A stretch of DNA of 64,000 nt from positions 1,435,215 to 1,499,214 of the forward strand of contig NZ_LT607802.1 of NCBI RefSeq assembly GCF_900090205.1, written 5' to 3'. Positions 1-64,000 of this stretch are shown piece after piece; within the stretch, counting starts at the first letter, position 1; every line of letters starts with the position of its first letter. Made by a program: the position numbers and the translations under genes. The notes under the pieces were generated by a model. The model saw nothing but the letters and a program-made list of their open reading frames with translations. It was not told where the DNA came from and searched no databases. Source of the DNA: Vogesella sp. LIG4 (lineage in GTDB: Bacteria; Pseudomonadota; Gammaproteobacteria; Burkholderiales; Chromobacteriaceae).

Positions 1-611
1 AGCTCTGTAAACCCTGGCAGTAGCAGATCTGCTTGTTGCTCCTGCAACTGATGGCAGGCCCGGCTTACTAATTCGATTACAGCTTTATCAGCCCCGCCTA
101 CCTGTAAGCCACGAGTACCGTATACGGCCTCCATGAGTCCTTCTTGTTCAAGGGAAGAAGGGTAGATCAGTTGGTAATGTTCGCCAAAATAGCGCTCGAA
201 CAGCCCCGCATGGCGCACATAGTCAGATGTCAGCACCCCAAGCCGGCTACCAGGCGCTATCCGGGCTGCAACATACTGGGAAAGTGCATCCATCATATCC
301 AGCACGGGCGCCTCGAGTTCGGTCTGAATCTCATCGCGAAACACGTGGCTGGCGAAGCACGGAAGTAAGATGGTATCCACGCCACGTTGGATCAGGGTAC
401 GGCCAGTTTCAAACACATAGAGCTTACGTGCGATAACATTACTGTCTTGTTCCAGTGAAGTACCGGCTCCACGGAAAGGGTGCTGTTCGAGCAGGAAATG
501 TAGTTCCGTCTCTGCGTGACCTGCGGTATGCGCTTTCAGCAACTTACCGAACAGGTCGGCGCCAGCCAGCGCGCCCAGCCCGCCGATGATGCCCAGGGTT
601 CTTTTGTTCAT
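1..611 (-). CDS. Aspartate/glutamate racemase-like protein (3' end beyond window)
   Basis: Partial: the start is at 611 and the C-terminus lies beyond base 1, so about 203 residues are visible of a family usually near 230-240. The N-terminus GIIGGLGALAGADLF matches the opening strand and loop of two-domain Asp/Glu racemases, and the first catalytic cysteine is present in LLPCFASHVF. At the position of the second catalytic cysteine (normally GCTE) the protein reads PGFTEL, so Phe replaces Cys. It lies 59 bp downstream of the symporter gene on the same strand, which suggests a shared transcript for amino acid or dicarboxylate uptake and conversion. Family membership is fairly sure; racemase activity is not. 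Confidence 0.75.
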   Translation of the reverse strand, partial: MNKRTLGIIGGLGALAGADLFGKLLKAHTAGHAETELHFLLEQHPFRGAGTSLEQDSNVIARKLYVFETGRTLIQRGVDTILLPCFASHVFRDEIQTELEAPVLDMMDALSQYVAARIAPGSRLGVLTSDYVRHAGLFERYFGEHYQLIYPSSLEQEGLMEAVYGTRGLQVGGADKAVIELVSRACHQLQEQQADLLLPGFTE

Positions 612-670
612 GATCGTGACGACTTAGCGAAAGAAGGCGGCCGCATCAAGCGGCCGCACAGGGTTAAACA

Positions 671-1936
671 TCAGGTGCGGGCTTCCGCCGGTTGAACAAT
701 CTCTTGTGGGTTCTGCTCACCTTCCAGCTTGGCAACCACGGCAGTGGCAAGGCTATTGCCCAGCACATTGGTCGCAGTGCGTCCCATATCAAAGAACTGG
801 TCGATCCCCATGATCAGCAGCAGCCCCGCTTCCGGCAGATGGAACATGGGCAGGGTTGCTGCCACAACCACCAGCGAAGCACGTGCTACACCGGCCATTC
901 CTTTGCTTGTCACCATCAGTACCAGCAACAGAACCAGCTGCTGAGTAAAGCTCAAATTAATGTTGTAAGCCTGGGCGATGAACAGTACGGCAAACGCCTG
1001 ATACATCATCGAGCCATCCAGATTGAACGAATAGCCAAGCGGCAGCACGAAGCTGGAAATACGCTTAGGAACACCAAATTTCTCTAGAGAATCGATGGTT
1101 TTCGGGTAGGCGGATTCGCTACTGGCAGTCGAGAACGCCAGCATGATCGGTTCACGAATATGCTTCAGAAGCTCACCAACCGACTTGCCGAGAAACAGAT
1201 AGCCCACTGCCAGCAAAAGCCCCCACAGTAGTGCCAGCCCCAAATAAAACTCGCTGATCAGTTTGCCGTAGCTCAGTAACACCCCAAGGCCCTGTACCGT
1301 GATGACAGCCGCCATGGCGGCAAATACGCCAATCGGCGCCAGACGCATCACGTAGTCCGTGATGCGGAACATGATGCGCGCCAGTTCATCGATGCATTTG
1401 TCAAACGCGGTATGCCCCTGACCTTTGACAAAGCCGAGCGCAGCCCCGAAGAACAAGGAGAACACCAGGATCTGCAGGATTTCATTTCCAGCCATGGCTT
1501 CTGCAATGCTTTTGGGGAAAACATGCGTGATAAAGCCCCTGAGATTCAGATCTGCTGTTTTCAACCCCGCACTTGCAGCAGCATCCGGCAGTACCAACTG
1601 CATGTGATTACCAGGCTCAAACAGATTGACCAGTGCCATGCCGAGCAGAAGGGATGCAACGGATGCGCAAATGAACCACAGCATGGCTTTGAGGCCGATG
1701 CGACCAACCGCACTAGCATCCCCCATGCTGGCAACACCGGTAACCAGGGTGGCAAATACGAGTGGAGCGATGATCATCTTGATCATCCGTAAAAAGATGT
1801 CTGTCACTATGCTGAAGTAGCCGGCAATATCCTTGGCGGCCTGCGCGTCAGTGGAAAAGCTGTGGCATAGGTAACCAACCAGAACGCCCAGAAGCATTGC
1901 CACGCCAATCTGGCGAGTCAGTTTTTGGGTGTTCAT
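671..1936 (-). CDS. Dicarboxylate/amino acid:cation symporter (DctA/GltP family)
   Basis: A 421-residue inner membrane carrier of the DAACS family, which takes up C4-dicarboxylates or acidic amino acids with H+ or Na+. It shows the expected hydrophobic segments, the family region STASSESAYP near the serine-rich hairpin, and the C-terminal GMGRTATNVLGN-type stretch (here DMGRTATNVLGN). An in-frame reading extends 58 codons upstream, but ATG 1936 has a GGGAGG ribosome site and begins the normal first helix, so it is chosen. The racemase-like gene follows, and a LysR gene starts 282 bp away in the opposite direction. The substrate cannot be told by eye; the racemase neighbour hints at aspartate or glutamate. 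Confidence 0.85.
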   Translation of the reverse strand: MNTQKLTRQIGVAMLLGVLVGYLCHSFSTDAQAAKDIAGYFSIVTDIFLRMIKMIIAPLVFATLVTGVASMGDASAVGRIGLKAMLWFICASVASLLLGMALVNLFEPGNHMQLVLPDAAASAGLKTADLNLRGFITHVFPKSIAEAMAGNEILQILVFSLFFGAALGFVKGQGHTAFDKCIDELARIMFRITDYVMRLAPIGVFAAMAAVITVQGLGVLLSYGKLISEFYLGLALLWGLLLAVGYLFLGKSVGELLKHIREPIMLAFSTASSESAYPKTIDSLEKFGVPKRISSFVLPLGYSFNLDGSMMYQAFAVLFIAQAYNINLSFTQQLVLLLVLMVTSKGMAGVARASLVVVAATLPMFHLPEAGLLLIMGIDQFFDMGRTATNVLGNSLATAVVAKLEGEQNPQEIVQPAEART

Positions 1937-2218
1937 GGCCGCCCTCCCATCAGTACTTGGTGACAGACAGAGCGTGAACCGTACGGGCCGGTCTCGGCGG
2001 GTAAAAATTTTTTTGGAATATTCATGACAGACTCCTGTGTAGGCGCATGCGGTGAGTGCGCCATTGAATTCTAGAGTCGGACTAGAAGCTCCTTGATGAG
2101 GATGGCTCATGTCGCTATGCGGATTCGGAATAGCTTTTTTTGTGCGCTAAACAGATGATTTAGGATGAGTCTGGTATCGATTGACCAAGCCGAGGTGTAG
2201 CAGAGGGGAGTAGGGACG

Positions 2219-3115
2219 ATGTATATCAGATGGATAGATGACCTCCTGGCTCTGGCCGAAACCAAAAGCTTTTCACGGGCAGCGGAAAGTCGTCATATCA
2301 CCCAATCGGCGCTATCACGTCGTATACGATCCTTGGAGGAGTGGGTCGGGGCAGATTTGGTCGATCGGGGTATCTACCCCCTGGAGTTGACGCCAGCAGG
2401 TAAGCTTTTCTGTGAACAGGGGCGAGAGGCGCTGCAATTGCTGCTGAGTGCTAGGGCGGAAATTCGCCAGGAAACTCGCATGCCTGGTAAGGCCATCCAG
2501 ATTCGGGCCGGGCATACGCTGTCAATGACCTTCCTACCTAAGTGGATGAAGCAATTCCATTTTCATCATGGGCAGTTTAATACTCGCGTAGTGGCTGAAA
2601 ATGTGCTCGATGCTGTGACCGCGCTCTCGGAAGGTAGCTGTGACCTGATGTTCTGCTACCATCACCCTCTTACCCCCATTCTGCTAGACCCGGAAAAGTT
2701 CGAGTATCTATCGTTAGGGCATGAAGACTTTATCCCTGTCACGGCGCGGCTACCTTCGGGGCGTCCTGCTTTCAGTTTGCCAGGGCGGAAAACGGCACCA
2801 ATCCCATACCTGGCGTACACCTCCACTACCTTCCTGGGGAGAGTTGTTGAGGTGATTCTGAAACAGGCGCCAGTTGAGCCCTTCCTTGAGCGCTGCAACG
2901 AAGCGGATATGGCCACGTTGCTGCTGAACATGGCCCGTGAGGGTTATGGGGTGGCATGGGTACCAGAAAGTGCGGCGGTTGACGCCTTGCAAAAAGGGGA
3001 GCTCGTCTACGCAGGCCAAGATGAATGGCATGCTAGGCTCGAAATCCGGGTCTATCGCGCTATCAACAATTCCAATGCGGCTCTGCAGGAGTTATGGCAG
3101 TCCTTGCAAAGGTAA
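2219..3115 (+). CDS. LysR-family transcriptional regulator
   Basis: A 298-residue LysR regulator. The N-terminal winged helix-turn-helix is clear (FSRAAESRHITQSALSRRIR), followed by a periplasmic-binding-like effector domain. Several stretches resemble the E. coli YjiE (HypT) branch: the ITQSALSRRIRSLE helix, PLELTPAGKLF, the ILLDPEKFEYL region and the GYGVAWVPE motif. It is divergent from the symporter/racemase operon, the usual position for a LysR protein controlling that operon, and this is the likely target. The ligand is unknown. It is the last gene before the Tn7-like core. Confidence 0.85.
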   Translation: MYIRWIDDLLALAETKSFSRAAESRHITQSALSRRIRSLEEWVGADLVDRGIYPLELTPAGKLFCEQGREALQLLLSARAEIRQETRMPGKAIQIRAGHTLSMTFLPKWMKQFHFHHGQFNTRVVAENVLDAVTALSEGSCDLMFCYHHPLTPILLDPEKFEYLSLGHEDFIPVTARLPSGRPAFSLPGRKTAPIPYLAYTSTTFLGRVVEVILKQAPVEPFLERCNEADMATLLLNMAREGYGVAWVPESAAVDALQKGELVYAGQDEWHARLEIRVYRAINNSNAALQELWQSLQR

Positions 3116-3261
3116 TGCACGACGTAAAAGAGTACTTTATTTACGGCTAGACCATCATCAGCGCCGTCACTACATTCCCAGTCTCAATTATTACGAGCTA
3201 TTCCGAAGGAGAGAGAAAACCTTGCGGGTCGTTGCTTTTTGGCAAGGCTCCAAGCCAATAC
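3116..3261. other. Gap between LysR gene and tniQ; possible transposon left boundary
   Basis: No gene is visible in this 146-bp gap. A Tn7-like element would be expected to have an end near here, because the tns-linked genes begin immediately to the right. A single ACTTTATT stretch at about 3141-3148 recalls the core of the repeat found at 24.1-24.3 kb and 27.9-28.1 kb, but there is only one copy and no clear terminal inverted repeat. The boundary is therefore not established and could also lie left of the window. Confidence 0.2.
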
Positions 3262-4497
3262 TTATCCGAAGTTGTTTGCCAAAATTTTTGCAAACGTTCG
3301 CCAGTCTTCTCCGGGGAGCCCCATACCGCCTTGTTTCTCCCATTGATTCTTCATCGCGCCTCCCCAAGCTTTCAGCTCTGCAGGACTGGCATACGATAGC
3401 CTCTCAAGAACGAAGTGTCGTTCTGCTGCTGGTACGCCAGCCGCGGTAGGTAGACCATAGCGTTCTCGATACTTGTAAGCGGTACGAGATGAGCACTTCA
3501 GATGTCGGGCCATGTGCGATACATTTCCACTGGCTTCAACAAAGATGCGAACGAACGCAGCTATCGATTTGAACGGGTCATCCGACAGTAGCTCAGCATC
3601 AGGTTTTGATGCTATTTCAACCTCTACGGTTACTTGTCGGAGGTGATCGACTCCTTCAAATAGTGCAGCCAGGATCATTGCGATGGCCTGTCCTGATGCA
3701 CCCTGCCCAAAAAATGCCGCGTCGATCTCTAAATGCCTTCCCTGATAGCTCGGGGATAGCAGTGCTGGGTAATGCTTTTCTAGCCAGTCCACCGGGAATT
3801 GGGTCTTGATGTGCCGACTGAGAGAGGAGTCCGGCGCTTTCTTTTTTATATCTCGTGTAATCCCTAGCGCTTCGCACCGTGTCTTGACTGGAGGGATGAG
3901 TTCTTTAGGGGAAATTCGCTCTGGTTGGGAGAGCAGCCAGGTCGCAAATTCATGGTACCGAGTGACAGTGGGATGGTCCCAAGAGGGAGTGGATTCACGA
4001 GTCGGTGCGACATGTAGAAAATGATATTCCGGCGGAAGTAGAAAACCGTCGGTACCTTCGGTACGGAGTAAGGGTGTTTTATGCTTAATGCAAATGTCAA
4101 CACCCGGCAGTTGATGTTGTCGTTGCCACCATCCAATTTTTTTCTCTTCCACGCATTGCTGGCAGGCCCGCGCTGCTTTGAGGAGTGGGCCATCAGCAGG
4201 TTTAAGCCAGCGGCGAATCAAGGGCTGATAGGTTAGTTCTGAATGTTTCTGACCAGGATAGGCGTAGTGGAACGGAATTAAGGTATGGCGCGCCAGATAC
4301 TGCTCCGGATGCATGGCCAGCTGTTCCGAGAAGTAAAGAAGCTGTTGGCGGTCTTCGTTTCGTTTTCGGTGGTCCTGGGCCGAACCCAGGGTATAGCGAA
4401 GTAGCGCGCTAAAGCTTGGTATGCCGTTCAGGAACGCGATCCTGCCCGCATGGCCCAGTCCAAGTTCATCTGGATGCGGCTTCGCCATTATGAGCAT
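3262..4497 (-). CDS. tniQ: TniQ/TnsD-family transposon targeting protein (short form)
   Basis: A 411-residue TniQ-family protein. It has a zinc-finger-like block: Cys pair CQQC at residues 112-115, then QHQLPGV and CIKH at about 128-139, the arrangement typical of TniQ. A helix-turn-helix-like segment (NVSHMARHLKCSSRTAYKY) lies near residue 340. TniQ/TnsD proteins choose the target site and recruit the TnsC ATPase. The start at 4497 has an AAGGTG ribosome site 5 nt upstream. It lies 9 bp after the HTH gene and is the last gene of a three-gene leftward operon. Having two TniQ proteins suggests two targeting modes, as in TnsD/TnsE or dual-TniQ systems, but that is inference. Confidence 0.85.
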   Translation of the reverse strand: MLIMAKPHPDELGLGHAGRIAFLNGIPSFSALLRYTLGSAQDHRKRNEDRQQLLYFSEQLAMHPEQYLARHTLIPFHYAYPGQKHSELTYQPLIRRWLKPADGPLLKAARACQQCVEEKKIGWWQRQHQLPGVDICIKHKTPLLRTEGTDGFLLPPEYHFLHVAPTRESTPSWDHPTVTRYHEFATWLLSQPERISPKELIPPVKTRCEALGITRDIKKKAPDSSLSRHIKTQFPVDWLEKHYPALLSPSYQGRHLEIDAAFFGQGASGQAIAMILAALFEGVDHLRQVTVEVEIASKPDAELLSDDPFKSIAAFVRIFVEASGNVSHMARHLKCSSRTAYKYRERYGLPTAAGVPAAERHFVLERLSYASPAELKAWGGAMKNQWEKQGGMGLPGEDWRTFAKILANNFG

Positions 4498-4506
4498 GGG
4501 GACACC

Positions 4507-4872
4507 TTATTCATGATGCAGATGTGGGGGAACGGGGTGCAGCTGAGCCAAGCTTCGAATCACTTGTGCAAGGGCATGAGCGTGGGTAGCTGTGCCATCC
4601 CATACTTCTCCAAGTGCTGCCATCAGTTCACGATTTGTCCGGACGTCTGGCTTGTCCGTAATGGCTAGCTTAGATTCTGCATAAATGCATAGCTTGTTGA
4701 GTAGCTTGGTTCGACGCGTAATTTGCCCTGACAGCACCCTGCTGACTTGGGATTGGTTTACGCCCATCGCCATCGCAAGTGCTGTCTGGGTGATGCCTGC
4801 TGCTTTGAATAGGGATGCCAGCTCATGGGCTTTCTGCTTGGGGTCGTCAGGGTGCATATCCTGATTATGCAT
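4507..4872 (-). CDS. Small helix-turn-helix (XRE-like) regulator
   Basis: A 121-residue protein with an XRE/Cro-type helix-turn-helix (GITQTALAMAMGVNQSQVSR) at residues about 25-45. ATG 4872 is chosen because GAGG lies 6 nt upstream; a longer reading from 4944 would overlap the upstream tniQ. It sits between the two tniQ genes on the same strand, so it probably controls transposition or the targeting operon. The sequence CATAAATGCATAG occurs just upstream of its start (4881-4893) and again inside the gene (4680-4692) and could be an operator pair. Function beyond DNA binding is not known. Confidence 0.7.
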   Translation of the reverse strand: MHNQDMHPDDPKQKAHELASLFKAAGITQTALAMAMGVNQSQVSRVLSGQITRRTKLLNKLCIYAESKLAITDKPDVRTNRELMAALGEVWDGTATHAHALAQVIRSLAQLHPVPPHLHHE

Positions 4873-4921
4873 AAAATCCTCATAAATGCATAGTTGTGGC
4901 GCGGGAGGAACCGTGCGAATG

Positions 4922-6679
4922 CTAGCCGTTGGGAAGCAGGCCACTATCTTGCTGACGGCGAGCCTTGGTTACTTGCTGGATAGCCTGCACGGTCAGTGGT
5001 AGGCGCGCCAAGGTACCTAGCCGCATGCGTAGAAGAGGAAGCTGTTTGTAGAGCATCTGCAGGCTGATACGTTTCAGATCTGGAGAGGCATTTATGATGT
5101 CCAGAGCGGCTTGTTTAACGAGCTGAGCAAGCTCTACATCACGTTCATCCCAGGCGATTCTGGGTGAAGAGTACTCGCGTGGTTTTGACACGGAATGCTC
5201 CTGCAGCCAAGCGCGATCATTGCGATACAGCCAGGCAAATGTCGCCGGTTCGAGTAGCCGGAGTGTCTTGGTATTGAGCTCGGGGTTAGCCTCATACACG
5301 GCTAGCCAACTCTGGCGTGCTTTTGCTTTGGCCATGTCATTCCTTACTGCGTGCCATCGTGCTTGTAGACCCGGCGTTGTACGCAAAATGGTGGTGATGG
5401 TGGAGACGGAAATGCCATGCTTTGCCGCGACGATAGCCTTGTCCTCCCCAGTCTCCAGATCCAGGATCAGCTGTACATAGCGCTCTGCCTTCAATTTCTT
5501 TGGACGTCGCTTGTAGGCCAGACCGTGGCCTGCAGCACAAACAAGAAATGTCTTGATGTCTACTCCGGCCGATGCGGCTGCTTCCCGAGCCGAGATTTCT
5601 GCATTGGCAAAGCGATTCAGCAGAGCTGGGCTGCTTTCAGTCTTCCTCTGCTCAGGTGGCGGAGTCTGGGCTTGGCAATCGATTGTTGGTTCCGTCCACG
5701 CATCGCACTCGGAGAGAAATATCTCCGGTGTGGGGTACAGCCAGCTGATGATGGCCAATTGATGCAGAGGGTGTCGGACAAATCGCGGAACTGACAACAT
5801 GTGGCGCAGATGTTGTTCGGCCGCGAGTGATGTGGCCGGCAATGGGGCTAACTCGGGTACCACACGCAACTGAGCGCAATGAGCCAAGTAGCTGGGTATT
5901 GCCAAACTGATACGCGGCCTCCCTGTTTTGGTAGCGTACCCCGCGGCAACCAGCGCTCTTGCATGGCAGTGCACAACAGACGCAGGGGAAAGCACTTGGT
6001 AAAGGGAGCGGTTCCCCAGCGCCAACGCACCGCGGGCAAGTCTGACTAACGCATCGTTCTCTTGGACTGGGATAGGCTGCCCGATGGTATTGCGGGGGGC
6101 ATCCAGTTCCGCTTCTGCCGGTAAAACCCACTCAAATCGACCGACCCCGTTCGCTTTGTGCTGGGCTTCCAATAAGGGATCGCCGTGGATGGGGCAAATC
6201 CATACCCCAGGTAGCTGATGGCATCGGTGCCAGTAGGCGACATAGTGATGGGCTACGTCATCTCTCATGCATTGAGGGCAAGCTTTTAGCGGAAAGTGGG
6301 CACGGAACTGAGAGGTAACCAAGCCGAGTTGGAATTTCAGCTGCCCCAAGCCGGAAGAACGAAGCTGTCTGAAAAGCTGGTCAACGCTAGATAGCGGCTG
6401 AAAGGCGACCAAGATCGGGGCGATAGTGTGATTTTGCAGGATTGAAGCAATATCACCCAACACTCCACCTGTCGCCTGAACGAAGTAATCCAGTGCACCG
6501 GGCAGGTCATGGCTTGTCCCCGCATGAGGGTGGCCAAACAGCATATTCCCCGTACTGCGGCTCAATGGATTGCATGATAGCCAGTGGTACCGACTGGCCC
6601 AACTGAACAAGGTCTCGTCCGGTAGCCATGCTGGGCATGATCCCTGCCCGTCTGGGGATTGTCCGATTCTGTTAGTCAC
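4922..6679 (-). CDS. tniQ: TniQ/TnsD-family transposon targeting protein (long form)
   Basis: A 585-residue protein of TnsD size. The N-terminus carries PAWLPDETLFSWASRYHWLS, the normal TniQ opening, then the zinc finger CPQC near residue 135, followed by WHRCHQLPGVWICPIHGDPL. The C-terminal half has further helical, HTH-like segments (about residues 370-450 and 480-560), as TnsD proteins have for sequence-specific DNA recognition. The start is a GTG at 6679; no good ATG lies before the conserved domain. It is the first gene of the leftward operon and is divergent from the gp16-like and tnsABC genes. It likely binds the attachment site next to which the element inserts. Confidence 0.88.
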   Translation of the reverse strand: MTNRIGQSPDGQGSCPAWLPDETLFSWASRYHWLSCNPLSRSTGNMLFGHPHAGTSHDLPGALDYFVQATGGVLGDIASILQNHTIAPILVAFQPLSSVDQLFRQLRSSGLGQLKFQLGLVTSQFRAHFPLKACPQCMRDDVAHHYVAYWHRCHQLPGVWICPIHGDPLLEAQHKANGVGRFEWVLPAEAELDAPRNTIGQPIPVQENDALVRLARGALALGNRSLYQVLSPASVVHCHARALVAAGYATKTGRPRISLAIPSYLAHCAQLRVVPELAPLPATSLAAEQHLRHMLSVPRFVRHPLHQLAIISWLYPTPEIFLSECDAWTEPTIDCQAQTPPPEQRKTESSPALLNRFANAEISAREAAASAGVDIKTFLVCAAGHGLAYKRRPKKLKAERYVQLILDLETGEDKAIVAAKHGISVSTITTILRTTPGLQARWHAVRNDMAKAKARQSWLAVYEANPELNTKTLRLLEPATFAWLYRNDRAWLQEHSVSKPREYSSPRIAWDERDVELAQLVKQAALDIINASPDLKRISLQMLYKQLPLLRMRLGTLARLPLTVQAIQQVTKARRQQDSGLLPNG

Positions 6680-6855
6680 GTTGGCGATACCAGTCGAATC
6701 AATTTACCTGTTAGATATATTTATTAATACTGTGAGTTTTTAAATCTTTTGCTTGTCAATTAATTCACGATAGTCCATAGTTGTACGGTGTAAAGGCATG
6801 AACGAATCGACACACATCTGATCAGGTGTGGACAAATTTGAAAGACTGGAACGGT
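6680..6855. promoter_or_regulatory. AT-rich divergent promoter region between tniQ and gp16-like genes
   Basis: This short AT-rich gap separates the leftward tniQ operon from the rightward tns operon and must hold promoters for both. It contains runs such as TTAGATATATTTATTAATAC. No clear TnsB-site array was seen here. Confidence 0.4.
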
Positions 6856-7128
6856 ATGCAGACGCGTACGCTGCAGGAAGTACGGCGGGCTTTCGAGGAG
6901 CATGGACTGACCGTCGCTGAATGGGCGCAGGCCAAGGGCTTCAAGCAGGACATGGTATATGCCGTCTTGCTGGGACGAGCGAGGGGTCTAAGAGGCGAGG
7001 CGCATAAGATTGCGCTGGCACTCGGGCTGAAAGGACCGGCCCAGACAGAAAGCCCGTTAGTGTGGCTTTCGGAGGAAGAATCGAACGAAGTGACTCAGGA
7101 AAAGGAGACCCCTATGGCTGATGGATAG
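6856..7128 (+). CDS. BcepMu gp16-like DNA-binding protein
   Basis: A 90-residue protein with the pattern TLQEVRRAFEEHGLTVAEWAQAKGFKQDMVYAVLLGR, close to the phage-associated DNA-binding family named after BcepMu gp16, which has a helix-turn-helix. ATG 6856 has GGAACGG in front; a GTG at 6826 would add ten residues. In Mu-like phages and Tn7-like islands such proteins sit beside the transposase genes and probably regulate them. It begins the rightward cluster and is followed by a 231-bp structured gap before tnsA. Confidence 0.7.
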   Translation: MQTRTLQEVRRAFEEHGLTVAEWAQAKGFKQDMVYAVLLGRARGLRGEAHKIALALGLKGPAQTESPLVWLSEEESNEVTQEKETPMADG

Positions 7129-7151
7129 CATTTTGAGCCAGGGAAAAGCAC

Positions 7152-7264
7152 AAGGGCCGCAAGCTGTTGGCGCAGCAAAACGGCCCTTCTGGGTGTGCAG
7201 ATCACTTTTGAGTGGGATCTGCTTACATCCTCATCCACAACGCAGCCTTTGTCAAGGCGGCGTT
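7152..7264 (+). ncRNA. Three consecutive hairpins upstream of tnsA (leader, terminator or small RNA)
   Basis: Three stems lie in a row in the gap before tnsA. They are AAGGGCCG/CGGCCCTT at 7152-7188, GCAGATC/GATCTGC at 7197-7222, and AACGC-GCCTT/AAGGC-GCGTT at 7239-7264 with one A-G mismatch. T-rich sequence follows at about 7273. They may end the gp16-like transcript, form a leader that limits tnsABC expression, or be a small RNA. Assigned only from the visible inverted repeats. Confidence 0.4.
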
Positions 7265-7359
7265 GTCGGTCTGCTTTTTCCTTCTTGCAGAAAAAAACGG
7301 TTGCCGCCCTCCCCCTGAGAGGAGGCCTGGTAGGTTTTTGTTTGTGAAAAGGAACATCA

Positions 7360-8328
7360 ATGAATACTCGACTGAAAAAATTGGTCGACCGCTACATCGA
7401 GCGACAGGGCGTCCTTCAAATCGGATCTGAGTACCAACCAGCAATCCGAGCCGTTAGGGGGGAAGCCCCCTCGATGTCTCGTTGTTGTCGAATCTGGTTC
7501 GCGCTACACGACCGAGAGCTCCACACACTGAGCTTAAGCGAAACGTGTGCAGCTACCATCGCGATTTTTCATCCCGGTTTGGTGGATTTGCTGGAGCAGC
7601 GCTGCTTACCTACTGACCCAGAGTGTCATCCAGTTTCTTTGTATCCGGAAATGAGTGGCACATTACTACCTGGATTATCAGGAACTGTAGCGATTGCTGA
7701 GAAATTAGGACTATCCAAATTTCACCCCAGGTTTGTATGTGAAGACGAAATTGGGCGCTATCGCGTCCCCGTCCCATTTGTCGGTGATCTCCTACTGATT
7801 CTTAAGGATCAAGACGGCCTCTATGCCGTCAACTGGACGGTGAAAGCTAGCGAGGCGGGCTTCAAAGAGAGCCTGAATCGACGACCGGCAAAACGACAAA
7901 GTTTGCAAAGCCAAGAACGGGCAGAGGCAAGGCTCAGGATCGAAGTGGAGTGCTATGCCGAGGCGGGAATACGCACTCACAAGATTATCCGCACAACCTT
8001 CTCTTCCACTTTAGTTGCCAATCTGAAGCAATGTTTGATCTGGTCCACACGACAGACGACATTGGCCCCCACTGCTCAGCAAGAGATGGTTGCCGACTAT
8101 GAGGCAATCGTTGGCACTGAGCTAGCTCCATTGGACTTACTTGAGTCACACGAGCAGAAGTACCAGTGCACACGACAAGATTGTCTCATCATTTTTCATC
8201 GGGCGGTGTGGACTAGGCAGGTCAGGATTAACCTGTTCATCCCAGTGTTATTCGACACGCCAATGCAAGAGGAAACAGAAGACCCACTTACCAAATATGC
8301 CCCCCTATTTGATAGGGGTGGAATATGA
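7360..8328 (+). CDS. tnsA: TnsA-like transposon endonuclease
   Basis: A 322-residue protein read as TnsA, the endonuclease that cuts the 5' strands at the transposon ends. Candidate active-site residues follow the TnsA pattern: acidic residues E61 and E79, D143 in VGDLLLIL, and VNWTVK ending in K162. The D-to-K spacing of 19 is near that of Tn7 TnsA. The start has AAGGAA upstream. The gene overlaps tnsB by 4 bp (ATGA), and the order A-B-C matches Tn7. Overall similarity to Tn7 TnsA by eye is low, so the call rests on motif and position. Confidence 0.8.
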   Translation: MNTRLKKLVDRYIERQGVLQIGSEYQPAIRAVRGEAPSMSRCCRIWFALHDRELHTLSLSETCAATIAIFHPGLVDLLEQRCLPTDPECHPVSLYPEMSGTLLPGLSGTVAIAEKLGLSKFHPRFVCEDEIGRYRVPVPFVGDLLLILKDQDGLYAVNWTVKASEAGFKESLNRRPAKRQSLQSQERAEARLRIEVECYAEAGIRTHKIIRTTFSSTLVANLKQCLIWSTRQTTLAPTAQQEMVADYEAIVGTELAPLDLLESHEQKYQCTRQDCLIIFHRAVWTRQVRINLFIPVLFDTPMQEETEDPLTKYAPLFDRGGI

Positions 8329-10352
8329 AAGTCGGTTCCCAACTTCATTTCAAGAAAGGCTATTTACAGGTTTCCAGTCAGCAGGAGCTTTATCTGCTAT
8401 ATGCCAAGTCAAAAAAATGGGTTACTTGTGTCGAATTTATTGATTCGAAAAATGCTCGCAAGGCAGTGATATATCAATTTTGTCGAGAAAAATTTGAATA
8501 TGGGATAGGTGAAGAAATAAGTTTGGTTGAGCGCGACGGTGATAACGATAAAGATAAATTGCCGCCATGGTTAAAGCCAATAGAGGGGTTGAATATTCAC
8601 AGTTTTGAATTGGAAAGAATGAATGCCAAAAGATCAAATTTGGAGTGCGCATTAGATAGGGAGTGCATCATATACCCACTTCTTGATTGTCTGGCTGAGA
8701 TATTTGAAGAGGAAGATCCGAGTGGAAAAATTGCACAGCTAGTTCGAGAAAAAATGCCAGGGAAACACGCCACACGAATTAGGCTGTGGCTATGTAGTTA
8801 TCTCGTCTTTGGTCGAAAACCTGCCGCACTGTACCCTAGTTATTGTAATGCAGGTCATTACAGTCGAGATGATTGTAAAGATGATAGCTCCTTCGGTCGC
8901 TCAGTAAAAACAGATGGTATAAGGCCATGTCGAGTCACTGATGAAATGAAGGAGAAAATAATAGACGGATATTTGGAATTTGCAGATACCGGCGTTTCAG
9001 AAAAGAAAATTTATTATAAAACGCTAAGGGAGTATTTTAAATGTCGAGTATTGGGAAAAGGGCGTAACATAAAAATAATTTCTCCTAACGGAGAACCTTA
9101 TCCAACTATCAATCAATTCAGGTATTGGGTTCGTAAGAAAATAAAGCCGGAGATGCTGCGGGAAGCGAAGTATGGGGCAACCCGCCTACGCCACGCCTAT
9201 GAGCCAGATTACGGTAGGTTCAGCCAGGGCGTTGGTAATCTACTTGAAGTCACAGAGGCAGATGGCAGTAATTTGTCTGAGCAACTGATTGACTTTGATG
9301 GACAGCCATTTGCAGATGGCTTCTGTACGGTGAGTATCGTTGATTGTGCCACGGGAGCAATCTTCGGAGTGGGATTTGCACCAGGGGCAGAAACGCTTTC
9401 CGCCTATCAGATGGCACTATTCTGTGCCGCGGTACCGAAATCTTACTTTGGTAAGTTATTTGGTGTGCCGCTAGATGATGAACAGTGGCCTTGTCGGGGG
9501 CTTCCCGGTCAATTGAATATTGATAGAGGGCCAGGGGGGAGTGACAAATTACTAAGAGAAAAAGTGAGAATCCCGTTTGTAGAGTTGACTGGAAGTTATC
9601 AGCCAAGAAGTAAAGCAACGGTGGAATCCTCACACGACAGATCTGTGAAGACTGAGGGGGAGCCACTTTTTTTTCAAAGTCAGTATACCCCTGTTTCGGT
9701 TGTAAAACGTCTTGTTTTGAATGCCACTAAGAAGAATTGGGAAAGCGACGCCAGTGCTCGATTAACGCCTGAAATGATACGCGATAGGGTATTGCCCAAT
9801 CCGATGTCAATGTGGGCTTGGCTTGATCAGCGAGCTAGGACATGTGCCTGGGAAATCAGCATTGATGAAGCAGTAAGAGCGTTTGCAACACCAGTCGAGT
9901 TCACAGTAAGTCGCGACTGGATCATGCTTGGAGCAAGACGGTTTGACGCTACGGGCTTACGAGATGAGTTGCGATCACGTATTTCTAGTGGGCAAACCGT
10001 TAAGGTACGTGGGTATGCCATTGATATGTGTGTGCGTTATGCATGGATTGAAGTGAATAATCGGCTCATCGAGATGGAGGTGTTATTGCCGATTCGATCT
10101 GATCATCAACAGCTGTATGTGCGTCTTGGCTATTTGCAGAAAGAAAAAGAGATGCTTGATCAGCTGAAGAGGGAACAGGGCGAATTTAATGTTGCAGTTA
10201 ACCTAGACTATTACCAAGCGTGTGAGGAGACGATTGGAAAAGATCCCGATGCAGGTCACTGGGTAAAGGGTAGGAAAAAACGAACAGTAAATCTCAAGGC
10301 TGCGGCCAAAGTTACTAAAGATGCAACAATGCCTGCGAGGGCTGGTAAATGA
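8325..10352 (+). CDS. tnsB: TnsB-like DDE transposase
   Basis: A 675-residue DDE recombinase of the TnsB/Mu A type that binds the end repeats and joins the 3' ends to the target. The catalytic triad is visible: D313 in TEADGSN, D400 in NIDRGPG and E434 in KATVESSH, with D-E spacing of 34. A C-terminal Mu-type beta domain is likely (residues about 500-600). The coding sequence is clearly AT-richer than the flanking chromosome, especially in its first 900 bases. It overlaps tnsA and tnsC by 4 bp each, indicating translational coupling. Confidence 0.9.
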   Translation: MKVGSQLHFKKGYLQVSSQQELYLLYAKSKKWVTCVEFIDSKNARKAVIYQFCREKFEYGIGEEISLVERDGDNDKDKLPPWLKPIEGLNIHSFELERMNAKRSNLECALDRECIIYPLLDCLAEIFEEEDPSGKIAQLVREKMPGKHATRIRLWLCSYLVFGRKPAALYPSYCNAGHYSRDDCKDDSSFGRSVKTDGIRPCRVTDEMKEKIIDGYLEFADTGVSEKKIYYKTLREYFKCRVLGKGRNIKIISPNGEPYPTINQFRYWVRKKIKPEMLREAKYGATRLRHAYEPDYGRFSQGVGNLLEVTEADGSNLSEQLIDFDGQPFADGFCTVSIVDCATGAIFGVGFAPGAETLSAYQMALFCAAVPKSYFGKLFGVPLDDEQWPCRGLPGQLNIDRGPGGSDKLLREKVRIPFVELTGSYQPRSKATVESSHDRSVKTEGEPLFFQSQYTPVSVVKRLVLNATKKNWESDASARLTPEMIRDRVLPNPMSMWAWLDQRARTCAWEISIDEAVRAFATPVEFTVSRDWIMLGARRFDATGLRDELRSRISSGQTVKVRGYAIDMCVRYAWIEVNNRLIEMEVLLPIRSDHQQLYVRLGYLQKEKEMLDQLKREQGEFNVAVNLDYYQACEETIGKDPDAGHWVKGRKKRTVNLKAAAKVTKDATMPARAGK

Positions 10353-11767
10353 TCCAATCTCCATGGGTGGAAAGATTCAATGGACTAGATGATCAGGCCA
10401 TTTCTCTCCGTGTACGGCATGTTCCGAATCCAGTTTCGGATCTGTGCAAATCTCCCTCGGCGGAGGCTTCGAATTTGCTGTGGCATACGCTAAGAGAGAT
10501 TTTTTTACCAACACCGCGCACTTTGCAAGTAATAAATAAAATATTAGCGATAGCTATTTCACACTCCAAGGTTACTTACCCGAATGTGGATACATTCTGG
10601 CAAAAATTGCATCGTCTTGATTTTCAACCAGAACCTGCGACCTGTTTTGCCGGTTTGGCTGGCGTGGGTAAAAGTGAGGTACTGAAAGCCATAAATCGCT
10701 TGATGCAGGAGGTACTGGCTGTCGATGCTGGGGAAGGTTGTCGGCTTATGATGCGAGCCTTCTTCTACTCTCGGGTAGAAGAAGGTGATAGTGAAGCCTC
10801 AATCCTTCGGTCGTTTTTACAAAGCAGCTGGGAGGCGCAGCAAAAATTCTTGGGTGTATCTGAGGGTGTCAAGCGAAATGCTGCCGATGGTAAAGAAAAT
10901 GATTCACCATGGAATGTAAAAGCGGTTAAGAAGGCAAGTGACCTAGCTAAGAGATTCGCTCTTCGAGATGGTGTAGCAACTATTTTGCTCGACGAGCTGC
11001 AGTTTATGACGCAGAGCTCGGAGGCGAATACGAAGGTGACGAAAGCATTATTAGCGAGTACATACCTAGGGCCCCCGTTAGTGTATGCCACTAATTATGA
11101 CATGGGGCATCGCCTGAAAAATCGTGGTCAGCAAGATCGTGAGCGCTTGCTCGCACGTCACATCGTACTGCTGCCGGATTCCTTGGGGCGAGATGAAGAT
11201 GTCCTTGCCTGGCAAGACTATCTGACCGAATGTGTCCGGGTCTCGGCTGGCTGCATATCCATTGACCCCCTGCGAGATGGGGAGGCGCTACATCAGTATA
11301 CGTTTGGACTTAAGCGAAAACTGCTTGAGCTCTTCCGGATTGGCTATGGGCACGCCCGAGACAAGAGTCGGCCGCACGCTACGATTGAGGACTTCGAATG
11401 GGCGTACCGTTCAAGTGAATATAGTGTTCACCGGGAAGACGTTGAAGAGCTGATCGCAATTACTTTGGGACGAAAAAGCGCGCGGCTAGATTTACAGTGC
11501 CCTTTCCCCCTGGACCCAGAAGAGTGGCAGCATCGTGCCGCGTATCAGAAAGCCAAAAATATTGAAATGGTCACGAACTTGGCGACGGCATCGTCACTGA
11601 GTCCTGACGAGAAAAAGGCCTATGTCGCTGCTGGTGGTACGGTTCCGACCAAACCGCAGAAAAAGAGTAGCAAGACCTCGACTAGTCGCCAGACCAAACC
11701 ACCGATGGCAGAGTCAATGCGTGGTGGGGCGCAGCGCTACAAGAATCAGCAACAATCCCAGAAGTAA
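10349..11767 (+). CDS. tnsC: TnsC-like AAA+ ATPase
   Basis: A 472-residue AAA+ ATPase that links target selection (TniQ) to the TnsAB transposase. Walker A is GLAGVGKSE at about residues 107-115 and Walker B is ATILLDELQ near residue 213. A sensor-like stretch (LVYATNYD) follows at about 245. The C-terminus is basic and low in complexity (KPQKKSSKTSTSRQTKPP), which could contact DNA or partner proteins. It is coupled to tnsB by an ATGA overlap and is the last gene of the core. Confidence 0.9.
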   Translation: MIQSPWVERFNGLDDQAISLRVRHVPNPVSDLCKSPSAEASNLLWHTLREIFLPTPRTLQVINKILAIAISHSKVTYPNVDTFWQKLHRLDFQPEPATCFAGLAGVGKSEVLKAINRLMQEVLAVDAGEGCRLMMRAFFYSRVEEGDSEASILRSFLQSSWEAQQKFLGVSEGVKRNAADGKENDSPWNVKAVKKASDLAKRFALRDGVATILLDELQFMTQSSEANTKVTKALLASTYLGPPLVYATNYDMGHRLKNRGQQDRERLLARHIVLLPDSLGRDEDVLAWQDYLTECVRVSAGCISIDPLRDGEALHQYTFGLKRKLLELFRIGYGHARDKSRPHATIEDFEWAYRSSEYSVHREDVEELIAITLGRKSARLDLQCPFPLDPEEWQHRAAYQKAKNIEMVTNLATASSLSPDEKKAYVAAGGTVPTKPQKKSSKTSTSRQTKPPMAESMRGGAQRYKNQQQSQK

Positions 11768-11877
11768 TAGAGGGATGATCTTGCCCCACTGGTTTTTGAT
11801 GTGCCCGCGTGTTTTGCGTTGGAAAATTCAAAAAATCCCTGGGAGATGTACGAAAAACCTATGCAGCTGGATCGACA

Positions 11878-12609
11878 ATGACCCGACATACCGTGCAACG
11901 CTTGATGCAAGAGGCACCTAAGGGAGTACCCATGGATGCCAGGCAACTGACAGAGCTAGGTGTCAGTATGGCGATGGCGTCATACCTGGTGAAACAGGGG
12001 TGGATGTACCGCTTGTCGCCAGGGGTGTACATGTTGACGGGTGACAAGCCTACCCGCGACGGCGTGATTGTTTTCCTCAGTCGAAAGATCCACGGTTTGC
12101 ATGTTGGGGGAAAGACGGCCCTGGCATGGCGGGGGGTAAGGCACAACATCGCATTCAGGGAGCGGGTGCAACTCTGGGGGCGAACACCCTATAAGTTTCC
12201 TGAGTGGGTCAGCGACGTCATGCTCTACTCCTACCAGACAACGCAGCTATTTGATGAGGGACTGGCATACGAGTCATGGCTGACTCCCCTGCCGGTTGGC
12301 CATCCTGGTGTGCTCGTTTCAAGTGTCGAAAGGGGGCTGCTTGAATTGGTATCGGATGTCGGAAAAGGCCAATCATTAGAAGAGGCCAACAATTTAGCGG
12401 TGTCCCTGCGAACCCTACGGGTTCCTGTGCTAGATGAGCTGCTTTTACATTGCCCCCGGGTGAAGGTTGCACGGCTGGTGCGTGACCTGGGATTGGCTGC
12501 TGGCTACGAATGGGGGCGTGACTTACAGAAGCACGTTGACCGCATTAGCAAAGGCAAACGTTGGTCGGTGCTGACCAAGCAAGGTGAGCGGCTGACGCTG
12601 AAACCATGA
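11878..12609 (+). CDS. AbiEi-family antitoxin-like regulator
   Basis: A 243-residue protein with the N-terminal winged-helix pattern of AbiEi antitoxins (VPMDARQLTELGVSMAMASYLVKQGWMYRLSPGVYML) followed by the AbiEi C-terminal domain. AbiEi normally represses, and neutralises, the AbiEii nucleotidyltransferase toxin encoded directly downstream. Here no nucleotidyltransferase follows; only a 42-residue ORF lies next. ATG 11878 is chosen from the domain start; an upstream in-frame start at 11809 would add 23 residues. It is the first cargo gene after tnsC. It may be an orphan, regulate the element, or control the small ORF. Confidence 0.75.
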   Translation: MTRHTVQRLMQEAPKGVPMDARQLTELGVSMAMASYLVKQGWMYRLSPGVYMLTGDKPTRDGVIVFLSRKIHGLHVGGKTALAWRGVRHNIAFRERVQLWGRTPYKFPEWVSDVMLYSYQTTQLFDEGLAYESWLTPLPVGHPGVLVSSVERGLLELVSDVGKGQSLEEANNLAVSLRTLRVPVLDELLLHCPRVKVARLVRDLGLAAGYEWGRDLQKHVDRISKGKRWSVLTKQGERLTLKP

Positions 12610-12625
12610 TGAAAGGAGCACAATC

Positions 12626-12754
12626 ATGCGCAGGTTTGTGCAGGAGTTTTGGCTGGCGGTAAAGGAAGGCCCACGGTTGTATTTTGCCCCGTTGATTGGC
12701 GCCATGCGTGGCGTCAGGGATGCAGTACTGAGCAGCATGGGACGAGAACCGTAG
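12626..12754 (+). CDS. Small ORF, 42 residues, downstream of AbiEi
   Basis: A short reading frame starts with ATG 12626 after AAAGGAGCACAATC, a strong ribosome site at good spacing, 16 bp after the abiEi stop. The product (MRRFVQEFWLAVKEGPRLY...) is basic and amphipathic, with an aromatic and hydrophobic middle (LYFAPLIGAMRGV). It may be a small toxin-like or membrane-active peptide standing where AbiEii is usually found. No known family was recognised. Confidence 0.5.
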   Translation: MRRFVQEFWLAVKEGPRLYFAPLIGAMRGVRDAVLSSMGREP

Positions 12755-12864
12755 TCCCAGGAGGGGCAGCCCGTGCTGATGCTCTGGGGCAGGGAGCTGA
12801 TCGGGGCGTTCTGCTACTTATATATAGGTGTCTCCCAAGTGCCGCTACCTGATAGGGGGATCAC

Positions 12865-13365
12865 ATGCTTGTCTTTGTTGATTGCGAGTTCACGGACTTC
12901 ATCCAGATTGAGCTGATTTCGATCGGCCTGGTGGCTGAGAATGGCCGTGAGTTCTATGCCGAGCGGAATGACTATCGTCGTGAAGATTGCAGTGACTTCG
13001 TTCGCGCCTACGTCCTTCCCCTGTTAGGTCGCATGGAGAATGCGAGCTGCTCCGCCCAGGAGCTGACAGCCAGGCTGCACAGCTGGTTTGCCGCCTTCGA
13101 CCAGCAGGTTACGTTGGTGTTCGATTACGCCGCTGATTGGGACCTGCTCGCTGATGCCCTGCAAGGTGACGCAGGCCTGCCATTTCCCGATAATCTGGGC
13201 GAGAAATGGCTGTTGACACCCGAGGTGATGAGGACGGAGGTTTTCCAGCGCGCATTGGCTGCGGCTTACGGAGCAGAGCGATCCCCACATCATGCCTTGG
13301 CAGATGCACATGCATTACGATCCGGGTTCGTGTCATGGAGGCTGGCCACTTTGCCGCACTCTTAG
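12865..13365 (+). CDS. DEDDh-type 3'-5' exonuclease-like protein
   Basis: A 166-residue protein whose start MLVFVDCEFTDF gives the D-x-E exonuclease motif I (D6, E8). The C-terminal HHALADAHAL gives the H-x4-D motif III, and VFDYAADWDLLADAL fits motif II. This is the RNase T / epsilon-like fold in a minimal single-domain form. It probably degrades single-stranded DNA or RNA. Similar small exonucleases occur on plasmids and islands. It stands alone, with gaps on both sides. Confidence 0.7.
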   Translation: MLVFVDCEFTDFIQIELISIGLVAENGREFYAERNDYRREDCSDFVRAYVLPLLGRMENASCSAQELTARLHSWFAAFDQQVTLVFDYAADWDLLADALQGDAGLPFPDNLGEKWLLTPEVMRTEVFQRALAAAYGAERSPHHALADAHALRSGFVSWRLATLPHS

Positions 13366-13921
13366 GGCGGCCCATGCTTGCATGCCCAAGTCGGCCGCGG
13401 CGTTTTTGGGGCCGGCAATTGAGAGGTACAGAACTCCCCTCGATCGCAGTTCTTGCCCTGCCGTTTGCTCAGTTCACAGGAGACCGGTTTGGGTCAATGC
13501 TAGTCATGAATACAGACTGGGCCAGTGCTGCCGCGCAAGTGCGGGGCTCTGTGCCTCAGAGGATCTGGACGCCTCACCCGAAATACCTCTCCCCCCGCGA
13601 AAACCAATTGGGCCGTAATGCCTCCAGGTTTCACGGCGCCGGTCGCCGCCTGTCGCACCGGCCATGCCCCCTTGTCGGCGCTGTTGAGCAACACTCCGAC
13701 GATGGGATTGAGTTGTATGTAGAACAGACTTCAGACCAGCACTGCTGGGTGCAGTCGTCTTCTAAACATGACAAACCGGCATCAGTGGCAACCATCTAAC
13801 AAACTACCGTTTTTGAGATTCTTTTACGGTATCGCATGCTAAGTCCAGGGCGCTATACGGTTTCGGAAACCCGGCCAAGTTGGCTAGGTACGGCGTGATA
13901 AAATCGCCGCAAAGGAGCTGT
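13366..13921. other. Gene-free stretch, 556 bp
   Basis: No convincing gene. Short open frames occur on both strands (for example 13500-13694 and 13525-13722) without recognisable motifs. The base composition is higher in GC than the following cargo. It may hold remnants of older genes and the promoter of the next gene. Confidence 0.4.
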
Positions 13922-14392
13922 ATGAGACGAGAACAACTAACTGACATGCTGGTGCAGTGGATTCATGACGAGGGGGTGCGCGGAACTATCCCGGAGAAAC
14001 GCATGAGCGATCATGTCGTCATCGGTCGGTTCACACCACAAATGCTGGCGATCCTTGGATGCAACGACCGCGAGCTGGTCACGTCCGTGTCGCACCTTGA
14101 AAAAATGATGTTTGATCACGCGATCAGTGCGGCTAGGCTGAAGAACCTGCATGGCATGATCTGTACGCCGGAGAAAATTTTCCGGTCGGCCTCACAGCCA
14201 GCCACCTCTATCGTGGTTATGACCATCGAGACTCTGCGACACATGCCGATCATCGTGCCGATTCACCTGGACAAGCCGGGTGCAACTGGCAAAGCGCCGG
14301 ATCATTGGGTTGCGAGTGCTTACGCGAAAGATCAGCCGGCGATGCTGGCTAAGTGGGAAGCGAGAGGGCTGCTGATGTGGCAGCAGAAATGA
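13922..14392 (+). CDS. Unknown protein, PBECR/MuF-type nuclease-like
   Basis: A 156-residue protein with an AAAGGAG ribosome site before ATG 13922. The middle reads HLEKMMFDHAISAARL...CTPEKIF, then a beta-rich part (TSIVVMTIETLRHMPIIVPI), then a C-terminal SAYAKD. This order resembles the small phage-type BECR-fold nuclease domains (PBECR) fused to MuF proteins, where a histidine helix is followed by strands and a conserved YxxD-like end. The resemblance is by eye and weak. A hairpin with TGCCCCAG/CTGGGGCA arms follows the stop. Confidence 0.4.
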   Translation: MRREQLTDMLVQWIHDEGVRGTIPEKRMSDHVVIGRFTPQMLAILGCNDRELVTSVSHLEKMMFDHAISAARLKNLHGMICTPEKIFRSASQPATSIVVMTIETLRHMPIIVPIHLDKPGATGKAPDHWVASAYAKDQPAMLAKWEARGLLMWQQK

Positions 14393-14395
14393 ATT

Positions 14396-14460
14396 TGCCC
14401 CAGTGTGTGGATGCCGAAACTCTGATTGTCGAAGCATTGATCACACCCCTGGGGCACTTT
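14396..14460 (+). terminator. Probable terminator hairpin with a long loop
   Basis: Arms TGCCCCAG (14396-14403) and CTGGGGCA (14449-14456), extended by GTGTG/CACAC, are followed by CTTTTATATT. The loop is long, so efficiency is uncertain. It follows the 156-residue gene. Confidence 0.5.
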
Positions 14461-14531
14461 TATATTACTCAAATTTGGGACAACAGGCAACCGTGAGCGC
14501 TCACGAAATCGCCTGATGAGCAAGGCAGCGA

Positions 14532-15608
14532 ATGCCCCTACGTTGCATTGATGACCTCGGTAACAGCATCCAATCGTTCAGTCTGGATGATCAACAGTGG
14601 GCGGCTCTGCAACGCGAGAACGCCCTGCGCCGTCACCTTCGCATGGCTTGCTGTGATACGCCTGCTGTGCTCAAAACCTCCAAGCTCGGCATGCGGTTTT
14701 TTGCCCACGCTAAACGGGGTGAGTGCACCTCAGCGCCGGAATCCGAACATCACCTGACCCTCAAGGCGATTGCGGCCAGCGCCATACAGGCATGTGGCTG
14801 GAATGTGGCCACGGAAGTTCCAGGGGAGACGCCAGCCGGTGAAAAATGGATTGCGGACGTGCTGGCCACTCGCGGCAACGCCCGTGTGGCTGTTGAAATC
14901 CAGTGGTCTGGCCAGACAGCAGACGAAACCATGCGTCGGCAAGAACGTTACCACCAGTCTGGCGTCCGGGCACTGTGGCTTCTGCGCCAGCCGGGATTTC
15001 CCGTGACTGAAAAACTGCCTGCGGCTTGCGTTCACCTGGACGATGAAACAGGCGTATACCGGGCAATGTTGCCCCGCCATGAGTCGATGAATTCCAGTGA
15101 CCGGAAATATCCCCGACTGTGGCATCAAGTCATGCCCGTTGGTGAATTCATTCACGCGGCGTTCAGGCGTCGTTTCACGTTCGGGAAGATACAGCAAGGC
15201 GAGTCGGTAACGATTCAGGTCATGGGCGTGTGGGTGAAGTGTTGGGACTGCGAGGAGTGGACAAGGCTCATCACTGATATTAACTTCCTCAGAGAGGACA
15301 AAATTTATACGTTCTCTATTGATGATATTGGCCCAAACTTAGCAAACCTCATTGGCCTAGATCGGTTACGCCACAAGAAAGTTGGCGCAATAAAATCGCG
15401 CTACAGCAAAACAGAAAAAGAGATCTACCTTTCCAATGGCTGTATCAAATGCGATGCACTGCAAGATCGGTATTCTGTCTGGAAGCGGAAACATAAAGCT
15501 GAAATAATTTTTGAGGTTGATATGCTGGTTGATGCCAGAATGAAGGCATTAATAAACGGGTATTACTTCCCGCATTGGAATGTATCTGACGATGGCCAAA
15601 GACGATAA
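14532..15608 (+). CDS. CoiA-like protein with PD-(D/E)xK nuclease domain
   Basis: A 358-residue protein. Residues about 70-150 match the CoiA nuclease-like core: SEHHLTLKAIAASAI, then VATEVPGE, GEKWIADVLA with the catalytic-type Asp, and VAVEIQWSG with the E-x-Q pair, then QERYHQSGVRALWLLR. The C-terminal half carries two Cys-x-Cys type clusters (CWDCEEW and CIKCDAL) that could hold zinc. CoiA assists DNA processing in natural transformation; the stand-alone copies in islands are of unknown role. The 3' end overlaps the next small gene. Confidence 0.75.
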   Translation: MPLRCIDDLGNSIQSFSLDDQQWAALQRENALRRHLRMACCDTPAVLKTSKLGMRFFAHAKRGECTSAPESEHHLTLKAIAASAIQACGWNVATEVPGETPAGEKWIADVLATRGNARVAVEIQWSGQTADETMRRQERYHQSGVRALWLLRQPGFPVTEKLPAACVHLDDETGVYRAMLPRHESMNSSDRKYPRLWHQVMPVGEFIHAAFRRRFTFGKIQQGESVTIQVMGVWVKCWDCEEWTRLITDINFLREDKIYTFSIDDIGPNLANLIGLDRLRHKKVGAIKSRYSKTEKEIYLSNGCIKCDALQDRYSVWKRKHKAEIIFEVDMLVDARMKALINGYYFPHWNVSDDGQRR

Positions 15609-15969
15609 GCAGCTGTCTCAAAAAATCGCCACACGGCTTCTGGCACCGGCCTTTGCCGCCTTTGAGGCAATCGAAGCCGGTCAAGTCAAACGGGCCCAGC
15701 TGGAAACGCTGGACATGACCATGAAGCTGGCCCGGCTCGCCGGCCAGCGTGGTGTACGAGTGCCAGCGGCTAGCGAGGATCTGGCCACCATCGTTGACGA
15801 CATTGCCGGCGCTTTTGAAACCGGGGATGTGGTGCAGCTGGACGATGACCAGATCACGCGAGCCACGCAATGGCTCAAGGCGATGCGAAACCAGCTCGGC
15901 CATGCTAGGAACAGCACACTACTAGCTCTGATTGACGATCTGACGTTGATAGCCACGCTACAAGAATGA
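15592..15969 (+). CDS. Hypothetical protein, 125 residues, helical
   Basis: A mostly alpha-helical, acidic protein (KDDKQLSQKIATRLLAPAF...). No known domain was recognised. It overlaps the 3' end of the CoiA-like gene by 17 bp, so the two are probably co-translated and act together. ATG 15580 is an alternative start four codons upstream. Confidence 0.5.
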   Translation: MAKDDKQLSQKIATRLLAPAFAAFEAIEAGQVKRAQLETLDMTMKLARLAGQRGVRVPAASEDLATIVDDIAGAFETGDVVQLDDDQITRATQWLKAMRNQLGHARNSTLLALIDDLTLIATLQE

Positions 15970-16485
15970 CAAAACCCGCCTTATGACGGGCATAGCCTAG
16001 CGTCCTGTCGCTCGAGAATCAGCCGCAGTAAGGTTTTACCATCACCCTTTTTCACCCCCAGACGCCATGGCAAAACGCGAGTCAGCGTGCATCGCCACCA
16101 GTACTGCCTGGCGCATGATTTTGACAGCATGTAGTTGTCATATTCATGGGGTATCAGCCGCTAGCAGCGGTTGCTAGCTTATCCCAGTCTACGAGCTGAT
16201 TGAGAATAATTCTCATACTTTACCACCTACAACTAACCGGCTGGGAGGGGGCTCCAAGGGCTATTAGTGGGCCGCCCTGTCAGTATGAGAATGGCAGACG
16301 AGGTTCCTTCAGTCAGTGTCTGTGGGGTACGAGATCGGCTAGGGCAGAATCTGAATTGATCGACATCAATGCCGACTGGCCTGTATTCGATAGCTGTATC
16401 GGCGCATTCGTAGCGCCTATCAACAATACTAACTAGCAATATAGGAATTTACTCAAGAAGCTTGACTGAAACCCATAAATGCATT
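15970..16485. other. Gene-free stretch before the GNAT gene
   Basis: About 500 bp without a convincing gene. A weak CCCG/CGGG hairpin follows the preceding stop. The second half becomes AT-rich and likely holds the promoter of the 16.5-19.1 kb operon. Confidence 0.4.
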
Positions 16486-17193
16486 ATGAGTATGTCTATA
16501 ACATACTTCGTCGCCAATATGTCAACCGTAGCTGAATTTCTAGCACTTCTAGACGCTGAACCATTTTCAACCAGCGATGTGATCGCAACAGACTGTATCG
16601 CTTCGTGCGAAGGGGGAGATGTTACGTGTACGGTGCATTACGGGCTCGATCCTGTAAAGGCACGTGCGTGTGACCGTACATGGACCCGTTTCAATGATGA
16701 ACTTCTTGCTTTTGTCATGGGTAATTTTGAAGGTGATGAGCGCAAGGAAGTCTTTGGCACTCTATCGCTTGAAGACGCGCATTGGGAGTGGTTAGCAAAG
16801 GCTGCACATTACCGTGGAGATGAGTACAAGTGGTTTTTTCTCATGGCTAATGGTGAGCCGCAGGCGGCCTGTATGATCTATCACCCAAAAGCGAGCGTCT
16901 TTGGGAGTGGCGACATTTTCTATATTGAATATGTGGCAACAGCTCCTTGGAATCGTCCTAATCCATACAAGCCCCGCGTTTTAAAAGGTGCAGTTCCTCT
17001 ATTGCTTCGACATGTCATTCAGTATGCACATGCTGTGCTTAATCTACGATACGGGTTCTCGCTTCACGCATTGCCAAAAGCATGCTCATTCTATGAGCGT
17101 ATCGGAATGACCCCTCATCCTAAATTTGATAAAGACCCACTTGCGTTCTACGAAATGGAGCAAGAAAAGGCCCAGACATTTGTGGAGGCGTAA
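16486..17193 (+). CDS. GNAT-type acetyltransferase-like protein
   Basis: A 235-residue protein. The C-terminal half has GNAT features: IFYIEYVATAPWNRPN, a central strand and splay site, an RGD-like acetyl-CoA-loop region that is poorly kept, and the terminal CSFYERIGM hallmark. The N-terminal ~60 residues have no recognised domain. The start is uncertain (16486 or 16492 ATG; a TTG at 16462 is also possible). Its stop is directly followed by the next ATG, so it forms an operon with the ImmA/IrrE protein and the beta-family protein. The substrate is unknown. Confidence 0.65.
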   Translation: MSMSITYFVANMSTVAEFLALLDAEPFSTSDVIATDCIASCEGGDVTCTVHYGLDPVKARACDRTWTRFNDELLAFVMGNFEGDERKEVFGTLSLEDAHWEWLAKAAHYRGDEYKWFFLMANGEPQAACMIYHPKASVFGSGDIFYIEYVATAPWNRPNPYKPRVLKGAVPLLLRHVIQYAHAVLNLRYGFSLHALPKACSFYERIGMTPHPKFDKDPLAFYEMEQEKAQTFVEA

Positions 17194-18042
17194 ATGGATT
17201 TTGATGATTTTGATTTGTACCCGATAACACCGAATCTAATAGTCGATAATGAGGCTGTATATAGGTCTATTGAGGCAACGTATGATGCTCTTCAGAAGCT
17301 TCCGAGAAAATCTAGAGCACATGCCGAAGGGATATCGCTTTCACGGTTAGTTAGCGAGTATTCCCGACTGGAAAATAAAGGACACGCATTATTTCGTCGT
17401 GGTTCGGACGTTGATGATACCCTGCAACTTTTGTGGATGACTAAAGCGCGTTATCAAGCAAGTGTAACTTTGGCATCAGGCCAATTTCAGACGTTCGCAG
17501 GATTGTCCGAGGATAATCTTGCTAAAATTAGAGAACTGAGTAAAGACCCGAAGACATTGAGCAACGTAAAGCCGTTGCTTGCAGAGTATGGTGTTGTACT
17601 TGTTTATGAACCATCATTACCTTCTCTAAAAATTGATGGTGCTGCATTTAAGCTTGAGAACGGAACTCCAGTTGTTGCATTGAGCTTGCGTTATCACCGT
17701 TATGATAACTATTGGTTTACGCTAATGCACGAATTGGCGCATGTCGCCTTACATATCGCTGACCTAGATGACCCAATTATAGATGACTTCGATGAGTCAT
17801 CCAGTGATTTAATCGAGCTTGAGGCGAATAAGCTTGCCTCAGATATTCTTATTGACCCTGCGGACTGGCGAACCTGTCGTGCTAAAGGAACGAGAGATAT
17901 CAAAGACGTAATAGCTTTTGCCAAGGAAATTGGGACGCATCCAGCAATTGTTGCCGGCCGGATACGCAATGAACAAAATAGATTTGAACTATTTTCTAAG
18001 TTGGTAAATGAGGTTAATGTTCGAGAGATTCTTGGTGAATGA
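17194..18042 (+). CDS. ImmA/IrrE-family metallopeptidase-like protein
   Basis: A 282-residue protein with the zinc peptidase motif LMHELAHVALH (HExxH) near residue 180 and a downstream Glu (SDLIELEANKLASDIL) that completes the ImmA/IrrE pattern. There is no N-terminal XRE domain, unlike many relatives; instead about 130 residues of charged helical sequence precede the peptidase. ImmA-type proteases cleave partner repressors or antitoxins. It is the middle gene of a tightly packed operon (TAAATG junction before, 4-bp overlap after). Confidence 0.8.
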   Translation: MDFDDFDLYPITPNLIVDNEAVYRSIEATYDALQKLPRKSRAHAEGISLSRLVSEYSRLENKGHALFRRGSDVDDTLQLLWMTKARYQASVTLASGQFQTFAGLSEDNLAKIRELSKDPKTLSNVKPLLAEYGVVLVYEPSLPSLKIDGAAFKLENGTPVVALSLRYHRYDNYWFTLMHELAHVALHIADLDDPIIDDFDESSSDLIELEANKLASDILIDPADWRTCRAKGTRDIKDVIAFAKEIGTHPAIVAGRIRNEQNRFELFSKLVNEVNVREILGE

Positions 18043-19115
18043 ATAAATATATTCCGTTTTTGAAATTAAAAACAAATGAATTTGCCGCGATTAAGAACTT
18101 GGATGACTCCTTGAGAAAGGGGCTCTCACCATTTTTTGATGTTCCTCGCCAAGATGAGGATAAGGATGAGGCTGAATTTAAAGCAATAATTAAGCGGCTT
18201 GTTCGGAAGTGTGAAATAAATCTTAAGGGGATCGATAGGTTTTTTGTAGATAATTTTGATGTCAGTGATCGATTTGTTATTGATGGTCGAAATTCCTACC
18301 TTTATATCCTGGAGCAGTTTTCTGATCTTCCAGTTATTCCTGTAACAGGGCTTAATCGAAGTCGAGATAGAAGGCAGTCTGTTTTTGATGCGCATTCGTT
18401 GGGGTATGTTAAATCCTCAACTGTTGCAGTGCGATTGAATAAAGAGGATATTGAGGATTATCGACTTGTTAGTCGTCAGTTACGTAGTATTTTTGAGTCG
18501 ATTTCAGAGTGCTTTGCTAATGTAATGTTGATAATCGACTGTGGAGTTTGTTTGCCTGATGAAGTTGGGGTTACTGGGAAAAGAGTGTCGGAATTCTTGC
18601 TGCAATTTTCTGAGGAAAATGAGCCGTTACCTATAGTGATTGCTGGGTCTTCTATAACTGCGTCAATTAGAGATATCGCGACTGTTGAAAGTCGTATTCT
18701 TATGCCAAGAAATGAGGTCGCAATATTTAAGGACGTCGCTTGGCGAACTGGAATTAAAGAGCTGACAATTGGGGACTACACAACGGTTAGCCCATTTTAC
18801 TCAGATATTGAAATTCCCAAAGAGGCGATGCGTAATGTTATCACGCCTAAGCTTATATATCCGTTTGATGGTAATCAGTATGTGATGCGTGGCGGCGCAC
18901 TAAGAACACATCGACGCGGTAGCCTGCAATATAATGATTTGGCTGCAGAGTTAGTTGAGGAGTCATTTTATCGGGGAGCTGGCTACTCATTCGGTGATTA
19001 TTTTTTTAATGAAAAAGCACATGGCCGTGGTAAACAAGTAACTCCATCAAATGCAGTATGTCCGATGGTGAATGCCCATATTACCTACATGCTCCGAGAT
19101 TTTGTGGTTTTATAA
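18039..19115 (+). CDS. Beta-family (T4 beta-like / sce7725-like) protein
   Basis: A 358-residue protein beginning MNKYIPFLKLKTNEFAAIKNL, the hallmark of the 'beta protein' family (pfam14350-type). These proteins are predicted TIM-barrel-like and of unknown function, often found in islands next to sce7726 genes or ImmA/IrrE proteases. This copy overlaps the protease gene by 4 bp and overlaps the convergent sce7726-like gene by 31 bp. Low GC. A defence role is suspected from context only. Confidence 0.75.
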   Translation: MNKYIPFLKLKTNEFAAIKNLDDSLRKGLSPFFDVPRQDEDKDEAEFKAIIKRLVRKCEINLKGIDRFFVDNFDVSDRFVIDGRNSYLYILEQFSDLPVIPVTGLNRSRDRRQSVFDAHSLGYVKSSTVAVRLNKEDIEDYRLVSRQLRSIFESISECFANVMLIIDCGVCLPDEVGVTGKRVSEFLLQFSEENEPLPIVIAGSSITASIRDIATVESRILMPRNEVAIFKDVAWRTGIKELTIGDYTTVSPFYSDIEIPKEAMRNVITPKLIYPFDGNQYVMRGGALRTHRRGSLQYNDLAAELVEESFYRGAGYSFGDYFFNEKAHGRGKQVTPSNAVCPMVNAHITYMLRDFVVL

Positions 19116-19717
19116 ATCCTGGCTGTAAGTTTTTTTGCAATCTCGATGTCTGTTGAATCCTTTGATAACTTGTGCGCAATGTTCTCTGACAATTCTTGGC
19201 GATTTAATTTTTCTGGCTTGTTGAGACAGTAAAATTGAGCTAGTTCAATTAGCTCTGAACGCCACAAAGTGAGTAGCGCTGTTTGTGATTGAAAGCTAGG
19301 GCTCTTCTTTGCTTTTCGTATATATCGGAAAATAATACTGTCGCGTTTTAAACGTGCCAACATGATTCCCCAATGCGGCGGGGCGATCCGAAGCGCAGTG
19401 TCGAGGTGCCTTTCAGTAGTTACTAAGGTTATTTTTTGAAATGCGGCATCATAGTATTTTCCCTGGATGATTACTCGTGAGATGCTGTCTTTCTCCCCTT
19501 TAATCTCATAGCAGTGTGGTGTTTGATGTACCGCAACTACGTCGGCGATCGCCTTCCCTTCGTGGACCGTGAGTTCCTCAAGTATGCGTCTTGGAGGGGT
19601 AGGAAGCCCCGACAATTTTTCTAATAATGCTTTGCGAATCGTTGGGTCATTTAAATTAATATTTTTCACGTTATTTAATGCTCTAAAATAAAATGCAATG
19701 TGTCTTTGGGGCAACAA
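19085..19717 (-). CDS. sce7726-family protein
   Basis: A protein of up to 210 residues whose N-terminal half carries LNDPTIRKALLEKL, then ILEELTVHEGKAIADVVAV, YEIKGEKDS and KYYDAAFQKITLVTT. The D...E-x-K spacing is nuclease-like (PD-(D/E)xK), and the whole matches the sce7726 family. The start is uncertain: TTG at 19717 or GTG at 19669; no ATG suits. It converges on and overlaps the beta-family gene, the partner it is known to accompany. The function is unproven; a nuclease effector is possible. Confidence 0.7.
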   Translation of the reverse strand: MLPQRHIAFYFRALNNVKNINLNDPTIRKALLEKLSGLPTPPRRILEELTVHEGKAIADVVAVHQTPHCYEIKGEKDSISRVIIQGKYYDAAFQKITLVTTERHLDTALRIAPPHWGIMLARLKRDSIIFRYIRKAKKSPSFQSQTALLTLWRSELIELAQFYCLNKPEKLNRQELSENIAHKLSKDSTDIEIAKKLTARIYKTTKSRSM

Positions 19718-20342
19718 GTTTTTGGCGCCTACAATTTAACATCATGCCACACATTCTTCAATTTATTGAGAAAATACGGCTCATATTTATCTATTTGTTA
19801 CCGTGCTTCTAGCTGACCACCGTAGTGCCTGGCGACCCGGTGTCAGCCAATTGCAAATAGAATACTGGTAGTTCGGAAAGATGCCATGGGGCGGGTGATA
19901 ACTGGCATGGCGGATACTAGCTGGCTCATATGCTCGGCCTGTGTATGAAGTATCTTTCAACTCAGCGAAGTGTGGAAGAGCGTAGTACTCTGATCTGCAG
20001 AAAAGAGTCGCAAATCTCGTCCTCCAGCTTCCCCACTGAGGATCTTATGTGTAGCTGCATCGCACAGATACCTGTTGTGTTGAGACTATACCGTGTTCAA
20101 CGTTTGGAACAGGTGGGTTACGGGCAGCACTGAGGTAGAAAGCTGCCTTTAGTGTAAAAGCCTTCTACTCCAGCGGCTATCCGACAGATTGAAGTGTTCG
20201 CTTTAACACAGCTAGGCGGCTATGGCCGGCTTGCTCCTTGGTAAGTTCAGTGAATTCCCTCAGTCTCAATAGACAAATCACTGTAGCAAGTTGTAGCTCG
20301 CCCAAAGGCTTAGGCGAATATCAATTATAACTAGGAATTTTT
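19718..20342. other. Gene-free stretch, about 625 bp
   Basis: No convincing gene. A TTGCAT...TAAATA promoter-like pair for the sce7726-like gene lies near 19.68-19.70 kb. The rest shows no clear structure. Confidence 0.4.
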
Positions 20343-20711
20343 ATGCCAAAAAAATCTTGGAATAAGTTTGTAGGTACTTGTCAGAGTGCAATAACTTTTA
20401 CGGCAAAGGTATCGGCTGGATTGCCAAAACAGCTGCAATTTGATAAAAATGGGAAAAAACTTCCAACGCCATATGGTTTATTTGTTGAGTGGGCCGAAGC
20501 TAGTTTAACCGGAGATTGGTCGTCAACATCAATCAGAGGGGGAGGATTCGCTGTTTCAGTCGAGTTACAGACTGATGCCCAGATTGTTATGACTACATTT
20601 GGCACAATTGGTGCTTTTCAAAAGACGACTGTGTCAAATAGAACAATTCAAGTGAACTATAAAGACTCAGACTATGCTGGCTTGGCAAAAAAACTTGGTT
20701 ATCAATTATAG
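20343..20711 (+). CDS. Hypothetical protein, 122 residues
   Basis: Starts with ATG 20343 after TAGGAATTTTT. The protein is polar with alternating beta-like segments (GLFVEWAEASLTGDWSS, GGGFAVSVELQTDAQIVMTTFG). No family recognised. It is followed after 61 bp by a nuclease-like gene, suggesting a two-gene cassette. Confidence 0.5.
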   Translation: MPKKSWNKFVGTCQSAITFTAKVSAGLPKQLQFDKNGKKLPTPYGLFVEWAEASLTGDWSSTSIRGGGFAVSVELQTDAQIVMTTFGTIGAFQKTTVSNRTIQVNYKDSDYAGLAKKLGYQL

Positions 20712-20772
20712 TTAGTGCTTAATATGGCATCTCGTGTGGGATGCTTTTCATTTTGCCGGCATAGGTGCATTA

Positions 20773-21357
20773 ATGGATATCTTGTGGTGGGAAAAAACCG
20801 TTGAGTATTTTTTTGTTCAAAAATATGTAGATATCAAAACGTTTGTGGCACCTTTAGATGGTAATCACGAAAATGTTGGCGATGCAATTTTTTCCAATGA
20901 GAGCATGTGGATTTTAATTGAGTTCAAGAGAGATAAGAAAAGCATATCTGACGAATTAGGGAAATTCATAAATTTTGCCGAAGCAAAGGAAGCGTTGGAA
21001 TCAGAGGGGGCACATCACTTAATAATTTATGGCGAGTCCGAAAGTGCCGATTTTTATCTAAAATGTCAGCAGTATTTTTCTGGATTGCCGATCCTACTTG
21101 AGGATGCGCTTAAATCAGGTATTGAGAAAGATTTATTTGTAAAGTATCTGCAAAAATTAATTGAATACAAAAAGCAATCACAGGGTGGCTCTGGCGGTTA
21201 TGGTTTTGTCGCCGGAGTAAGCAATGACGGCACTGTAACGAGATGCATGAAGCTCTCAGAATTTGCTGAAGCTCTACATCTTGAAAAAATACTTAAGCAA
21301 AAATTGCAGCAGAGGCCACAACAGTCGAGCTATTCAAGGCCAAGAATGGGCAGGTAG
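20773..21357 (+). CDS. Hypothetical protein with nuclease-like GD...EFK motif
   Basis: A 194-residue protein. ATG 20773 has AGGTG at 5 nt. The segment NVGDAIFSNESMWILIEFKRDKKS places an Asp and an E-x-K on adjacent strands as in PD-(D/E)xK nucleases. The C-terminus is Gly/Gln rich and basic (RPQQSSYSRPRMGR). Its neighbour is the 122-residue protein. Possibly a restriction or defence effector; not recognised as a known family. Confidence 0.5.
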   Translation: MDILWWEKTVEYFFVQKYVDIKTFVAPLDGNHENVGDAIFSNESMWILIEFKRDKKSISDELGKFINFAEAKEALESEGAHHLIIYGESESADFYLKCQQYFSGLPILLEDALKSGIEKDLFVKYLQKLIEYKKQSQGGSGGYGFVAGVSNDGTVTRCMKLSEFAEALHLEKILKQKLQQRPQQSSYSRPRMGR

Positions 21358-21523
21358 CTTTTCTGGTAAGCTACAGAATTATGGCCGAGATATAGTGCTA
21401 TTCATTCTTATGTATGTTTAATTTCTAGGATGCAGTGATTTCTATTTTTGTGCATTCAAGGTGATGTTTCACAGTCTGTGTCAGTAGTAAGATAATACTA
21501 CTTTATACACATGAGGATTGATT

Positions 21524-21841
21524 TTGAAACTCTATGTGATTGATAAGAAAAACAGCGGAAAAGTATTCCTTCGTACCGTTGCTCCAAACCGCCATGCACT
21601 TGCGCAAAAACTTGGCGCTAAAGTATTTAAGGCAAATGGTATGACTTACTACGTAAGCGATGTCGTGGCGGAAAAGGGATCTGATAATACCGCCATTGGA
21701 ATGTTGGTGGGAGGCGTAATTGGAGCTCTGGGGGGCGGGCCAGGTGTTGCGGCGGGTGGCTTTATTGGCGCTTTACTTGGAAAGGAGCAGGACAAGAAAG
21801 AGGAAGCTGAAGTTGCTGAGTTCAACAGGAGCATCGTATGA
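21524..21841 (+). CDS. Glycine-zipper small protein
   Basis: A 105-residue protein with a TTG start at 21524 after GAGG. Residues about 60-90 form a glycine-zipper membrane-type segment (AIGMLVGGVIGALGGGPG, then AAGGFIGALLG), ending in a charged tail. The N-terminus (KLYVIDKKNSGKVFLRT) is soluble. It overlaps the next membrane-protein gene by 4 bp, so the two are coupled. Glycine zippers occur in pore-forming or membrane-inserted small proteins. Confidence 0.55.
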   Translation: MKLYVIDKKNSGKVFLRTVAPNRHALAQKLGAKVFKANGMTYYVSDVVAEKGSDNTAIGMLVGGVIGALGGGPGVAAGGFIGALLGKEQDKKEEAEVAEFNRSIV

Positions 21842-22323
21842 ACCGCGGAAAATTCAGTCCATCGAGGCTACTCGTAATAATTGCCTTGCTTATCCTTGGA
21901 CTTGCGCTCGTTTACAGCAAAGATGAAGCAAAGAACATCGTTCGTATCTTTCTTGAGTCTTACTGGCCAGCTGTAGTCATCTGGCTTCTAGCAATCGTCG
22001 GTGTCGGCGTTGGAAAGTTCTTCTGTGAACCCGACGAAAATGGAGTAGAGGGTTTCATCTATAGGAGCTTTGGCGGGTATGCCGATGCCGTGTTTACCAT
22101 TGCCACCTATGGATTTTCTGGAAGCACGTCACTTGCGCTGTTGAAAGGGCTTTATTTGCAGTTATTTTTTGGTGGCGCCTTCTTTACGGGGTTTGGTGAG
22201 TTCGATCTTGCATCAATTTTTGTCATTTCATCATTTCTACTTTTCTATTCAGTTGTAAGCACGACAAGGCAAATTATCAATGTTGTCTTTCAAGCTGAAG
22301 CGACAGTTGTTACATCAGTGTAA
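21838..22323 (+). CDS. Small membrane protein paired with the glycine-zipper protein
   Basis: A 161-residue protein with likely membrane segments at residues about 12-28, 43-60, 88-115 and 125-142. No family recognised. The ATGA overlap with the glycine-zipper gene suggests a functional pair, possibly a toxin/immunity or abortive-infection pair, though nothing proves this. Confidence 0.5.
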   Translation: MNRGKFSPSRLLVIIALLILGLALVYSKDEAKNIVRIFLESYWPAVVIWLLAIVGVGVGKFFCEPDENGVEGFIYRSFGGYADAVFTIATYGFSGSTSLALLKGLYLQLFFGGAFFTGFGEFDLASIFVISSFLLFYSVVSTTRQIINVVFQAEATVVTSV

Positions 22324-22462
22324 GTCGAAGTTTGTGAAAATGCAGATGCCGGATGCCTGGCCATTGATGTGATTGTGAATGAAGATCCTTTCGAGGGGGC
22401 TGTATCTTCTGACTTTTATTATTGATTTTCATTGCAATATTTCATGGTGGTTAAGGGATGAT

Positions 22463-22828
22463 ATGAAAAATTATATTTTGTATGCCGTTAAAGACGGTAC
22501 TAGTGGTTTAGATACAGAAGTAAATCTCAGCTTTGAGATTACTAGCAAAGATGCTCCGGTACGTCTGGTAGATTTTAGTGGCGGTAGGGCTGAGTTATAT
22601 GACGGTTATTCGGCGCAAACTTATAAATATTCTATTGGTTTGGTTGATTATGATGAGAGGCGAATTTTTCTAAATAATGGTGTTAATCGTGATATTGTGA
22701 TTTCTCCGGATTTTATTCGTCGAATTGACAAAAATGACCCACTGAATCAATTGGTTGAAATTCCATTAAAACTGGGGCAGAACCTTTCAGGATATAAAAT
22801 TACTCATTCGAACTGGGGATTGAGGTGA
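22463..22828 (+). CDS. Hypothetical protein, 121 residues
   Basis: ATG 22463 has AAGGGA 5 nt upstream and is preferred to an in-frame start at 22379. The protein looks beta-rich and soluble (YILYAVKDGTSG, VNLSFEITSKDAPVRLVDF). No family recognised. It stands alone between gaps. Confidence 0.45.
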   Translation: MKNYILYAVKDGTSGLDTEVNLSFEITSKDAPVRLVDFSGGRAELYDGYSAQTYKYSIGLVDYDERRIFLNNGVNRDIVISPDFIRRIDKNDPLNQLVEIPLKLGQNLSGYKITHSNWGLR

Positions 22829-23354
22829 AGTGGCGAGATCTGGCAGAGATTTTCTGGCCTAAAAATTTGTGTTAGCTGGAAATTATATGCCAAAAATAAT
22901 TTCAAATTTAGACGTGGTTGCTAGCTGAAAGTATAAATAAATTCTAGGATGTTTTTCATAGTCACCTCTCCCGGTGCAATGCCATCCGCTGGCCGGATAG
23001 CGCCAGTGGTGTTTGCGGTACGCTATCGTCAGGAGTTGGCAGCAACACAACTAAGCAGCGCCACAACCATGCAAACCTAGGACTTCTCTTCTTATCGCTG
23101 GTATGACTGACGGGGGAAAATCAGAGCAGATCAGAGCAGTTCGGTGCGTAGACCGTAATGTCTAACTCGCGGCGCTTCGCGCAGCACATTGAGCAAATGT
23201 GATGCGGTAGTCCCATTGGGCTGTGTGCTTTCAGACATCAGCCTCAAAAAAGCTTGAAAAATAAGAATGACGCCATTGTCATTTCGCGTTATGCGCACAG
23301 CCAAACAAAATATACACCTGTATATGTGCATGTTTCACATTGGAGATGTCAATA
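22829..23354. other. Gene-free stretch, about 525 bp
   Basis: No convincing gene. Sequence around 22.98-23.0 kb is richer in GC than its surroundings and contains short inverted repeats (CCGCTGGCCGGATAGCG). Nothing else can be said. Confidence 0.35.
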
Positions 23355-23990
23355 ATGCCCCAGGTTATTCAATTGCAAGACCTCACGCCCAAGCAGGCTT
23401 CGGGGCGCATTTGGTATTTTTTCTTTACACCGTTTTGGGTGTCATTATTATTGACGCTCGCATCGCTTGCTTTAGATAACTACTGGTCACGTGTAATAGT
23501 TGAAGCGGTATCGGGTCAGCTTGCGCTCCCTCTTATTAAGCTTTTCTTGTATGTGGCTGGCTGGATGCTTGGAACGGCTGCGTTTCTAGCCGGAGTGCCC
23601 TTAATTGCGAAATTCTTATGTTGGTCAGGGGAGCGTGTGGCAAGTGTGGCTTTCGACTATTCGAGTGCGGCAAACGGTGTGATATTGGGCTTCTTGCCAG
23701 CGGCAATTATTCAAGATGGCGCAAGGGCGTTTGCAGTCACTATCTATGTTTCGCTTGTGATTCTTGCGCTGCAAGCATGCCTCTGGGCCAGCTCATATCT
23801 AGCATTCGGCAAGGCAGATAAACATTTCAATAACTATCGCTGGTTAACTCGCCTATTTGGTTTGGCATTAGTGGCTATTTTTGTCTGGGCATTTCACGGG
23901 GAGCTTTGGAGTGAATTGAAGGGCAAATGTAGCCAGTCGCAGCAATCTCGAACCACTCAATCCACCGGACCCGCTAAAGCGAGCCGGTGA
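23355..23990 (+). CDS. Hypothetical multi-pass membrane protein
   Basis: A 211-residue protein with about four hydrophobic segments (residues ~25-42, 60-85, 105-145, 165-180) and a polar tail rich in Ser/Gln. ATG 23355 has GGAG 9 nt upstream. No family recognised. It is the last gene before the first repeat array, so it may be the last cargo gene of the island. Confidence 0.5.
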   Translation: MPQVIQLQDLTPKQASGRIWYFFFTPFWVSLLLTLASLALDNYWSRVIVEAVSGQLALPLIKLFLYVAGWMLGTAAFLAGVPLIAKFLCWSGERVASVAFDYSSAANGVILGFLPAAIIQDGARAFAVTIYVSLVILALQACLWASSYLAFGKADKHFNNYRWLTRLFGLALVAIFVWAFHGELWSELKGKCSQSQQSRTTQSTGPAKASR

Positions 23991-24130
23991 TTTCAAACAT
24001 TCGGACCGCGCGTGACTTCATCATTTATTTGCTCCTTGTAAACTGGTCATTACCATCGCAGCATTGACCGCTGGGTTTGGCCGACCGGTCTCCTCACTCC
24101 CCGTCCTGAAACCCTTGCTATTGCTAGTTT

Positions 24131-24325
24131 TGACAGACTATGGCAACAAGCATGCACATAACCCCTTGAAATCGTCACTGTGTGACAGACTTAAAATTTT
24201 GGCGGTTTCGTGGTTTTAATGTAAAAAAATCATAGGCTTACGATTTGTTGTCATGACAGACTTTATTCTCTCCGATCACTAGAGCAAATAAAGTTCGTCG
24301 GATCCGAATAAAGTTCGTCGGAGTC
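24131..24325. repeat. Repeat array A: five copies of a GACRRACTTTATTC-type site
   Basis: Three rightward copies start at 24131, 24183 and 24254 (TGACAGACT...), the last being TGACAGACTTTATTC. They are followed by two leftward copies in tandem with a 20-bp period (AATAAAGTTCGTCGGA at 24287 and 24307). The same layout recurs at 27918-28101, with the same 52-bp spacing between the first two copies. Such arrays are typical of transposase-binding sites at Tn7-like ends, so this may be an end of the 3-24 kb element. Confidence 0.65.
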
Positions 24326-24332
24326 TGACCAA

Positions 24333-24359
24333 AAAGAAGGGGCCATTGGCCCCTTCTTT
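24333..24359 (+). terminator. Terminator hairpin next to array A
   Basis: Perfect arms AAAGAAGGGGCC and GGCCCCTTCTTT around ATT, with an A-run before and T-run after, so it can work in both directions. A near-identical hairpin follows array B at 28108-28138. Confidence 0.85.
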
Positions 24360-24394
24360 GTTAGATAGGGTCGGGAAAGTTCAGTGTCCTGTAG

Positions 24395-25093
24395 CTACCA
24401 GCAAGCCCGCTTGAACAAGCTCAGATGGTTGACGCGAAACAGCCTGGCCGGGCGTTGGCTGCCGCCGAGAAATTCGTCGGTAGCAATCAGGATATCCGCC
24501 TCGTCTGCCGACTCCCCTGGCCTGGCATCTCCAACTCTGATGCCAAGACGCGAGCGGAAAGTGCCTCGCGAGACGGTCTCTCCAAATATCTGTTCATAGG
24601 TGCGCTGCAACTGGGTCAACGTGAACAACTCCGGCAACAACCAGCAGGGCAGGGTGGAATAGCTGGCCTTGTTGCGCACCCGCTGTACGGCCTCGCGGAC
24701 TTGCTCGGCATGGTCGAAGGCCAGCTCCGGCAGCTGGTCCACGTCGTAGAAGTGGAAAACACCGTCCCCTACCCCCCGCAGCTCCTCCAGTGGAATCAGC
24801 GCTACATGTGAGATGGCCACCGACCAGCCGCGTGGATCGCGGTCCGGTCCGGCGAAGGTGCGTAGCTGCTCCAGATAGCGCGGCACCAGGCCGGTTTTCT
24901 GCTTGAGTACTCGCAACGCTGTCGCGTCGGCCGATGCATCCTCATCCACATGGACGTACCCCCCGGGGAGGGCCAGCTGCCCTCGGCAGGGATCATGCTC
25001 CCGGCGATGCAACGCCACTTTCAAGCCGCCTTCGGCCAAAGTGAGCAACACGATGTCGACACTGACTGCCGGCGTTGGGTAGTCCCTATCCAT
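24395..25093 (-). CDS. nrtR: NrtR-type NUDIX regulator of NAD metabolism
   Basis: A 232-residue protein with an N-terminal NUDIX domain (LALPGGYVHVDEDASADATALRVLKQKTG, in which the hydrolase box is degenerate: the REUXEE part reads RVLKQKT) and a C-terminal winged helix (LTQLQRTYEQIFGETVSRGTFRSRL). This is the architecture of NrtR, which senses ADP-ribose and represses NAD salvage genes. It is divergent from prs-nadV, and a perfect inverted repeat lies in the prs leader, consistent with control of that operon. Confidence 0.88.
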   Translation of the reverse strand: MDRDYPTPAVSVDIVLLTLAEGGLKVALHRREHDPCRGQLALPGGYVHVDEDASADATALRVLKQKTGLVPRYLEQLRTFAGPDRDPRGWSVAISHVALIPLEELRGVGDGVFHFYDVDQLPELAFDHAEQVREAVQRVRNKASYSTLPCWLLPELFTLTQLQRTYEQIFGETVSRGTFRSRLGIRVGDARPGESADEADILIATDEFLGGSQRPARLFRVNHLSLFKRACW

Positions 25094-25140
25094 TGCAAAC
25101 CCCGCTAATCCTGATCACGGCACTATTTTCACCGAGATAG

Positions 25141-25170
25141 TTGCAAAGTTCAACTAAGTATTATTATACT
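25141..25170 (+). promoter_or_regulatory. Promoter of the prs-nadV operon
   Basis: A -35 TTGCAA (25141-25146) and -10 TATACT (25165-25170) are separated by 18 bp. Transcription would start near 25177, directly at the NrtR-type operator. Confidence 0.6.
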
Positions 25171-25179
25171 GAATGCATG

Positions 25180-25200
25180 TTAGTCGAAATGATCGACTAA
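25180..25200. promoter_or_regulatory. Probable NrtR operator
   Basis: Perfect inverted repeat TTAGTCG (25180-25186), 7-bp spacer, CGACTAA (25194-25200). It lies just downstream of the predicted transcription start and upstream of prs, where binding would block transcription. The factor is inferred from the neighbouring nrtR gene. Confidence 0.65.
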
Positions 25201-25217
25201 GCGGAAAGGTGAACGCC

Positions 25218-26030
25218 ATGATCAAGGTTTACGCGGTATCGCGCGACGGGGCCTCGCAAGACATCGAGGTCAACACCACGATGTTTCCCGGGGGTGAAGT
25301 CCATGTATCGGTGGGGCTGGATATTCCGGCCGACTCTTTGCGGTTGCATGCCCATCTGCCGAATGCAGCGGCGGTGATGACGCTGCTCCTGGTGACCGAT
25401 GCCTTGCGCCGCGCCTATCCCGGCCTGCCGCTGTCATTACACATGCCGTACGTGCCCTATGCCCGTCAGGATCGCGTGGCCAACCCCGGCGAAGCCCTCA
25501 GTGCCAAGGTCTTCTGCGATCTGATCAATGCCCAGGGCTACAGCCGGGTGCTGATCCAGGACCCGCATAGCGATGTTGTACCGGCGCTGCTGGACCGGGT
25601 TGTCATCGAAGACCCCTTGCCAGCGTTACGCAAGGTGTTGGCCCAGGTGGGACCGGTGGCACTGGTGGCGCCGGATGCCGGCGCGCGCAAGCGTGTGCTC
25701 AAGCTGGCGCAACAACTCGGCTGCGACGTGGTATTTGCGGACAAGGTACGCGACACCCGCACAGGGGCCATCACCGGTACACAGGTGGCTGGCTCGCTGC
25801 CAGCACTGCCATTGCTGGTGGTCGACGACATCTGCGATGGCGGTCGCACTTTCACCGAGCTGGCTACAGTGCTGCGGGCTCGGCAGATCGAACAGGATCT
25901 GCATGCGCCGCTTTACCTGTATGTGACCCACGGCATTTTCAGCAAGGGGCCAGAGCCGCTGCTGGCTCACTACCGACAGCTTTTCACCCGCAACAACTGG
26001 AGCGGCGATCTGCGCTGCGCACTGGTCTGA
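25218..26030 (+). CDS. prs: Ribose-phosphate pyrophosphokinase-like protein
   Basis: A 270-residue PRPP synthetase, shorter than the usual ~310. Visible motifs are YARQDRVANPGE, the DPHS metal/ATP motif and the PRPP-binding loop VVDDICDGGRTF. It would make the PRPP needed by the nicotinamide phosphoribosyltransferase encoded next. ATG 25218 has AAAGG upstream and gives the conserved N-terminus (MIKVYAVSRDG). It is 23 bp upstream of nadV. A dedicated prs copy in a NAD salvage operon is a known NrtR-regulon arrangement. Confidence 0.88.
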   Translation: MIKVYAVSRDGASQDIEVNTTMFPGGEVHVSVGLDIPADSLRLHAHLPNAAAVMTLLLVTDALRRAYPGLPLSLHMPYVPYARQDRVANPGEALSAKVFCDLINAQGYSRVLIQDPHSDVVPALLDRVVIEDPLPALRKVLAQVGPVALVAPDAGARKRVLKLAQQLGCDVVFADKVRDTRTGAITGTQVAGSLPALPLLVVDDICDGGRTFTELATVLRARQIEQDLHAPLYLYVTHGIFSKGPEPLLAHYRQLFTRNNWSGDLRCALV

Positions 26031-26053
26031 ACCCTGACTCGATGGAGACACTG

Positions 26054-27772
26054 ATGAACGCCCCAACTCGCCGTGAAGTGCTCGAAAAGAACAATCTGGT
26101 TCCGTTCAACCTGGCTGACTTCTACAAGACCGGCCACCCATCCATGTACCCGGCTGCCACCACCAAGCTGGTGGCCAACTTCACGCCCCGCTCGGCCAAG
26201 TACGCACCAGTGCTGAAGGAGCTGTTTGACGACAAGGTAGTCTGGTTCGGTCTGCAGGGTTTCATCCAGGAATTCCTGATCGACCTCTTCGGCAAGGAGT
26301 TCTTCCGCAAGCCGAAGGGACAGGCCGTCCGTAAATACCAGCGCCGTATGGATACCGCGCTCGGCCCTGGCGCCGTGGCCGCCTCCCGCCTGGAAGCACT
26401 GCACGAACTCGGCTACCTGCCGCTGGAGATTCGCTCGCTGCCGGAAGGCTCGCGGGTGGATATCAAGGTGCCGCCGGTCATCTTCATCAACACGCATCCG
26501 GATTTTCCGTGGGTGGCGACCTATTTTGAAACCCTGTTCAGCTGCGAAACGTGGAAGCCCTCGACGGTGGCCACCATCGCCTTCGAGTTCCGCAAGCTGC
26601 TGGACTATTTCGCCCAGCTCACCGGGACGGCGCCGGAATTCGTCGGCTGGCAGGGACACGACTTCTCGATGCGCGGCATGAGCGGAGTGCACGACGCGAT
26701 GCGCTGCGGCGCCGGCCACCTGCTGTCGTTCACCGGTACCGACACTATCCCGGCACTCGACTACCTGGAGGATTTCTACGGTGCCGATGCCGACAACGAG
26801 CTGGTAGGCGGTTCTATCCCGGCTTCCGAGCACAGCGTGATGGCACTGCGCATTCTGCTGACGCTGCAGCGCCTGCGCCGCGATCCAGCCAATACCGCCC
26901 TGAATGAGCCAGCGCTGCGCCGCAAGGCGGAACTGGCGGTGGTTCGCGAGTTCGTCACCCAAGACTACCCGGCAGGGATGGTCTCCATCGTCAGCGACAC
27001 TTTCGATTTCTGGAACGTCATCACCGTGATCGCCAGGGAGCTGAAGGCGGACATCCTGGCGCGCAAGCCGGATGCGCTGGGCAATGCCAAGGTGGTGTTC
27101 CGCCCCGACTCGGGCGACCCGGTGAAGATCCTGACCGGCTACACTGCTGACGAACTGCAGTGCGAGGCCGGCCAGCCGCTGGTGGACGATGCTGGCCGCT
27201 ACATCGTCAAGGCGACGGGCGAGCGGATCACCGAGGCCGAGCGCAAGGGCGCGGTGGAGTGCTTGTGGGAAATCTACGGCGAAACCACGACGAGCCAAGG
27301 CTTCAAGCTGCTCGATGCCCATGTCGGTCTGATCTATGGAGACTCGATCACCCTGCCGCGCGCCCGCGACATCCTGCTACGCCTGGCTGCCAAGGGGTTT
27401 GCCTCCGGCAATGTGGTGTTTGGCATTGGCAGCTTCGTCTACGGCATGAACTCCCGCGATACCTTTGGCTATGCGCTGAAGGCTATCTATGCCGAAGTGG
27501 ATGGCGAGGCGGTGGACATCTACAAGGATCCGGCCACGGACGATGGCACCAAAAAGTCCGCCAAGGGCATGGTACGGGTTGAGCGGGAAGGTGACTGCTT
27601 CGTATTGTATGAGCAGCAAACGCCGGAGCAAGCTGAAGGCGGTGCGCTGGTGCCGGTATTCCGGGATGGCGAGCTACTGGTGAGGCAGTCGCTGGCTGAC
27701 ATCCGGGAACGTCTGCAGTCATCCTGGCACTGCCCAGAGGTTGGCAGTATCCGTTGGCACAGCCAAGGCTAA
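26054..27772 (+). CDS. nadV: Nicotinamide phosphoribosyltransferase
   Basis: A 572-residue NAMPT/NadV enzyme that makes NMN from nicotinamide and PRPP. Motifs include LADFYKTGHPSMYP, GHDFSMRGMSG, the FTGTDTIPAL block whose Asp distinguishes NAMPT from nicotinate enzymes, GGSIPASEHSVM and the phosphate-binding VVFRPDSGDPVKI. It is longer than the typical ~460-500, with an insert near residues 360-400 (EAGQPLVDDAGRYIVKATGE). GGAG precedes ATG 26054. A strong terminator follows the stop. A second, shorter paralogue is at 59334. Confidence 0.92.
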   Translation: MNAPTRREVLEKNNLVPFNLADFYKTGHPSMYPAATTKLVANFTPRSAKYAPVLKELFDDKVVWFGLQGFIQEFLIDLFGKEFFRKPKGQAVRKYQRRMDTALGPGAVAASRLEALHELGYLPLEIRSLPEGSRVDIKVPPVIFINTHPDFPWVATYFETLFSCETWKPSTVATIAFEFRKLLDYFAQLTGTAPEFVGWQGHDFSMRGMSGVHDAMRCGAGHLLSFTGTDTIPALDYLEDFYGADADNELVGGSIPASEHSVMALRILLTLQRLRRDPANTALNEPALRRKAELAVVREFVTQDYPAGMVSIVSDTFDFWNVITVIARELKADILARKPDALGNAKVVFRPDSGDPVKILTGYTADELQCEAGQPLVDDAGRYIVKATGERITEAERKGAVECLWEIYGETTTSQGFKLLDAHVGLIYGDSITLPRARDILLRLAAKGFASGNVVFGIGSFVYGMNSRDTFGYALKAIYAEVDGEAVDIYKDPATDDGTKKSAKGMVRVEREGDCFVLYEQQTPEQAEGGALVPVFRDGELLVRQSLADIRERLQSSWHCPEVGSIRWHSQG

Positions 27773-27780
27773 TTTGACTA

Positions 27781-27812
27781 GAAAATGGCCTCCAGATTTG
27801 GAGGCCATTTTC
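27781..27812 (+). terminator. Terminator of the prs-nadV operon
   Basis: Perfect 13-bp stem GAAAATGGCCTCC / GGAGGCCATTTTC with loop AGATTT, followed by TTTAC. Confidence 0.9.
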
Positions 27813-27917
27813 TTTACTTCCTTCCGTGGTCAGCATGTGGCTAACACCGGCGTCTCAACAACACTCAGCGTCAGGCCATGTGTGGCAGCATACATGATGC
27901 GCCAGCTTGGATTGTCC

Positions 27918-28101
27918 GACGAACTTTATTCAGACGTCGCGAAATGAGGTGGCACGAAGAACTGGTTGCGACGAACTTTCGGACGAAAAACGTATGACGC
28001 AAAATCAAGTACTTATGGTGCCATGTCGCGACGAACTTTATTCGCCCCCGTCAGACTACACCGAATAAAGTCTGTCGGATCCGAATAAAGTTTGTCGGAG
28101 T
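27918..28101. repeat. Repeat array B: five copies of the GACGAACTTTATTC site
   Basis: Three rightward copies (27918, 27970 shortened, 28030) and two leftward tandem copies with 20-bp period (AATAAAG at 28064 and 28084). The order, orientation and first spacing (52 bp) match array A. After both arrays comes GGAGTCTGA, then CCAA in array A and TCAA in array B, then the shared terminator hairpin. Arrays A and B thus bracket the nrtR-prs-nadV cassette as direct repeats. Confidence 0.7.
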
Positions 28102-28107
28102 CTGATC

Positions 28108-28138
28108 AAGGAGAAGGGGCCATTGGCCCCTTCTCCTT
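28108..28138 (+). terminator. Terminator hairpin next to array B
   Basis: Perfect arms AAGGAGAAGGGGCC / GGCCCCTTCTCCTT around ATT, then a T-run. The core GAAGGGGCCATTGGCCCCTTC is shared with the hairpin of array A. Confidence 0.85.
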
Positions 28139-28388
28139 TTTGGTGAGGGGCGTGTGGAGCGGAAGGAGGTATGCGGAGTAGCTGCTGTTCGGCCAAAGCG
28201 GTCTGTTATCCCATTTGTCCTGAACGTCTGCTCAGATTCACATACCGGCCATTTCTCTGTTGCCGGCACCGAACGTCAGCTTTCTTCCCCTTTGGAGCGC
28301 GTAGGGGCGTGTTACCATCTGCGCCGTGCCGTTTTTATTGCTTTGCAGCATGCGGCGGCACCGCTGCTGCTGCAGCACCATTGCCATG

Positions 28389-28410
28389 ATGCGGCCAACG
28401 TTGGCCGCAT
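28389..28410. repeat. 22-bp perfect palindrome, GTTGGCCGCAT family
   Basis: ATGCGGCCAAC followed directly by GTTGGCCGCAT, a perfect palindrome 70 bp before the ABC-F gene. The same half-sites recur in hairpins at 61111-61138 and 63676-63720. Confidence 0.7.
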
Positions 28411-28480
28411 TGCCTGTCGTCTTCCCGCCTTGTCGCCGGTCGCGGCGTAACCTGTTTCCTGCCGCCGCACGGCGCTTCCC

Positions 28481-30148
28481 ATGATCATTCTGAAAAACGT
28501 GGCCTTGCGCCGCGGTACCAAAGTCCTGCTCGACAACGCGTCGGTGACGCTCAATCCTGGGGAGAAAGTCGGCCTCGTCGGCCGCAACGGCGCAGGTAAA
28601 TCTTCGTTGTTCGCGGTGCTGAACGGCTCGCTGCACGAAGACGGCGGCGATGTGTCGATCCCGTCACAATGGCGTATGTCACAGGTGGCGCAGGACATGC
28701 CGGAAACGGAGCAGACGGCGACCGAGTTTGTGATCGAAGGCGATACCACCCTGCTCGCCGCGCAGCAGGAGGTGACCGAGGCCGAGGCCGGCGAAGACTA
28801 CATGCGCATGGCGCACGCCTATACCGCGCTCAACGATGCCGGCGCCCACGACGCGCCGGCACGGGCGCAGGCGCTGATTCTCGGGTTGGGTTTCAGCGTC
28901 GCCGAGCTGCAGCAGCCGGTGAACAGCTTTTCCGGCGGCTGGCGCATGCGGCTGCAACTGGCACGCGCGCTGATGTGTCCGTCCGACCTGCTGCTGCTGG
29001 ATGAGCCGACCAACCACCTGGATCTGGACGCGCTGGTATGGCTGGAAGCGTGGTTGAAGCAGTACGCCGGCACCATGGTGGTGATCAGCCATGACCGCGA
29101 ATTCCTCGATGCCGTCACCAACGTGACGCTGCACGTCGACAATGCCAAGCTGGTGCGCTACGGCGGCAACTACAGCAAGTTCGAGGACATGCGTGCCGAA
29201 CAGCTGGTCCTGCAGCAGGCGGCGCAGGCCAAGCAGCAGGAAAAGATGGCGCATCTGCAGAAGTTCATCGATCGCTTCAAGGCCAAGGCCAGCAAGGCGA
29301 AGCAGGCGCAGAGCCGCGTCAAGGCGCTGGAGCGGATGGAGAAGATTGCGCCGGTGTTGGCCGATGCCGAGTTCCAGTTCGAATTCAAGGAGCCGCAGAG
29401 CCTGCCGAACTCGATGCTGTCGATGACCGGCGCGGTGTTCGGCTATCCGGCGCCGGAGGGCGCGCCGGAAGACACTGCGCCGACGGTGATCGTGCGCAAC
29501 GTGAACCGCACCGTGCTGGCCGGGCAGCGTATCGGCATTCTCGGTGCCAACGGCCAGGGCAAGTCGACGCTGGTGAAAACCGTGGCCGAGGCGCTGCAGG
29601 CGGTCGGGGGCGAGATCATTCGCGGCAAGGGGCTCAATATCGGCTACTTCTCGCAGCAGGAGCTGGACGTGCTGCGGCCGGAGGACGATCCGCTGCAGCA
29701 CATGTTCCGTCTGGTGCGCGACACCCCGGCGGCGATGCGGCCGTCGGCCAACGATTGCCGCGAGCAGGGGCTGCGCAATTTCCTCGGCACCTTCAACTTC
29801 AGCGGCGACATGGTGAAGCAGGCGGTCGGCAGCATGAGCGGCGGCGAGAAGGCGCGGCTGGTGCTGTGCATGATCGTGTGGCAGCGGCCGAACCTGCTGC
29901 TGCTGGATGAACCGACCAACCATCTGGACCTCGCCACCCGCGAGGCGCTGAGCGTGGCGCTGAACGAGTTCGAAGGCTCGGTGATGCTGGTCAGCCACGA
30001 CCGGGCGTTGCTGCGCGCGGTGTGCGACGAATTCTGGATGGTGTCGCGTGGCGGGGTCAGCGATTTCGCGGGCGATCTGGACGATTACCAGGTCTACCTG
30101 CTGGAAGAGGCCAAGCGCCGGCGAGAAGAAGCGGCCGGAAAGCGTTAA
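28481..30148 (+). CDS. ABC-F family ATPase (YheS/Uup-like)
   Basis: A 555-residue soluble protein with two ABC ATPase domains and no membrane part. Walker A motifs are GRNGAGKSS (~residue 37) and GANGQGKST (~355), the signatures are SFSGGWRMR and SMSGGEKAR, and two DEPTNHLDL Walker B segments are seen. The linker (residues ~240-300) is charged and helical, as expected for ABC-F proteins that act on the ribosome. The gene is GC-rich like the downstream chromosome. Its ribosome site is weak. Confidence 0.92.
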   Translation: MIILKNVALRRGTKVLLDNASVTLNPGEKVGLVGRNGAGKSSLFAVLNGSLHEDGGDVSIPSQWRMSQVAQDMPETEQTATEFVIEGDTTLLAAQQEVTEAEAGEDYMRMAHAYTALNDAGAHDAPARAQALILGLGFSVAELQQPVNSFSGGWRMRLQLARALMCPSDLLLLDEPTNHLDLDALVWLEAWLKQYAGTMVVISHDREFLDAVTNVTLHVDNAKLVRYGGNYSKFEDMRAEQLVLQQAAQAKQQEKMAHLQKFIDRFKAKASKAKQAQSRVKALERMEKIAPVLADAEFQFEFKEPQSLPNSMLSMTGAVFGYPAPEGAPEDTAPTVIVRNVNRTVLAGQRIGILGANGQGKSTLVKTVAEALQAVGGEIIRGKGLNIGYFSQQELDVLRPEDDPLQHMFRLVRDTPAAMRPSANDCREQGLRNFLGTFNFSGDMVKQAVGSMSGGEKARLVLCMIVWQRPNLLLLDEPTNHLDLATREALSVALNEFEGSVMLVSHDRALLRAVCDEFWMVSRGGVSDFAGDLDDYQVYLLEEAKRRREEAAGKR

Positions 30149-30504
30149 GCCGGCCCGTCTGCGCGTTACCACCTTGCGCAAGCATAGGGCAGGATTGCCT
30201 ACAGGAGCCGGGGCCGCCCACTTCCAATAGGAAAGTGGCCATTTTTAGTGGTGACGTGGTTGCCTGTTAAGGCCGAAAACCGCTAGCGCTACATTGCTCA
30301 AAAGTTACCGCAGTAGTCTGCCAGCAGGCTGTGGAAATGAATTTGTGCAAATTTTGCACAAAGTAAGGGCGTTGGAGGCTCTTCTCACCACGACCTAAAG
30401 TGGCTCATGAATTGCTCACACTCGACTGCGAGTGCCTCTATACGCGCAGCGTTCAAAAAGGAAAAGCCCGCAAACGCGGGCTTTTCCTTTTGTTGTTCAC
30501 TTGA
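30149..30504. other. Gap between ABC-F gene and repeat-protein gene, with terminators
   Basis: A small hairpin CCACTT/AAGTGG with ATTTTTAG after it (30218-30246) probably ends the ABC-F transcript. The strong terminator at 30456-30491 ends the opposite gene. No gene was seen between. Confidence 0.6.
30456..30491 (-). terminator. Terminator downstream of the repeat-protein gene
   Basis: Perfect 16-bp stem AAAAGGAAAAGCCCGC / GCGGGCTTTTCCTTTT with loop AAAC. A-run and T-run flank it, so it works in both directions. Confidence 0.92.
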
Positions 30505-31107
30505 TTAGCCAATGTAAAAGGCATCGGTGCTCTCGCGCTTGGCGATGTAAAAGGCATCGGTGCTCTCGCGCTTGGCGATGTAAAAGGCATCGGTGCTCTC
30601 GCGCTTGGCGATGTACTGGGCATCGGTGCTCTCGCGCTTGGCGATGTACTGGGCATCGGTGCTCTCGCGCTTGGCGATGTACTGGGCATCGGTGCTCTCA
30701 CGCTTGGCGATGTACTGGGCATCGGTGCTCTCACGCTTGGCGATGTACTGGGCATCGGTGCTCTCGCGCTTGGCGATGTAAAAGGCATCGGTGCTCTCGC
30801 GCTTGGCGATGTAAAAGGCATCGGTGCTCTCGCGCTTGGCGATGTACTGGGCATCGGTGCTCTCGCGCTTGGCGATGTACTGGGCATCGGTGCTTTCGCG
30901 CTTGGCGATGTACTGGGCATCGGTGCTTTCGCGCTTGGCGATGTACTGGGCATCGGTGCTTTCGCGCTTGGCGATGTACTGGGCATCGGTGCTCTCACGC
31001 TTGGCGATGTACTGGGCATCAGTGCTTTCGCGCTTGGCGATGGTTTCAGCCTGGGCAGTGCCGGCAAACACAGCAAAAATGGAAGCAATCAGTACCAGTT
31101 TTTTCAT
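30505..31107 (-). CDS. Secreted tandem-repeat protein, 16 x IAKRESTDA(Q/F)Y
   Basis: A 200-residue protein: a signal peptide (MKKLVLIASIFAVFAGTAQA, cleavage after AQA), then ET, then 16 uninterrupted copies of the 11-residue unit IAKRESTDA(Q/F)Y, ending IG. There is no other domain and no cysteine. Each unit has one dibasic KR, two acidic residues, and one Tyr. Ten or more nearly identical DNA copies of 33 bp differ only at silent positions, except that the ninth residue is Gln or Phe in blocks (6Q, 2F, 5Q, 3F from the N-terminus). ATG 31107 follows AAAGGA; ATG 31113 is possible. It could be a structural or adhesive secreted polymer, or a precursor cut at KR into small peptides. Neither is proven, and no family was recognised. 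Confidence 0.85.
   Translation of the reverse strand: MKKLVLIASIFAVFAGTAQAETIAKRESTDAQYIAKRESTDAQYIAKRESTDAQYIAKRESTDAQYIAKRESTDAQYIAKRESTDAQYIAKRESTDAFYIAKRESTDAFYIAKRESTDAQYIAKRESTDAQYIAKRESTDAQYIAKRESTDAQYIAKRESTDAQYIAKRESTDAFYIAKRESTDAFYIAKRESTDAFYIG
30510..31055. repeat. 33-bp tandem repeat, 16 copies
   Basis: The 33-bp unit encodes the 11-residue repeat on the minus strand. Silent differences are GAG/GAA, CGC/CGT and ACC/ACT. The only coding difference is CAG versus TTT (Gln versus Phe), a change of all three bases. Confidence 0.95.
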
Positions 31108-31247
31108 GATCATATCCTTTAATCAAAATTCGGCTTCAAGCTCAGGTGCCGGTTTGTTCGGTTGTCCGCCTTGTTTCATCCAGCCTGCAATCCGTTTGTC
31201 TTGGTTCGGACTGCCTTGGTGTACTTGTTCTGTGCTGCTATGTAGTA

Positions 31248-31275
31248 ACTATAGTTATTATCCTGATTAGAACAA
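31248..31275 (-). promoter_or_regulatory. Possible promoter and palindrome for the repeat-protein gene
   Basis: On the minus strand, -35 TTGTTC (31270-31275) and -10 TATAGT (31248-31253) are 16 bp apart. The -10 lies in a near-perfect palindrome TAGTAACTATAGTTATTA (31243-31260), which might bind a regulator. The leader would be about 135 nt long. The remaining gap to 31548 shows no gene. Confidence 0.4.
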
Positions 31276-31548
31276 AGCAGAAGAATTCGAAGCAGTCATT
31301 TTGAAGATTTGAACAGACAGGTCGGGGAGGTGGGCCAGCAACTGTTGTGAGTAGCGTTTGCACAGAATGCCAACCTACTACCGGCTCGTCGGGTGGGCGG
31401 GTAGATCATCGGCCAAGTGGAGGTTGGTCGGTGAGTGCTCTACGTCCACGTTGGCCAAGCTGCTGTCTGACTACCGTGATCAGCGGCAAATCGTCGGCCA
31501 ACGCTGAAGTAGTAGGGTGGGTGATACAGCGCCTGCTGTACACCGGAT

Positions 31549-31962
31549 TCAGCCACGCTGGGGGCTGAGTTCCGTCTGGATATAAATCTCACCACTTAGC
31601 AGCTTGTGCATAGGGCAGCTGTTGGCCACCTTCAGTAGTTGCGCCTGCTGTTCCTCGTTCAAGTCGCCCTGCAGGGCAATCCGGCGAACGATGTTGTTGC
31701 CGCTCTCCGGCTTGCCGTCCGGGTTGAGCTGCAATTCCACCTGGATGCCTGTCAGTGGCAATTGCCGACGAGCGGCAACCATCTTCAGGGTAATTGCCGT
31801 GCAGGCGCCAAGGCTGGCCAGAATCAGGCGTTCTGGCGTTGGTGCCGTGTTGCCGCCACCTGCCTCCAGCGGTTCGTCAGCTGTCCAGCTGTGGCCGAGA
31901 TCATCGGTGAACGAGACGATATAAGGCGTCTCTTGCAGTGTGGCTTTGACAGTTGGTGCCAT
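31549..31962 (-). CDS. OsmC-family peroxiredoxin-like protein
   Basis: A 137-residue OsmC/Ohr-type protein with the two redox cysteines: C54 in SLGACTAITL and the second in ANSCPMHKLL near residue 117. These enzymes reduce organic hydroperoxides with thiol partners. GAGGAGAG precedes the start. It is 14 bp after azoR and last of the operon pirin, ycaC-like, azoR, osmC-like, a typical response set to electrophiles and peroxides. Confidence 0.88.
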   Translation of the reverse strand: MAPTVKATLQETPYIVSFTDDLGHSWTADEPLEAGGGNTAPTPERLILASLGACTAITLKMVAARRQLPLTGIQVELQLNPDGKPESGNNIVRRIALQGDLNEEQQAQLLKVANSCPMHKLLSGEIYIQTELSPQRG

Positions 31963-31976
31963 TGGTACTTCTCTCC

Positions 31977-32579
31977 TCAGCTGGCAATGCGGCTCAGTTC
32001 GGCATGGGCAATTGCCAGCCCGGCTGCCTTGCTTTCCGCGCCCATGTTCAGGCCTTCTGCGTAAACAAATTCAACCTCGGTGATGCCGATAAAACCCAGG
32101 AAATTGCGCACGAAATCGGTCTGGGTATCAAAGGAAGTACCGGCATAACGGCCACCGCGCGTGGCGAAAACGTAGACCTTCTTGTTGGCGAGTAGCCCCT
32201 CGGGCCCGTTTGCCGTATAGCGGAAGGTGATGCCGGCGCGAGCGACATGATCCATCCAGGCTTTCAGCATCGACGGAACGCCCAGGTTGTACATCGGCAG
32301 GCCGATGACCAGCACGTCCGCCGCCTGCAGCTCGGCGATCAGCGCATCAGAGTAGGCAACCTTGGCCTGCTGTTGGTCGGTGCGCTCCCCCGGCTTGCTC
32401 AGGAAGGCCTGGAAGCCCGCGCCGTCCAGGTGTGGTACCGCTTCGGCGGCGAAGTCGCGGATGGTTACTTCCGATCCGGGCCGGCTGGCTTGCCAGGCCT
32501 CGACAAAGGCATCGGATAACTGGCTGGATTGCCCCTGATCGGCAAAGAGGCTGGTCTTGAGTTGCAGCAGTTTTTGCAT
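31977..32579 (-). CDS. azoR: FMN-dependent NADH-azoreductase / quinone reductase
   Basis: A 200-residue flavodoxin-like protein. LPMYNLGVPSMLKAWMDHVARAG and FATRGGRY are AzoR signatures for FMN binding. AzoR reduces azo dyes and quinones by two electrons with NADH. Length equals that of E. coli AzoR. It lies in the redox operon under the likely control of the divergent LysR gene. Confidence 0.92.
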   Translation of the reverse strand: MQKLLQLKTSLFADQGQSSQLSDAFVEAWQASRPGSEVTIRDFAAEAVPHLDGAGFQAFLSKPGERTDQQQAKVAYSDALIAELQAADVLVIGLPMYNLGVPSMLKAWMDHVARAGITFRYTANGPEGLLANKKVYVFATRGGRYAGTSFDTQTDFVRNFLGFIGITEVEFVYAEGLNMGAESKAAGLAIAHAELSRIAS

Positions 32580-32633
32580 GGTGCGTATTTCCCGGGTAAA
32601 GGGGTGCCGCCAGGAGGTGGCACCCCCACAGCC

Positions 32634-33260
32634 TTATTTGCTGTTCTGTACGGTGGTGTAGCTGTTGATCAGGTTGCGGTAGTCGGGGATGTGGTTGGCA
32701 AACAGGGTGCCCAGGCCCTCGACATCGTTGCGCCAGTCGCGGTGCAGTTCGCAGGCAACGCCGAACCAGGTCATCAGCTGGGCGCCGGCGGTGGACATGC
32801 GATCCCAGGCCGACTGGCGGGTCACCTCATTGAAGGTGCCGGAGGCATCGGTTACCACGAACACTTCGTAGCCTTCCGCCAGTGCGGACAGTGCCGGGAA
32901 GGCAACGCAGACTTCGGTAACGATGCCGGCGATGATCAGCTGTTTCTTGCCGGTGGCCTTCACCGCCGCCACGAAGTCTTCATTGTCCCAGGCGTTGATC
33001 TGGCCCGGCCGGGCGATGTATGGCGCATCCGGAAAGGTATCCTTCAGCTCGCTCATCAGCGGGCCGTTGGGGCCGTTTTCAAAGCTGGTGGTCAGGATGG
33101 TTGGCAGCTTGAAGTACTTGGCCAGATCAGCCAGCGCCAGCACGTTGTTGCGGAACTTGTCCGGGTCGATATCGCGCACCAGGGAGGACAGGCCGGCCTG
33201 GTGATCTACCAGCAACACGGCGGCGTTGTTCTTGTCGAGTTTGACGTAGGGCTTGCTCAT
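32634..33260 (-). CDS. Isochorismatase-fold hydrolase (YcaC-like)
   Basis: A 208-residue cysteine hydrolase of the isochorismatase fold. The catalytic Asp is in LLVDHQAGL, and the Cys in AGIVTEVCVAFPALSA, with the preceding non-proline TEVC region of the YcaC group. The natural substrate of YcaC is unknown. ATG 33260 has AAAAGGAG upstream. It lies 54 bp before azoR. Confidence 0.88.
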   Translation of the reverse strand: MSKPYVKLDKNNAAVLLVDHQAGLSSLVRDIDPDKFRNNVLALADLAKYFKLPTILTTSFENGPNGPLMSELKDTFPDAPYIARPGQINAWDNEDFVAAVKATGKKQLIIAGIVTEVCVAFPALSALAEGYEVFVVTDASGTFNEVTRQSAWDRMSTAGAQLMTWFGVACELHRDWRNDVEGLGTLFANHIPDYRNLINSYTTVQNSK

Positions 33261-33488
33261 GGGAATGCTCCTTTTCAGAGACGGGCCATGCTGGAAATCC
33301 AGCACGGCGGTGCATTTCCCGGCTTGCGTTGCCTGGCCGTGGCGGGCGATCAGCAACAGGCAAGCCGGGAAAATCCTGGTATTGACTTTTACCCGCGCAC
33401 TGCCAGCATCAGATGGAGCGATGCCGGGCCGGCGCGGGGAGGTGGCGGCTGAGCGCTAGCTCAGCCTCCTGCGGGTGCCGGCATGGGG

Positions 33489-34352
33489 TCAGCCGATGCG
33501 CCCAAAGCGGCCATGGTTGAAGTCGTCCACCGCCTGGCGGATTTCCGCTTCGCTGTTCATCACGAACGGGCCGTAGCCCACCACGGGCTCACCCAGTGGC
33601 TCGCCGTTGAGCAGCAGCAGTGTGCTGTCTTCGAGCACGTCAAACACCAGGCGGCTGCCGGCGCGCTCCATTACCGCCAGTTCGGCGCCGTGCACCTCGT
33701 GCTGATCCCCCAGGCGGATGGCGCCGTGCAGCACGAACAAGGCCGTGGTGTGTCCTTCCGGCAGATCGAACGCCACTTGATGACCGGCCTTCAGCCGCAG
33801 ATCCCAGACATTCATCGGCGTGAAGGTGTGTGACGCGCCGGCAGTGCCGTCGTAATTGCCGGCAATGACGCGCATCTGGCCGGCATCGTTAGGCAACGTC
33901 ACGGTGGGGATCTGCCCGGCGGTAATGCCCTGGTAGCCTGGTGCGGCCAACTTATTCTTTGCCGGCAGGTTGACCCACAGCTGGATCATCTCGAAGGCGC
34001 CGCCCTGGCTGGCGAAATCGGGGCTGTGGTATTCCTCGTGGATCAGGCCGGATGCGGCTGTCATCCATTGCACATCGCCCGGGCCGATGGTGCCGCCGCC
34101 ACCCGACGAGTCGCGGTGCGACACGCCGCCTTCGTAGACGATGGTCACCGTTTCGAAGCCGCGGTGCGGATGCTGGCCAACGCCGAGCTTGCGGGTGGTG
34201 GGCGGGAAGGTGGCCGGGCCGGCGTAGTCCATCAACAGGAACGGGGACATTTCCTCGGCGATATCGCGATAGGAAAAGATGCCCCGCACCGGGAAGCCGT
34301 CCCCGACCCAGTGACTGCCGCTGCCGCGTTTGATGAATGCCAGTTGTTTCAT
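33489..34352 (-). CDS. Pirin-family protein
   Basis: A 287-residue bicupin of the pirin family. GVGQHPHRGFETVTIVYEG holds metal ligands (HPHRG, E), and QWMTAASGLIHEEYH and FEMIQLWVNLP are pirin hallmarks. Bacterial pirins act on flavonoids or interact with metabolic enzymes. AAGGAGAG precedes ATG 34352. It is the first gene of the redox operon, although 228 bp separate it from the next gene. Confidence 0.92.
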   Translation of the reverse strand: MKQLAFIKRGSGSHWVGDGFPVRGIFSYRDIAEEMSPFLLMDYAGPATFPPTTRKLGVGQHPHRGFETVTIVYEGGVSHRDSSGGGGTIGPGDVQWMTAASGLIHEEYHSPDFASQGGAFEMIQLWVNLPAKNKLAAPGYQGITAGQIPTVTLPNDAGQMRVIAGNYDGTAGASHTFTPMNVWDLRLKAGHQVAFDLPEGHTTALFVLHGAIRLGDQHEVHGAELAVMERAGSRLVFDVLEDSTLLLLNGEPLGEPVVGYGPFVMNSEAEIRQAVDDFNHGRFGRIG

Positions 34353-34447
34353 GACTGCTCTCCTTGAGTGGATGCAGTTACTGTAGAAGGCTGACTGCCC
34401 ACGCACTAGATGGTTAAATACGAAAACATTTTCCAACTGGTTGCATA

Positions 34448-35335
34448 ATGGATCTCAATCAAGCAGCAGTATTCGTCAAGGTGGTGCAGGCTGGCAGTTT
34501 CAGCGCCGCCGCCCGCCTGCTCGGCCTGCCTACCTCCACGGTGAGCAATCGGGTCGCCACTCTGGAAAAGCGCCTGGGGGTGACGCTGCTGCAACGCACG
34601 ACGCGGCAGCTCAAGCTGACCGAGGCGGGCGAGCTGTACTACGAGCACGCGTCTACCGGCCTGGCACACATGCTGGATGCGGAATCAGTAGTGACCGAAT
34701 CGATAGGCGAGCCAAGGGGCGTGCTGCGCGTCACCGCGCCTGCCGATCTTGGCGACCAGCTGCTGTCCAGCATCGCCCAGCAAGTGCGGCGCAACTACCC
34801 GAAGGTCAGCATCGACATGCTGCTGGTGGATCGCTACGTCGACCTGATTGCCGAAGGGGTGGATGTGGCCATTCGCACCGGGGCGCTCAAGGATTCCAGC
34901 CTGATCGCCAGGCATGCAGGCGTTGCACAGTGGGTGCCGTTTGCCAGCCCTGGCTATCTGGAAACCGCACCGGTACCCGATATGCCGCAGGCACTGCGGC
35001 ACCACCGCTGCCTGCAGTTCACCCCGCTGGGCAGGGACAGCTGGACCCTGAAAGGCGAAACCGGCAGCGTGACGGTGCCGATGACAGGCCAGGTGCAGGT
35101 CAACGACATCCGGGTGATTCGCGCCCTGGCACTGGCAGGAGAAGGCGTTGCCCTGCTGCCGCTTTACCTGTGCAAGGAAGACTGCACGGCAGGCCGCCTG
35201 GTGCGTGTGTTACCCGAGTGGTACGCCAAGGCAGACCCAGTCCACCTCGTCTACCCCCGCCAGCGCTTCATGGCGCCAAAACTGCGTGCCTTTATTGAGC
35301 TGGCCATACAGGAGCTGGCTTTGTGGTTGGCATAG
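34448..35335 (+). CDS. LysR-family regulator of the redox operon
   Basis: A 295-residue LysR protein (DLNQAAVFVKVVQAGSFSAAARLLGLPTSTVSNRVATLE) of the group common beside pirin and azoreductase genes. It is divergent from pirin with a 95-bp shared promoter region, so control of the pirin-ycaC-azoR-osmC set is likely. The effector is unknown. Confidence 0.88.
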   Translation: MDLNQAAVFVKVVQAGSFSAAARLLGLPTSTVSNRVATLEKRLGVTLLQRTTRQLKLTEAGELYYEHASTGLAHMLDAESVVTESIGEPRGVLRVTAPADLGDQLLSSIAQQVRRNYPKVSIDMLLVDRYVDLIAEGVDVAIRTGALKDSSLIARHAGVAQWVPFASPGYLETAPVPDMPQALRHHRCLQFTPLGRDSWTLKGETGSVTVPMTGQVQVNDIRVIRALALAGEGVALLPLYLCKEDCTAGRLVRVLPEWYAKADPVHLVYPRQRFMAPKLRAFIELAIQELALWLA

Positions 35336-35596
35336 ATCTACCGCCCACAAGCCATGCCAACCATCAGGGAAGGCCTTCCTGGGTAAGGTCCGTTCTTCCC
35401 CGGTCCGCAGACTGATCAAGATATCGGGTACTTGCCTGCTTTGGCCGACGTGCTACCGCTCCTGCCTGGGGCCGCAGTTCGGCCCAAGCGGGCTTTACGG
35501 CAATTGCACTGAGCGACCGCTGCCGATGGAGGCTGTCGATCATGCCGGCCTGGGTCGTGGCTTCATGGGGGAGTCATCGTTCACCTGCCGATGTGA

Positions 35597-36835
35597 TCAC
35601 GCAGCAAAGGCCTGGGCATTCATCCAGCGGCGGTAGCGGTAGTTCCTGCACGTGGTATCCCATTGCTGCTGTGCCAGCGCTATTGCAGGAGCAACATCTG
35701 GGCGGGTGCGTTTGCCTTTGCCCAGGCGGCGCAGCTGGTACTTCACCATCGCCATGTAACCGACCGAGGCCAGAACCTTGTTCTTCCACGGGATGGCCCG
35801 CAGCAGGGAAGTCGCCGTGGTGTCGACGCGCCAGGTGCGGGGTAGCTGCGGGTCTATCGCCAGTGCGGTGGCCATGCCGGCGACGGCAATGCCGCTTTGC
35901 AGTACCTGCTCCACCACCGGGTAGCGGCGAATGCCGCCGGTCACCATGATGGGCATGTGGGCAACCGCGGCGATGTCGCGGGCGAATTCCAGGAAATAGG
36001 CTTCGCGCGCCAGTGTGCGGCCATCGCGGGTCTGGCCGTGCATGGCCGGTGCCTCGTAACTGCCGCCGGACAGCTCGATCAGGTCCACGCCCAGCGGGTT
36101 CAGCATGGCAACCACCTGTTTGGCATCGTCGGCGCTGAAGCCACCGCGCTGGAAGTCGGCCGAGTTGAGCTTTACCGAGACGGCAAAGCCGGCACCCACC
36201 GCCTGGCGGACTTCCCGGACGATATCCAGCAACAGCCGGGCGCGGTTCTCGATGCTGCCGCCCCAGCGGTCGGTGCGCTGGTTGGTGATGGGCGACAGGA
36301 ACTGGCTGAGCAGGTAGCCATGCGCGGCGTGGATCTGTACGCCGTTGAAGCCGAAGCGTGCGGCCAACCTTGCGCTGCCGACAAAGCGGGCCTGTACCTC
36401 GGTGATGTCGGCCGCGGTCATGGCGCGCGGCAGCTCGAACTGTTTGGAGAAGTTGCCCAGATCCAGCGCCACCGCCGATGGTGCGATGGCTTCCTGCCCC
36501 AGCGCGGCAGGCATCTGGCGGCCGGGGTGGTTGATCTGCATCCAGACTTGCGCACCCTGCGCGCGGGCGGCAGCGGACCACTGTTCGAAGCGGTCGCCGA
36601 ACTGTGCCGACTCCAGCACCACGCCGCCCGGCCCGGTCATGGCGCGGCGATCCACCATGACGTTGCCGGTGATCAGCAGCCCCGCACCGCCTTCCGCCCA
36701 GGTGCGGTACAGGCGGACCAGTTCGGCGGATGGCGCGTGATCCTGGTCGGCCATGTTTTCCTCCATGGCGGCCTTGGCAAGGCGGTTCGGCAGCTGGGTG
36801 CCGTTGGGCAGGGTTAGGGAAGTGAAGGGGCTCAT
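35597..36835 (-). CDS. NADH:flavin oxidoreductase (Old Yellow Enzyme family)
   Basis: A 412-residue FMN TIM-barrel enzyme. Visible are the N-terminal LPNGTQLPNRLAKAAMEEN, the FNGVQIHAAHGYLLSQFLSP active-site stretch, and the C-terminal MVTGGIRR. OYE enzymes reduce activated C=C bonds of electrophiles with NAD(P)H. Its promoter has a MerR-type 19-bp spacer with a dyad that matches the one before the divergent DJ-1 gene. Confidence 0.9.
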   Translation of the reverse strand: MSPFTSLTLPNGTQLPNRLAKAAMEENMADQDHAPSAELVRLYRTWAEGGAGLLITGNVMVDRRAMTGPGGVVLESAQFGDRFEQWSAAARAQGAQVWMQINHPGRQMPAALGQEAIAPSAVALDLGNFSKQFELPRAMTAADITEVQARFVGSARLAARFGFNGVQIHAAHGYLLSQFLSPITNQRTDRWGGSIENRARLLLDIVREVRQAVGAGFAVSVKLNSADFQRGGFSADDAKQVVAMLNPLGVDLIELSGGSYEAPAMHGQTRDGRTLAREAYFLEFARDIAAVAHMPIMVTGGIRRYPVVEQVLQSGIAVAGMATALAIDPQLPRTWRVDTTATSLLRAIPWKNKVLASVGYMAMVKYQLRRLGKGKRTRPDVAPAIALAQQQWDTTCRNYRYRRWMNAQAFAA

Positions 36836-36862
36836 CGTGGTCTCCCGGGTAGTGGAGACAGC

Positions 36863-36893
36863 ACGATAGATTTAAAGCCAACTTGAAGGTCAA
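36863..36893 (-). promoter_or_regulatory. MerR-type promoter of the OYE gene
   Basis: Minus strand: -35 TTGACC (36888-36893), 19-bp spacer containing TTCAAGTTGGCTTTAA, -10 TATCGT (36863-36868). The long spacer with an internal dyad is the hallmark of MerR-activated promoters. Confidence 0.65.
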
Positions 36894-37024
36894 GCCCCGG
36901 CGGTGAAGAAAATGTGGTGAGGAAATTTTTTGCTGCCGCCGGGTGGTAATGGTGGGCCGGGTCGGCACATCGGCAGCCATTCCGCCACGGCCTGATGCGC
37001 GATCCGGGTCGGGAGGTGGCGCTG

Positions 37025-37055
37025 TTGACATTAAAGCGGGCTTTAAACCTAGCAT
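37025..37055 (+). promoter_or_regulatory. MerR-type promoter of the DJ-1-like gene
   Basis: -35 TTGACA (37025-37030), 19-bp spacer holding the perfect dyad TTAAAGC-GG-GCTTTAA (37031-37046), -10 TAGCAT (37050-37055). It is almost the same operator as in the divergent OYE promoter. Confidence 0.7.
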
Positions 37056-37138
37056 GATGCTTGCCGTCATCTCTGGCAGGCCGCCGTACCCGGACAGAGG
37101 GCATGGTGGAATGTTCTATCATCCGAAGGGTATTACCC

Positions 37139-37930
37139 ATGTCCATCTTCAAGCAGCTCGCCCTGCTCGCCATAGCGCTACTGATGATGAAAACCGCCAT
37201 AGCCGAATCGACTCCTGCAGCGTCCGTCAGCACCGGCAAGGTGCTGGTGGTGATGACCAACCACGACTACTACCCGGGCAGAAACGACCGTACCGGGCTG
37301 TGGCTCACCGAGCTGACCCACGTTTACGATGTGCTGACCGGCGCCGGCTACACGGTGGATTTCGTCAGCCCGCATGGCGGTGCCGTGCCGCTGGACCAGC
37401 GCAGCCTGGGCTGGCTGTATATGGATGCCGCGGCCAGGGCGCATCTGCATGACCCGGCCTTCATGGCGCTGCTGCAGTCGACGAAGGCTGCGGCCAACGT
37501 TGACCCGGTGGCTTATCGCGCCATTTTCTATACCGGCGGCCATGGCACGATGTGGGACTTCCGCGGCAGCAGGGAACTCAAGCGCATCGCCGAAGGCGTC
37601 TACCGCCATGGCGGCATTGTGTCGTCGGTGTGCCATGGCGCAGCCGGCCTGCTGGATCTGGAGGCGGATGACGGTACGCCGCTGATTGCCGGCCATCGCG
37701 TGACGGGGTTTTCCAATCTGGAAGAAACGCTGTCCGGGGTAAAGGATCAGGTGCCCTATATGCTGCAGAGCGAGATGGAGGCCAAGGGCGCGCGCTACGA
37801 GAAGTCGCTCATCCCGTTCGGCAGCTTCGTGTTGACCGATGGCCGCCTGGTTACCGGGCAGAACCCCGGTTCCAGCAAGGAAGTGGCGCAGGCACTGTTG
37901 GCCGCATTGCAAAACGGCAAGCAGCCGTAA
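37139..37930 (+). CDS. Exported DJ-1/PfpI-family protein
   Basis: A 263-residue class I glutamine amidotransferase-like protein (Hsp31/PfpI type). The nucleophile Cys lies in SSVCHGAAGLL, and FYTGGHGTMWDF is the matching loop. Unusually it begins with a signal peptide (MSIFKQLALLAIALLMMKTAIA), so it is probably periplasmic. ATG 37139 has GAAGGG upstream. It is followed after 44 bp by a merR gene and preceded by a MerR-type promoter. It may act on reactive carbonyls in the periplasm; this is inference. Confidence 0.85.
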   Translation: MSIFKQLALLAIALLMMKTAIAESTPAASVSTGKVLVVMTNHDYYPGRNDRTGLWLTELTHVYDVLTGAGYTVDFVSPHGGAVPLDQRSLGWLYMDAAARAHLHDPAFMALLQSTKAAANVDPVAYRAIFYTGGHGTMWDFRGSRELKRIAEGVYRHGGIVSSVCHGAAGLLDLEADDGTPLIAGHRVTGFSNLEETLSGVKDQVPYMLQSEMEAKGARYEKSLIPFGSFVLTDGRLVTGQNPGSSKEVAQALLAALQNGKQP

Positions 37931-37974
37931 GCCCGGCGGCACGGCATTCAGTCAATGCTTCAGTCAGGAACAGC

Positions 37975-38388
37975 ATGAAAATCGGAGAACTGGCCAAGCG
38001 TACCGGCATGGCGCCTTCCGCCATCCGCTTCTATGAAGCCAGGGGCCTGCTGAAGGTGGCAAGCCGGCAGGCCAATGGCTACCGCGACTACCCGCCGGAG
38101 GCAGTGACAGTGCTGACCATCATCAGTGATGCCCAGCAGGCCGGCTTCTCGCTGGATGAAATCAAGCAGCTGCTGCCGACGGATGTTGCCTCCCGGCAGC
38201 ACGACGAATTGATCGCCATCCTGCAGCGCAAGGTCGCGGATATCGAGGCACTGCAGACACGGCTGGCGCAAAACAAGGCACATATCCAGTCGCTGATCCA
38301 GCTGATCGAATCCAGGCCGGAAAACATGGACTGCAAGGCTAATGCCGCCCGGGTAATGGCCAGCCTGGGCCTTGCCGGCGACACATAA
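37975..38388 (+). CDS. MerR-family regulator
   Basis: A 137-residue MerR protein: MKIGELAKRTGMAPSAIRFYEARGLL, then the second wing and a coiled-coil dimer helix (residues ~75-115). There are few cysteines, so a metal ligand is unlikely; one Cys near the C-terminus (DCKA) could sense redox or electrophiles. It probably activates both the DJ-1 and OYE promoters. Confidence 0.85.
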   Translation: MKIGELAKRTGMAPSAIRFYEARGLLKVASRQANGYRDYPPEAVTVLTIISDAQQAGFSLDEIKQLLPTDVASRQHDELIAILQRKVADIEALQTRLAQNKAHIQSLIQLIESRPENMDCKANAARVMASLGLAGDT

Positions 38389-38514
38389 GGCGCAGCCGGC
38401 CCGCCATGAACGCGACAAGCGGTTCGATGCCAGCAAATGCAGACGTCGCTTCCCTGACTTTGCCGTGAGCACCTGCGAGTAGCAATGAGATTCGGGGCGA
38501 GGTTTGTATTACGG

Positions 38515-39294
38515 CTAGTTGGTGATGGAGACATACGGTTCCGGCGTGATGCCGGGCGGCGTATCGTCGGGCCGCCATTTTTGGAACAAGGCGCGGAAAG
38601 TGCCGTCCCGCTTCATGGTGACCAGCATGTGCTGCCACGCGTTGACGAATTCAGGCGGCGTGTCCTGGGAACAGACGATATAGGACTGGCTTTGGTTGAC
38701 CAGCATGACCATTTCGACATCGTCCAGCCGTGCCTGCGTTTTGGCCAGTAACTTAGGCAGGGTAAACGCAGCGGCGAACATGAGCTTGCCCCGGTCGTGC
38801 AGCAACATCGCCACCATCGTTTCCGGGGTCAGGGTAGGTTCAAGATTGTTAAATCCCAGCTTCTTCAGCAGTTCATAGGTATACCAGCCGTTGGGAACCA
38901 GCACCCGATCAACAGCCTTGGCCTCTGCAAGATTATGTATGCGGAGGCTGTTGCTGCGCTTGGCATAGAACCCGAATCGCCCGGTGGTAATTGGCCCGAT
39001 CCACTGGAATTTGTTTTCGCGTTCCGGTGTCCGTCCCATATCCAGAATGCACGTGGCCGGCTCGCTTTGCAGCTTTGCAAAGGCCCGCGGCCAAGGCAGC
39101 ATGGTAATCGGGAGTGACTGCCCGAGACGGCTCTGAATCTCGCGAGCCACCTCGGGATAGAGCCCAACAATGGCACCATCTTTGGTGAAATTATTGGGTT
39201 CCTCTTCGTGGGTCAGCAGTTGTACGGTGCTGGCATTCGCGCTAAGGGCAAGCAGTAATGAAGCAAAGCAAGTAATACGCCGCAGGCTAACCAT
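38515..39294 (-). CDS. Periplasmic solute-binding protein (SBP family 3-like)
   Basis: A 259-residue protein with a signal peptide (SLRRITCFASLLLALSANA) and the two-lobed binding-protein pattern (GLYPEVAREIQSRLG, WPRAFAKLQ, AAAFTLPKLL). No transporter genes accompany it, so it may be an orphan sensor or partner. The ligand is unknown. Confidence 0.75.
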   Translation of the reverse strand: MVSLRRITCFASLLLALSANASTVQLLTHEEEPNNFTKDGAIVGLYPEVAREIQSRLGQSLPITMLPWPRAFAKLQSEPATCILDMGRTPERENKFQWIGPITTGRFGFYAKRSNSLRIHNLAEAKAVDRVLVPNGWYTYELLKKLGFNNLEPTLTPETMVAMLLHDRGKLMFAAAFTLPKLLAKTQARLDDVEMVMLVNQSQSYIVCSQDTPPEFVNAWQHMLVTMKRDGTFRALFQKWRPDDTPPGITPEPYVSITN

Positions 39295-39561
39295 CCCCTC
39301 TCCTTGAGGAATCAGCTTTTTACCATTATCGATGAAAGGGGCTCTCAGAAAACAAGAGTTTGCTCGGCCCGTAGCGGGCTGCCCGGCCCTGTCGCATTGC
39401 CCGGCTACGGGCTATAAGAACACTGTGATCTGACAGCATCGCCTCCGCCGGCGGGCAAAATGGTCTGTCACGCCACTGGCAGGCAAGGACGACATGGGGC
39501 CCGACGGGCCTCTTTGCTTTTGCGGCATATCGCAGGCGGGCATCTTGCAAGGACAGCAGCC

Positions 39562-40962
39562 ATGACCACCACCCGCATCGAGACCGATTCCTTCGGCCCC
39601 ATCCCCGTTGCCAGCGACCGCTACTGGGGCGCGCAGACCCAGCGTTCGCTGGGCAATTTCGATATCGGCAGCGACCGCTTTCGCTGGAAGTTTCCGGTGA
39701 TCCGCGCGCTGGGCATCCTGAAAAAGGCTGCCGCCCAGGCCAATATGGAGCTGGGCGAACTGGCACCGGAGCTGGGTCGCGCCATCATGCAGGCGTCCGA
39801 CGAGGTGATAGTCGGGCGCTGGAACGAGCATTTTCCGCTGGTGGTGTTCCAGACCGGCTCCGGCACCCAGTCGAACATGAACGCCAACGAGGTGATCGCC
39901 AACCGCGCCAGCGAGCTGCTGGGGGGCGCACTGGGCAGCAAGCAGCCGGTACATCCCAACGATCATGTCAACCGCGGGCAATCGTCCAACGATACCTTTC
40001 CCACCGCGATGCACATCGCGGTGGTGGCACAGCTGGAGCAGCGCCTGTTCCCGGCGGTGGGGCAGTTGCGCGACACGCTGGCGGACAAGGCGGCGGCGTT
40101 CGACGAAGTGGTGAAGACCGGGCGCACCCACCTGCAGGATGCCACCCCCATTACCCTGGGGCAGGAGGTTGGCGCCTGGGTGGCGCAGCTGGACTACGCG
40201 GTGGAAACCCTGCGCCACAGCATGCCGGACCTGTACGATCTGGCCATAGGCGGCACCGCGGTCGGCACCGGGTTGAATGCGCACCCGCAGTTTGGCGAGC
40301 GCTGCGCCAGCCACATTGCCGTAGAAACCGGCCAGCCTTTCCAGGCTGCGGCCAACAAGTTCTTTGCGCTGTCGGCGCACGATGCGCTGGTTACCACTTC
40401 CGCCTGCCTGCGCACGCTGGCCGGTGCGCTGCTGAAGATTGCCAACGATGTACGCTGGCTGGCCAGTGGGCCGCGCTGCGGCATAGGCGAGATACTGATA
40501 CCGGAGAACGAGCCGGGCTCCTCCATCATGCCGGGCAAGGTGAACCCTACCCAGTGCGAGGCGCTGTCCATGGTCTGCGTGCAGGTGTTCGGCAACGACG
40601 CCGCTACCGCTTTTGCCGGCAGCCAAGGCAATTTCCAGCTCAATGTCTACAAGCCGGTAATGGTGCATAACGTGCTGGAAAGCATCGACCTGCTCAGCGA
40701 TGCCTGCATCTCGTTCGACCTGCACTGCGCGCAGGGCATCGAGCCCAATCTGCCGGTGATAGCACACCACCTGGCCAACAACCTGATGCTGGTGACCGCG
40801 CTGAACCGCCACATCGGCTACGACAAGGCCGCCACCATCGCCAAGACTGCGCACCGGCAGGGCCGCACCCTGCGCGAGGTGGCCATCGAGCTGGGTTACA
40901 CCACGGCGCAGGAGTTCGATGCCTGGGTGGACCCGCTGCAGATGACCCGCAGCGGCGGCTGA
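39562..40962 (+). CDS. fumC: Class II fumarate hydratase
   Basis: A 466-residue fumarase. The signature [11 protein letters not shown] is present, with [14 protein letters not shown] and [19 protein letters not shown] of the active site. It interconverts fumarate and malate in the TCA cycle and is oxygen stable. ATG 39562 has AAGGACAG upstream and is preferred to an in-frame start at 39460. A strong terminator follows at 41013. Confidence 0.95.
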
Positions 40963-41012
40963 CTGCCGGCCGGCTGTGAAGGCACGGTTAGTTGGCCGCA
41001 TGGCCCCAGCGC

Positions 41013-41040
41013 ACGGCCGCCCACCCGGGCGGCCGTTGTT
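41013..41040 (+). terminator. Terminator after fumC
   Basis: Perfect 10-bp stem ACGGCCGCCC / GGGCGGCCGT with loop ACCC, followed by TGTT. Confidence 0.85.
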
Positions 41041-41245
41041 CATGCCAGGCAGGCAAAACGGCATCCGGCGCCGGCTTGCCAGATAAGTTCTTGTTGAAAA
41101 AGAAACTATACTTAACAAGCAGTTAGTACGTCGGCTGTTCAATTAGCGCCGGATTGGCCAGGGGAAGCAGTATCCGCCCGTGGCGATCCAGGAACATATA
41201 TGGCACTGCATGCAGAGGGGTAATGGTTTTTAACGCCAGGAGAGA

Positions 41246-42028
41246 ATGATGATCATCGACCTCGGCTGGATGCCCCCTGTTTCCCTCGTGCTGATCATGA
41301 TCTGGCTGATCGGCACATCGATCCGCATATTCCGTGAATATGAACGCGGTGTGGTGTTTACCCTGGGGCGTTTCTGGAAGGTAAAAGGGCCGGGGCTGGT
41401 CATCATCATTCCCGCGATCCAGAAGTCCATTCGGGTGGATCTGCGCACCGTGGTGCTGGAAGTGCCGACCCAGGACGTGATTTCACGCGATAACGTGTCG
41501 GTGAAAGTCAGCGCGGTTGTCTATCTGCGGGTTACCGACCCGGAAAAGGCCATCATCCAGGTGGTGGACTACCTGAATGCCACCAGCCAGCTGGCGCAAA
41601 CCATGCTGCGCTCGGTGCTGGGCAAGCACCAGCTCGACGATATGCTGGCCGAGCGTGAAAAGCTGAACATGGATATTCAACAGGCGCTGGATGCCCAGAC
41701 CGACTCCTGGGGCATCAAGGTGTCGAACGTTGAAATCAAGCAGGTAGACCTGACGGAATCCATGATCCGCGCCATCGCCCGCCAGGCCGAAGCCGAGCGC
41801 GAGCGGCGTGCCAAGGTGATTCATGCCGAAGGGGAATTGCAGGCATCGGAGAAACTGTTCCAGGCCGCCAAGGTGCTGGCCCAGGAGCCGCAGGCGATTC
41901 TGTTGCGCTATCTGGAAACGCTGACCGTGATTGGCGCAGACAAGAACACCACCATCGTGTTTCCCCTGCCCATGGACCTGATTGCCTCACTGGAAGAGAA
42001 AATGAAAAATACCGGCAAGGGTATTTGA
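41246..42028 (+). CDS. Slipin / stomatin-like membrane protein
   Basis: A 260-residue SPFH protein: N-terminal membrane helix (VSLVLIMIWLIGTSI), then REYERGVVFTLGRF and the SPFH domain, with the coiled part AIARQAEAERERRAKVIHAEGE at residues ~170-190. Slipins scaffold membrane domains, often with an NfeD protease partner, but none is next to it here. GGAGAG precedes the start. Confidence 0.9.
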   Translation: MMIIDLGWMPPVSLVLIMIWLIGTSIRIFREYERGVVFTLGRFWKVKGPGLVIIIPAIQKSIRVDLRTVVLEVPTQDVISRDNVSVKVSAVVYLRVTDPEKAIIQVVDYLNATSQLAQTMLRSVLGKHQLDDMLAEREKLNMDIQQALDAQTDSWGIKVSNVEIKQVDLTESMIRAIARQAEAERERRAKVIHAEGELQASEKLFQAAKVLAQEPQAILLRYLETLTVIGADKNTTIVFPLPMDLIASLEEKMKNTGKGI

Positions 42029-42083
42029 TTCGCCTCCGCGGCAATATGGCGAGCGCGAATGCCGGGGCCAGACCATTCCCGGC

Positions 42084-42554
42084 TCACGGCTCGCCGTAAT
42101 ACTTTTTGTAGGCCTCCCGCCAATCGTTCACCAGCATCTGCCTGGCCTCATCCAGCGTGATATTGCCGGCGCACATTTCCTTGTGCAGCCGGTTTTCCAG
42201 TTTGTCCTTGAGCACGGCATTCCACGGGCTGCTGCCATAGGCCTGCGGCCAGAGGTTATCGATTTCATCGGCACCGCCAAGCTCGCGGCTGATCAGGTGA
42301 TCGACCTCGCAGTGACGATTGCCCGCCGGTATACACCTGGGGTCGTCATTGCCGCTGTAGCCGTAGCGCTGGAAAACCTGCTGCTTCATTTCCGCGCTGA
42401 CATGGCGCTCGTCCTTGCCCCAGGTGGTGCTGCAAATCTGCTGCTGGGTGAGATCGGGCCGCGCGCTGCCGGGGGTCAGCTCCGGGTCGGGAATGTCATC
42501 GGCACGGGCGGGCAGCGAGAGCAATAGCAGGGTAATCAGGCATAAAGCTCGCAT
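42084..42554 (-). CDS. Exported HNH endonuclease-like protein
   Basis: A 156-residue protein with a signal peptide (MRALCLITLLLLSLPARA) and an HNH core: CEVDHLISRELGGADEIDNLWPQ, then NAVLKDKLENRLHKEMC. Four cysteines may form disulfides or bind metal. It would be a periplasmic or secreted nuclease, perhaps for nutrient DNA. The role is not known. Confidence 0.8.
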   Translation of the reverse strand: MRALCLITLLLLSLPARADDIPDPELTPGSARPDLTQQQICSTTWGKDERHVSAEMKQQVFQRYGYSGNDDPRCIPAGNRHCEVDHLISRELGGADEIDNLWPQAYGSSPWNAVLKDKLENRLHKEMCAGNITLDEARQMLVNDWREAYKKYYGEP

Positions 42555-42600
42555 CAGTGGCTCCTTCACGGGGCGGGTCGGGATGCTCATCGGGGAGGCG

Positions 42601-43080
42601 TCAGCCCTGGCGGGCGGCTTCGATGGCGGCGATGTCGATCTTGCCCATGGTCATCATGGCCGCGAATGCGCGCTTGGCCGCCGCGCGGTCGGGGTCGCTG
42701 ATTGCTGCGATAAGCGCGCGGGGTGTGATCTGCCATGACAGCCCCCAGCGGTCCTTGCACCAGCCGCATGCGCTTTCCTCGCCGCCATTGCCCACAATTG
42801 CTTGCCACAAGCGGTCCGTTTCGGCTTGATCGTCGGTGGCAATCTGAAACGAGAAGGCATCGTTGTGCCTGACATGCGGGCCGCCGTTCAGACCAAGGCA
42901 GGGAATGCCGGCGACGGTGAATTCAACAGTCAGCACATCGCCTTCCTTGCCGGCGGGGTAGTCGTCCGGGGCATAAAAAACGGTGCCGACCGCGCTGTCG
43001 GGGAAGGTTTGGGCATAGAAGTTGGCCGCATCGAGGGCATCGCCGTCGAACCATAGGCAGATGGTGTTCTTGCTGTTCAT
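42601..43080 (-). CDS. VOC-family PhnB-like protein
   Basis: A 159-residue glyoxalase-fold protein of the PhnB/'3-demethylubiquinone methyltransferase' group (CLWFDGDALDAANFYAQTFPDSAVG, WGLSWQITPRAL). ATG 43080 follows CAGGAGG. The function of this group is unclear. Confidence 0.85.
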   Translation of the reverse strand: MNSKNTICLWFDGDALDAANFYAQTFPDSAVGTVFYAPDDYPAGKEGDVLTVEFTVAGIPCLGLNGGPHVRHNDAFSFQIATDDQAETDRLWQAIVGNGGEESACGWCKDRWGLSWQITPRALIAAISDPDRAAAKRAFAAMMTMGKIDIAAIEAARQG

Positions 43081-43399
43081 TGTGCGCCTCCTGAAAGCGC
43101 AGGCTTGGCGCCTGCTTTGCGCAAAACAATGCGGGCTCCGGCGTGCCGCCAGGGCAGCAGCCATGCTGGCTGACCGGTTGTTGATGTGACCGGTTGTAGA
43201 TGTGACTGATTGTAGATGCCGGCTGCGGCAGTTCCCAGCACATGGCAACAGGCCTTCGTCCACTTGCCGCGCAGCGGGCGGCGACAAGGCCTAAAGTGAT
43301 AAGGCCAAGCTGGTGTGCAGCGGCGTCGGGCAGCAAACGATGCCCGGCTCTGCAGCCCGGTTCTTTGTCCAGCAGCGTTCTAACGGGAAGGCAATCGCC

Positions 43400-44779
43400 A
43401 TGGCGGATATCGACATTTCTGAAGCGCTGGTCCGCAAGTTCGACAAGTCGGGGCCGCGTTATACCTCGTATCCAACCGCGGACCGCTTCCACCCCGGCTT
43501 TGACCAGCACAGCTACCAGCACTACCTGGAGCAGCGCCGGCACAGCGACAGCAACCCGCCGCTGTCCGTCTACCTGCACCTGCCGTTCTGCGAGTCGCTG
43601 TGCTATTTCTGCGCCTGCAACAAGATCATCACTCAGGATCACAGCCGGGTAAGCCAGTATCTGCGCTACCTGGAGCGGGAAATGGCGCTGGTGTCGTCGT
43701 ACCTGGGGCCGGATCGTCAAACCGTGCAGCTGCACCTGGGGGGCGGCACGCCGACCTTTTTCAGCCCGAAGGAGCTGCGCCAGCTGCTGGACATGCTGCA
43801 CGAGCACTTCGACTTCACGGCAGATGCTGAGCTGGGCATCGAGATTGATCCGCGTACGGTGCATGACGGCTTGCTGGAGGAGCTGGCCGAGCTGGGCTTC
43901 AACCGCAACAGTTTTGGCGTGCAGGATTTCGAACCGGCGGTACAGCAGGCCGTCAATCGCATTCAGCCATTCAATATGGTGGAGAAGGCGGTGATCGATA
44001 GCCGCCGCGCCAGGTTTCAATCGGTGAATGCCGACCTGATTTACGGCCTGCCCAAGCAGACGCAGCAAAGTTTCAGCCGCACGCTGGACAGCCTGATCCA
44101 GCTCGCGCCCGACCGCATCGCGCTGTACAACTACGCGCACCTGCCCAGCCGCTTCAAGGCGCAGCGGCTGATCGTTGCCGCCGACCTGCCCTCGGCCGAG
44201 GAGAGGCTGCAGATATTCCTGATGTCGATGCAAAGGCTGCTGGATGCCGGCTATGTGTATATCGGGCTGGATCACTTTGCGCGCCCCGACGACGAGCTGA
44301 ACCTGGCGCGGCAGAACGGCACGCTGCATCGCAATTTCCAGGGCTATACCACCTGGGCCGAATGTGACCTGGCAGGCTTTGGCGTTTCCGCCATCAGCAA
44401 GGTGGGCCATTCCTATGGCCAGTCGGTGCGGTCACTGAATGCCTACTACGAGCGGCTGGACAACGGGCAGCTGCCGATAGACCGCGGCTTCGAGCTGAAC
44501 CAGGACGACCTGCTGCGGCGCCAGATCATCATGGCGCTGATGTGCAGCGCGCCACTCGATATCGAGGCCATCAACCGCCGCTGGGACATCGATTTCAATA
44601 CTTATTTTGCCCGCGAGCTGGCGCAGCTGCGGCAATACGAAGATGCGGAGCTGGTCAGCATCGAGCCGCACTTCATCCGGGTTACCGCCAAGGGCCGGTT
44701 GTTCGTGCGGGCGCTCAGCATGGTGTTCGACCACTACCTGAACCAGCCGACGACGTCGACCTACTCCAGGTTGATCTGA
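43400..44779 (+). CDS. hemN: Oxygen-independent coproporphyrinogen III oxidase
   Basis: A 459-residue radical SAM enzyme. The cluster motif is CESLCYFCAC (C-x3-C-x2-C), after SVYLHLPF. The SAM-binding LHLGGGTPTFFSP follows. It makes protoporphyrinogen during anaerobic haem synthesis. ATG 43400 has AAGG upstream. It converges on the nitric oxide reductase gene, and both fit low-oxygen life. Confidence 0.93.
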   Translation: MADIDISEALVRKFDKSGPRYTSYPTADRFHPGFDQHSYQHYLEQRRHSDSNPPLSVYLHLPFCESLCYFCACNKIITQDHSRVSQYLRYLEREMALVSSYLGPDRQTVQLHLGGGTPTFFSPKELRQLLDMLHEHFDFTADAELGIEIDPRTVHDGLLEELAELGFNRNSFGVQDFEPAVQQAVNRIQPFNMVEKAVIDSRRARFQSVNADLIYGLPKQTQQSFSRTLDSLIQLAPDRIALYNYAHLPSRFKAQRLIVAADLPSAEERLQIFLMSMQRLLDAGYVYIGLDHFARPDDELNLARQNGTLHRNFQGYTTWAECDLAGFGVSAISKVGHSYGQSVRSLNAYYERLDNGQLPIDRGFELNQDDLLRRQIIMALMCSAPLDIEAINRRWDIDFNTYFARELAQLRQYEDAELVSIEPHFIRVTAKGRLFVRALSMVFDHYLNQPTTSTYSRLI

Positions 44780-44794
44780 AGCCGGACAACATAA

Positions 44795-44823
44795 AAACGG
44801 GCCATCATCATGATGGCCCGTTT
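44795..44823. terminator. Bidirectional terminator between hemN and norB/norZ
   Basis: Arms AAACGGGCCATCAT / ATGATGGCCCGTTT around a single C (loop opens to a few bases). It serves the two convergent genes. Confidence 0.8.
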
Positions 44824-44838
44824 GGACTACTACCGGAA

Positions 44839-47103
44839 TCAGATACCCTGTGCCACCTTCACTGCAGCCGGGCGGCGGCGGATCAGGCGCAGCGCGAACC
44901 GTGCCAGGTACAGCACACCGAGTGCGAACACGATGTCACCCGGTACGCGCAGCCACACCAGGTTCTGCATCAGGGCGGAATGGATCACCTCCGGCGAGCG
45001 GGCATACCACAGACCCTTGCTGACGCTGGCCCAGGCCTGGTAGATGCCCGACGGCAGAATCGACATGAACACCATCATGAACAGGCCCACGTTCAGCATC
45101 CAGAAGCTGGGCTTGAGCAGCTTGTCTTCCCAGTCATCACGCTCCGACAGGCCGCGCAGGCAGAACAGCATCAGGCCGATACCGAGCATGCCGTACACGC
45201 CGAACAGTGCCGCGTGGCCATGGGCCGGGGTCATGTTCAGGCCCTGCACGTAGTACAGCGAAATCGGCGGGTTGATCGAGAAGCCGAGCACGCCGGCGCC
45301 CAGGGTGTTCCATACCCCCACGGCCACAAAGCACAGGATGGACCATTTGTAGGTGGCTACCCACGGTGCGGCCTGCGCCTTGCGGTAGGTATGCCAGCCT
45401 TCCAGACCGATCAGCGCGAGCGGTACCACTTCAAAGGCAGAGAACACGGCGCCCACGGCGATCACCGCGGTAGAGGTGCCGGTGAAGTACAGGTGGTGCA
45501 GGGTACCCAGGATGCCGCCGAACAGGAACACGATGGTTTCCATCACGATGGCGCGGTTGGCGCTATCGATGCGAATCAGCCCCAGGCGCGAGAAGATCAG
45601 TGCAATCACGGCGGTAGCGAACACTTCGAAGAAGCCTTCCACCCACAGGTGCACCAGCCACCATCTCCAGTACTCGATCATCGAGTAGTGCGTGTGTTGG
45701 CCCCAGGCCAGCGACGAGGCGTAGAACAAGCCGATGCAGGTGGCCGACAGGAACACCATGGCGATCAGGCCACGGCCTTCGGTTTTCTTGTTTTTCAGTG
45801 CCGGCATCAGCGCGCGGCCCATCAGGAACAGCCAGAACAGCAGGCCGATGAACAGCAGGATCTGCCACACGCGGCCCATGCTGGTGTACGCCAGACCCTG
45901 ATTGCCGATCCAGAAGCTGAAGTCGGTGCCCAGATGCTGCAGCGAACCGATCCAGCCCATGGCGGTGGAGCCTACCACGATGAAGATCAGCGCCCAGAAC
46001 AGCACATCCACGCCGAGCTTCTGCAGCTTGGGCTCATGGCCGGACAGCAGCGGCGAGATATACAGGCCGGTAGCCAGCCATGCAGTGGCAATCCACAGCA
46101 CGCCGAACTGGGTGTGAATGGTACGGCTCACCACCCAGGGCAGCACGGTGGCCAGCGGCATGCCGAAGAAGCTGTGCCCCTCCACCGCATAGTGCGCGGT
46201 GATGGCGCCCATGCCTACCTGGGTCAGCAGCAGGCCGATCACCACGTAGAAGTACTTCTTGGTGGCACGCATCGACGGCGTGGCCTTGACGTTGAACAGC
46301 GGATCCTTGGCCGGTGTGGCCACGTGCTCTTCTTCGCCATGCGCGGTGTGATACCAGATCATGGCGGCAATGCCCGCGATCAGCAGTACCACGCTGGCAA
46401 TCGACCACAGACCGTTGGCGGTGGTGGGGGTGTTGCCCACCAGCGGCTCATGCGGCCAGTTGTTGGTGTAGGTGATGTCGGACTGGCCCGGGCGGTCGGT
46501 GGTGGCCGACCAGGCAGACCAGAAGAAGAACGAGGCCAGTGCTTCGCGGTCGGCAGCGTTCGGCAGTGCGTTGGCGTTCATCGCGTATTGTTCGCGCAGG
46601 GTGTCGAACGCCTTGTCGGTGCCGTACAGGCTTTCGTAGTGCGCGGCAACCTGCGCCACCGCCTGGGCGCGTTCCTGGCTCAGCGTGACGCGGCCATTGG
46701 CGGCATCATAGCTGTTCTTGCGCATTTCGCGGCGCAGGCGGGCGTCCAGCAGGCCCTGCTTGTCCGCATCCAGATTGAGGTAGGGCTTGCCGAATTCCTG
46801 GCGTGCCCAGGTGTCGCGCAGCGCCACCGCTTCGCGGTGCAGCCAGTCGGCCGACCAGTCCGGCGCCACATAACTGCCGTGGCCCCACACCGTGCCTACC
46901 TGCTGCCCGCCGGAAGCCAGCCATGCCTGCTGGCCACGCTTGATCTGCTCGCCGGTAAACACTACCCGGCCATTACTGCTTACTACTGCATTGGGAATAG
47001 GTGGCGCGGCCACATAGATTTCTTTGCCTATGTACAGCAAGGTCGAGAATGACAGCAGGCAAATCACTGCTAGCCATCCCCATAAACGACGTGTTGATTT
47101 CAT
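44839..47103 (-). CDS. norZ: Quinol-dependent nitric oxide reductase (qNor)
   Basis: A 754-residue single-subunit NO reductase: the N-terminal periplasmic extension without haem c motif, then about 12 membrane helices with the haem-copper oxidase core. It reduces NO to N2O with quinol as donor. The length fits the Neisseria NorB type. ATG 47103 follows GGGGGATGAGATC. An NsrR-type operator lies 38 bp upstream. It may detoxify NO or take part in denitrification; no other denitrification gene is in the window. Confidence 0.93.
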   Translation of the reverse strand: MKSTRRLWGWLAVICLLSFSTLLYIGKEIYVAAPPIPNAVVSSNGRVVFTGEQIKRGQQAWLASGGQQVGTVWGHGSYVAPDWSADWLHREAVALRDTWARQEFGKPYLNLDADKQGLLDARLRREMRKNSYDAANGRVTLSQERAQAVAQVAAHYESLYGTDKAFDTLREQYAMNANALPNAADREALASFFFWSAWSATTDRPGQSDITYTNNWPHEPLVGNTPTTANGLWSIASVVLLIAGIAAMIWYHTAHGEEEHVATPAKDPLFNVKATPSMRATKKYFYVVIGLLLTQVGMGAITAHYAVEGHSFFGMPLATVLPWVVSRTIHTQFGVLWIATAWLATGLYISPLLSGHEPKLQKLGVDVLFWALIFIVVGSTAMGWIGSLQHLGTDFSFWIGNQGLAYTSMGRVWQILLFIGLLFWLFLMGRALMPALKNKKTEGRGLIAMVFLSATCIGLFYASSLAWGQHTHYSMIEYWRWWLVHLWVEGFFEVFATAVIALIFSRLGLIRIDSANRAIVMETIVFLFGGILGTLHHLYFTGTSTAVIAVGAVFSAFEVVPLALIGLEGWHTYRKAQAAPWVATYKWSILCFVAVGVWNTLGAGVLGFSINPPISLYYVQGLNMTPAHGHAALFGVYGMLGIGLMLFCLRGLSERDDWEDKLLKPSFWMLNVGLFMMVFMSILPSGIYQAWASVSKGLWYARSPEVIHSALMQNLVWLRVPGDIVFALGVLYLARFALRLIRRRPAAVKVAQGI

Positions 47104-47140
47104 GATCTCATCCCCCGGTGGGTTGGAAAGGGCAATACTT

Positions 47141-47163
47141 AAGATGTACTGTATGGGCATCTT
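47141..47163. promoter_or_regulatory. NsrR-type operator upstream of norZ
   Basis: AAGATG (47141-47146), 11 bp, CATCTT (47158-47163): the same half-sites and spacing as the known NsrR consensus. A further half-site AAGATGTAC follows at 47168-47176. This implies NO-responsive control. Confidence 0.75.
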
Positions 47164-47592
47164 TAAAAGATGTACACGAGATGGATCTTCAGGATTCGAC
47201 CTTCTTGATGGCGGTCAAGCGCAGCTGGCCACGGTGTGGCAAAGGCGGTCTGCGACGCGGGGGAGAGGGGGGCGGGGTGCCCGATGCCGGCATTGGCAGC
47301 CAGCAATTGTGGCCAGGGTGTGAAGTACCAGGACGCCTGAATCCGGGCCGTTCAGCGCAGATCCGCCGCCAGGCGAGCGCGCAGCCCGGCATTTTCGGCT
47401 GCCAGTTGCGCCAGGCGCTCGCAAGGTCTGCCGGGACCTGTCCGATAGAAGGGGCCGTTGGCTTCTTTTACTTTTTCCGAATAGCGGACGTACTGATATT
47501 TCAGGAGTGGGGAGCGTGGGTCTGACTGCTCCAGGCTCGTCGCGTGTGCTAACTGCCGCCGGAAACGGCCAATTTCGACGATGCCAACACGC
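47164..47592. other. Gap between norZ and hutC
   Basis: No normal gene. On the minus strand an open frame without a good start runs from about 47590 to a stop at 47352 and ends in a leucine-zipper-like stretch (ERLAQLAAENAGLRARL). It may be a gene remnant. Confidence 0.3.
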
Positions 47593-48306
47593 TTAGACGC
47601 TGCCTGAAAACTGATAGCGGGTTCCCGGGTGCCATAGTGTCACGTCGGTGGCCACCTGGTTGTGTGCCCACGTACGTCGATGCAGCACCAGGCAGGGAGT
47701 ACCAATATCCATGCGCAGCCGGTGGCGAACGGTGGCATCCGGCATTGTGGCGGTGATGACGTACTCAGCACGCTGTAATGGCGCTTCACGTGTCATGTAT
47801 TCGTTCGGCGTAATCAGGGTGAAATTCTGCTCAAGGTAGTGCGGGTACAGCTTGGGGTTGACGTAGCGGTCTTCCAGCTGGATTGGCACCTCGTTTTCGT
47901 AATGCACGATGCGGGAGTGGAAGGCGGGGCCGGCTGGCAGGCCGAGTGCGGCCAACGCTTTGCTGTCGTCCGTGCATTCAAGAATAAGCACCTCACTGCT
48001 GTGCACATCGCCGCGGTTTTTAATCTCTTCGGCAATGCTTTTTATCTCGATCAAGGTGGATTGGTACTTCTGTGCCGACACGAACGTGCCTGCGCCTTGA
48101 ATGCGTGTGAGCACTTGTTCGGCAGTCAGCTCCCGCAGTGCACGATGCACGGTCATGCGCGATACGCTGAATTGTTTGACCAGATCATGTTCGGAAGGGA
48201 TCAGGCTGCCGTTCGGCCAGACGCCGCTTTCTATCTGCTTGCGCACATAGTTCTTGATCTGGGCATAGGCGTGCACAGGCTTGTTATTAGTCGGATGCAT
48301 GAGCAT
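47593..48306 (-). CDS. hutC: GntR/HutC-type repressor
   Basis: A 237-residue GntR-family protein of the HutC branch: winged helix (LIPSEHDLVKQFSVSRMTVHRALREL) and UTRA ligand domain (AFHSRIVHYENEVPIQLEDRYVNPKLYPHYL). HutC represses histidine use genes and is released by urocanate. It is divergent from the ABC transporter and HutH-like lyase. Two direct copies of TTGTATAGGCATG lie in the shared region. Confidence 0.88.
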   Translation of the reverse strand: MLMHPTNNKPVHAYAQIKNYVRKQIESGVWPNGSLIPSEHDLVKQFSVSRMTVHRALRELTAEQVLTRIQGAGTFVSAQKYQSTLIEIKSIAEEIKNRGDVHSSEVLILECTDDSKALAALGLPAGPAFHSRIVHYENEVPIQLEDRYVNPKLYPHYLEQNFTLITPNEYMTREAPLQRAEYVITATMPDATVRHRLRMDIGTPCLVLHRRTWAHNQVATDVTLWHPGTRYQFSGSV

Positions 48307-48347
48307 TCACAATAATTAGCATCCGGTCACTATAGCACGCATCTTGT

Positions 48348-48475
48348 TTGTATAGGCATGTTCTTTGCATGGAAATCCTTGTGGTGTTGTATTGTAACTT
48401 ATTGTATTTGAACAATAAAAATGAAAATACAGCAAGTGGCTGGAAAAGCTGTTGACACTAAGTTGTATAGGCATG
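48348..48475. promoter_or_regulatory. Probable HutC operators (two direct repeats)
   Basis: TTGTATAGGCATG occurs at 48348-48360 and at 48463-48475. The second lies just after a -35 TTGACA (48452-48457), where binding would block transcription of the transporter operon; the first is in front of hutC itself. Confidence 0.65.
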
Positions 48476-48644
48476 CACGATGGTGAACATGTTGTGGCCC
48501 GGGCTTGGGCGATAGCATCTGGCCGGGATATGAAAGGCCAGGACTAAGAACATAACAACGACAGTACCAACGAACCCACGTGCGTTTTTGTTTCCGGCTA
48601 CTGAGCGGCAGGAAGCGGTGCACACTGTCTACAGGATCAGAGAG

Positions 48645-49502
48645 ATGAAAGTACCTACCGTATCCGCAAAGAGCCTGGCGCTCGCGGCAGCCATCATGGC
48701 ATCGACTTTTTCGTTGCATGTCCAAGCCAAGGATTGGCAGAACGTTACGATCGCACTTGAGGGTGCGTATGAGCCGTGGAATTTGACCAAGCCGGATGGT
48801 TCGCTGGGTGGCTTCGAGCCGGAGTTGGCCGCAAACCTGTGTACGCGCATGAAGGTCAAATGCAAGCTGATTGCCCAGGACTGGGATGGCATGATGGCCG
48901 GGCTCAAGGTCGGCAAGTTTGACGTGATCATGGATGCGCTGTCGGTGACAGACGAACGCAAGAAGGAAATCGCGTTCTCCCTGCCGTATGCCAACACTCC
49001 TGGCGTATTTGTTGCCGCCAAAGGTGGCAAGCTTGCAAATATCGCGGGTTCCGGCATGACCGTTAAGCTGACTGGCAACGCAGCGAGCGATAAAGCGACG
49101 GTAGCTACGCTGCGCACGGCGCTCAAAGGCAAGACCATCGGTATCCAGGCGGGCACCGTTTACTCCGGCTTTATCTACAGCCAATTCAAAGACATTGCCA
49201 CCATTCGCGAATACAAAACCGCGGCGGAGCATGACCTCGACCTGGTGGCTGGCCGCATCGATGTCGCATTCGACGATGCGACCTACTTCATCTCGGCATT
49301 CTCCAAACCTGACAACAAGAGTCTGACCTTCACCGGCCCGAAAATCGCGGGTCCGATCTGGGGCGAGGGCGAGGCATTGGGCCTGCGCCAGGCGGATAAG
49401 GACTTGAAAATCAAGTTTGACGCTGCCATCAAGGCCGCTCTTGCGGACGGCACTGTCAAGCGCCTGAGCGAGAAGTGGTTCAAGCTCAACGTGGCACCTT
49501 AA
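48645..49502 (+). CDS. Polar amino acid ABC transporter, binding protein
   Basis: A 285-residue protein with a signal peptide (ending SLHVQA) and family-3 binding-protein features (LEGAYEPWNLTKPDGSLGGFEPELAANLC, WDGMMAGLKVGKFDVIMDALSVTDERKK). The group binds His, Arg, Lys or opines. A start at 48588 is also open; 48645 begins the signal peptide. It is the first gene of the transporter-lyase operon. Confidence 0.88.
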   Translation: MKVPTVSAKSLALAAAIMASTFSLHVQAKDWQNVTIALEGAYEPWNLTKPDGSLGGFEPELAANLCTRMKVKCKLIAQDWDGMMAGLKVGKFDVIMDALSVTDERKKEIAFSLPYANTPGVFVAAKGGKLANIAGSGMTVKLTGNAASDKATVATLRTALKGKTIGIQAGTVYSGFIYSQFKDIATIREYKTAAEHDLDLVAGRIDVAFDDATYFISAFSKPDNKSLTFTGPKIAGPIWGEGEALGLRQADKDLKIKFDAAIKAALADGTVKRLSEKWFKLNVAP

Positions 49503-49633
49503 GGCAAAGGCCCTGAGCCCTCTCCCTTATACATGGGGCGTGGGGCTCACGGTGTTGGAATGCGGTTGCCTGCTGCCTCCGTCCTGTGTCCGGAGGGGGG
49601 CGCGGCAACCTGCCCACTTAAAGGCGTTTGAAC

Positions 49634-50350
49634 ATGTCGGCTTTTGAATTACTCGGTTTTGGCCCGGATGGTTGGGGGCAGGTGCTGCTGCTTGCGGCGC
49701 TGATGACGGTAGCGGTAACAGTCACTGCGCTTGCGATTGGCTCCGTGTTTGGCTCCCTGGTGGCATGGGGCAAACTGTCCAAGAATCTTCCCGCTCGAAT
49801 TGTTGGCGATGCGTATACCACGGTCTTTCGTGGCGTACCGGAGCTACTGGTGATCTACCTGATCTATTTCGGCGGTTCCACGCTGGCTACGGCAGTGGGC
49901 AGCTATTTCGGTGCAGATGGTTTCTTTGGCTTGCCCCCGTTTCTGGCGGGTGCATTCGCTGTTGGCGTGATTTCCGGTGCATATCAGGCCGAGGTCTATC
50001 GCGGTGCCTTCCTGGCGGTATCGCGTGGGGAGATCGAGGCTGCACGTGCGATGGGCATGCCGCGCAAGAAACTGTTCTTTCGCATCATCGTTCCGCAAGT
50101 GATGCGTTTTGCGTTGCCTGGTCTGGGCAACGTGTGGCAACTGAGCCTGAAGGATTCGGCGTTGATCTCTGTGACCGGTTTGGCCGAGTTGTTGCGGACC
50201 AGCCAGGTAGGCGCGGGCTCCACTCACCATTATTTCCTGTTCTACACCGTCGGCGGTGGCCTGTATCTGGTCATGACCAGCTTGTCCAATCGCGTGTTCG
50301 ACCGGGCTGAGGCGCGCGTAGGCAAGAGCTTCCGCCGTGCCATTGGCTAA
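49634..50350 (+). CDS. Polar amino acid ABC transporter permease (HisQ-like)
   Basis: A 238-residue permease. The EAA loop is YRGAFLAVSRGEIEAARAMGMPRKKLFFRIIVPQ. AAAGGCG precedes ATG 49634. It is in the operon with the binding protein, the second permease, the ATPase and the lyase; the intergenic gap to hisM is 10 bp. Confidence 0.9.
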   Translation: MSAFELLGFGPDGWGQVLLLAALMTVAVTVTALAIGSVFGSLVAWGKLSKNLPARIVGDAYTTVFRGVPELLVIYLIYFGGSTLATAVGSYFGADGFFGLPPFLAGAFAVGVISGAYQAEVYRGAFLAVSRGEIEAARAMGMPRKKLFFRIIVPQVMRFALPGLGNVWQLSLKDSALISVTGLAELLRTSQVGAGSTHHYFLFYTVGGGLYLVMTSLSNRVFDRAEARVGKSFRRAIG

Positions 50351-50360
50351 GGAGCATTCA

Positions 50361-51053
50361 ATGGATTTCGAATTTCTCTTTGACACGGTGGCGCAATTGC
50401 TGGAAGCGCTACCCGTTACGCTCGGCTTGTTCGCGTTATCGATTCTGCTTGGCCTGTTGCTGGCACTGGGTCTTACCTGGATGCGATTCTCGCGCTGGTA
50501 TTTGCCACGGCAACTGGCGCGTGGCTACGTATTCGTGTTCCGTGGTTCGCCGTTATTGGTGCAGATGTTCCTTGTCTACTATGGCGTGGGGCAGTTTGAT
50601 GCGGTGCGAGACAGCATGCTGTGGCCGGTGATGCGTGATCCGTTCAACTGCGCGGTGATTTCACTGGCCTTGTGTACTGCCGGTTATACCGCCGAGATTT
50701 TTCGTGGTGGCGTGCTGGCGGTACCGGCACAGCAGCTTGAGGCGGCGCGTGCGATGGGTATGTCCGGCCTCTTGCTATTCCGTCGGCTGATTGCCCCGGT
50801 AGCACTGCGTCAAGCGCTTCCTTCGTATTCGACCGAGATCGTGTTGATGGTCAAATCCACCGCGCTCGCCAGCCTGGTGACGGTTTGGGAGATCACCGGA
50901 GTGGCCCAGCGCATTATCTCGCACAGCTACCGCACCATGGAGGTGTTCCTGTGCGCTGCGGCGATCTACCTGCTGCTCAATTTCCTCATCGTGCGCGTGA
51001 TTGGCCTGATCGAGTATCGCCTGTCCCCGCATCTGCGCCCCATGCCTGCCTAA
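50361..51053 (+). CDS. Polar amino acid ABC transporter permease (HisM-like)
   Basis: A 230-residue permease with the EAA loop FRGGVLAVPAQQLEAARAMGMSGLLLFRRLIAPV. AAGGAG precedes ATG 50361. It forms the membrane channel together with the HisQ-like protein. Confidence 0.9.
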   Translation: MDFEFLFDTVAQLLEALPVTLGLFALSILLGLLLALGLTWMRFSRWYLPRQLARGYVFVFRGSPLLVQMFLVYYGVGQFDAVRDSMLWPVMRDPFNCAVISLALCTAGYTAEIFRGGVLAVPAQQLEAARAMGMSGLLLFRRLIAPVALRQALPSYSTEIVLMVKSTALASLVTVWEITGVAQRIISHSYRTMEVFLCAAAIYLLLNFLIVRVIGLIEYRLSPHLRPMPA

Positions 51054-51080
51054 GCCGGCGATAGAGAGTGAGTTGACGAT

Positions 51081-51890
51081 ATGAAAACCAATGACCTTCC
51101 AATTGAGAGCAAGATGACTACTGCCTCCGCACTTGAAATCCGCAACCTGCACAAGCGCTTCGGCAGTAACGAAGTGCTCAAGGGTGTTTCCCTCACGGCA
51201 CATGAAGGTGATGTGATTACCATCTTGGGTTCCAGCGGCTCGGGCAAAAGTACTTTCCTGCGCTGCATCAACCTGCTGGAGACGCCGGATGAGGGGGAAA
51301 TCATTGTTGCCGGCGAGCAGCTCATGCTACGCAAGAATCGCCACAACCAGCTTGAGCCGACCGACCGTCGCCAGGTAGACAGGATTCGCTCCGAACTGGG
51401 CATGGTATTCCAGAGTTTCAACCTGTTTTCGCACATGACGATTCTGGAAAACCTGATCGAAGGCCCTGTACATATCCAGAAGCGGGCTCGTAACGAATGC
51501 ATTGACGAGGCAATGGCGCTGCTGGAGAAAGTGGGGATTGCGGATAAACATAACTTCTACCCGGCGCACCTGTCCGGTGGTCAGCAGCAGCGAGCGGCAA
51601 TTGCGCGGGCTTTGGCGATGAAACCAAAGGTAATGCTGTTTGATGAGCCGACCAGCGCGCTTGACCCGGAGCGGGTGGGCGAAGTGCTTAAAGTGATGCG
51701 CCAGCTGGCGGAAGAGGGAAGGACGATGCTGGTGGTGACACATGAGATGGGCTTCGCCCGCAATGTGTCGAACCGCGTCTTGTTCATGCACCAGGGTCGG
51801 GTTGAGGCTGATGGCACCCCGGACGAATTGTTCCGCGAGCACAAGTCCGAGCGTTTCCGGCAGTTCATTTCGAGCCACGCTCATGGTTGA
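51081..51890 (+). CDS. Polar amino acid ABC transporter ATPase (HisP-like)
   Basis: A 269-residue ATPase: Walker [10 protein letters not shown] (~residue 53), signature [15 protein letters not shown], Walker [15 protein letters not shown]. It drives uptake for this transporter. ATG 51114 (11 codons later) is an alternative start. The 3' end overlaps the lyase gene by 8 bp. Confidence 0.92.
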
Positions 51891-53406
51891 CACCGTCATC
51901 ATCGGGGGGGCGCCGCTGGGTCGACAGCAGTTGGCCGCAGTGGCTGCTGGTGCACGGCTTGAGCTCAATGCGGCAGCCTGGTCCCGCATCGACAATGCCC
52001 GCGCCATTGTCGAGCGCATTGTCGCCAATGGCGAGCGAGCTTATGGCATTACCACGGGGCTGGGGGCGTTGTGCAATGTGGTGTTGTCCCCGGATCAGTT
52101 GGCCAGGTTGTCGAGCAATACGCTGCAAAGCCATGCCTGTGGCGTTGGCGAGCCGCTGTCGATTCCGCTTGCGCGTGCGCTGTTGACGGCGCAACTGCAG
52201 AACTACGCGCACGGCCATTCCGGTATTTCTCCGGCCGTGGTTCAGCGGCTAGTCGACTTTCTTAACCTCGGTATCACCCCCGTGGTACCTGCGGGCGGGT
52301 CGGTTGGCTATCTCACTCACATGGCACATGCGGCGCTGCCATTGATTGGTCTTGGTGAAGCCTGGGTAGAAGGGGAGCGTGTGCCTGGCGGCGTGGCACT
52401 TTCACGCCGCGGGCTTGAACCACTGGTGCTTGGCGCCAAGGATGGCCTGTCGCTGGTCAACGGCACGCCTTGCATGACCGCCTTTCTGGCGATGGCGCTG
52501 GCGCGTGCCGAGCACCTGGCCAAGTGGGCCGATGTGATCAGTGCCATGAGCTTTGAGGCACTCAAGGGACAGTTGGCCGCATTCGATGCCGAAGCGCTCG
52601 CGGTCAAGCCTCATCCCGGGGCGCTGCAGGTCGGTGCCAACCTGCGCCGCTTGCTGGCAGACAGTGCCAATTTGAGTCGCCACCAAGGCATACGCACACA
52701 GGATGCCCTCAGCATTCGTTCGATACCGCAAATTCACGGCGCCAGCCGCGATCAGTTCACCCATATCGGGCGACAAGTCGATATCGAGCTGGCCTCCGCT
52801 ACCGACAATCCGCAAGTATTCGGCACCCCGGACGACTACCGGGTGGTTTCTCAGGCCAACCCGCACGGCCAGTCACTGGGCATGGCAGGTGATCTGCTGG
52901 CAATCGCCTCGGCAGAGTTGGCCGGGGTTGCAGAGCGGCGCATTGATCGCTTGGTCAACCCGCTGGTCAGCGGGCTGCCGCCATTCCTGCTTGAGGACAG
53001 TGGGGTCAATTCGGGGCTGATGATCGTGCAGTACGTAGCCGCTGCGCTGGTGGCCGAGAACAAGGTGCTGGCGCACCCCATGGTGGTTGACAACTTTGTC
53101 ACCTCGGCGCTGCAGGAGGACCACCTGAGCCTGGCCACCCCGGCCGTGCTCAAGGCGCACAAAGTGCTCGACAACGTGGAAACCGTGCTGGCGATCGAGT
53201 ACCTGGTAGCGGCGCAGGCGCTGCATTTCTTCGACGCTGCCGCGTTGGGACAAGGTAGCCGTGCCGCGCTGGCGGTAATTCGCGAGCATATCCCGCCATA
53301 TAGCGAAGACCGGGTGGTCGCGCCGGATATCACCCGCACGCTCGGCTTGCTGCGTGACCCGCTGCTGTTGCAACGCATCGAGACCGAGCTTGGCACGTCG
53401 CTTTGA
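51883..53406 (+). CDS. HutH-like aromatic amino acid lyase lacking the ASG (MIO) triad
   Basis: A 507-residue protein of the histidine/phenylalanine ammonia-lyase family. Conserved parts are kept: [65 protein letters not shown] and [10 protein letters not shown]. The catalytic loop is not: where family members read GSVGASGDLAPLAHM, this one reads GSVGYLTHM (residues 139-147). Thus Ala-Ser-Gly, from which the MIO electrophile forms, is missing, about six residues in all. The reading frame is otherwise intact. Overlap with the ATPase gene and HutC control point to an amino acid related role. No hutU, hutI or hutG genes follow. The reaction is therefore uncertain. Confidence 0.85.
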
Positions 53407-53631
53407 AGCAGCGCGCTCTGCGGATAAGGCAGGGTGAAACAGCGAGTCAATTTATCCAGGCCACCTCGAAAAACCCCCGTTTTTGTTGCGTTACTGCGTT
53501 GCTCACGAACACTGTCTCCCTGGCTATCAGCCATATGCTGCGGAGGTAGTTTCGCCGGCATCTTGTCTCGCTTGGAAACCCGGGTTTTTCGGGGCGCCTT
53601 CCAATGATGGATATTTCACAGAAAGTGCCTC

Positions 53632-54816
53632 ATGACCAAGGTGTTGTCCGCTGTCGCTGCGATCCTTCTCGGCAATGCGATCTTGATGATGGGCATCGGC
53701 CTGTTCGGCACGCTGGTCTCGATAGGGTTGGTGCAGGCGGGATTTTCGACACTGATGGTGGGGCTGGTGCAGTCGGCCTATTACGCCGGCTTCATGATCG
53801 GCGCCCTGGGCGCCAGCGCGCTGATTGCGCGTATTGGTCATCACCGCGCTTTTGCCGTGTTTGCTTCAGTTCTCTGTTGCGCCGCCCTCGGGCATGCGGT
53901 GTTCAGTCAGGCCTGGGTGTGGGCGACGTTGCGCCTGATTGCCGGCTTCTGCATGGTGGGCCTGTTCACCGTGGTGGAGAGCTGGCTACATGCTGCGGTC
54001 AGTAACAAGCACCGTGGGCGGGTATTCTCGTTTTATCTGATCACCGCCTATCTGGCGGCCGGGGTCGGGCAATTGCTGCTCAAGCTGGCCGATCCGGCCA
54101 GCTTCAAGCTGTTCAGCCTGATTGCCTGCCTGTTTGCCCTGTCCTTGCTGCCGGTTACCTTGACTGATAAACGGGCTGCGCCGCAAGAGCCGGGCGAGGC
54201 CGGCCCGGTAGCGGGGCTCCGCTTGTCGGCGCTGCTGCAGCTTTACCGGCAAGCCCCGCTCGGCGTGTGGGGTGGCCTGGCGGCAGGCATGCTCAACAGT
54301 GGCTTCTATGCCATGGCGCCGGTGTTCATGCGCGGTGTCGGTTACTCGGTAGCCGGGGTGTCCAGCTTCATGGGGGCGGCGATGCTGGCAGCGTTGTGCC
54401 TGCAATGGCCGGTGGGACGTCTCTCGGATCGGATCGACCGCCGCAGGGTACTGTTCGGCGTGGCGACGCTGGCTACTGCCAGTTGCATTGCCATCACCTG
54501 GTATCGGCAAGGCATCTGGCTGGAGCCGATGGTGTACCTGTACGTGAGCCTGACCTTCACTGTGTACGGTCTGGTGACTTCATACATCAATGATTTCATT
54601 GCGAACGATCAGCTCATCGCGGCGAGCGCCGGTTTGCTGCTGCTGTTCTCGGTGGGCGGCATGCTTGGGCCGACCATCGCCTCCTTGGTGATGACCACGC
54701 TGGGGCCGGTTGGTTATTTCGTGTTCAGCGGCGGCGTGACCTGCGTGCTGGCGTTGCTGACGCTTCGGTTGCTGTTGCAGAAAATACCCGCTGCGGCAAA
54801 CCCCTTCAGTGCTTAG
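53632..54816 (+). CDS. MFS transporter (YcaD-like)
   Basis: A 394-residue carrier with 12 hydrophobic segments and the loop 2-3 and 8-9 regions (ARIGHHRAFAVFAS, GRLSDRIDRRRVLFG). The family includes YcaD-type putative transporters. It is 225 bp after the lyase; a linked role is possible but unproven. The gap holds inverted CGAAAAACCCCCG / CCCGGGTTTTTCGGGG-type segments. Confidence 0.85.
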   Translation: MTKVLSAVAAILLGNAILMMGIGLFGTLVSIGLVQAGFSTLMVGLVQSAYYAGFMIGALGASALIARIGHHRAFAVFASVLCCAALGHAVFSQAWVWATLRLIAGFCMVGLFTVVESWLHAAVSNKHRGRVFSFYLITAYLAAGVGQLLLKLADPASFKLFSLIACLFALSLLPVTLTDKRAAPQEPGEAGPVAGLRLSALLQLYRQAPLGVWGGLAAGMLNSGFYAMAPVFMRGVGYSVAGVSSFMGAAMLAALCLQWPVGRLSDRIDRRRVLFGVATLATASCIAITWYRQGIWLEPMVYLYVSLTFTVYGLVTSYINDFIANDQLIAASAGLLLLFSVGGMLGPTIASLVMTTLGPVGYFVFSGGVTCVLALLTLRLLLQKIPAAANPFSA

Positions 54817-54924
54817 GAGGTAAACCACCACCGGCAACATACCGGTGTACCCGGTTTTGGGGCGAGCCTGATCAATGTTCATCGCTTGCCCGCATGTACC
54901 TGCCGCTGCCGCGAACGGCTGCCT

Positions 54925-55827
54925 TCAGGCGGTGAGCAGGGCGCGTGCCGATGCGCGCACGACTTGCGCAATCAGCTCGTTATCGACTTTCGGCTCCAGT
55001 TGCTCGGCGCTGCCCTGCTGCCCGGTTGCTACCGCATTCAGCAGCCCGGCGGAGGGTTCCAGCGCATATTCGCCGGTGCATGACGGGCAGTACAGATGGT
55101 CGCCCGCCTTGCTGCTGCGTTGCACCACCAGGATAGGGCCGCACGCCAGGCAGCTGCGCAGCGGTATGCCCTCATCGCTGTGGCCCACGATGTGGTCGAG
55201 CTGCCCGCTGCGACCAAGGGCAATGAAGCGCTCGCCACACGCAGTATCGAACTGGCGGCCCAGATTCTGCTCGATGATCTGCAGCGCTTGCGCCACCGGC
55301 ATGCCACGCCGGTAGGGGCGGGTACTGGTCATGGCATCGAAGGCATCGCAGATGCCGACGATGCGGGCATCGATAGGCACTGCATCGCCGCTCAAACCAC
55401 GCGGGTAGCCCTTGCCGTCCGGGGTTTCGTGATGCGCGCGGACGGCCGCTTCCACCATGCCGGCCAGCGGGTGGCCGGCCAGCATGCGCCAACCCACTTC
55501 CGGGTGGGTCTTGATGACCGAATATTCCTCGCTCGTCAGGCGCTCCTTCTTGCGCAGGATGTGGTCCGGCACGCTGATCTTGCCCAGGTCATGCAGAAAC
55601 CCGCCCAGCGCAATGCGGGCGGTATCTGCAGGCGGCAGCTCCAGGGCGGTGGCCAGCAGATGGCTGAAGCGCGATACCCGCCACAGGTGGCCGCCGGTAT
55701 ACGGGTCACGCGCTTCCACCATCCAGGCCATTACCAGCAGGCTGGTCAGCAGATCCTCATGCACGCCGGAGCGCCGGTATCCGGTGTCGCCCCGCAACAA
55801 GTGAGTGATGTGGCTAACCAGTCCCAT
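54925..55827 (-). CDS. HD-GYP domain protein with C-terminal zinc-ribbon-like segment
   Basis: A 300-residue protein. HD at residues 79-80 (FLHDLGK) and HHETPDGKGYP at 132-142 form the HD-GYP c-di-GMP phosphodiesterase motif (the HHExxxGxGYP form is complete). The C-terminal part has two Cys pairs (CLAC and CPSC, near residues 221 and 244) that look like a zinc ribbon. AAGGA precedes ATG 55827. No receiver domain is present, so its input is unclear. Confidence 0.88.
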   Translation of the reverse strand: MGLVSHITHLLRGDTGYRRSGVHEDLLTSLLVMAWMVEARDPYTGGHLWRVSRFSHLLATALELPPADTARIALGGFLHDLGKISVPDHILRKKERLTSEEYSVIKTHPEVGWRMLAGHPLAGMVEAAVRAHHETPDGKGYPRGLSGDAVPIDARIVGICDAFDAMTSTRPYRRGMPVAQALQIIEQNLGRQFDTACGERFIALGRSGQLDHIVGHSDEGIPLRSCLACGPILVVQRSSKAGDHLYCPSCTGEYALEPSAGLLNAVATGQQGSAEQLEPKVDNELIAQVVRASARALLTA

Positions 55828-56092
55828 AGTGTTTCCTTGTGATTGTGTGGATATCCAGCTGCGCCCATGCCCCGTCACAGCGGGCTGGCCGCTTAGCTTA
55901 GTCGCCGCAGGCTGCCGATTCCTTACATGGCGTGTTTCAACCGCATACAGTGCGTGGCCGCTGCTGGCAGTACATCACAAAGCACGGGAGTGGTAACGCA
56001 GTATTTGCCAATGACAGCGCCGGCTACCCGCCAGCCGTGGTTCTGGCTGGTGTGGTAGCCGGCAGCGTGTCTCATGCCGCTCGCGGCAAGGC

Positions 56093-56860
56093 TCAGTTAT
56101 AGATATCGAAATCGAAGTATTTCTTCTGGATCTTCAGGTAAGTGCCGTCCTTGTGGATGTCGTAGATGGCCTTGTTGAGCTGCTGGCGCAGTGCCTGGTC
56201 TTCCTTGCGCAGGCCGATGGCGGCGCCCACGCCCAGGGTGTCGGTGTCATGCAGTGCCGCGCCGACAAAGGTGTAATCGCGGCCGCGTGCGGTTTTCAGG
56301 AAGCTCAGGTCGGCCTGCACCGAATCCTGCAGCGCGGCATCCAACCGGCCGGCCTGCAGGTCCTGGTAGACCAGGTCCTGGTTCTGGTACGTCACCACCG
56401 TCACGTTGTTGGGCTCCCAGTATTTGCGGGCGTAAGTCTCTTGCGTCGAGCCCTGTTCCACCCCGATGCGCTTGCCCTTGAGTGATTCCGGCGTGCCCAG
56501 CGCGGCGCCCTTCCTGGCGACCAGCCGTGTCGGGGTGTGGTAGATCTTGTCGGAGAAGGCAATCTGCTGCAGGCGCTTCTCGGTCACGCTCATCGACGAC
56601 AGGATGGCGTCGAATTTCTTGGCCTTCAGCCCCGGGATAATGCCGTCCCAGGAGTTTTCCACCCAGACGCAACGCACCTGCAGCCGGGCGCAGATGGCAT
56701 TGCCGATATCGATATCGAAGCCGACCAGCTTGCCGTCCGGTGCCTTGGATTCGAACGGGGCATAGCTGGGGTCGAGGCCGAAGCGGATAACGCCGGCGTC
56801 CTTGGCGTACACACTGCCGGCGAGCAGGGCCAGCGTCATGGCCAATGCAAGTTTCTTCAT
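56093..56860 (-). CDS. Amino acid ABC transporter binding protein
   Basis: A 255-residue protein with a signal peptide (MKKLALAMTLALLAGSVYA) and the LAO/HisJ pattern (IRFGLDPSYAPFESKAPDGKLVGFDIDIGNAIC, WDGIIPGLKAKKFDAILSSMSVTEKR). It likely binds a basic amino acid. It lies 91 bp downstream of the amidohydrolase on the same strand. No permease is near. Confidence 0.9.
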   Translation of the reverse strand: MKKLALAMTLALLAGSVYAKDAGVIRFGLDPSYAPFESKAPDGKLVGFDIDIGNAICARLQVRCVWVENSWDGIIPGLKAKKFDAILSSMSVTEKRLQQIAFSDKIYHTPTRLVARKGAALGTPESLKGKRIGVEQGSTQETYARKYWEPNNVTVVTYQNQDLVYQDLQAGRLDAALQDSVQADLSFLKTARGRDYTFVGAALHDTDTLGVGAAIGLRKEDQALRQQLNKAIYDIHKDGTYLKIQKKYFDFDIYN

Positions 56861-56951
56861 CGTTTTCTCCGTGGATGTCGTGCTTGTTGTGGTGTTGCAG
56901 GGGTGTTGGCCGCACGCGGCACGTAGCAGCAGGCGGCCTGGGGAAAGCGGC

Positions 56952-58148
56952 TCAGCCGGCAGGCGCCAGGAAGCGCTCGACCAGGCGAGCCCAATAAGCG
57001 GCGCCGATCGGCAGGTTGCGGTCGTTGAAGTCGTATTCGGGGTTGTGCACCATGCAGCCGTCTTCGCCTGTGCCGTTGCCGATGCGCAGGAAGCAGCCGG
57101 GGCGGGCCTGCAGCATGTAGGCGAAGTCCTCGCTGCCCATCAGCTGCGCGGTGTGCGGCACCACCTGCTCGGCGCCCACCAGCTCTTGCGCCACCTGGAT
57201 GGCGAATTCGGTTTCGCGGTCGGAGTTGATCACCACCGGGTAGCCCATGCGGTAGTCGATGTCCGCCGTGGCGCCATAGCTGGCCGCCTGCTGCTGCACC
57301 AGCTCGGTAATGCGCTGCTTGAGCAGGGCGCGTACTTCGGCGCTGAACGAGCGCACGCTCAATTCCAGCCGGGCGCTGTGCGGAATCACGTTGTTGGCGG
57401 CGCCGGCCTGCTGCACGCCCACCGTCACCACCGCCGGCTGCGCCGGGTCGATGTTGCGCGCCACGATGGTCTGCAGCGCCATCACGATGCTGGAGGACAC
57501 CACGATCGGGTCCACCGTCAGGTGCGGGCGCGCGGCATGGCCGCCGGTGCCGTGGATGGTGATGTAGATATTGTCGCCGGCGGCGAGGAACGGCCCCTTG
57601 CGGAACAGGAACGTTCCCACCGGTGCGCCGGGGTGGTTGTGCACGCCAAACACGGCATCGCAGGGAAAGCGCTCGAACAGGCCGTCGTCGATCATGCATT
57701 TGGCGCCGCTGTCGATGCCGTGCTCTTCCGCCGGCTGGAAGTAAAGATGCACGGTGCCGGAAAAATTGCGCGTTTCGGCCAGGTATCTGGCGGCCCCCAG
57801 CAGCATGCTGGTATGGCCGTCGTGGCCGCAGGCGTGCATCTTGCCGTGGTGCTGGCTGGCATAGGGCAGGCCGGTCTGTTCGTGGATGGGCAGCGCATCC
57901 ATGTCGGCGCGGATGCCGATGCTGCGCTGGCCATCACCCACCGTCAGCGAGCCCACTACCCCGGTGCGGCCAACCCCGGTAGTCACGGTGTAGCCCCATT
58001 GCTGCAGTTTTTCTGCCACCAGCGCCGCGGTTTGCTGTTCCTCATAGGCCAGTTCCGGGTGCTGGTGGATGTGGTGGCGAATCGCGCGCAGTTCATCCGC
58101 CATGCTGTTCAGATCAGCGACTTCGCAGTAACGCTTGCTGGTGTCCAT
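56952..58148 (-). CDS. M20-family amidohydrolase
   Basis: A 398-residue metallo-hydrolase of the hippurate hydrolase/aminoacylase type. Metal and active-site motifs are IRADMDALPIHE, HACGHDGHTSMLLGAA, FQPAEEHGIDSGAKCM and the C-terminal MGSEDFAYML. It cleaves N-acyl amino acids or similar amides. The amino acid-binding protein gene follows, and a LysR gene is divergent, so the cluster probably uses an acylated amino acid. Confidence 0.9.
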   Translation of the reverse strand: MDTSKRYCEVADLNSMADELRAIRHHIHQHPELAYEEQQTAALVAEKLQQWGYTVTTGVGRTGVVGSLTVGDGQRSIGIRADMDALPIHEQTGLPYASQHHGKMHACGHDGHTSMLLGAARYLAETRNFSGTVHLYFQPAEEHGIDSGAKCMIDDGLFERFPCDAVFGVHNHPGAPVGTFLFRKGPFLAAGDNIYITIHGTGGHAARPHLTVDPIVVSSSIVMALQTIVARNIDPAQPAVVTVGVQQAGAANNVIPHSARLELSVRSFSAEVRALLKQRITELVQQQAASYGATADIDYRMGYPVVINSDRETEFAIQVAQELVGAEQVVPHTAQLMGSEDFAYMLQARPGCFLRIGNGTGEDGCMVHNPEYDFNDRNLPIGAAYWARLVERFLAPAG

Positions 58149-58308
58149 TTCATTGCGCCTTTCAGGAATGCAGCCCACAGCGCGGGCCTGCAGAAGAATC
58201 CGGAGCCGCCGGCATGGCGGGGTTGGCATCACGATACGGTTTGCGTAGTGCGCTGAAAAGATGTAATTTTTTTGAAAACGATCAGGATTATTTATCACCG
58301 GGAGGAGT

Positions 58309-59226
58309 ATGAAACTGCAGCAACTTCAGGTGTTTGTTGCCGTTGCCGAGGAAAAAAGCCTGCGCGCCGCAGCGCGGCGGCTGGATCTGACGCAGCCGGC
58401 GGTAACCCGTACCGTGCAGGAGCTGGAACACGATCTGGGTGTGGTGCTGATGACGCGCAGCGTGCAGGGCATAGCGCTTACGCCGTATGGCGCTGCGCTG
58501 AAAATCCGCGCGCTGCAATTGCTGGAAGATGCGCGCCGTGCGCGCGAAGAGCTGCAGCAGCTCAAGGGCGAGATGCGTGGCAAGGTTGCCGTCAGCGCGA
58601 CCTCGACCATTGCGCTGACGATACTGCCGCTGGCGATTCAGCATTTTCAGCAGGCGGCGCCGGAGACCGAGCTCACCTTCCTGGAGGTGAGGTTCCCCGA
58701 AGCCAGCCAGAAGCTGCGCGACGGCAGCATTGACTTCATCGTGTCGCACGTGCTGCCCGACATGCTGGCTGATGATCTGGTCAGCCTGCCGCTGTTCAGC
58801 GCCGACTTCGTGGTGATGGCGCGCGAGGGGCACCCGCTGGCTCACGCCCGCCAGCTGGCCGAACTGGCGGACGCGCAATGGGCCACCACGGTGCCCGTCG
58901 GCGGCTTCCAGCACAGCGTAATGGAAACCGCCTTCCACAATGCGGGGCTGCCGCTGCCGCGGCGGCTGATCCAGTGCTCGGCGTTTGCCATTGCGCTGGG
59001 GCTGGTTTCCGGCACTGATACGCTGGTGCTGTTTTCCTCCCTGCTGGCCAAGCGCCTCGCCGGCCTCGGGCTGTGCCAGATTCCGCTGCAACAGCCGCTG
59101 CCGGCGCTGGAGATGAGCATCGTCATGCGCCGGGACATCCTGCTCACCCCGGCGGCCGATTTCTTCGTGCGCTGCCTGCGCAAGGCGGTGGCGGCACTGG
59201 CGCCGGAAGAGCGCCGCGCCCGCTAG
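58309..59226 (+). CDS. LysR-family regulator
   Basis: A 305-residue LysR protein (MKLQQLQVFVAVAEEKSLRAAARRLDLTQPAVTRTVQELE). It is divergent from the amidohydrolase with 160 bp between, so this is its likely target. Confidence 0.88.
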   Translation: MKLQQLQVFVAVAEEKSLRAAARRLDLTQPAVTRTVQELEHDLGVVLMTRSVQGIALTPYGAALKIRALQLLEDARRAREELQQLKGEMRGKVAVSATSTIALTILPLAIQHFQQAAPETELTFLEVRFPEASQKLRDGSIDFIVSHVLPDMLADDLVSLPLFSADFVVMAREGHPLAHARQLAELADAQWATTVPVGGFQHSVMETAFHNAGLPLPRRLIQCSAFAIALGLVSGTDTLVLFSSLLAKRLAGLGLCQIPLQQPLPALEMSIVMRRDILLTPAADFFVRCLRKAVAALAPEERRAR

Positions 59227-59333
59227 GGCTGGCGCTTTTTGCGCCGTTGCGGCGGCGGGCGCGCTGCCGGCGTATGACAGTGGCGGGCCGGCAGCGTATG
59301 CTAGAACGCATTGTGACGCGCGCGTGAACCGCC

Positions 59334-60719
59334 ATGGCCTTCAATCCCATCCTCAATACCGACTCCTACAAGCTCAGCCACTGGAAGCAGTACCCGCCGG
59401 GTACCGATGGCATGTATTCCTACGTTGCCGCGCGCGGCGGCACCGCCTCGCACGTGCTGTTCTTCGGCCTGCAGGCGCTGCTGAAGGACTACTTCAGCCA
59501 GCCGCTGACGGCGGGGGACATCGACGAGGCGGAGGCGCTGGTGGCGCTGCACGGGCTGCCGTTCAACCGCGCCGGTTTCGAGCGCATTCTTGCGCTGCAT
59601 GGCGGCTACTGGCCGGTGCGCATCCGCGCGGTGGCCGAGGGCGAGCTGGTGCCCACCGGCATTCCGATGATCACCATCGAATCCACCGACCCGGAGCTGT
59701 TCTGGGTGGTGTCCTTCCTGGAAACCGCGCTGCTGCGCAGCTGGTACCCGATCAGCGTGGCCACGCGCAGCTTCCGCGCCAAGGAAATCATCCGCCGCTA
59801 CCTGGCGCAGACTGCCGACAGCCTGGACGGCCTGCCGTTCAAGCTGCACGACTTCGGCGCGCGCGGCGTGTCCAGCTACGAGAGCGCGCAGATCGGCGGC
59901 ATGGCGCACCTGGTCAACTTCATGGGCACCGACACCCTGGCCGCGGTGGCGGCGGCGCGTCGCTACTACCATGAGCCGTGCGCCGGCTTTTCGATTCCGG
60001 CGGCGGAGCATTCCACCATCACCGCCTGGGGCCGCCCGCACGAGGGTGACGCCTTCGCCAATATGCTGTCGCAGTTCGCCAAACCCGGCGCCATCCTGGC
60101 AGTGGTCAGCGACAGCTACGACGTGTTCCACGCGGTAAGCGAGCTGTGGGGCGACCGCCTGCGCCAGCAGGTCATCGACAGCGGCGCCACCGTGGTGATC
60201 CGCCCCGATTCCGGCGAGCCGGTGCAGGTGGTGGCCGAGGTGATAGACAGGTTGGCCGCAAGCTTCGGCACCACGCTCAACAGCAAGGGCTACCGCGTGC
60301 TCAACCACGTGCGGGTGATCCAGGGCGACGGCGTGAACCTGGCCAGCATCGAAGCCATCCTGTCGCGGCTGGCCAAGCTGGGCTACAGCGCCGACAACGT
60401 CGCCTTCGGCATGGGCGCGGAACTGCTGCAGAAGCTGGACCGCGACACCCACAAGATGGCGCTGAAATGCTCGGCCATCCGCATTGCCGGTGAATGGCGC
60501 GATGTGTTCAAGGACCCGGTGACCGACCCCGGCAAGCGTTCGCTGGGCGGGCGCGTGGTGGCGGCGCGCAACAGCCGCAGCAGCTGGGGGCTGAACACGC
60601 TGGAGCGGGTCAGCGAGGCCGATCTGCAAATGCGCGTGGTGTGGGAGAACGGCAAGCTGCTGCTGGACGAAGACTTCGCCACCATCCGCGCCCGCGCCGC
60701 CGCCCACCTGGAGAACTGA
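59334..60719 (+). CDS. nadV: Second nicotinamide phosphoribosyltransferase
   Basis: A 461-residue NAMPT. Motifs are LNTDSYKLSHWKQYP, HDFGARGVSSYES, NFMGTDTLAAV (with the Asp of nicotinamide enzymes), GFSIPAAEHSTI and VVIRPDSGEPVQV. It is close to the usual bacterial length and clearly different from the 572-residue copy at 26054. No NrtR-type operator was seen before it. An adjacent NTF2-like gene is coupled by a TGAATG junction. Confidence 0.92.
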   Translation: MAFNPILNTDSYKLSHWKQYPPGTDGMYSYVAARGGTASHVLFFGLQALLKDYFSQPLTAGDIDEAEALVALHGLPFNRAGFERILALHGGYWPVRIRAVAEGELVPTGIPMITIESTDPELFWVVSFLETALLRSWYPISVATRSFRAKEIIRRYLAQTADSLDGLPFKLHDFGARGVSSYESAQIGGMAHLVNFMGTDTLAAVAAARRYYHEPCAGFSIPAAEHSTITAWGRPHEGDAFANMLSQFAKPGAILAVVSDSYDVFHAVSELWGDRLRQQVIDSGATVVIRPDSGEPVQVVAEVIDRLAASFGTTLNSKGYRVLNHVRVIQGDGVNLASIEAILSRLAKLGYSADNVAFGMGAELLQKLDRDTHKMALKCSAIRIAGEWRDVFKDPVTDPGKRSLGGRVVAARNSRSSWGLNTLERVSEADLQMRVVWENGKLLLDEDFATIRARAAAHLEN

Positions 60720-61082
60720 ATGAAAACCCCGGAACAGGTGGTGGCAGCACAGCTGGACGCCTACAACCGCAAGGATCTTGACGCGCTGCTGGCCTGCTAT
60801 GCCGACGATGCGCGCATGTACGTCTACCCGGCCACGCTGGTGGCCGAAGGCCGCGAGGCGCTGCGCGAGCGCATGAGTCTGCGCTTTGCCGAGCCGGATC
60901 TGCATGCCGAGCTGCGCCGGCGCGTGGTGCTGGGCGAGCTGGTGATCGACGACGAGATCGTGACCCGCACCTTTCCGGAAGGGCGCGGCAGCATGGCGAT
61001 GACCATGATCTACCGCGTGGCCGACGGCCACATCATCGATGCCTCGGTGATTGCCGGCGCGCCGGTGCTGGACGAGAGCTGA
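60720..61082 (+). CDS. NTF2-like (SnoaL-type) protein
   Basis: A 120-residue cone-shaped NTF2-fold protein (VVAAQLDAYNRKDLDALLACYADDARMY). Its ATG directly follows the nadV stop, implying one transcript. The role next to NAD salvage is unknown. Confidence 0.8.
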   Translation: MKTPEQVVAAQLDAYNRKDLDALLACYADDARMYVYPATLVAEGREALRERMSLRFAEPDLHAELRRRVVLGELVIDDEIVTRTFPEGRGSMAMTMIYRVADGHIIDASVIAGAPVLDES

Positions 61083-61110
61083 TACCGGCGCAGGCCGGGG
61101 CGCGGTACAA

Positions 61111-61138
61111 AAAGGTTGGCCGCATGCGGCCAACCTTT
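61111..61138. terminator. Terminator hairpin of the GTTGGCCGCAT family
   Basis: Perfect palindrome AAAGGTTGGCCGC-AT-GCGGCCAACCTTT between convergent genes; works in both directions. It shares its half-site with 28389-28410 and 63676-63720. Confidence 0.85.
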
Positions 61139-61162
61139 ATCATTTTCAGGCAGCTATCATTT

Positions 61163-61783
61163 TCAGGCAGTTTGCAGCGACTGCTGCTGCAGCCGGCGCC
61201 GCCACAACCAGGTGGCCGCCGCCAGCAGCGCCATGATGCCGTAGCTGATCCACGGCCCGATGGCCACCGCGCGCGCCACCGGCCAGTGAAAGGCCAGCCA
61301 GATGCGGCTGGCGCACTCCGCCAGCAGGCCGCCGCCCCACAACGCGGTCATGCCGCGCATCACTCGCCGTACCGCCGGCAGCCCCAGCCGGGCCTGCAGC
61401 GCTTGCTGCTGCTGCGGCGACTGCCGTGCCGCCGTGGCCAGTGCCAGGCGGCTCACCAGTGGCTGGCGCCATAGCAGGCTCAATACGAAGACCAGCCCCA
61501 CCGCACCGGTTACCAGCGATTCACGCACCAGCAGCCAGCGGCTGTCGCCGTCGCCGAGCATGGCCAGCAGCGACAGCACGATGCCGGCCAGTACCAGTAC
61601 GCTCATTGCGTCCAGCCGGCGGTGGCGGTACAGCTCCCACAAACTCCACAGCGTGGGCGGCACGGCCGACCACAGCAGCGCGCCGCGCTCGCCCCAGCCG
61701 GCCACGGTCTGGTCGTAGACCAGCCACGGCAGCAGCAGGTTGACGGCCAGGTCAGGCAGCAGCGTGCGCCAGTCAGGCTTCAT
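61163..61783 (-). CDS. VC0807-like membrane protein
   Basis: A 206-residue inner membrane protein with about six hydrophobic segments and the opening LLLPWLVYDQTVAGWGERGALLWSAVPPTLWSLWELYR characteristic of the VC0807 family. Function unknown. Its start overlaps the hydrolase gene by 11 bp. Confidence 0.75.
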   Translation of the reverse strand: MKPDWRTLLPDLAVNLLLPWLVYDQTVAGWGERGALLWSAVPPTLWSLWELYRHRRLDAMSVLVLAGIVLSLLAMLGDGDSRWLLVRESLVTGAVGLVFVLSLLWRQPLVSRLALATAARQSPQQQQALQARLGLPAVRRVMRGMTALWGGGLLAECASRIWLAFHWPVARAVAIGPWISYGIMALLAAATWLWRRRLQQQSLQTA

Positions 61784-62315
61784 CGTCGTCTTGCAGCGCG
61801 GTCAGCGGCAGTACGCGGATCGGGTTGCCCGGCACATCCATATTGGCCCACAGCCAGTTCAGGTGCGCCACCAGCGTCTCGCCGCTGGCATGCGGGCGGT
61901 TCTTGCAGGTGTGGGCATCGGCCACCACGGTCACCGCGTAGCCCAGCGAGGCGGCGCGGCGCACGGTGGTATCGACGCAGAAATCGCTGGCGTAGCCGCC
62001 CACCCACAGGTTCTCGATCTCTTCGCTGTCCAGGTACTGGCGCAGGCTGGTGTCGAGGAAGCTGTCGCAGGCGGTCTTTTCGATTACCGGGTCGCCCGGC
62101 TGGCGGTGCAGGCCGGGGTGCAGCTGCCATTCCTCGCTGCCGCGCGGCAGGTCTTCGGCATGGTGCTGGATGAATACCACGCGGTGGCCGCAGGCGCGGG
62201 CATGGTCGATCAGCTGGTTGAGCGTGGCCAGGGTTTCGGCGCCGCGCGTGGCGCGCGGTTCCATGTCGATAAGGCCGTACTGGAAATCGATGACAAGCAG
62301 GGCGGTGTTGCTCAT
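61773..62315 (-). CDS. Isochorismatase-fold cysteine hydrolase (nicotinamidase-like)
   Basis: A 180-residue hydrolase with the triad Asp (LLVIDFQYGL), Lys (IEKTACDSF) and Cys (GGYASDFCVDTTVRRA). Nicotinamidase is a member of this fold; its nearness to nadV is suggestive, but the substrate cannot be read from sequence. It is upstream of the VC0807-like gene. Confidence 0.82.
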   Translation of the reverse strand: MSNTALLVIDFQYGLIDMEPRATRGAETLATLNQLIDHARACGHRVVFIQHHAEDLPRGSEEWQLHPGLHRQPGDPVIEKTACDSFLDTSLRQYLDSEEIENLWVGGYASDFCVDTTVRRAASLGYAVTVVADAHTCKNRPHASGETLVAHLNWLWANMDVPGNPIRVLPLTALQDDDEA

Positions 62316-62441
62316 GGCAGTCTCCGGTGGGGCCGGCCGGCGGTAGCCAGCCGGGGAAGCCGCATGCTAACAGCAAATCCGCCGGCGGCGACAGCGCCGT
62401 TCCGGCCAGGGGCGGGACGCTTGCGGCCAACCTTGCCTGGG

Positions 62442-62903
62442 CTAGCTGGCCTGGCTTGCGCTATCGCGCCAGGCCAGGATCAGGCTGCGCCATTCGGCCA
62501 GCATGGCGTGGTAGCCGGCGGCAAAGTCGCGGATGGCGGCGTTGCCGGCCTCGCTGAGCCCGGTGAGGGTGTAGCTGACCTGGACACGGGTGTTGGCCGC
62601 ATCCACTGGCTGGCAGCTCACCTGCACCTGCACGAAGCGCGAACCGGGCGTGACCCGCACATAGCGGTAGCTGTAGGCAGCGGGCTGATAATCCGCCAGC
62701 GTCCACAGCGTGGTCTCGCCACCGTGGCCGGTACTGAAAACCATGCCCTGCACGGTGTGGCCGTCGGCCGGGTGGAAGTACTGCGGTTGCCAGTCCGGCA
62801 CCCACAGCGTTTCGCCGGCCGGGGTGAACAGCGGGTAGGCGGTATCGATATCCAGCGGCAGGGTGAACTCGCCGCCGAGGTGTTGGTGTATTGCCTGGAA
62901 CAT
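62442..62903 (-). CDS. SRPBCC-fold protein
   Basis: A 153-residue START/Bet v1-type ligand-binding fold (GGEFTLPLDIDTAYPLFTPAGETLWVPDWQPQYFHP, then the helix FAAGYHAMLAEWRSLI). ATG 62903 has GGAAAGGG upstream. Ligand unknown. Confidence 0.75.
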   Translation of the reverse strand: MFQAIHQHLGGEFTLPLDIDTAYPLFTPAGETLWVPDWQPQYFHPADGHTVQGMVFSTGHGGETTLWTLADYQPAAYSYRYVRVTPGSRFVQVQVSCQPVDAANTRVQVSYTLTGLSEAGNAAIRDFAAGYHAMLAEWRSLILAWRDSASQAS

Positions 62904-62981
62904 GGTTGCCCTTTCCTCGGAATTGGAAAAGCCGCAGCGCCACATGGCGTGCGGCATGGCATGTCGCGGCAAACAACGGGC

Positions 62982-63248
62982 TCACTCTCCCTTGCGATCC
63001 TGCAGGCGGTGGCTGGCGTCGGCATCCAGGTCCAGGCCGTAGATGGCCTTGAGCTGGGCGATGGTGGCCAGGGTTTCCGGCGAGAACGGCTGTTTGCCGT
63101 CGAAGGCGTGCAGCACGATGCCTTCCAGCAGGTCACCCAGCGTCATGTCCTTGTGCTCGGCCAGTGCCTTCAGCACCTTGACCAGCCGTTTTTCCAGCCG
63201 CACCCCAGTCTGGATGCGTTCCACTGCGATAGGCGCTTGTTCGGGCAT
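62982..63248 (-). CDS. Small protein, ribbon-helix-helix-like
   Basis: An 88-residue protein: TGVRLEKRLVKVLKALAEHKDMTLGDLLEGIVLHAF resembles a ribbon-helix-helix (strand, helix, helix). It is upstream of the SRPBCC gene and may regulate it. GGGG lies 6 nt before ATG 63248. Confidence 0.6.
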   Translation of the reverse strand: MPEQAPIAVERIQTGVRLEKRLVKVLKALAEHKDMTLGDLLEGIVLHAFDGKQPFSPETLATIAQLKAIYGLDLDADASHRLQDRKGE

Positions 63249-63263
63249 GGTGAACCCCGTCAT

Positions 63264-63880
63264 TTCGTTTGGTACATGTGTACCAAGATAACTCGGATGT
63301 CGGGGGAGGGCAAGTGGGGTGGGGTTGATCCGGGCTATCCACTACGCGGTGGAGACAGTCTTGCAGCTTGGGTTGAGCGCAGCGAAGCCCAACGTTTACC
63401 GCATTGGTTTGGTGGTGTTGTCGGGAGTGGAATCCGCTACGCGGATGATGATTGAAGTCGCCGGTTCCGCCCGGCGTACGGGGAGGGGGGCGTGCCGCCC
63501 CCCCCCCTCCACCCCCGCTCGCCCCTTATGGTCCGCGAAACCCCGTCCAAAAAGGCATTCGCCAGGCGCCGGCAATTCGCCGTTTGCTAACGTCAAACGG
63601 CTCAGCTGCCGTCTTAAAAACCTGGCGAACACCATTTTGGCCGGCGCTCCCCGTGGGGCAGTTTGGGTGCTACACAACGTTGGCCGCATGTTGTGGTCGT
63701 GGGTTGATGCGGCCAACGTTTTTGTTCTGTATCTACGGGTGGCGTTGCCAACGGTAGGGCGGGTTGAACCAGGGGTTCATACCCGCGCAAGCCGCCAACG
63801 TTGCGCGGGTATAGCCTACGGCCAACCAGCCGACAATTACGCCCACAAAACAGGCCGCGGAGCCGAAGCAACCTGCCCCG
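63264..63880. other. Intergenic stretch with hairpins
   Basis: No gene is supported in this ~617 bp. It holds a TTGGGTT/GCCCAA inverted repeat near 63371-63396, a poly-C/G stretch near 63480-63510, and the strong hairpin at 63676-63720. Confidence 0.5.
63676..63724 (+). terminator. Terminator hairpin of the GTTGGCCGCAT family
   Basis: Perfect 14-bp arms AACGTTGGCCGCAT (63676-63689) and ATGCGGCCAACGTT (63707-63720), 17-nt loop, then TTTT. Confidence 0.8.
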
Positions 63881-64000
63881 TCAGGCGTCGTCGTCGGTGG
63901 CGTCCATATTCACCGGGATGTACAGCTCGACCACGCTGTCCGGGTGTTCCGGCCCCAGGAAGCGGGCGTCCACCAGTTCGAACTCGATGCCGGGCACCGC
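63881..64000 (-). CDS. C-terminal fragment, GyrI-like effector domain (start beyond window)
   Basis: The last 39 residues of a leftward gene: AVPGIEFELVDARFLGPEHP, then ELYIPV and an acidic tail ending in a stop at 63881. The ELYIPV end is typical of GyrI-like/AraC effector domains. The rest lies beyond base 64000, so the call is tentative. Confidence 0.5.
   Translation of the reverse strand, partial: AVPGIEFELVDARFLGPEHPDSVVELYIPVNMDATDDDA

Follow-up and report, generated by a model that had tools for sequence, protein, structure and literature searches.

Functional amyloids such as CsgA and FapC are built from units of about 20 residues, SilE-type metal sponges use His and Met, and insect resilin-like repeats carry an aromatic residue in each short unit and are free of Cys. 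Kexins, for their part, belong to subtilase family S8. A study of fungal KEX2-processed repeat proteins (KEPs) searched for proteins that combine a signal peptide with internal repeats separated by KEX2 sites (PMC6339444). The amino-acid tandem repeats of Borg elements, which are archaeal extrachromosomal elements, are described as perfect at the DNA level (PMC9879509).

Here we describe a gene for a repeat protein in a stretch of 64,000 nucleotides from Vogesella sp. LIG4 (the window), together with the family to which it belongs, the selection on its units, the replacement of whole arrays, the conservation of its upstream region, and its neighbours. No title or abstract opening that we found in the literature on Vogesella treats such a protein. 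Genomes and arrays are cited by handles (e.g., G009) where they need to be told apart.

Structure of the repeat gene

The sequence-only reading of this locus described 16 copies of IAKRESTDA(Q/F)Y at 30505-31107, and both the translation and Tandem Repeats Finder (period 33, 15.8 copies, 96% match, score 906) agree with it. The open reading frame runs on the minus strand from an ATG at 31107 to the end of its stop codon at 30505 (Table 1). A second in-frame ATG lies at 31113, but it is too near the AAAGGA to be the start, so we placed the start at 31107 because of its spacing from AAAGGA (7 nt) and because relatives share a conserved ATGAAAAA start. The protein reads MKKLVLIASIFAVFAGTAQA, then ETI, sixteen 11-residue units, and a final G; the earlier statement that the entire mature part is repeat is therefore borne out, and its view of the protein as secreted is supported as a prediction made by eye. 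A similar signal-peptide-type start is seen by eye in all 15 complete arrays of the family.

Position 9 of the unit is Q in 11 and F in 5 of the 16 window units. The two forms differ by a whole codon (CAG or TTT), while all other differences between units of the window array are synonymous. Because these changes leave the unit intact but for Q/F, and because all 13 genomes of the genus carry an array, the window repeat is more than chance. Two short tandem repeats also lie outside the gene, at 43171-43218 (16 bases x 3) and 28061-28099 (20 bases x 2) of the window.

Table 1. Features at and around the repeat gene (window coordinates)
Feature	Position	Strand	Remarks
ABC-F ATPase (ABC_tran, ABC_tran_Xtn)	28481..30148	plus	convergent neighbour, context only; Pfam
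Terminator hairpin, 16-bp stem	30456..30491	no strand	between repeat gene and convergent ABC-F gene
Repeat protein gene	30505..31107	minus	200 aa + stop
16 units of 33 bases, AKRESTDA(Q/F)YI	30511..31038	minus	followed by Gly codon at 30508-30510
Predicted Sec signal peptide MKKLVLIASIFAVFAGTAQA	31048..31107	minus	by eye; probable cut after AQA
Likely ribosome-binding site AAAGGA	31115..31120	minus	from sequence; AAAGGA/AAGGA similarly placed in alignment of relatives
Conserved element ACTATAGTTACTACAT	31240..31255	minus	likely -10 hexamer TATAGT at 31248-31253
Pair of TTCRAA boxes upstream of promoter	31286..31314	minus	possible activator sites; alignment
OsmC, flavodoxin-fold (azoreductase-like), isochorismatase, pirin	31549..34436	minus	upstream neighbours, context only; Pfam

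Distribution of the family

The genome from which the window comes (4.15 Mb, one contig) holds three repeat genes. The other two form a tandem pair (319054-320616); the unit types there are AKRESSDSWYI/AKRESGDAYFL and AKRESSDNYFL/AKRESGDSYNI. A survey of copy number in related strains, which the sequence-only reading had proposed, found arrays in every Vogesella genome (13/13), with 6 to 17 units of 11 or 12 residues in the complete ones. Contig ends truncate the arrays of G001, G004, and G008, which were therefore excluded from unit counts; two full units can be seen at the contig end of G001. Unit statistics are thus those of 15 complete arrays from 10 genomes, with 171 of 175 units counted; the remaining four, all dibasic, are the first units of G000a, G002, G011, and G005, which the splitting rule assigned to the leader.

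A search of the bacterial family matched 27 of 61 genomes at E 0.1 or better, namely the 13 Vogesella genomes and 14 others, the latter at E 0.012 to 0.09, and no array was recognised in the 48 genomes of other genera. When 13 of the 14 outside loci were checked for an 11- or 12-residue periodicity (L062 is too short), one strong 11-residue repeat came up, in G019; it is unlike the unit, overlaps a 600-residue frame, and was rejected. Nor was a conserved gene found at the same place in sister genera, as the predicted ORFs beside ettA at 12 EttA loci from 16 genomes include no repeat gene. Apart from the window's own genome, no array was recognised in a 369-genome class sample. Six of its genomes matched at E 1e-4 or better, that is, the window's own and five more, and the six loci inspected from those five are DNA repeats open in several frames or have unlike units. 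The closest match of this sample, in G314 (RQSGDTPQIVG x 3, E 1e-6), comes from an intergenic stretch near the end of a contig, where the same DNA is present in three identical copies ahead of a transporter-type gene, with no in-frame start or signal peptide.

For the window protein, 77 pattern matches in genome contigs yielded no confirmed relative; the G011 protein matched six loci in genome contigs, all of them in Vogesella. In viral contigs, none of 555 pattern matches was a relative. Plasmid tblastn returned eight records (best E 6e-10, identities 27-46%). Among the three inspected, one match falls in a flotillin-type gene and two have no annotated gene beneath; the Paracoccus versutus match among them spans several long frames, and the repeats there do not form a clean array. 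As far as these searches reach, the family appears to be genus-wide and restricted to Vogesella. A Pfam match of 35 bits to the RNA polymerase epsilon subunit RpoY (PF07288; cut-off 25 bits) was set aside as a repeat artefact: the protein is of the exported type, and the match is split into six stretches along its repeats, the best of which covers 39 of 68 positions.

Selection on units and replacement of arrays

Arrays of this family are composed of 11-residue AKRE units, the 12-residue types ARREGGDAPYMV and AKIGDLEQPTNF, and, in G001, ARAGDYQEPSVF. Every counted unit (171/171) has an aromatic residue and an Asp at position 5-7. The comparison of codon variants was limited to inner units that have the most frequent length (139 units, 15 arrays), where 69 synonymous variants at 357 sites stand against 27 non-synonymous variants at 1,136 sites. 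The resulting within-array omega-like ratio is 0.12, with a Fisher p of 2e-21 that is only indicative, because variants inside one array are non-independent events. Seven arrays have 34 synonymous and no non-synonymous inner variants. The synonymous excess rules out a DNA-level repeat without a protein role, and units within arrays are held alike by selection; the family is real, under selection, and spread through the whole genus. The matching is less strict in some arrays: two of the three arrays of the window's genome show at least 10 amino acid changes or two alternating unit types (the non-synonymous inner variants number 11 in G000a and 5 in G000b). Positions 6, 8, and 9 hold 18 of the 27 non-synonymous variants.

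Between relatives, the picture is one of turnover. G009 and G007 are 96.9% identical in ettA, 99.4% in the 170 bases upstream, and 97.1% in the signal-peptide DNA, yet despite these near-identical flanks the unit of G009 is AKRESGDAAYI and that of G007 is AKIGDLEQPTNF. As units are alike within arrays and unlike between relatives, self-likeness is kept while identity turns over.

Likeness within a gene combined with unlikeness between relatives suggests that the protein works by its copies sticking together. Our preferred reading, to which we give a probability of about 0.38, is a genus-specific, self-matching exported repeat polymer whose units bind one another. The arrays in all genomes of the genus, the constraint within arrays, the replacement between them, and the copies at copper loci in G002 and G006 (see below) speak for it. 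The protein would likely leave the cytoplasm through its predicted export signal, after which its units would stick to each other and form a polymer, within the envelope or outside it, that serves as a coat or matrix. Each unit may be a short strand with the order aromatic, aliphatic, Ala, and basic (e.g., YIAKRE, YMVARRE, or TNFAKI), and the strands may be joined by a charged turn around the invariant Asp. We propose that selection keeps the copies in one protein alike because the units must match each other, and that the unit as a whole may change by recombination and unequal crossing-over, so that every species would end up with a polymer of its own. The gene is probably expressed from its conserved promoter under stress or in stationary phase. 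Against the polymer, no secretion system, nucleator, or matrix partner linked to the repeat genes was found.

Possible processing into peptides

A peptide precursor would also keep its units alike. The sequence-only reading had pointed to a dibasic KR in each unit, as in repeat precursors that are cut into many small peptides. This is true of the window's own array (16/16) but does not hold family-wide. Positions 2-3 are dibasic in 127 of 171 units and in none of the units of arrays G010b, G007, and G003, and KR therefore fails as a conserved processing mark. A basic residue at position 2 or 3, on the other hand, is present in 170 of 171 units, and 156 of 171 have no other.

The alternative suggested by this pattern is that a predicted exported chain would be cut at the basic residue of each junction and release many copies of one acidic peptide (e.g., ESTDAQYIA), which might act as a species-specific signal or an antimicrobial. 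We consider this less likely than the polymer, but a live rival to it. All 15 arrays do end in the way that a multi-peptide precursor would: the last unit is complete, and a single residue (A, G, S, or V) follows it, just before the site of the next basic residue, and selected unit identity with a swap of units between close species would fit a pheromone-like peptide. Cutting at basic residues would, however, cut the 15 units with an inner basic residue twice, and three arrays offer no dibasic site. The enzymes are a further difficulty. Nine of 13 Vogesella genomes, including that of the window, have family S8, but it is missing from four that carry arrays, whereas trypsin-family matches occur in all 13, at 2-3 per genome, and are only general in kind, not distinguished from DegP-type proteases. 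No protease was found among the neighbours scanned with Pfam, which agrees with the earlier remark that no processing enzyme sits next to the gene. The gene content at the ettA locus points both ways: several genomes have a gene for an oligopeptide-type binding protein near the repeat gene, beyond dioxygenase-like and LysR genes (SBP_bac_5 by Pfam, run on the window's genome), but the neighbour in the indigofera group is a phasin gene and not a peptide transporter.

In a bolder form of this alternative, the family would be the bacterial equivalent, not known until now, of alpha-factor-type precursors in fungi, with 6-17 peptide copies exported by Sec, one basic cut per unit, and a peptide identity that, as with mating or kin types, is exchanged among closely related species. 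We regard it as quite unlikely.

Gene neighbourhoods

The repeat gene lies tail to tail with ettA in G009, G007, G003, G006, G002, G011, and G005, where this was measured, and also in G008. A tandem pair of repeat genes lies about 4 kb beyond ettA in the window's genome and in G010, and the genes in between are presumably solute-binding-protein-like, alanine-racemase-like, and LysR-like. Upstream of this pair, the window's genome has genes for a LigB-type dioxygenase, DoxX, a divergent LysR regulator, and SBP_bac_5. Similar protein starts for the dioxygenase, LysR, and the binding protein were found by sequence likeness in G006, G009, G007, G003, G008, and G001, with Pfam run on the window's genome. 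The indigofera group has its phasin gene at that ettA locus instead.

The surroundings of the window copy are different. Its convergent ABC-F neighbour is one that we take to be YheS-like, and a divergent LysR gene accompanies the operon of OsmC, azoreductase-like, isochorismatase, and pirin genes. We rejected a function for the window copy based on these neighbours, since a search for its OsmC gene at E 1e-20 finds it in only 1 of the 13 genomes. Three genes that stand together at 24395-27772 of the window likely form an NAD salvage cluster; we assume them to encode a NUDIX-like regulator, a ribose-phosphate pyrophosphokinase-like protein, and a nicotinamide phosphoribosyltransferase-like protein.

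Extra copies in two genomes lie among copper genes. In G002, where the neighbours were identified by Pfam, a CusRS-like pair flanks the copy on one side; on the other are genes encoding a multicopper oxidase, a cupredoxin, CusF, and cytochrome c, and one gene without a Pfam family lies between. G006 has a similar setting, judged by the sequence likeness of its neighbours. Such surroundings raise the possibility of an envelope sponge for copper or another metal, with a role like that of SilE, which we hold to be very improbable: none of the 171 units has Cys or His, Met occurs only in PYMV-type units and in one G000a unit, and the other 13 of the 15 arrays lie outside copper loci.

Upstream region and terminator

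The sequence-only reading gave the gene its own promoter and a strong terminator. Its promoter claim stands in part. The upstream region is conserved across genes and species in an alignment, but a simple scan found no sigma-70 promoter (0 found; mean of 0.6 in shuffles). The conserved element ACTATAGTTACTACAT occurs exactly at two places in the window's genome, both at repeat genes, and never in 100 shuffles of the window. With up to three mismatches it has 5 matches in the genome, compared to 16 for the reversed control, so its weaker matches are meaningless. We counted motifs in 13 upstream regions, that is, all aligned ones except those of the two copper copies. TATAGT is present in 12 of the 13 (G006A has TAAAGT), CAT follows it in all 13, and a TTCRAA box lies about 30 bases ahead of it in 9. 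The paired TTCRAA motif has four matches genome-wide, two of them at repeat genes, and its reversed control has two. We take ACTATAGTTACTACAT with its TATAGT to resemble sigma-S promoters, and the repeat gene may have a promoter of that type.

The -10 region at 31246-31257 of the window is a palindrome, TAACTATAGTTA, and both of its arms change together in relatives, giving TCACTATAGTGA in G009, G007, G003, and G001; a dimeric regulator may therefore bind there. The copper-locus copies of G002 and G006 (L075:9066-9419 and L081:9325-9594) differ from all other copies in their upstream region. In G003, which lacks some of the conserved boxes ahead of the repeat gene, an extra 310-residue ORF (L086:10133-11062) lies immediately upstream at that place. 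The leader up to the ATG spans about 130-150 bases in the aligned regions. A riboswitch in it was rejected, as no Rfam family reached its gathering score at four loci and the fold z was -0.79.

The terminator is borne out by its fold energy (-27.1 kcal/mol, z -6.0). A standard scan, whose rule requires a T run after the stem, found none (shuffles mean 1.5). In G009, the terminator region that the repeat gene shares with ettA is longer by about 200 bases, which lie between the two genes and include a hairpin-like stretch (L074:9431-9710).

Predicted fold and possible stress protection

AlphaFold2 predicts a single long helix for the window protein (pLDDT 89.1, pTM 0.33), and long helices on perfect repeats are a weakness of this method. 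For the V. indigofera protein it gives repeated strands (e.g., YMVARRE) with turns, at low confidence (47.5). The helix of the window variant and the low confidence of this beta model both weigh against the strands of the proposed polymer, and neither model settles the fold. Positions 6, 8, and 9, the most variable of the unit, fall in the turn of the V. indigofera model, and a strand/turn reading of the unit would thus fit where units vary. A helical rod as the fold of the family was rejected on account of the 12-residue and Pro units. The constant 11-residue period of LEA proteins and hendecad coiled coils was not found either: several arrays have 12-residue units, G002cu mixes the two lengths within one protein (12- and then 11-residue units), and the indigofera-type unit has Pro and Gly-Gly.

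The chains are near-neutral to weakly acidic with 25-37% charged residues, which is in line with the polymer. That 14 of 15 lie just on the disordered side of a charge-hydropathy plot counts against it and would suit another role. A disordered polyampholyte in the periplasm might shield envelope proteins from drying, metals, and oxidants, as hydrophilin/LEA proteins do. Along with the charge of the chains, the helix model of the window variant, the redox and copper neighbours, and a -10 that may be sigma-S-like are in keeping with such a shield. Even so, we think it rather improbable. The low within-array ratio, with seven arrays free of any amino acid change, is tighter than a role that depends on composition alone would need, and an aromatic residue in every unit is, to our knowledge, not typical of hydrophilin/LEA-type proteins. 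Its redox neighbours also vary by locus, the window's OsmC gene being the case in point.

Significance of the family

What is conserved in this family is that units match each other, not which unit they are. Unlike arrays in near-identical flanks amount to a natural experiment on how repeat proteins change their identity. As the gene is small and has few copies, the polymer, peptide, and stress models could be separated in one set of tests, and if peptides are released, Gram-negative bacteria would have a new route to make signals.

Comparison with known systems

The Vogesella proteins resemble KEPs and alpha-factor precursors in their signal peptide (by eye), their near-identical short repeats, the basic residue at each junction, and arrays that end without a trailing site. 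They differ in being bacterial, in having a dibasic site in only 127 of 171 units, and in the presence of an S8 protease in only 9 of 13 genomes. Like the Borg repeats, the units are in-frame, fast-evolving, and free of Cys, but they differ synonymously at the DNA level and account for almost all of the mature protein. SilE (PMC5008109) offers the likeness of a small, exported-type disordered protein beside metal-resistance genes, which applies to 2 of the 15 arrays, though no Vogesella unit has the His of SilE. The resemblance to insect resilin-like repeats is one of composition only, with no homology shown, and dityrosine links cannot be general, because AKIGDLEQPTNF arrays have Phe and no Tyr.

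With units of 11-12 residues, the family also departs from the functional amyloids. A curlin repeat is not among the 14 Pfam families that match up to E 10, and no csg or fap gene was recognised among the annotated neighbours. CsgG-family matches occur in 8 of 13 genomes (5.5e-28 in the window's own) and in none of five others that carry arrays, and only G007 reaches a curli-like score (3e-74), so that CsgG does not qualify as the exporter. The likeness to CsgA and FapC (PMC9268375) is that of exported proteins built from repeats, and it would probably extend to self-assembly.
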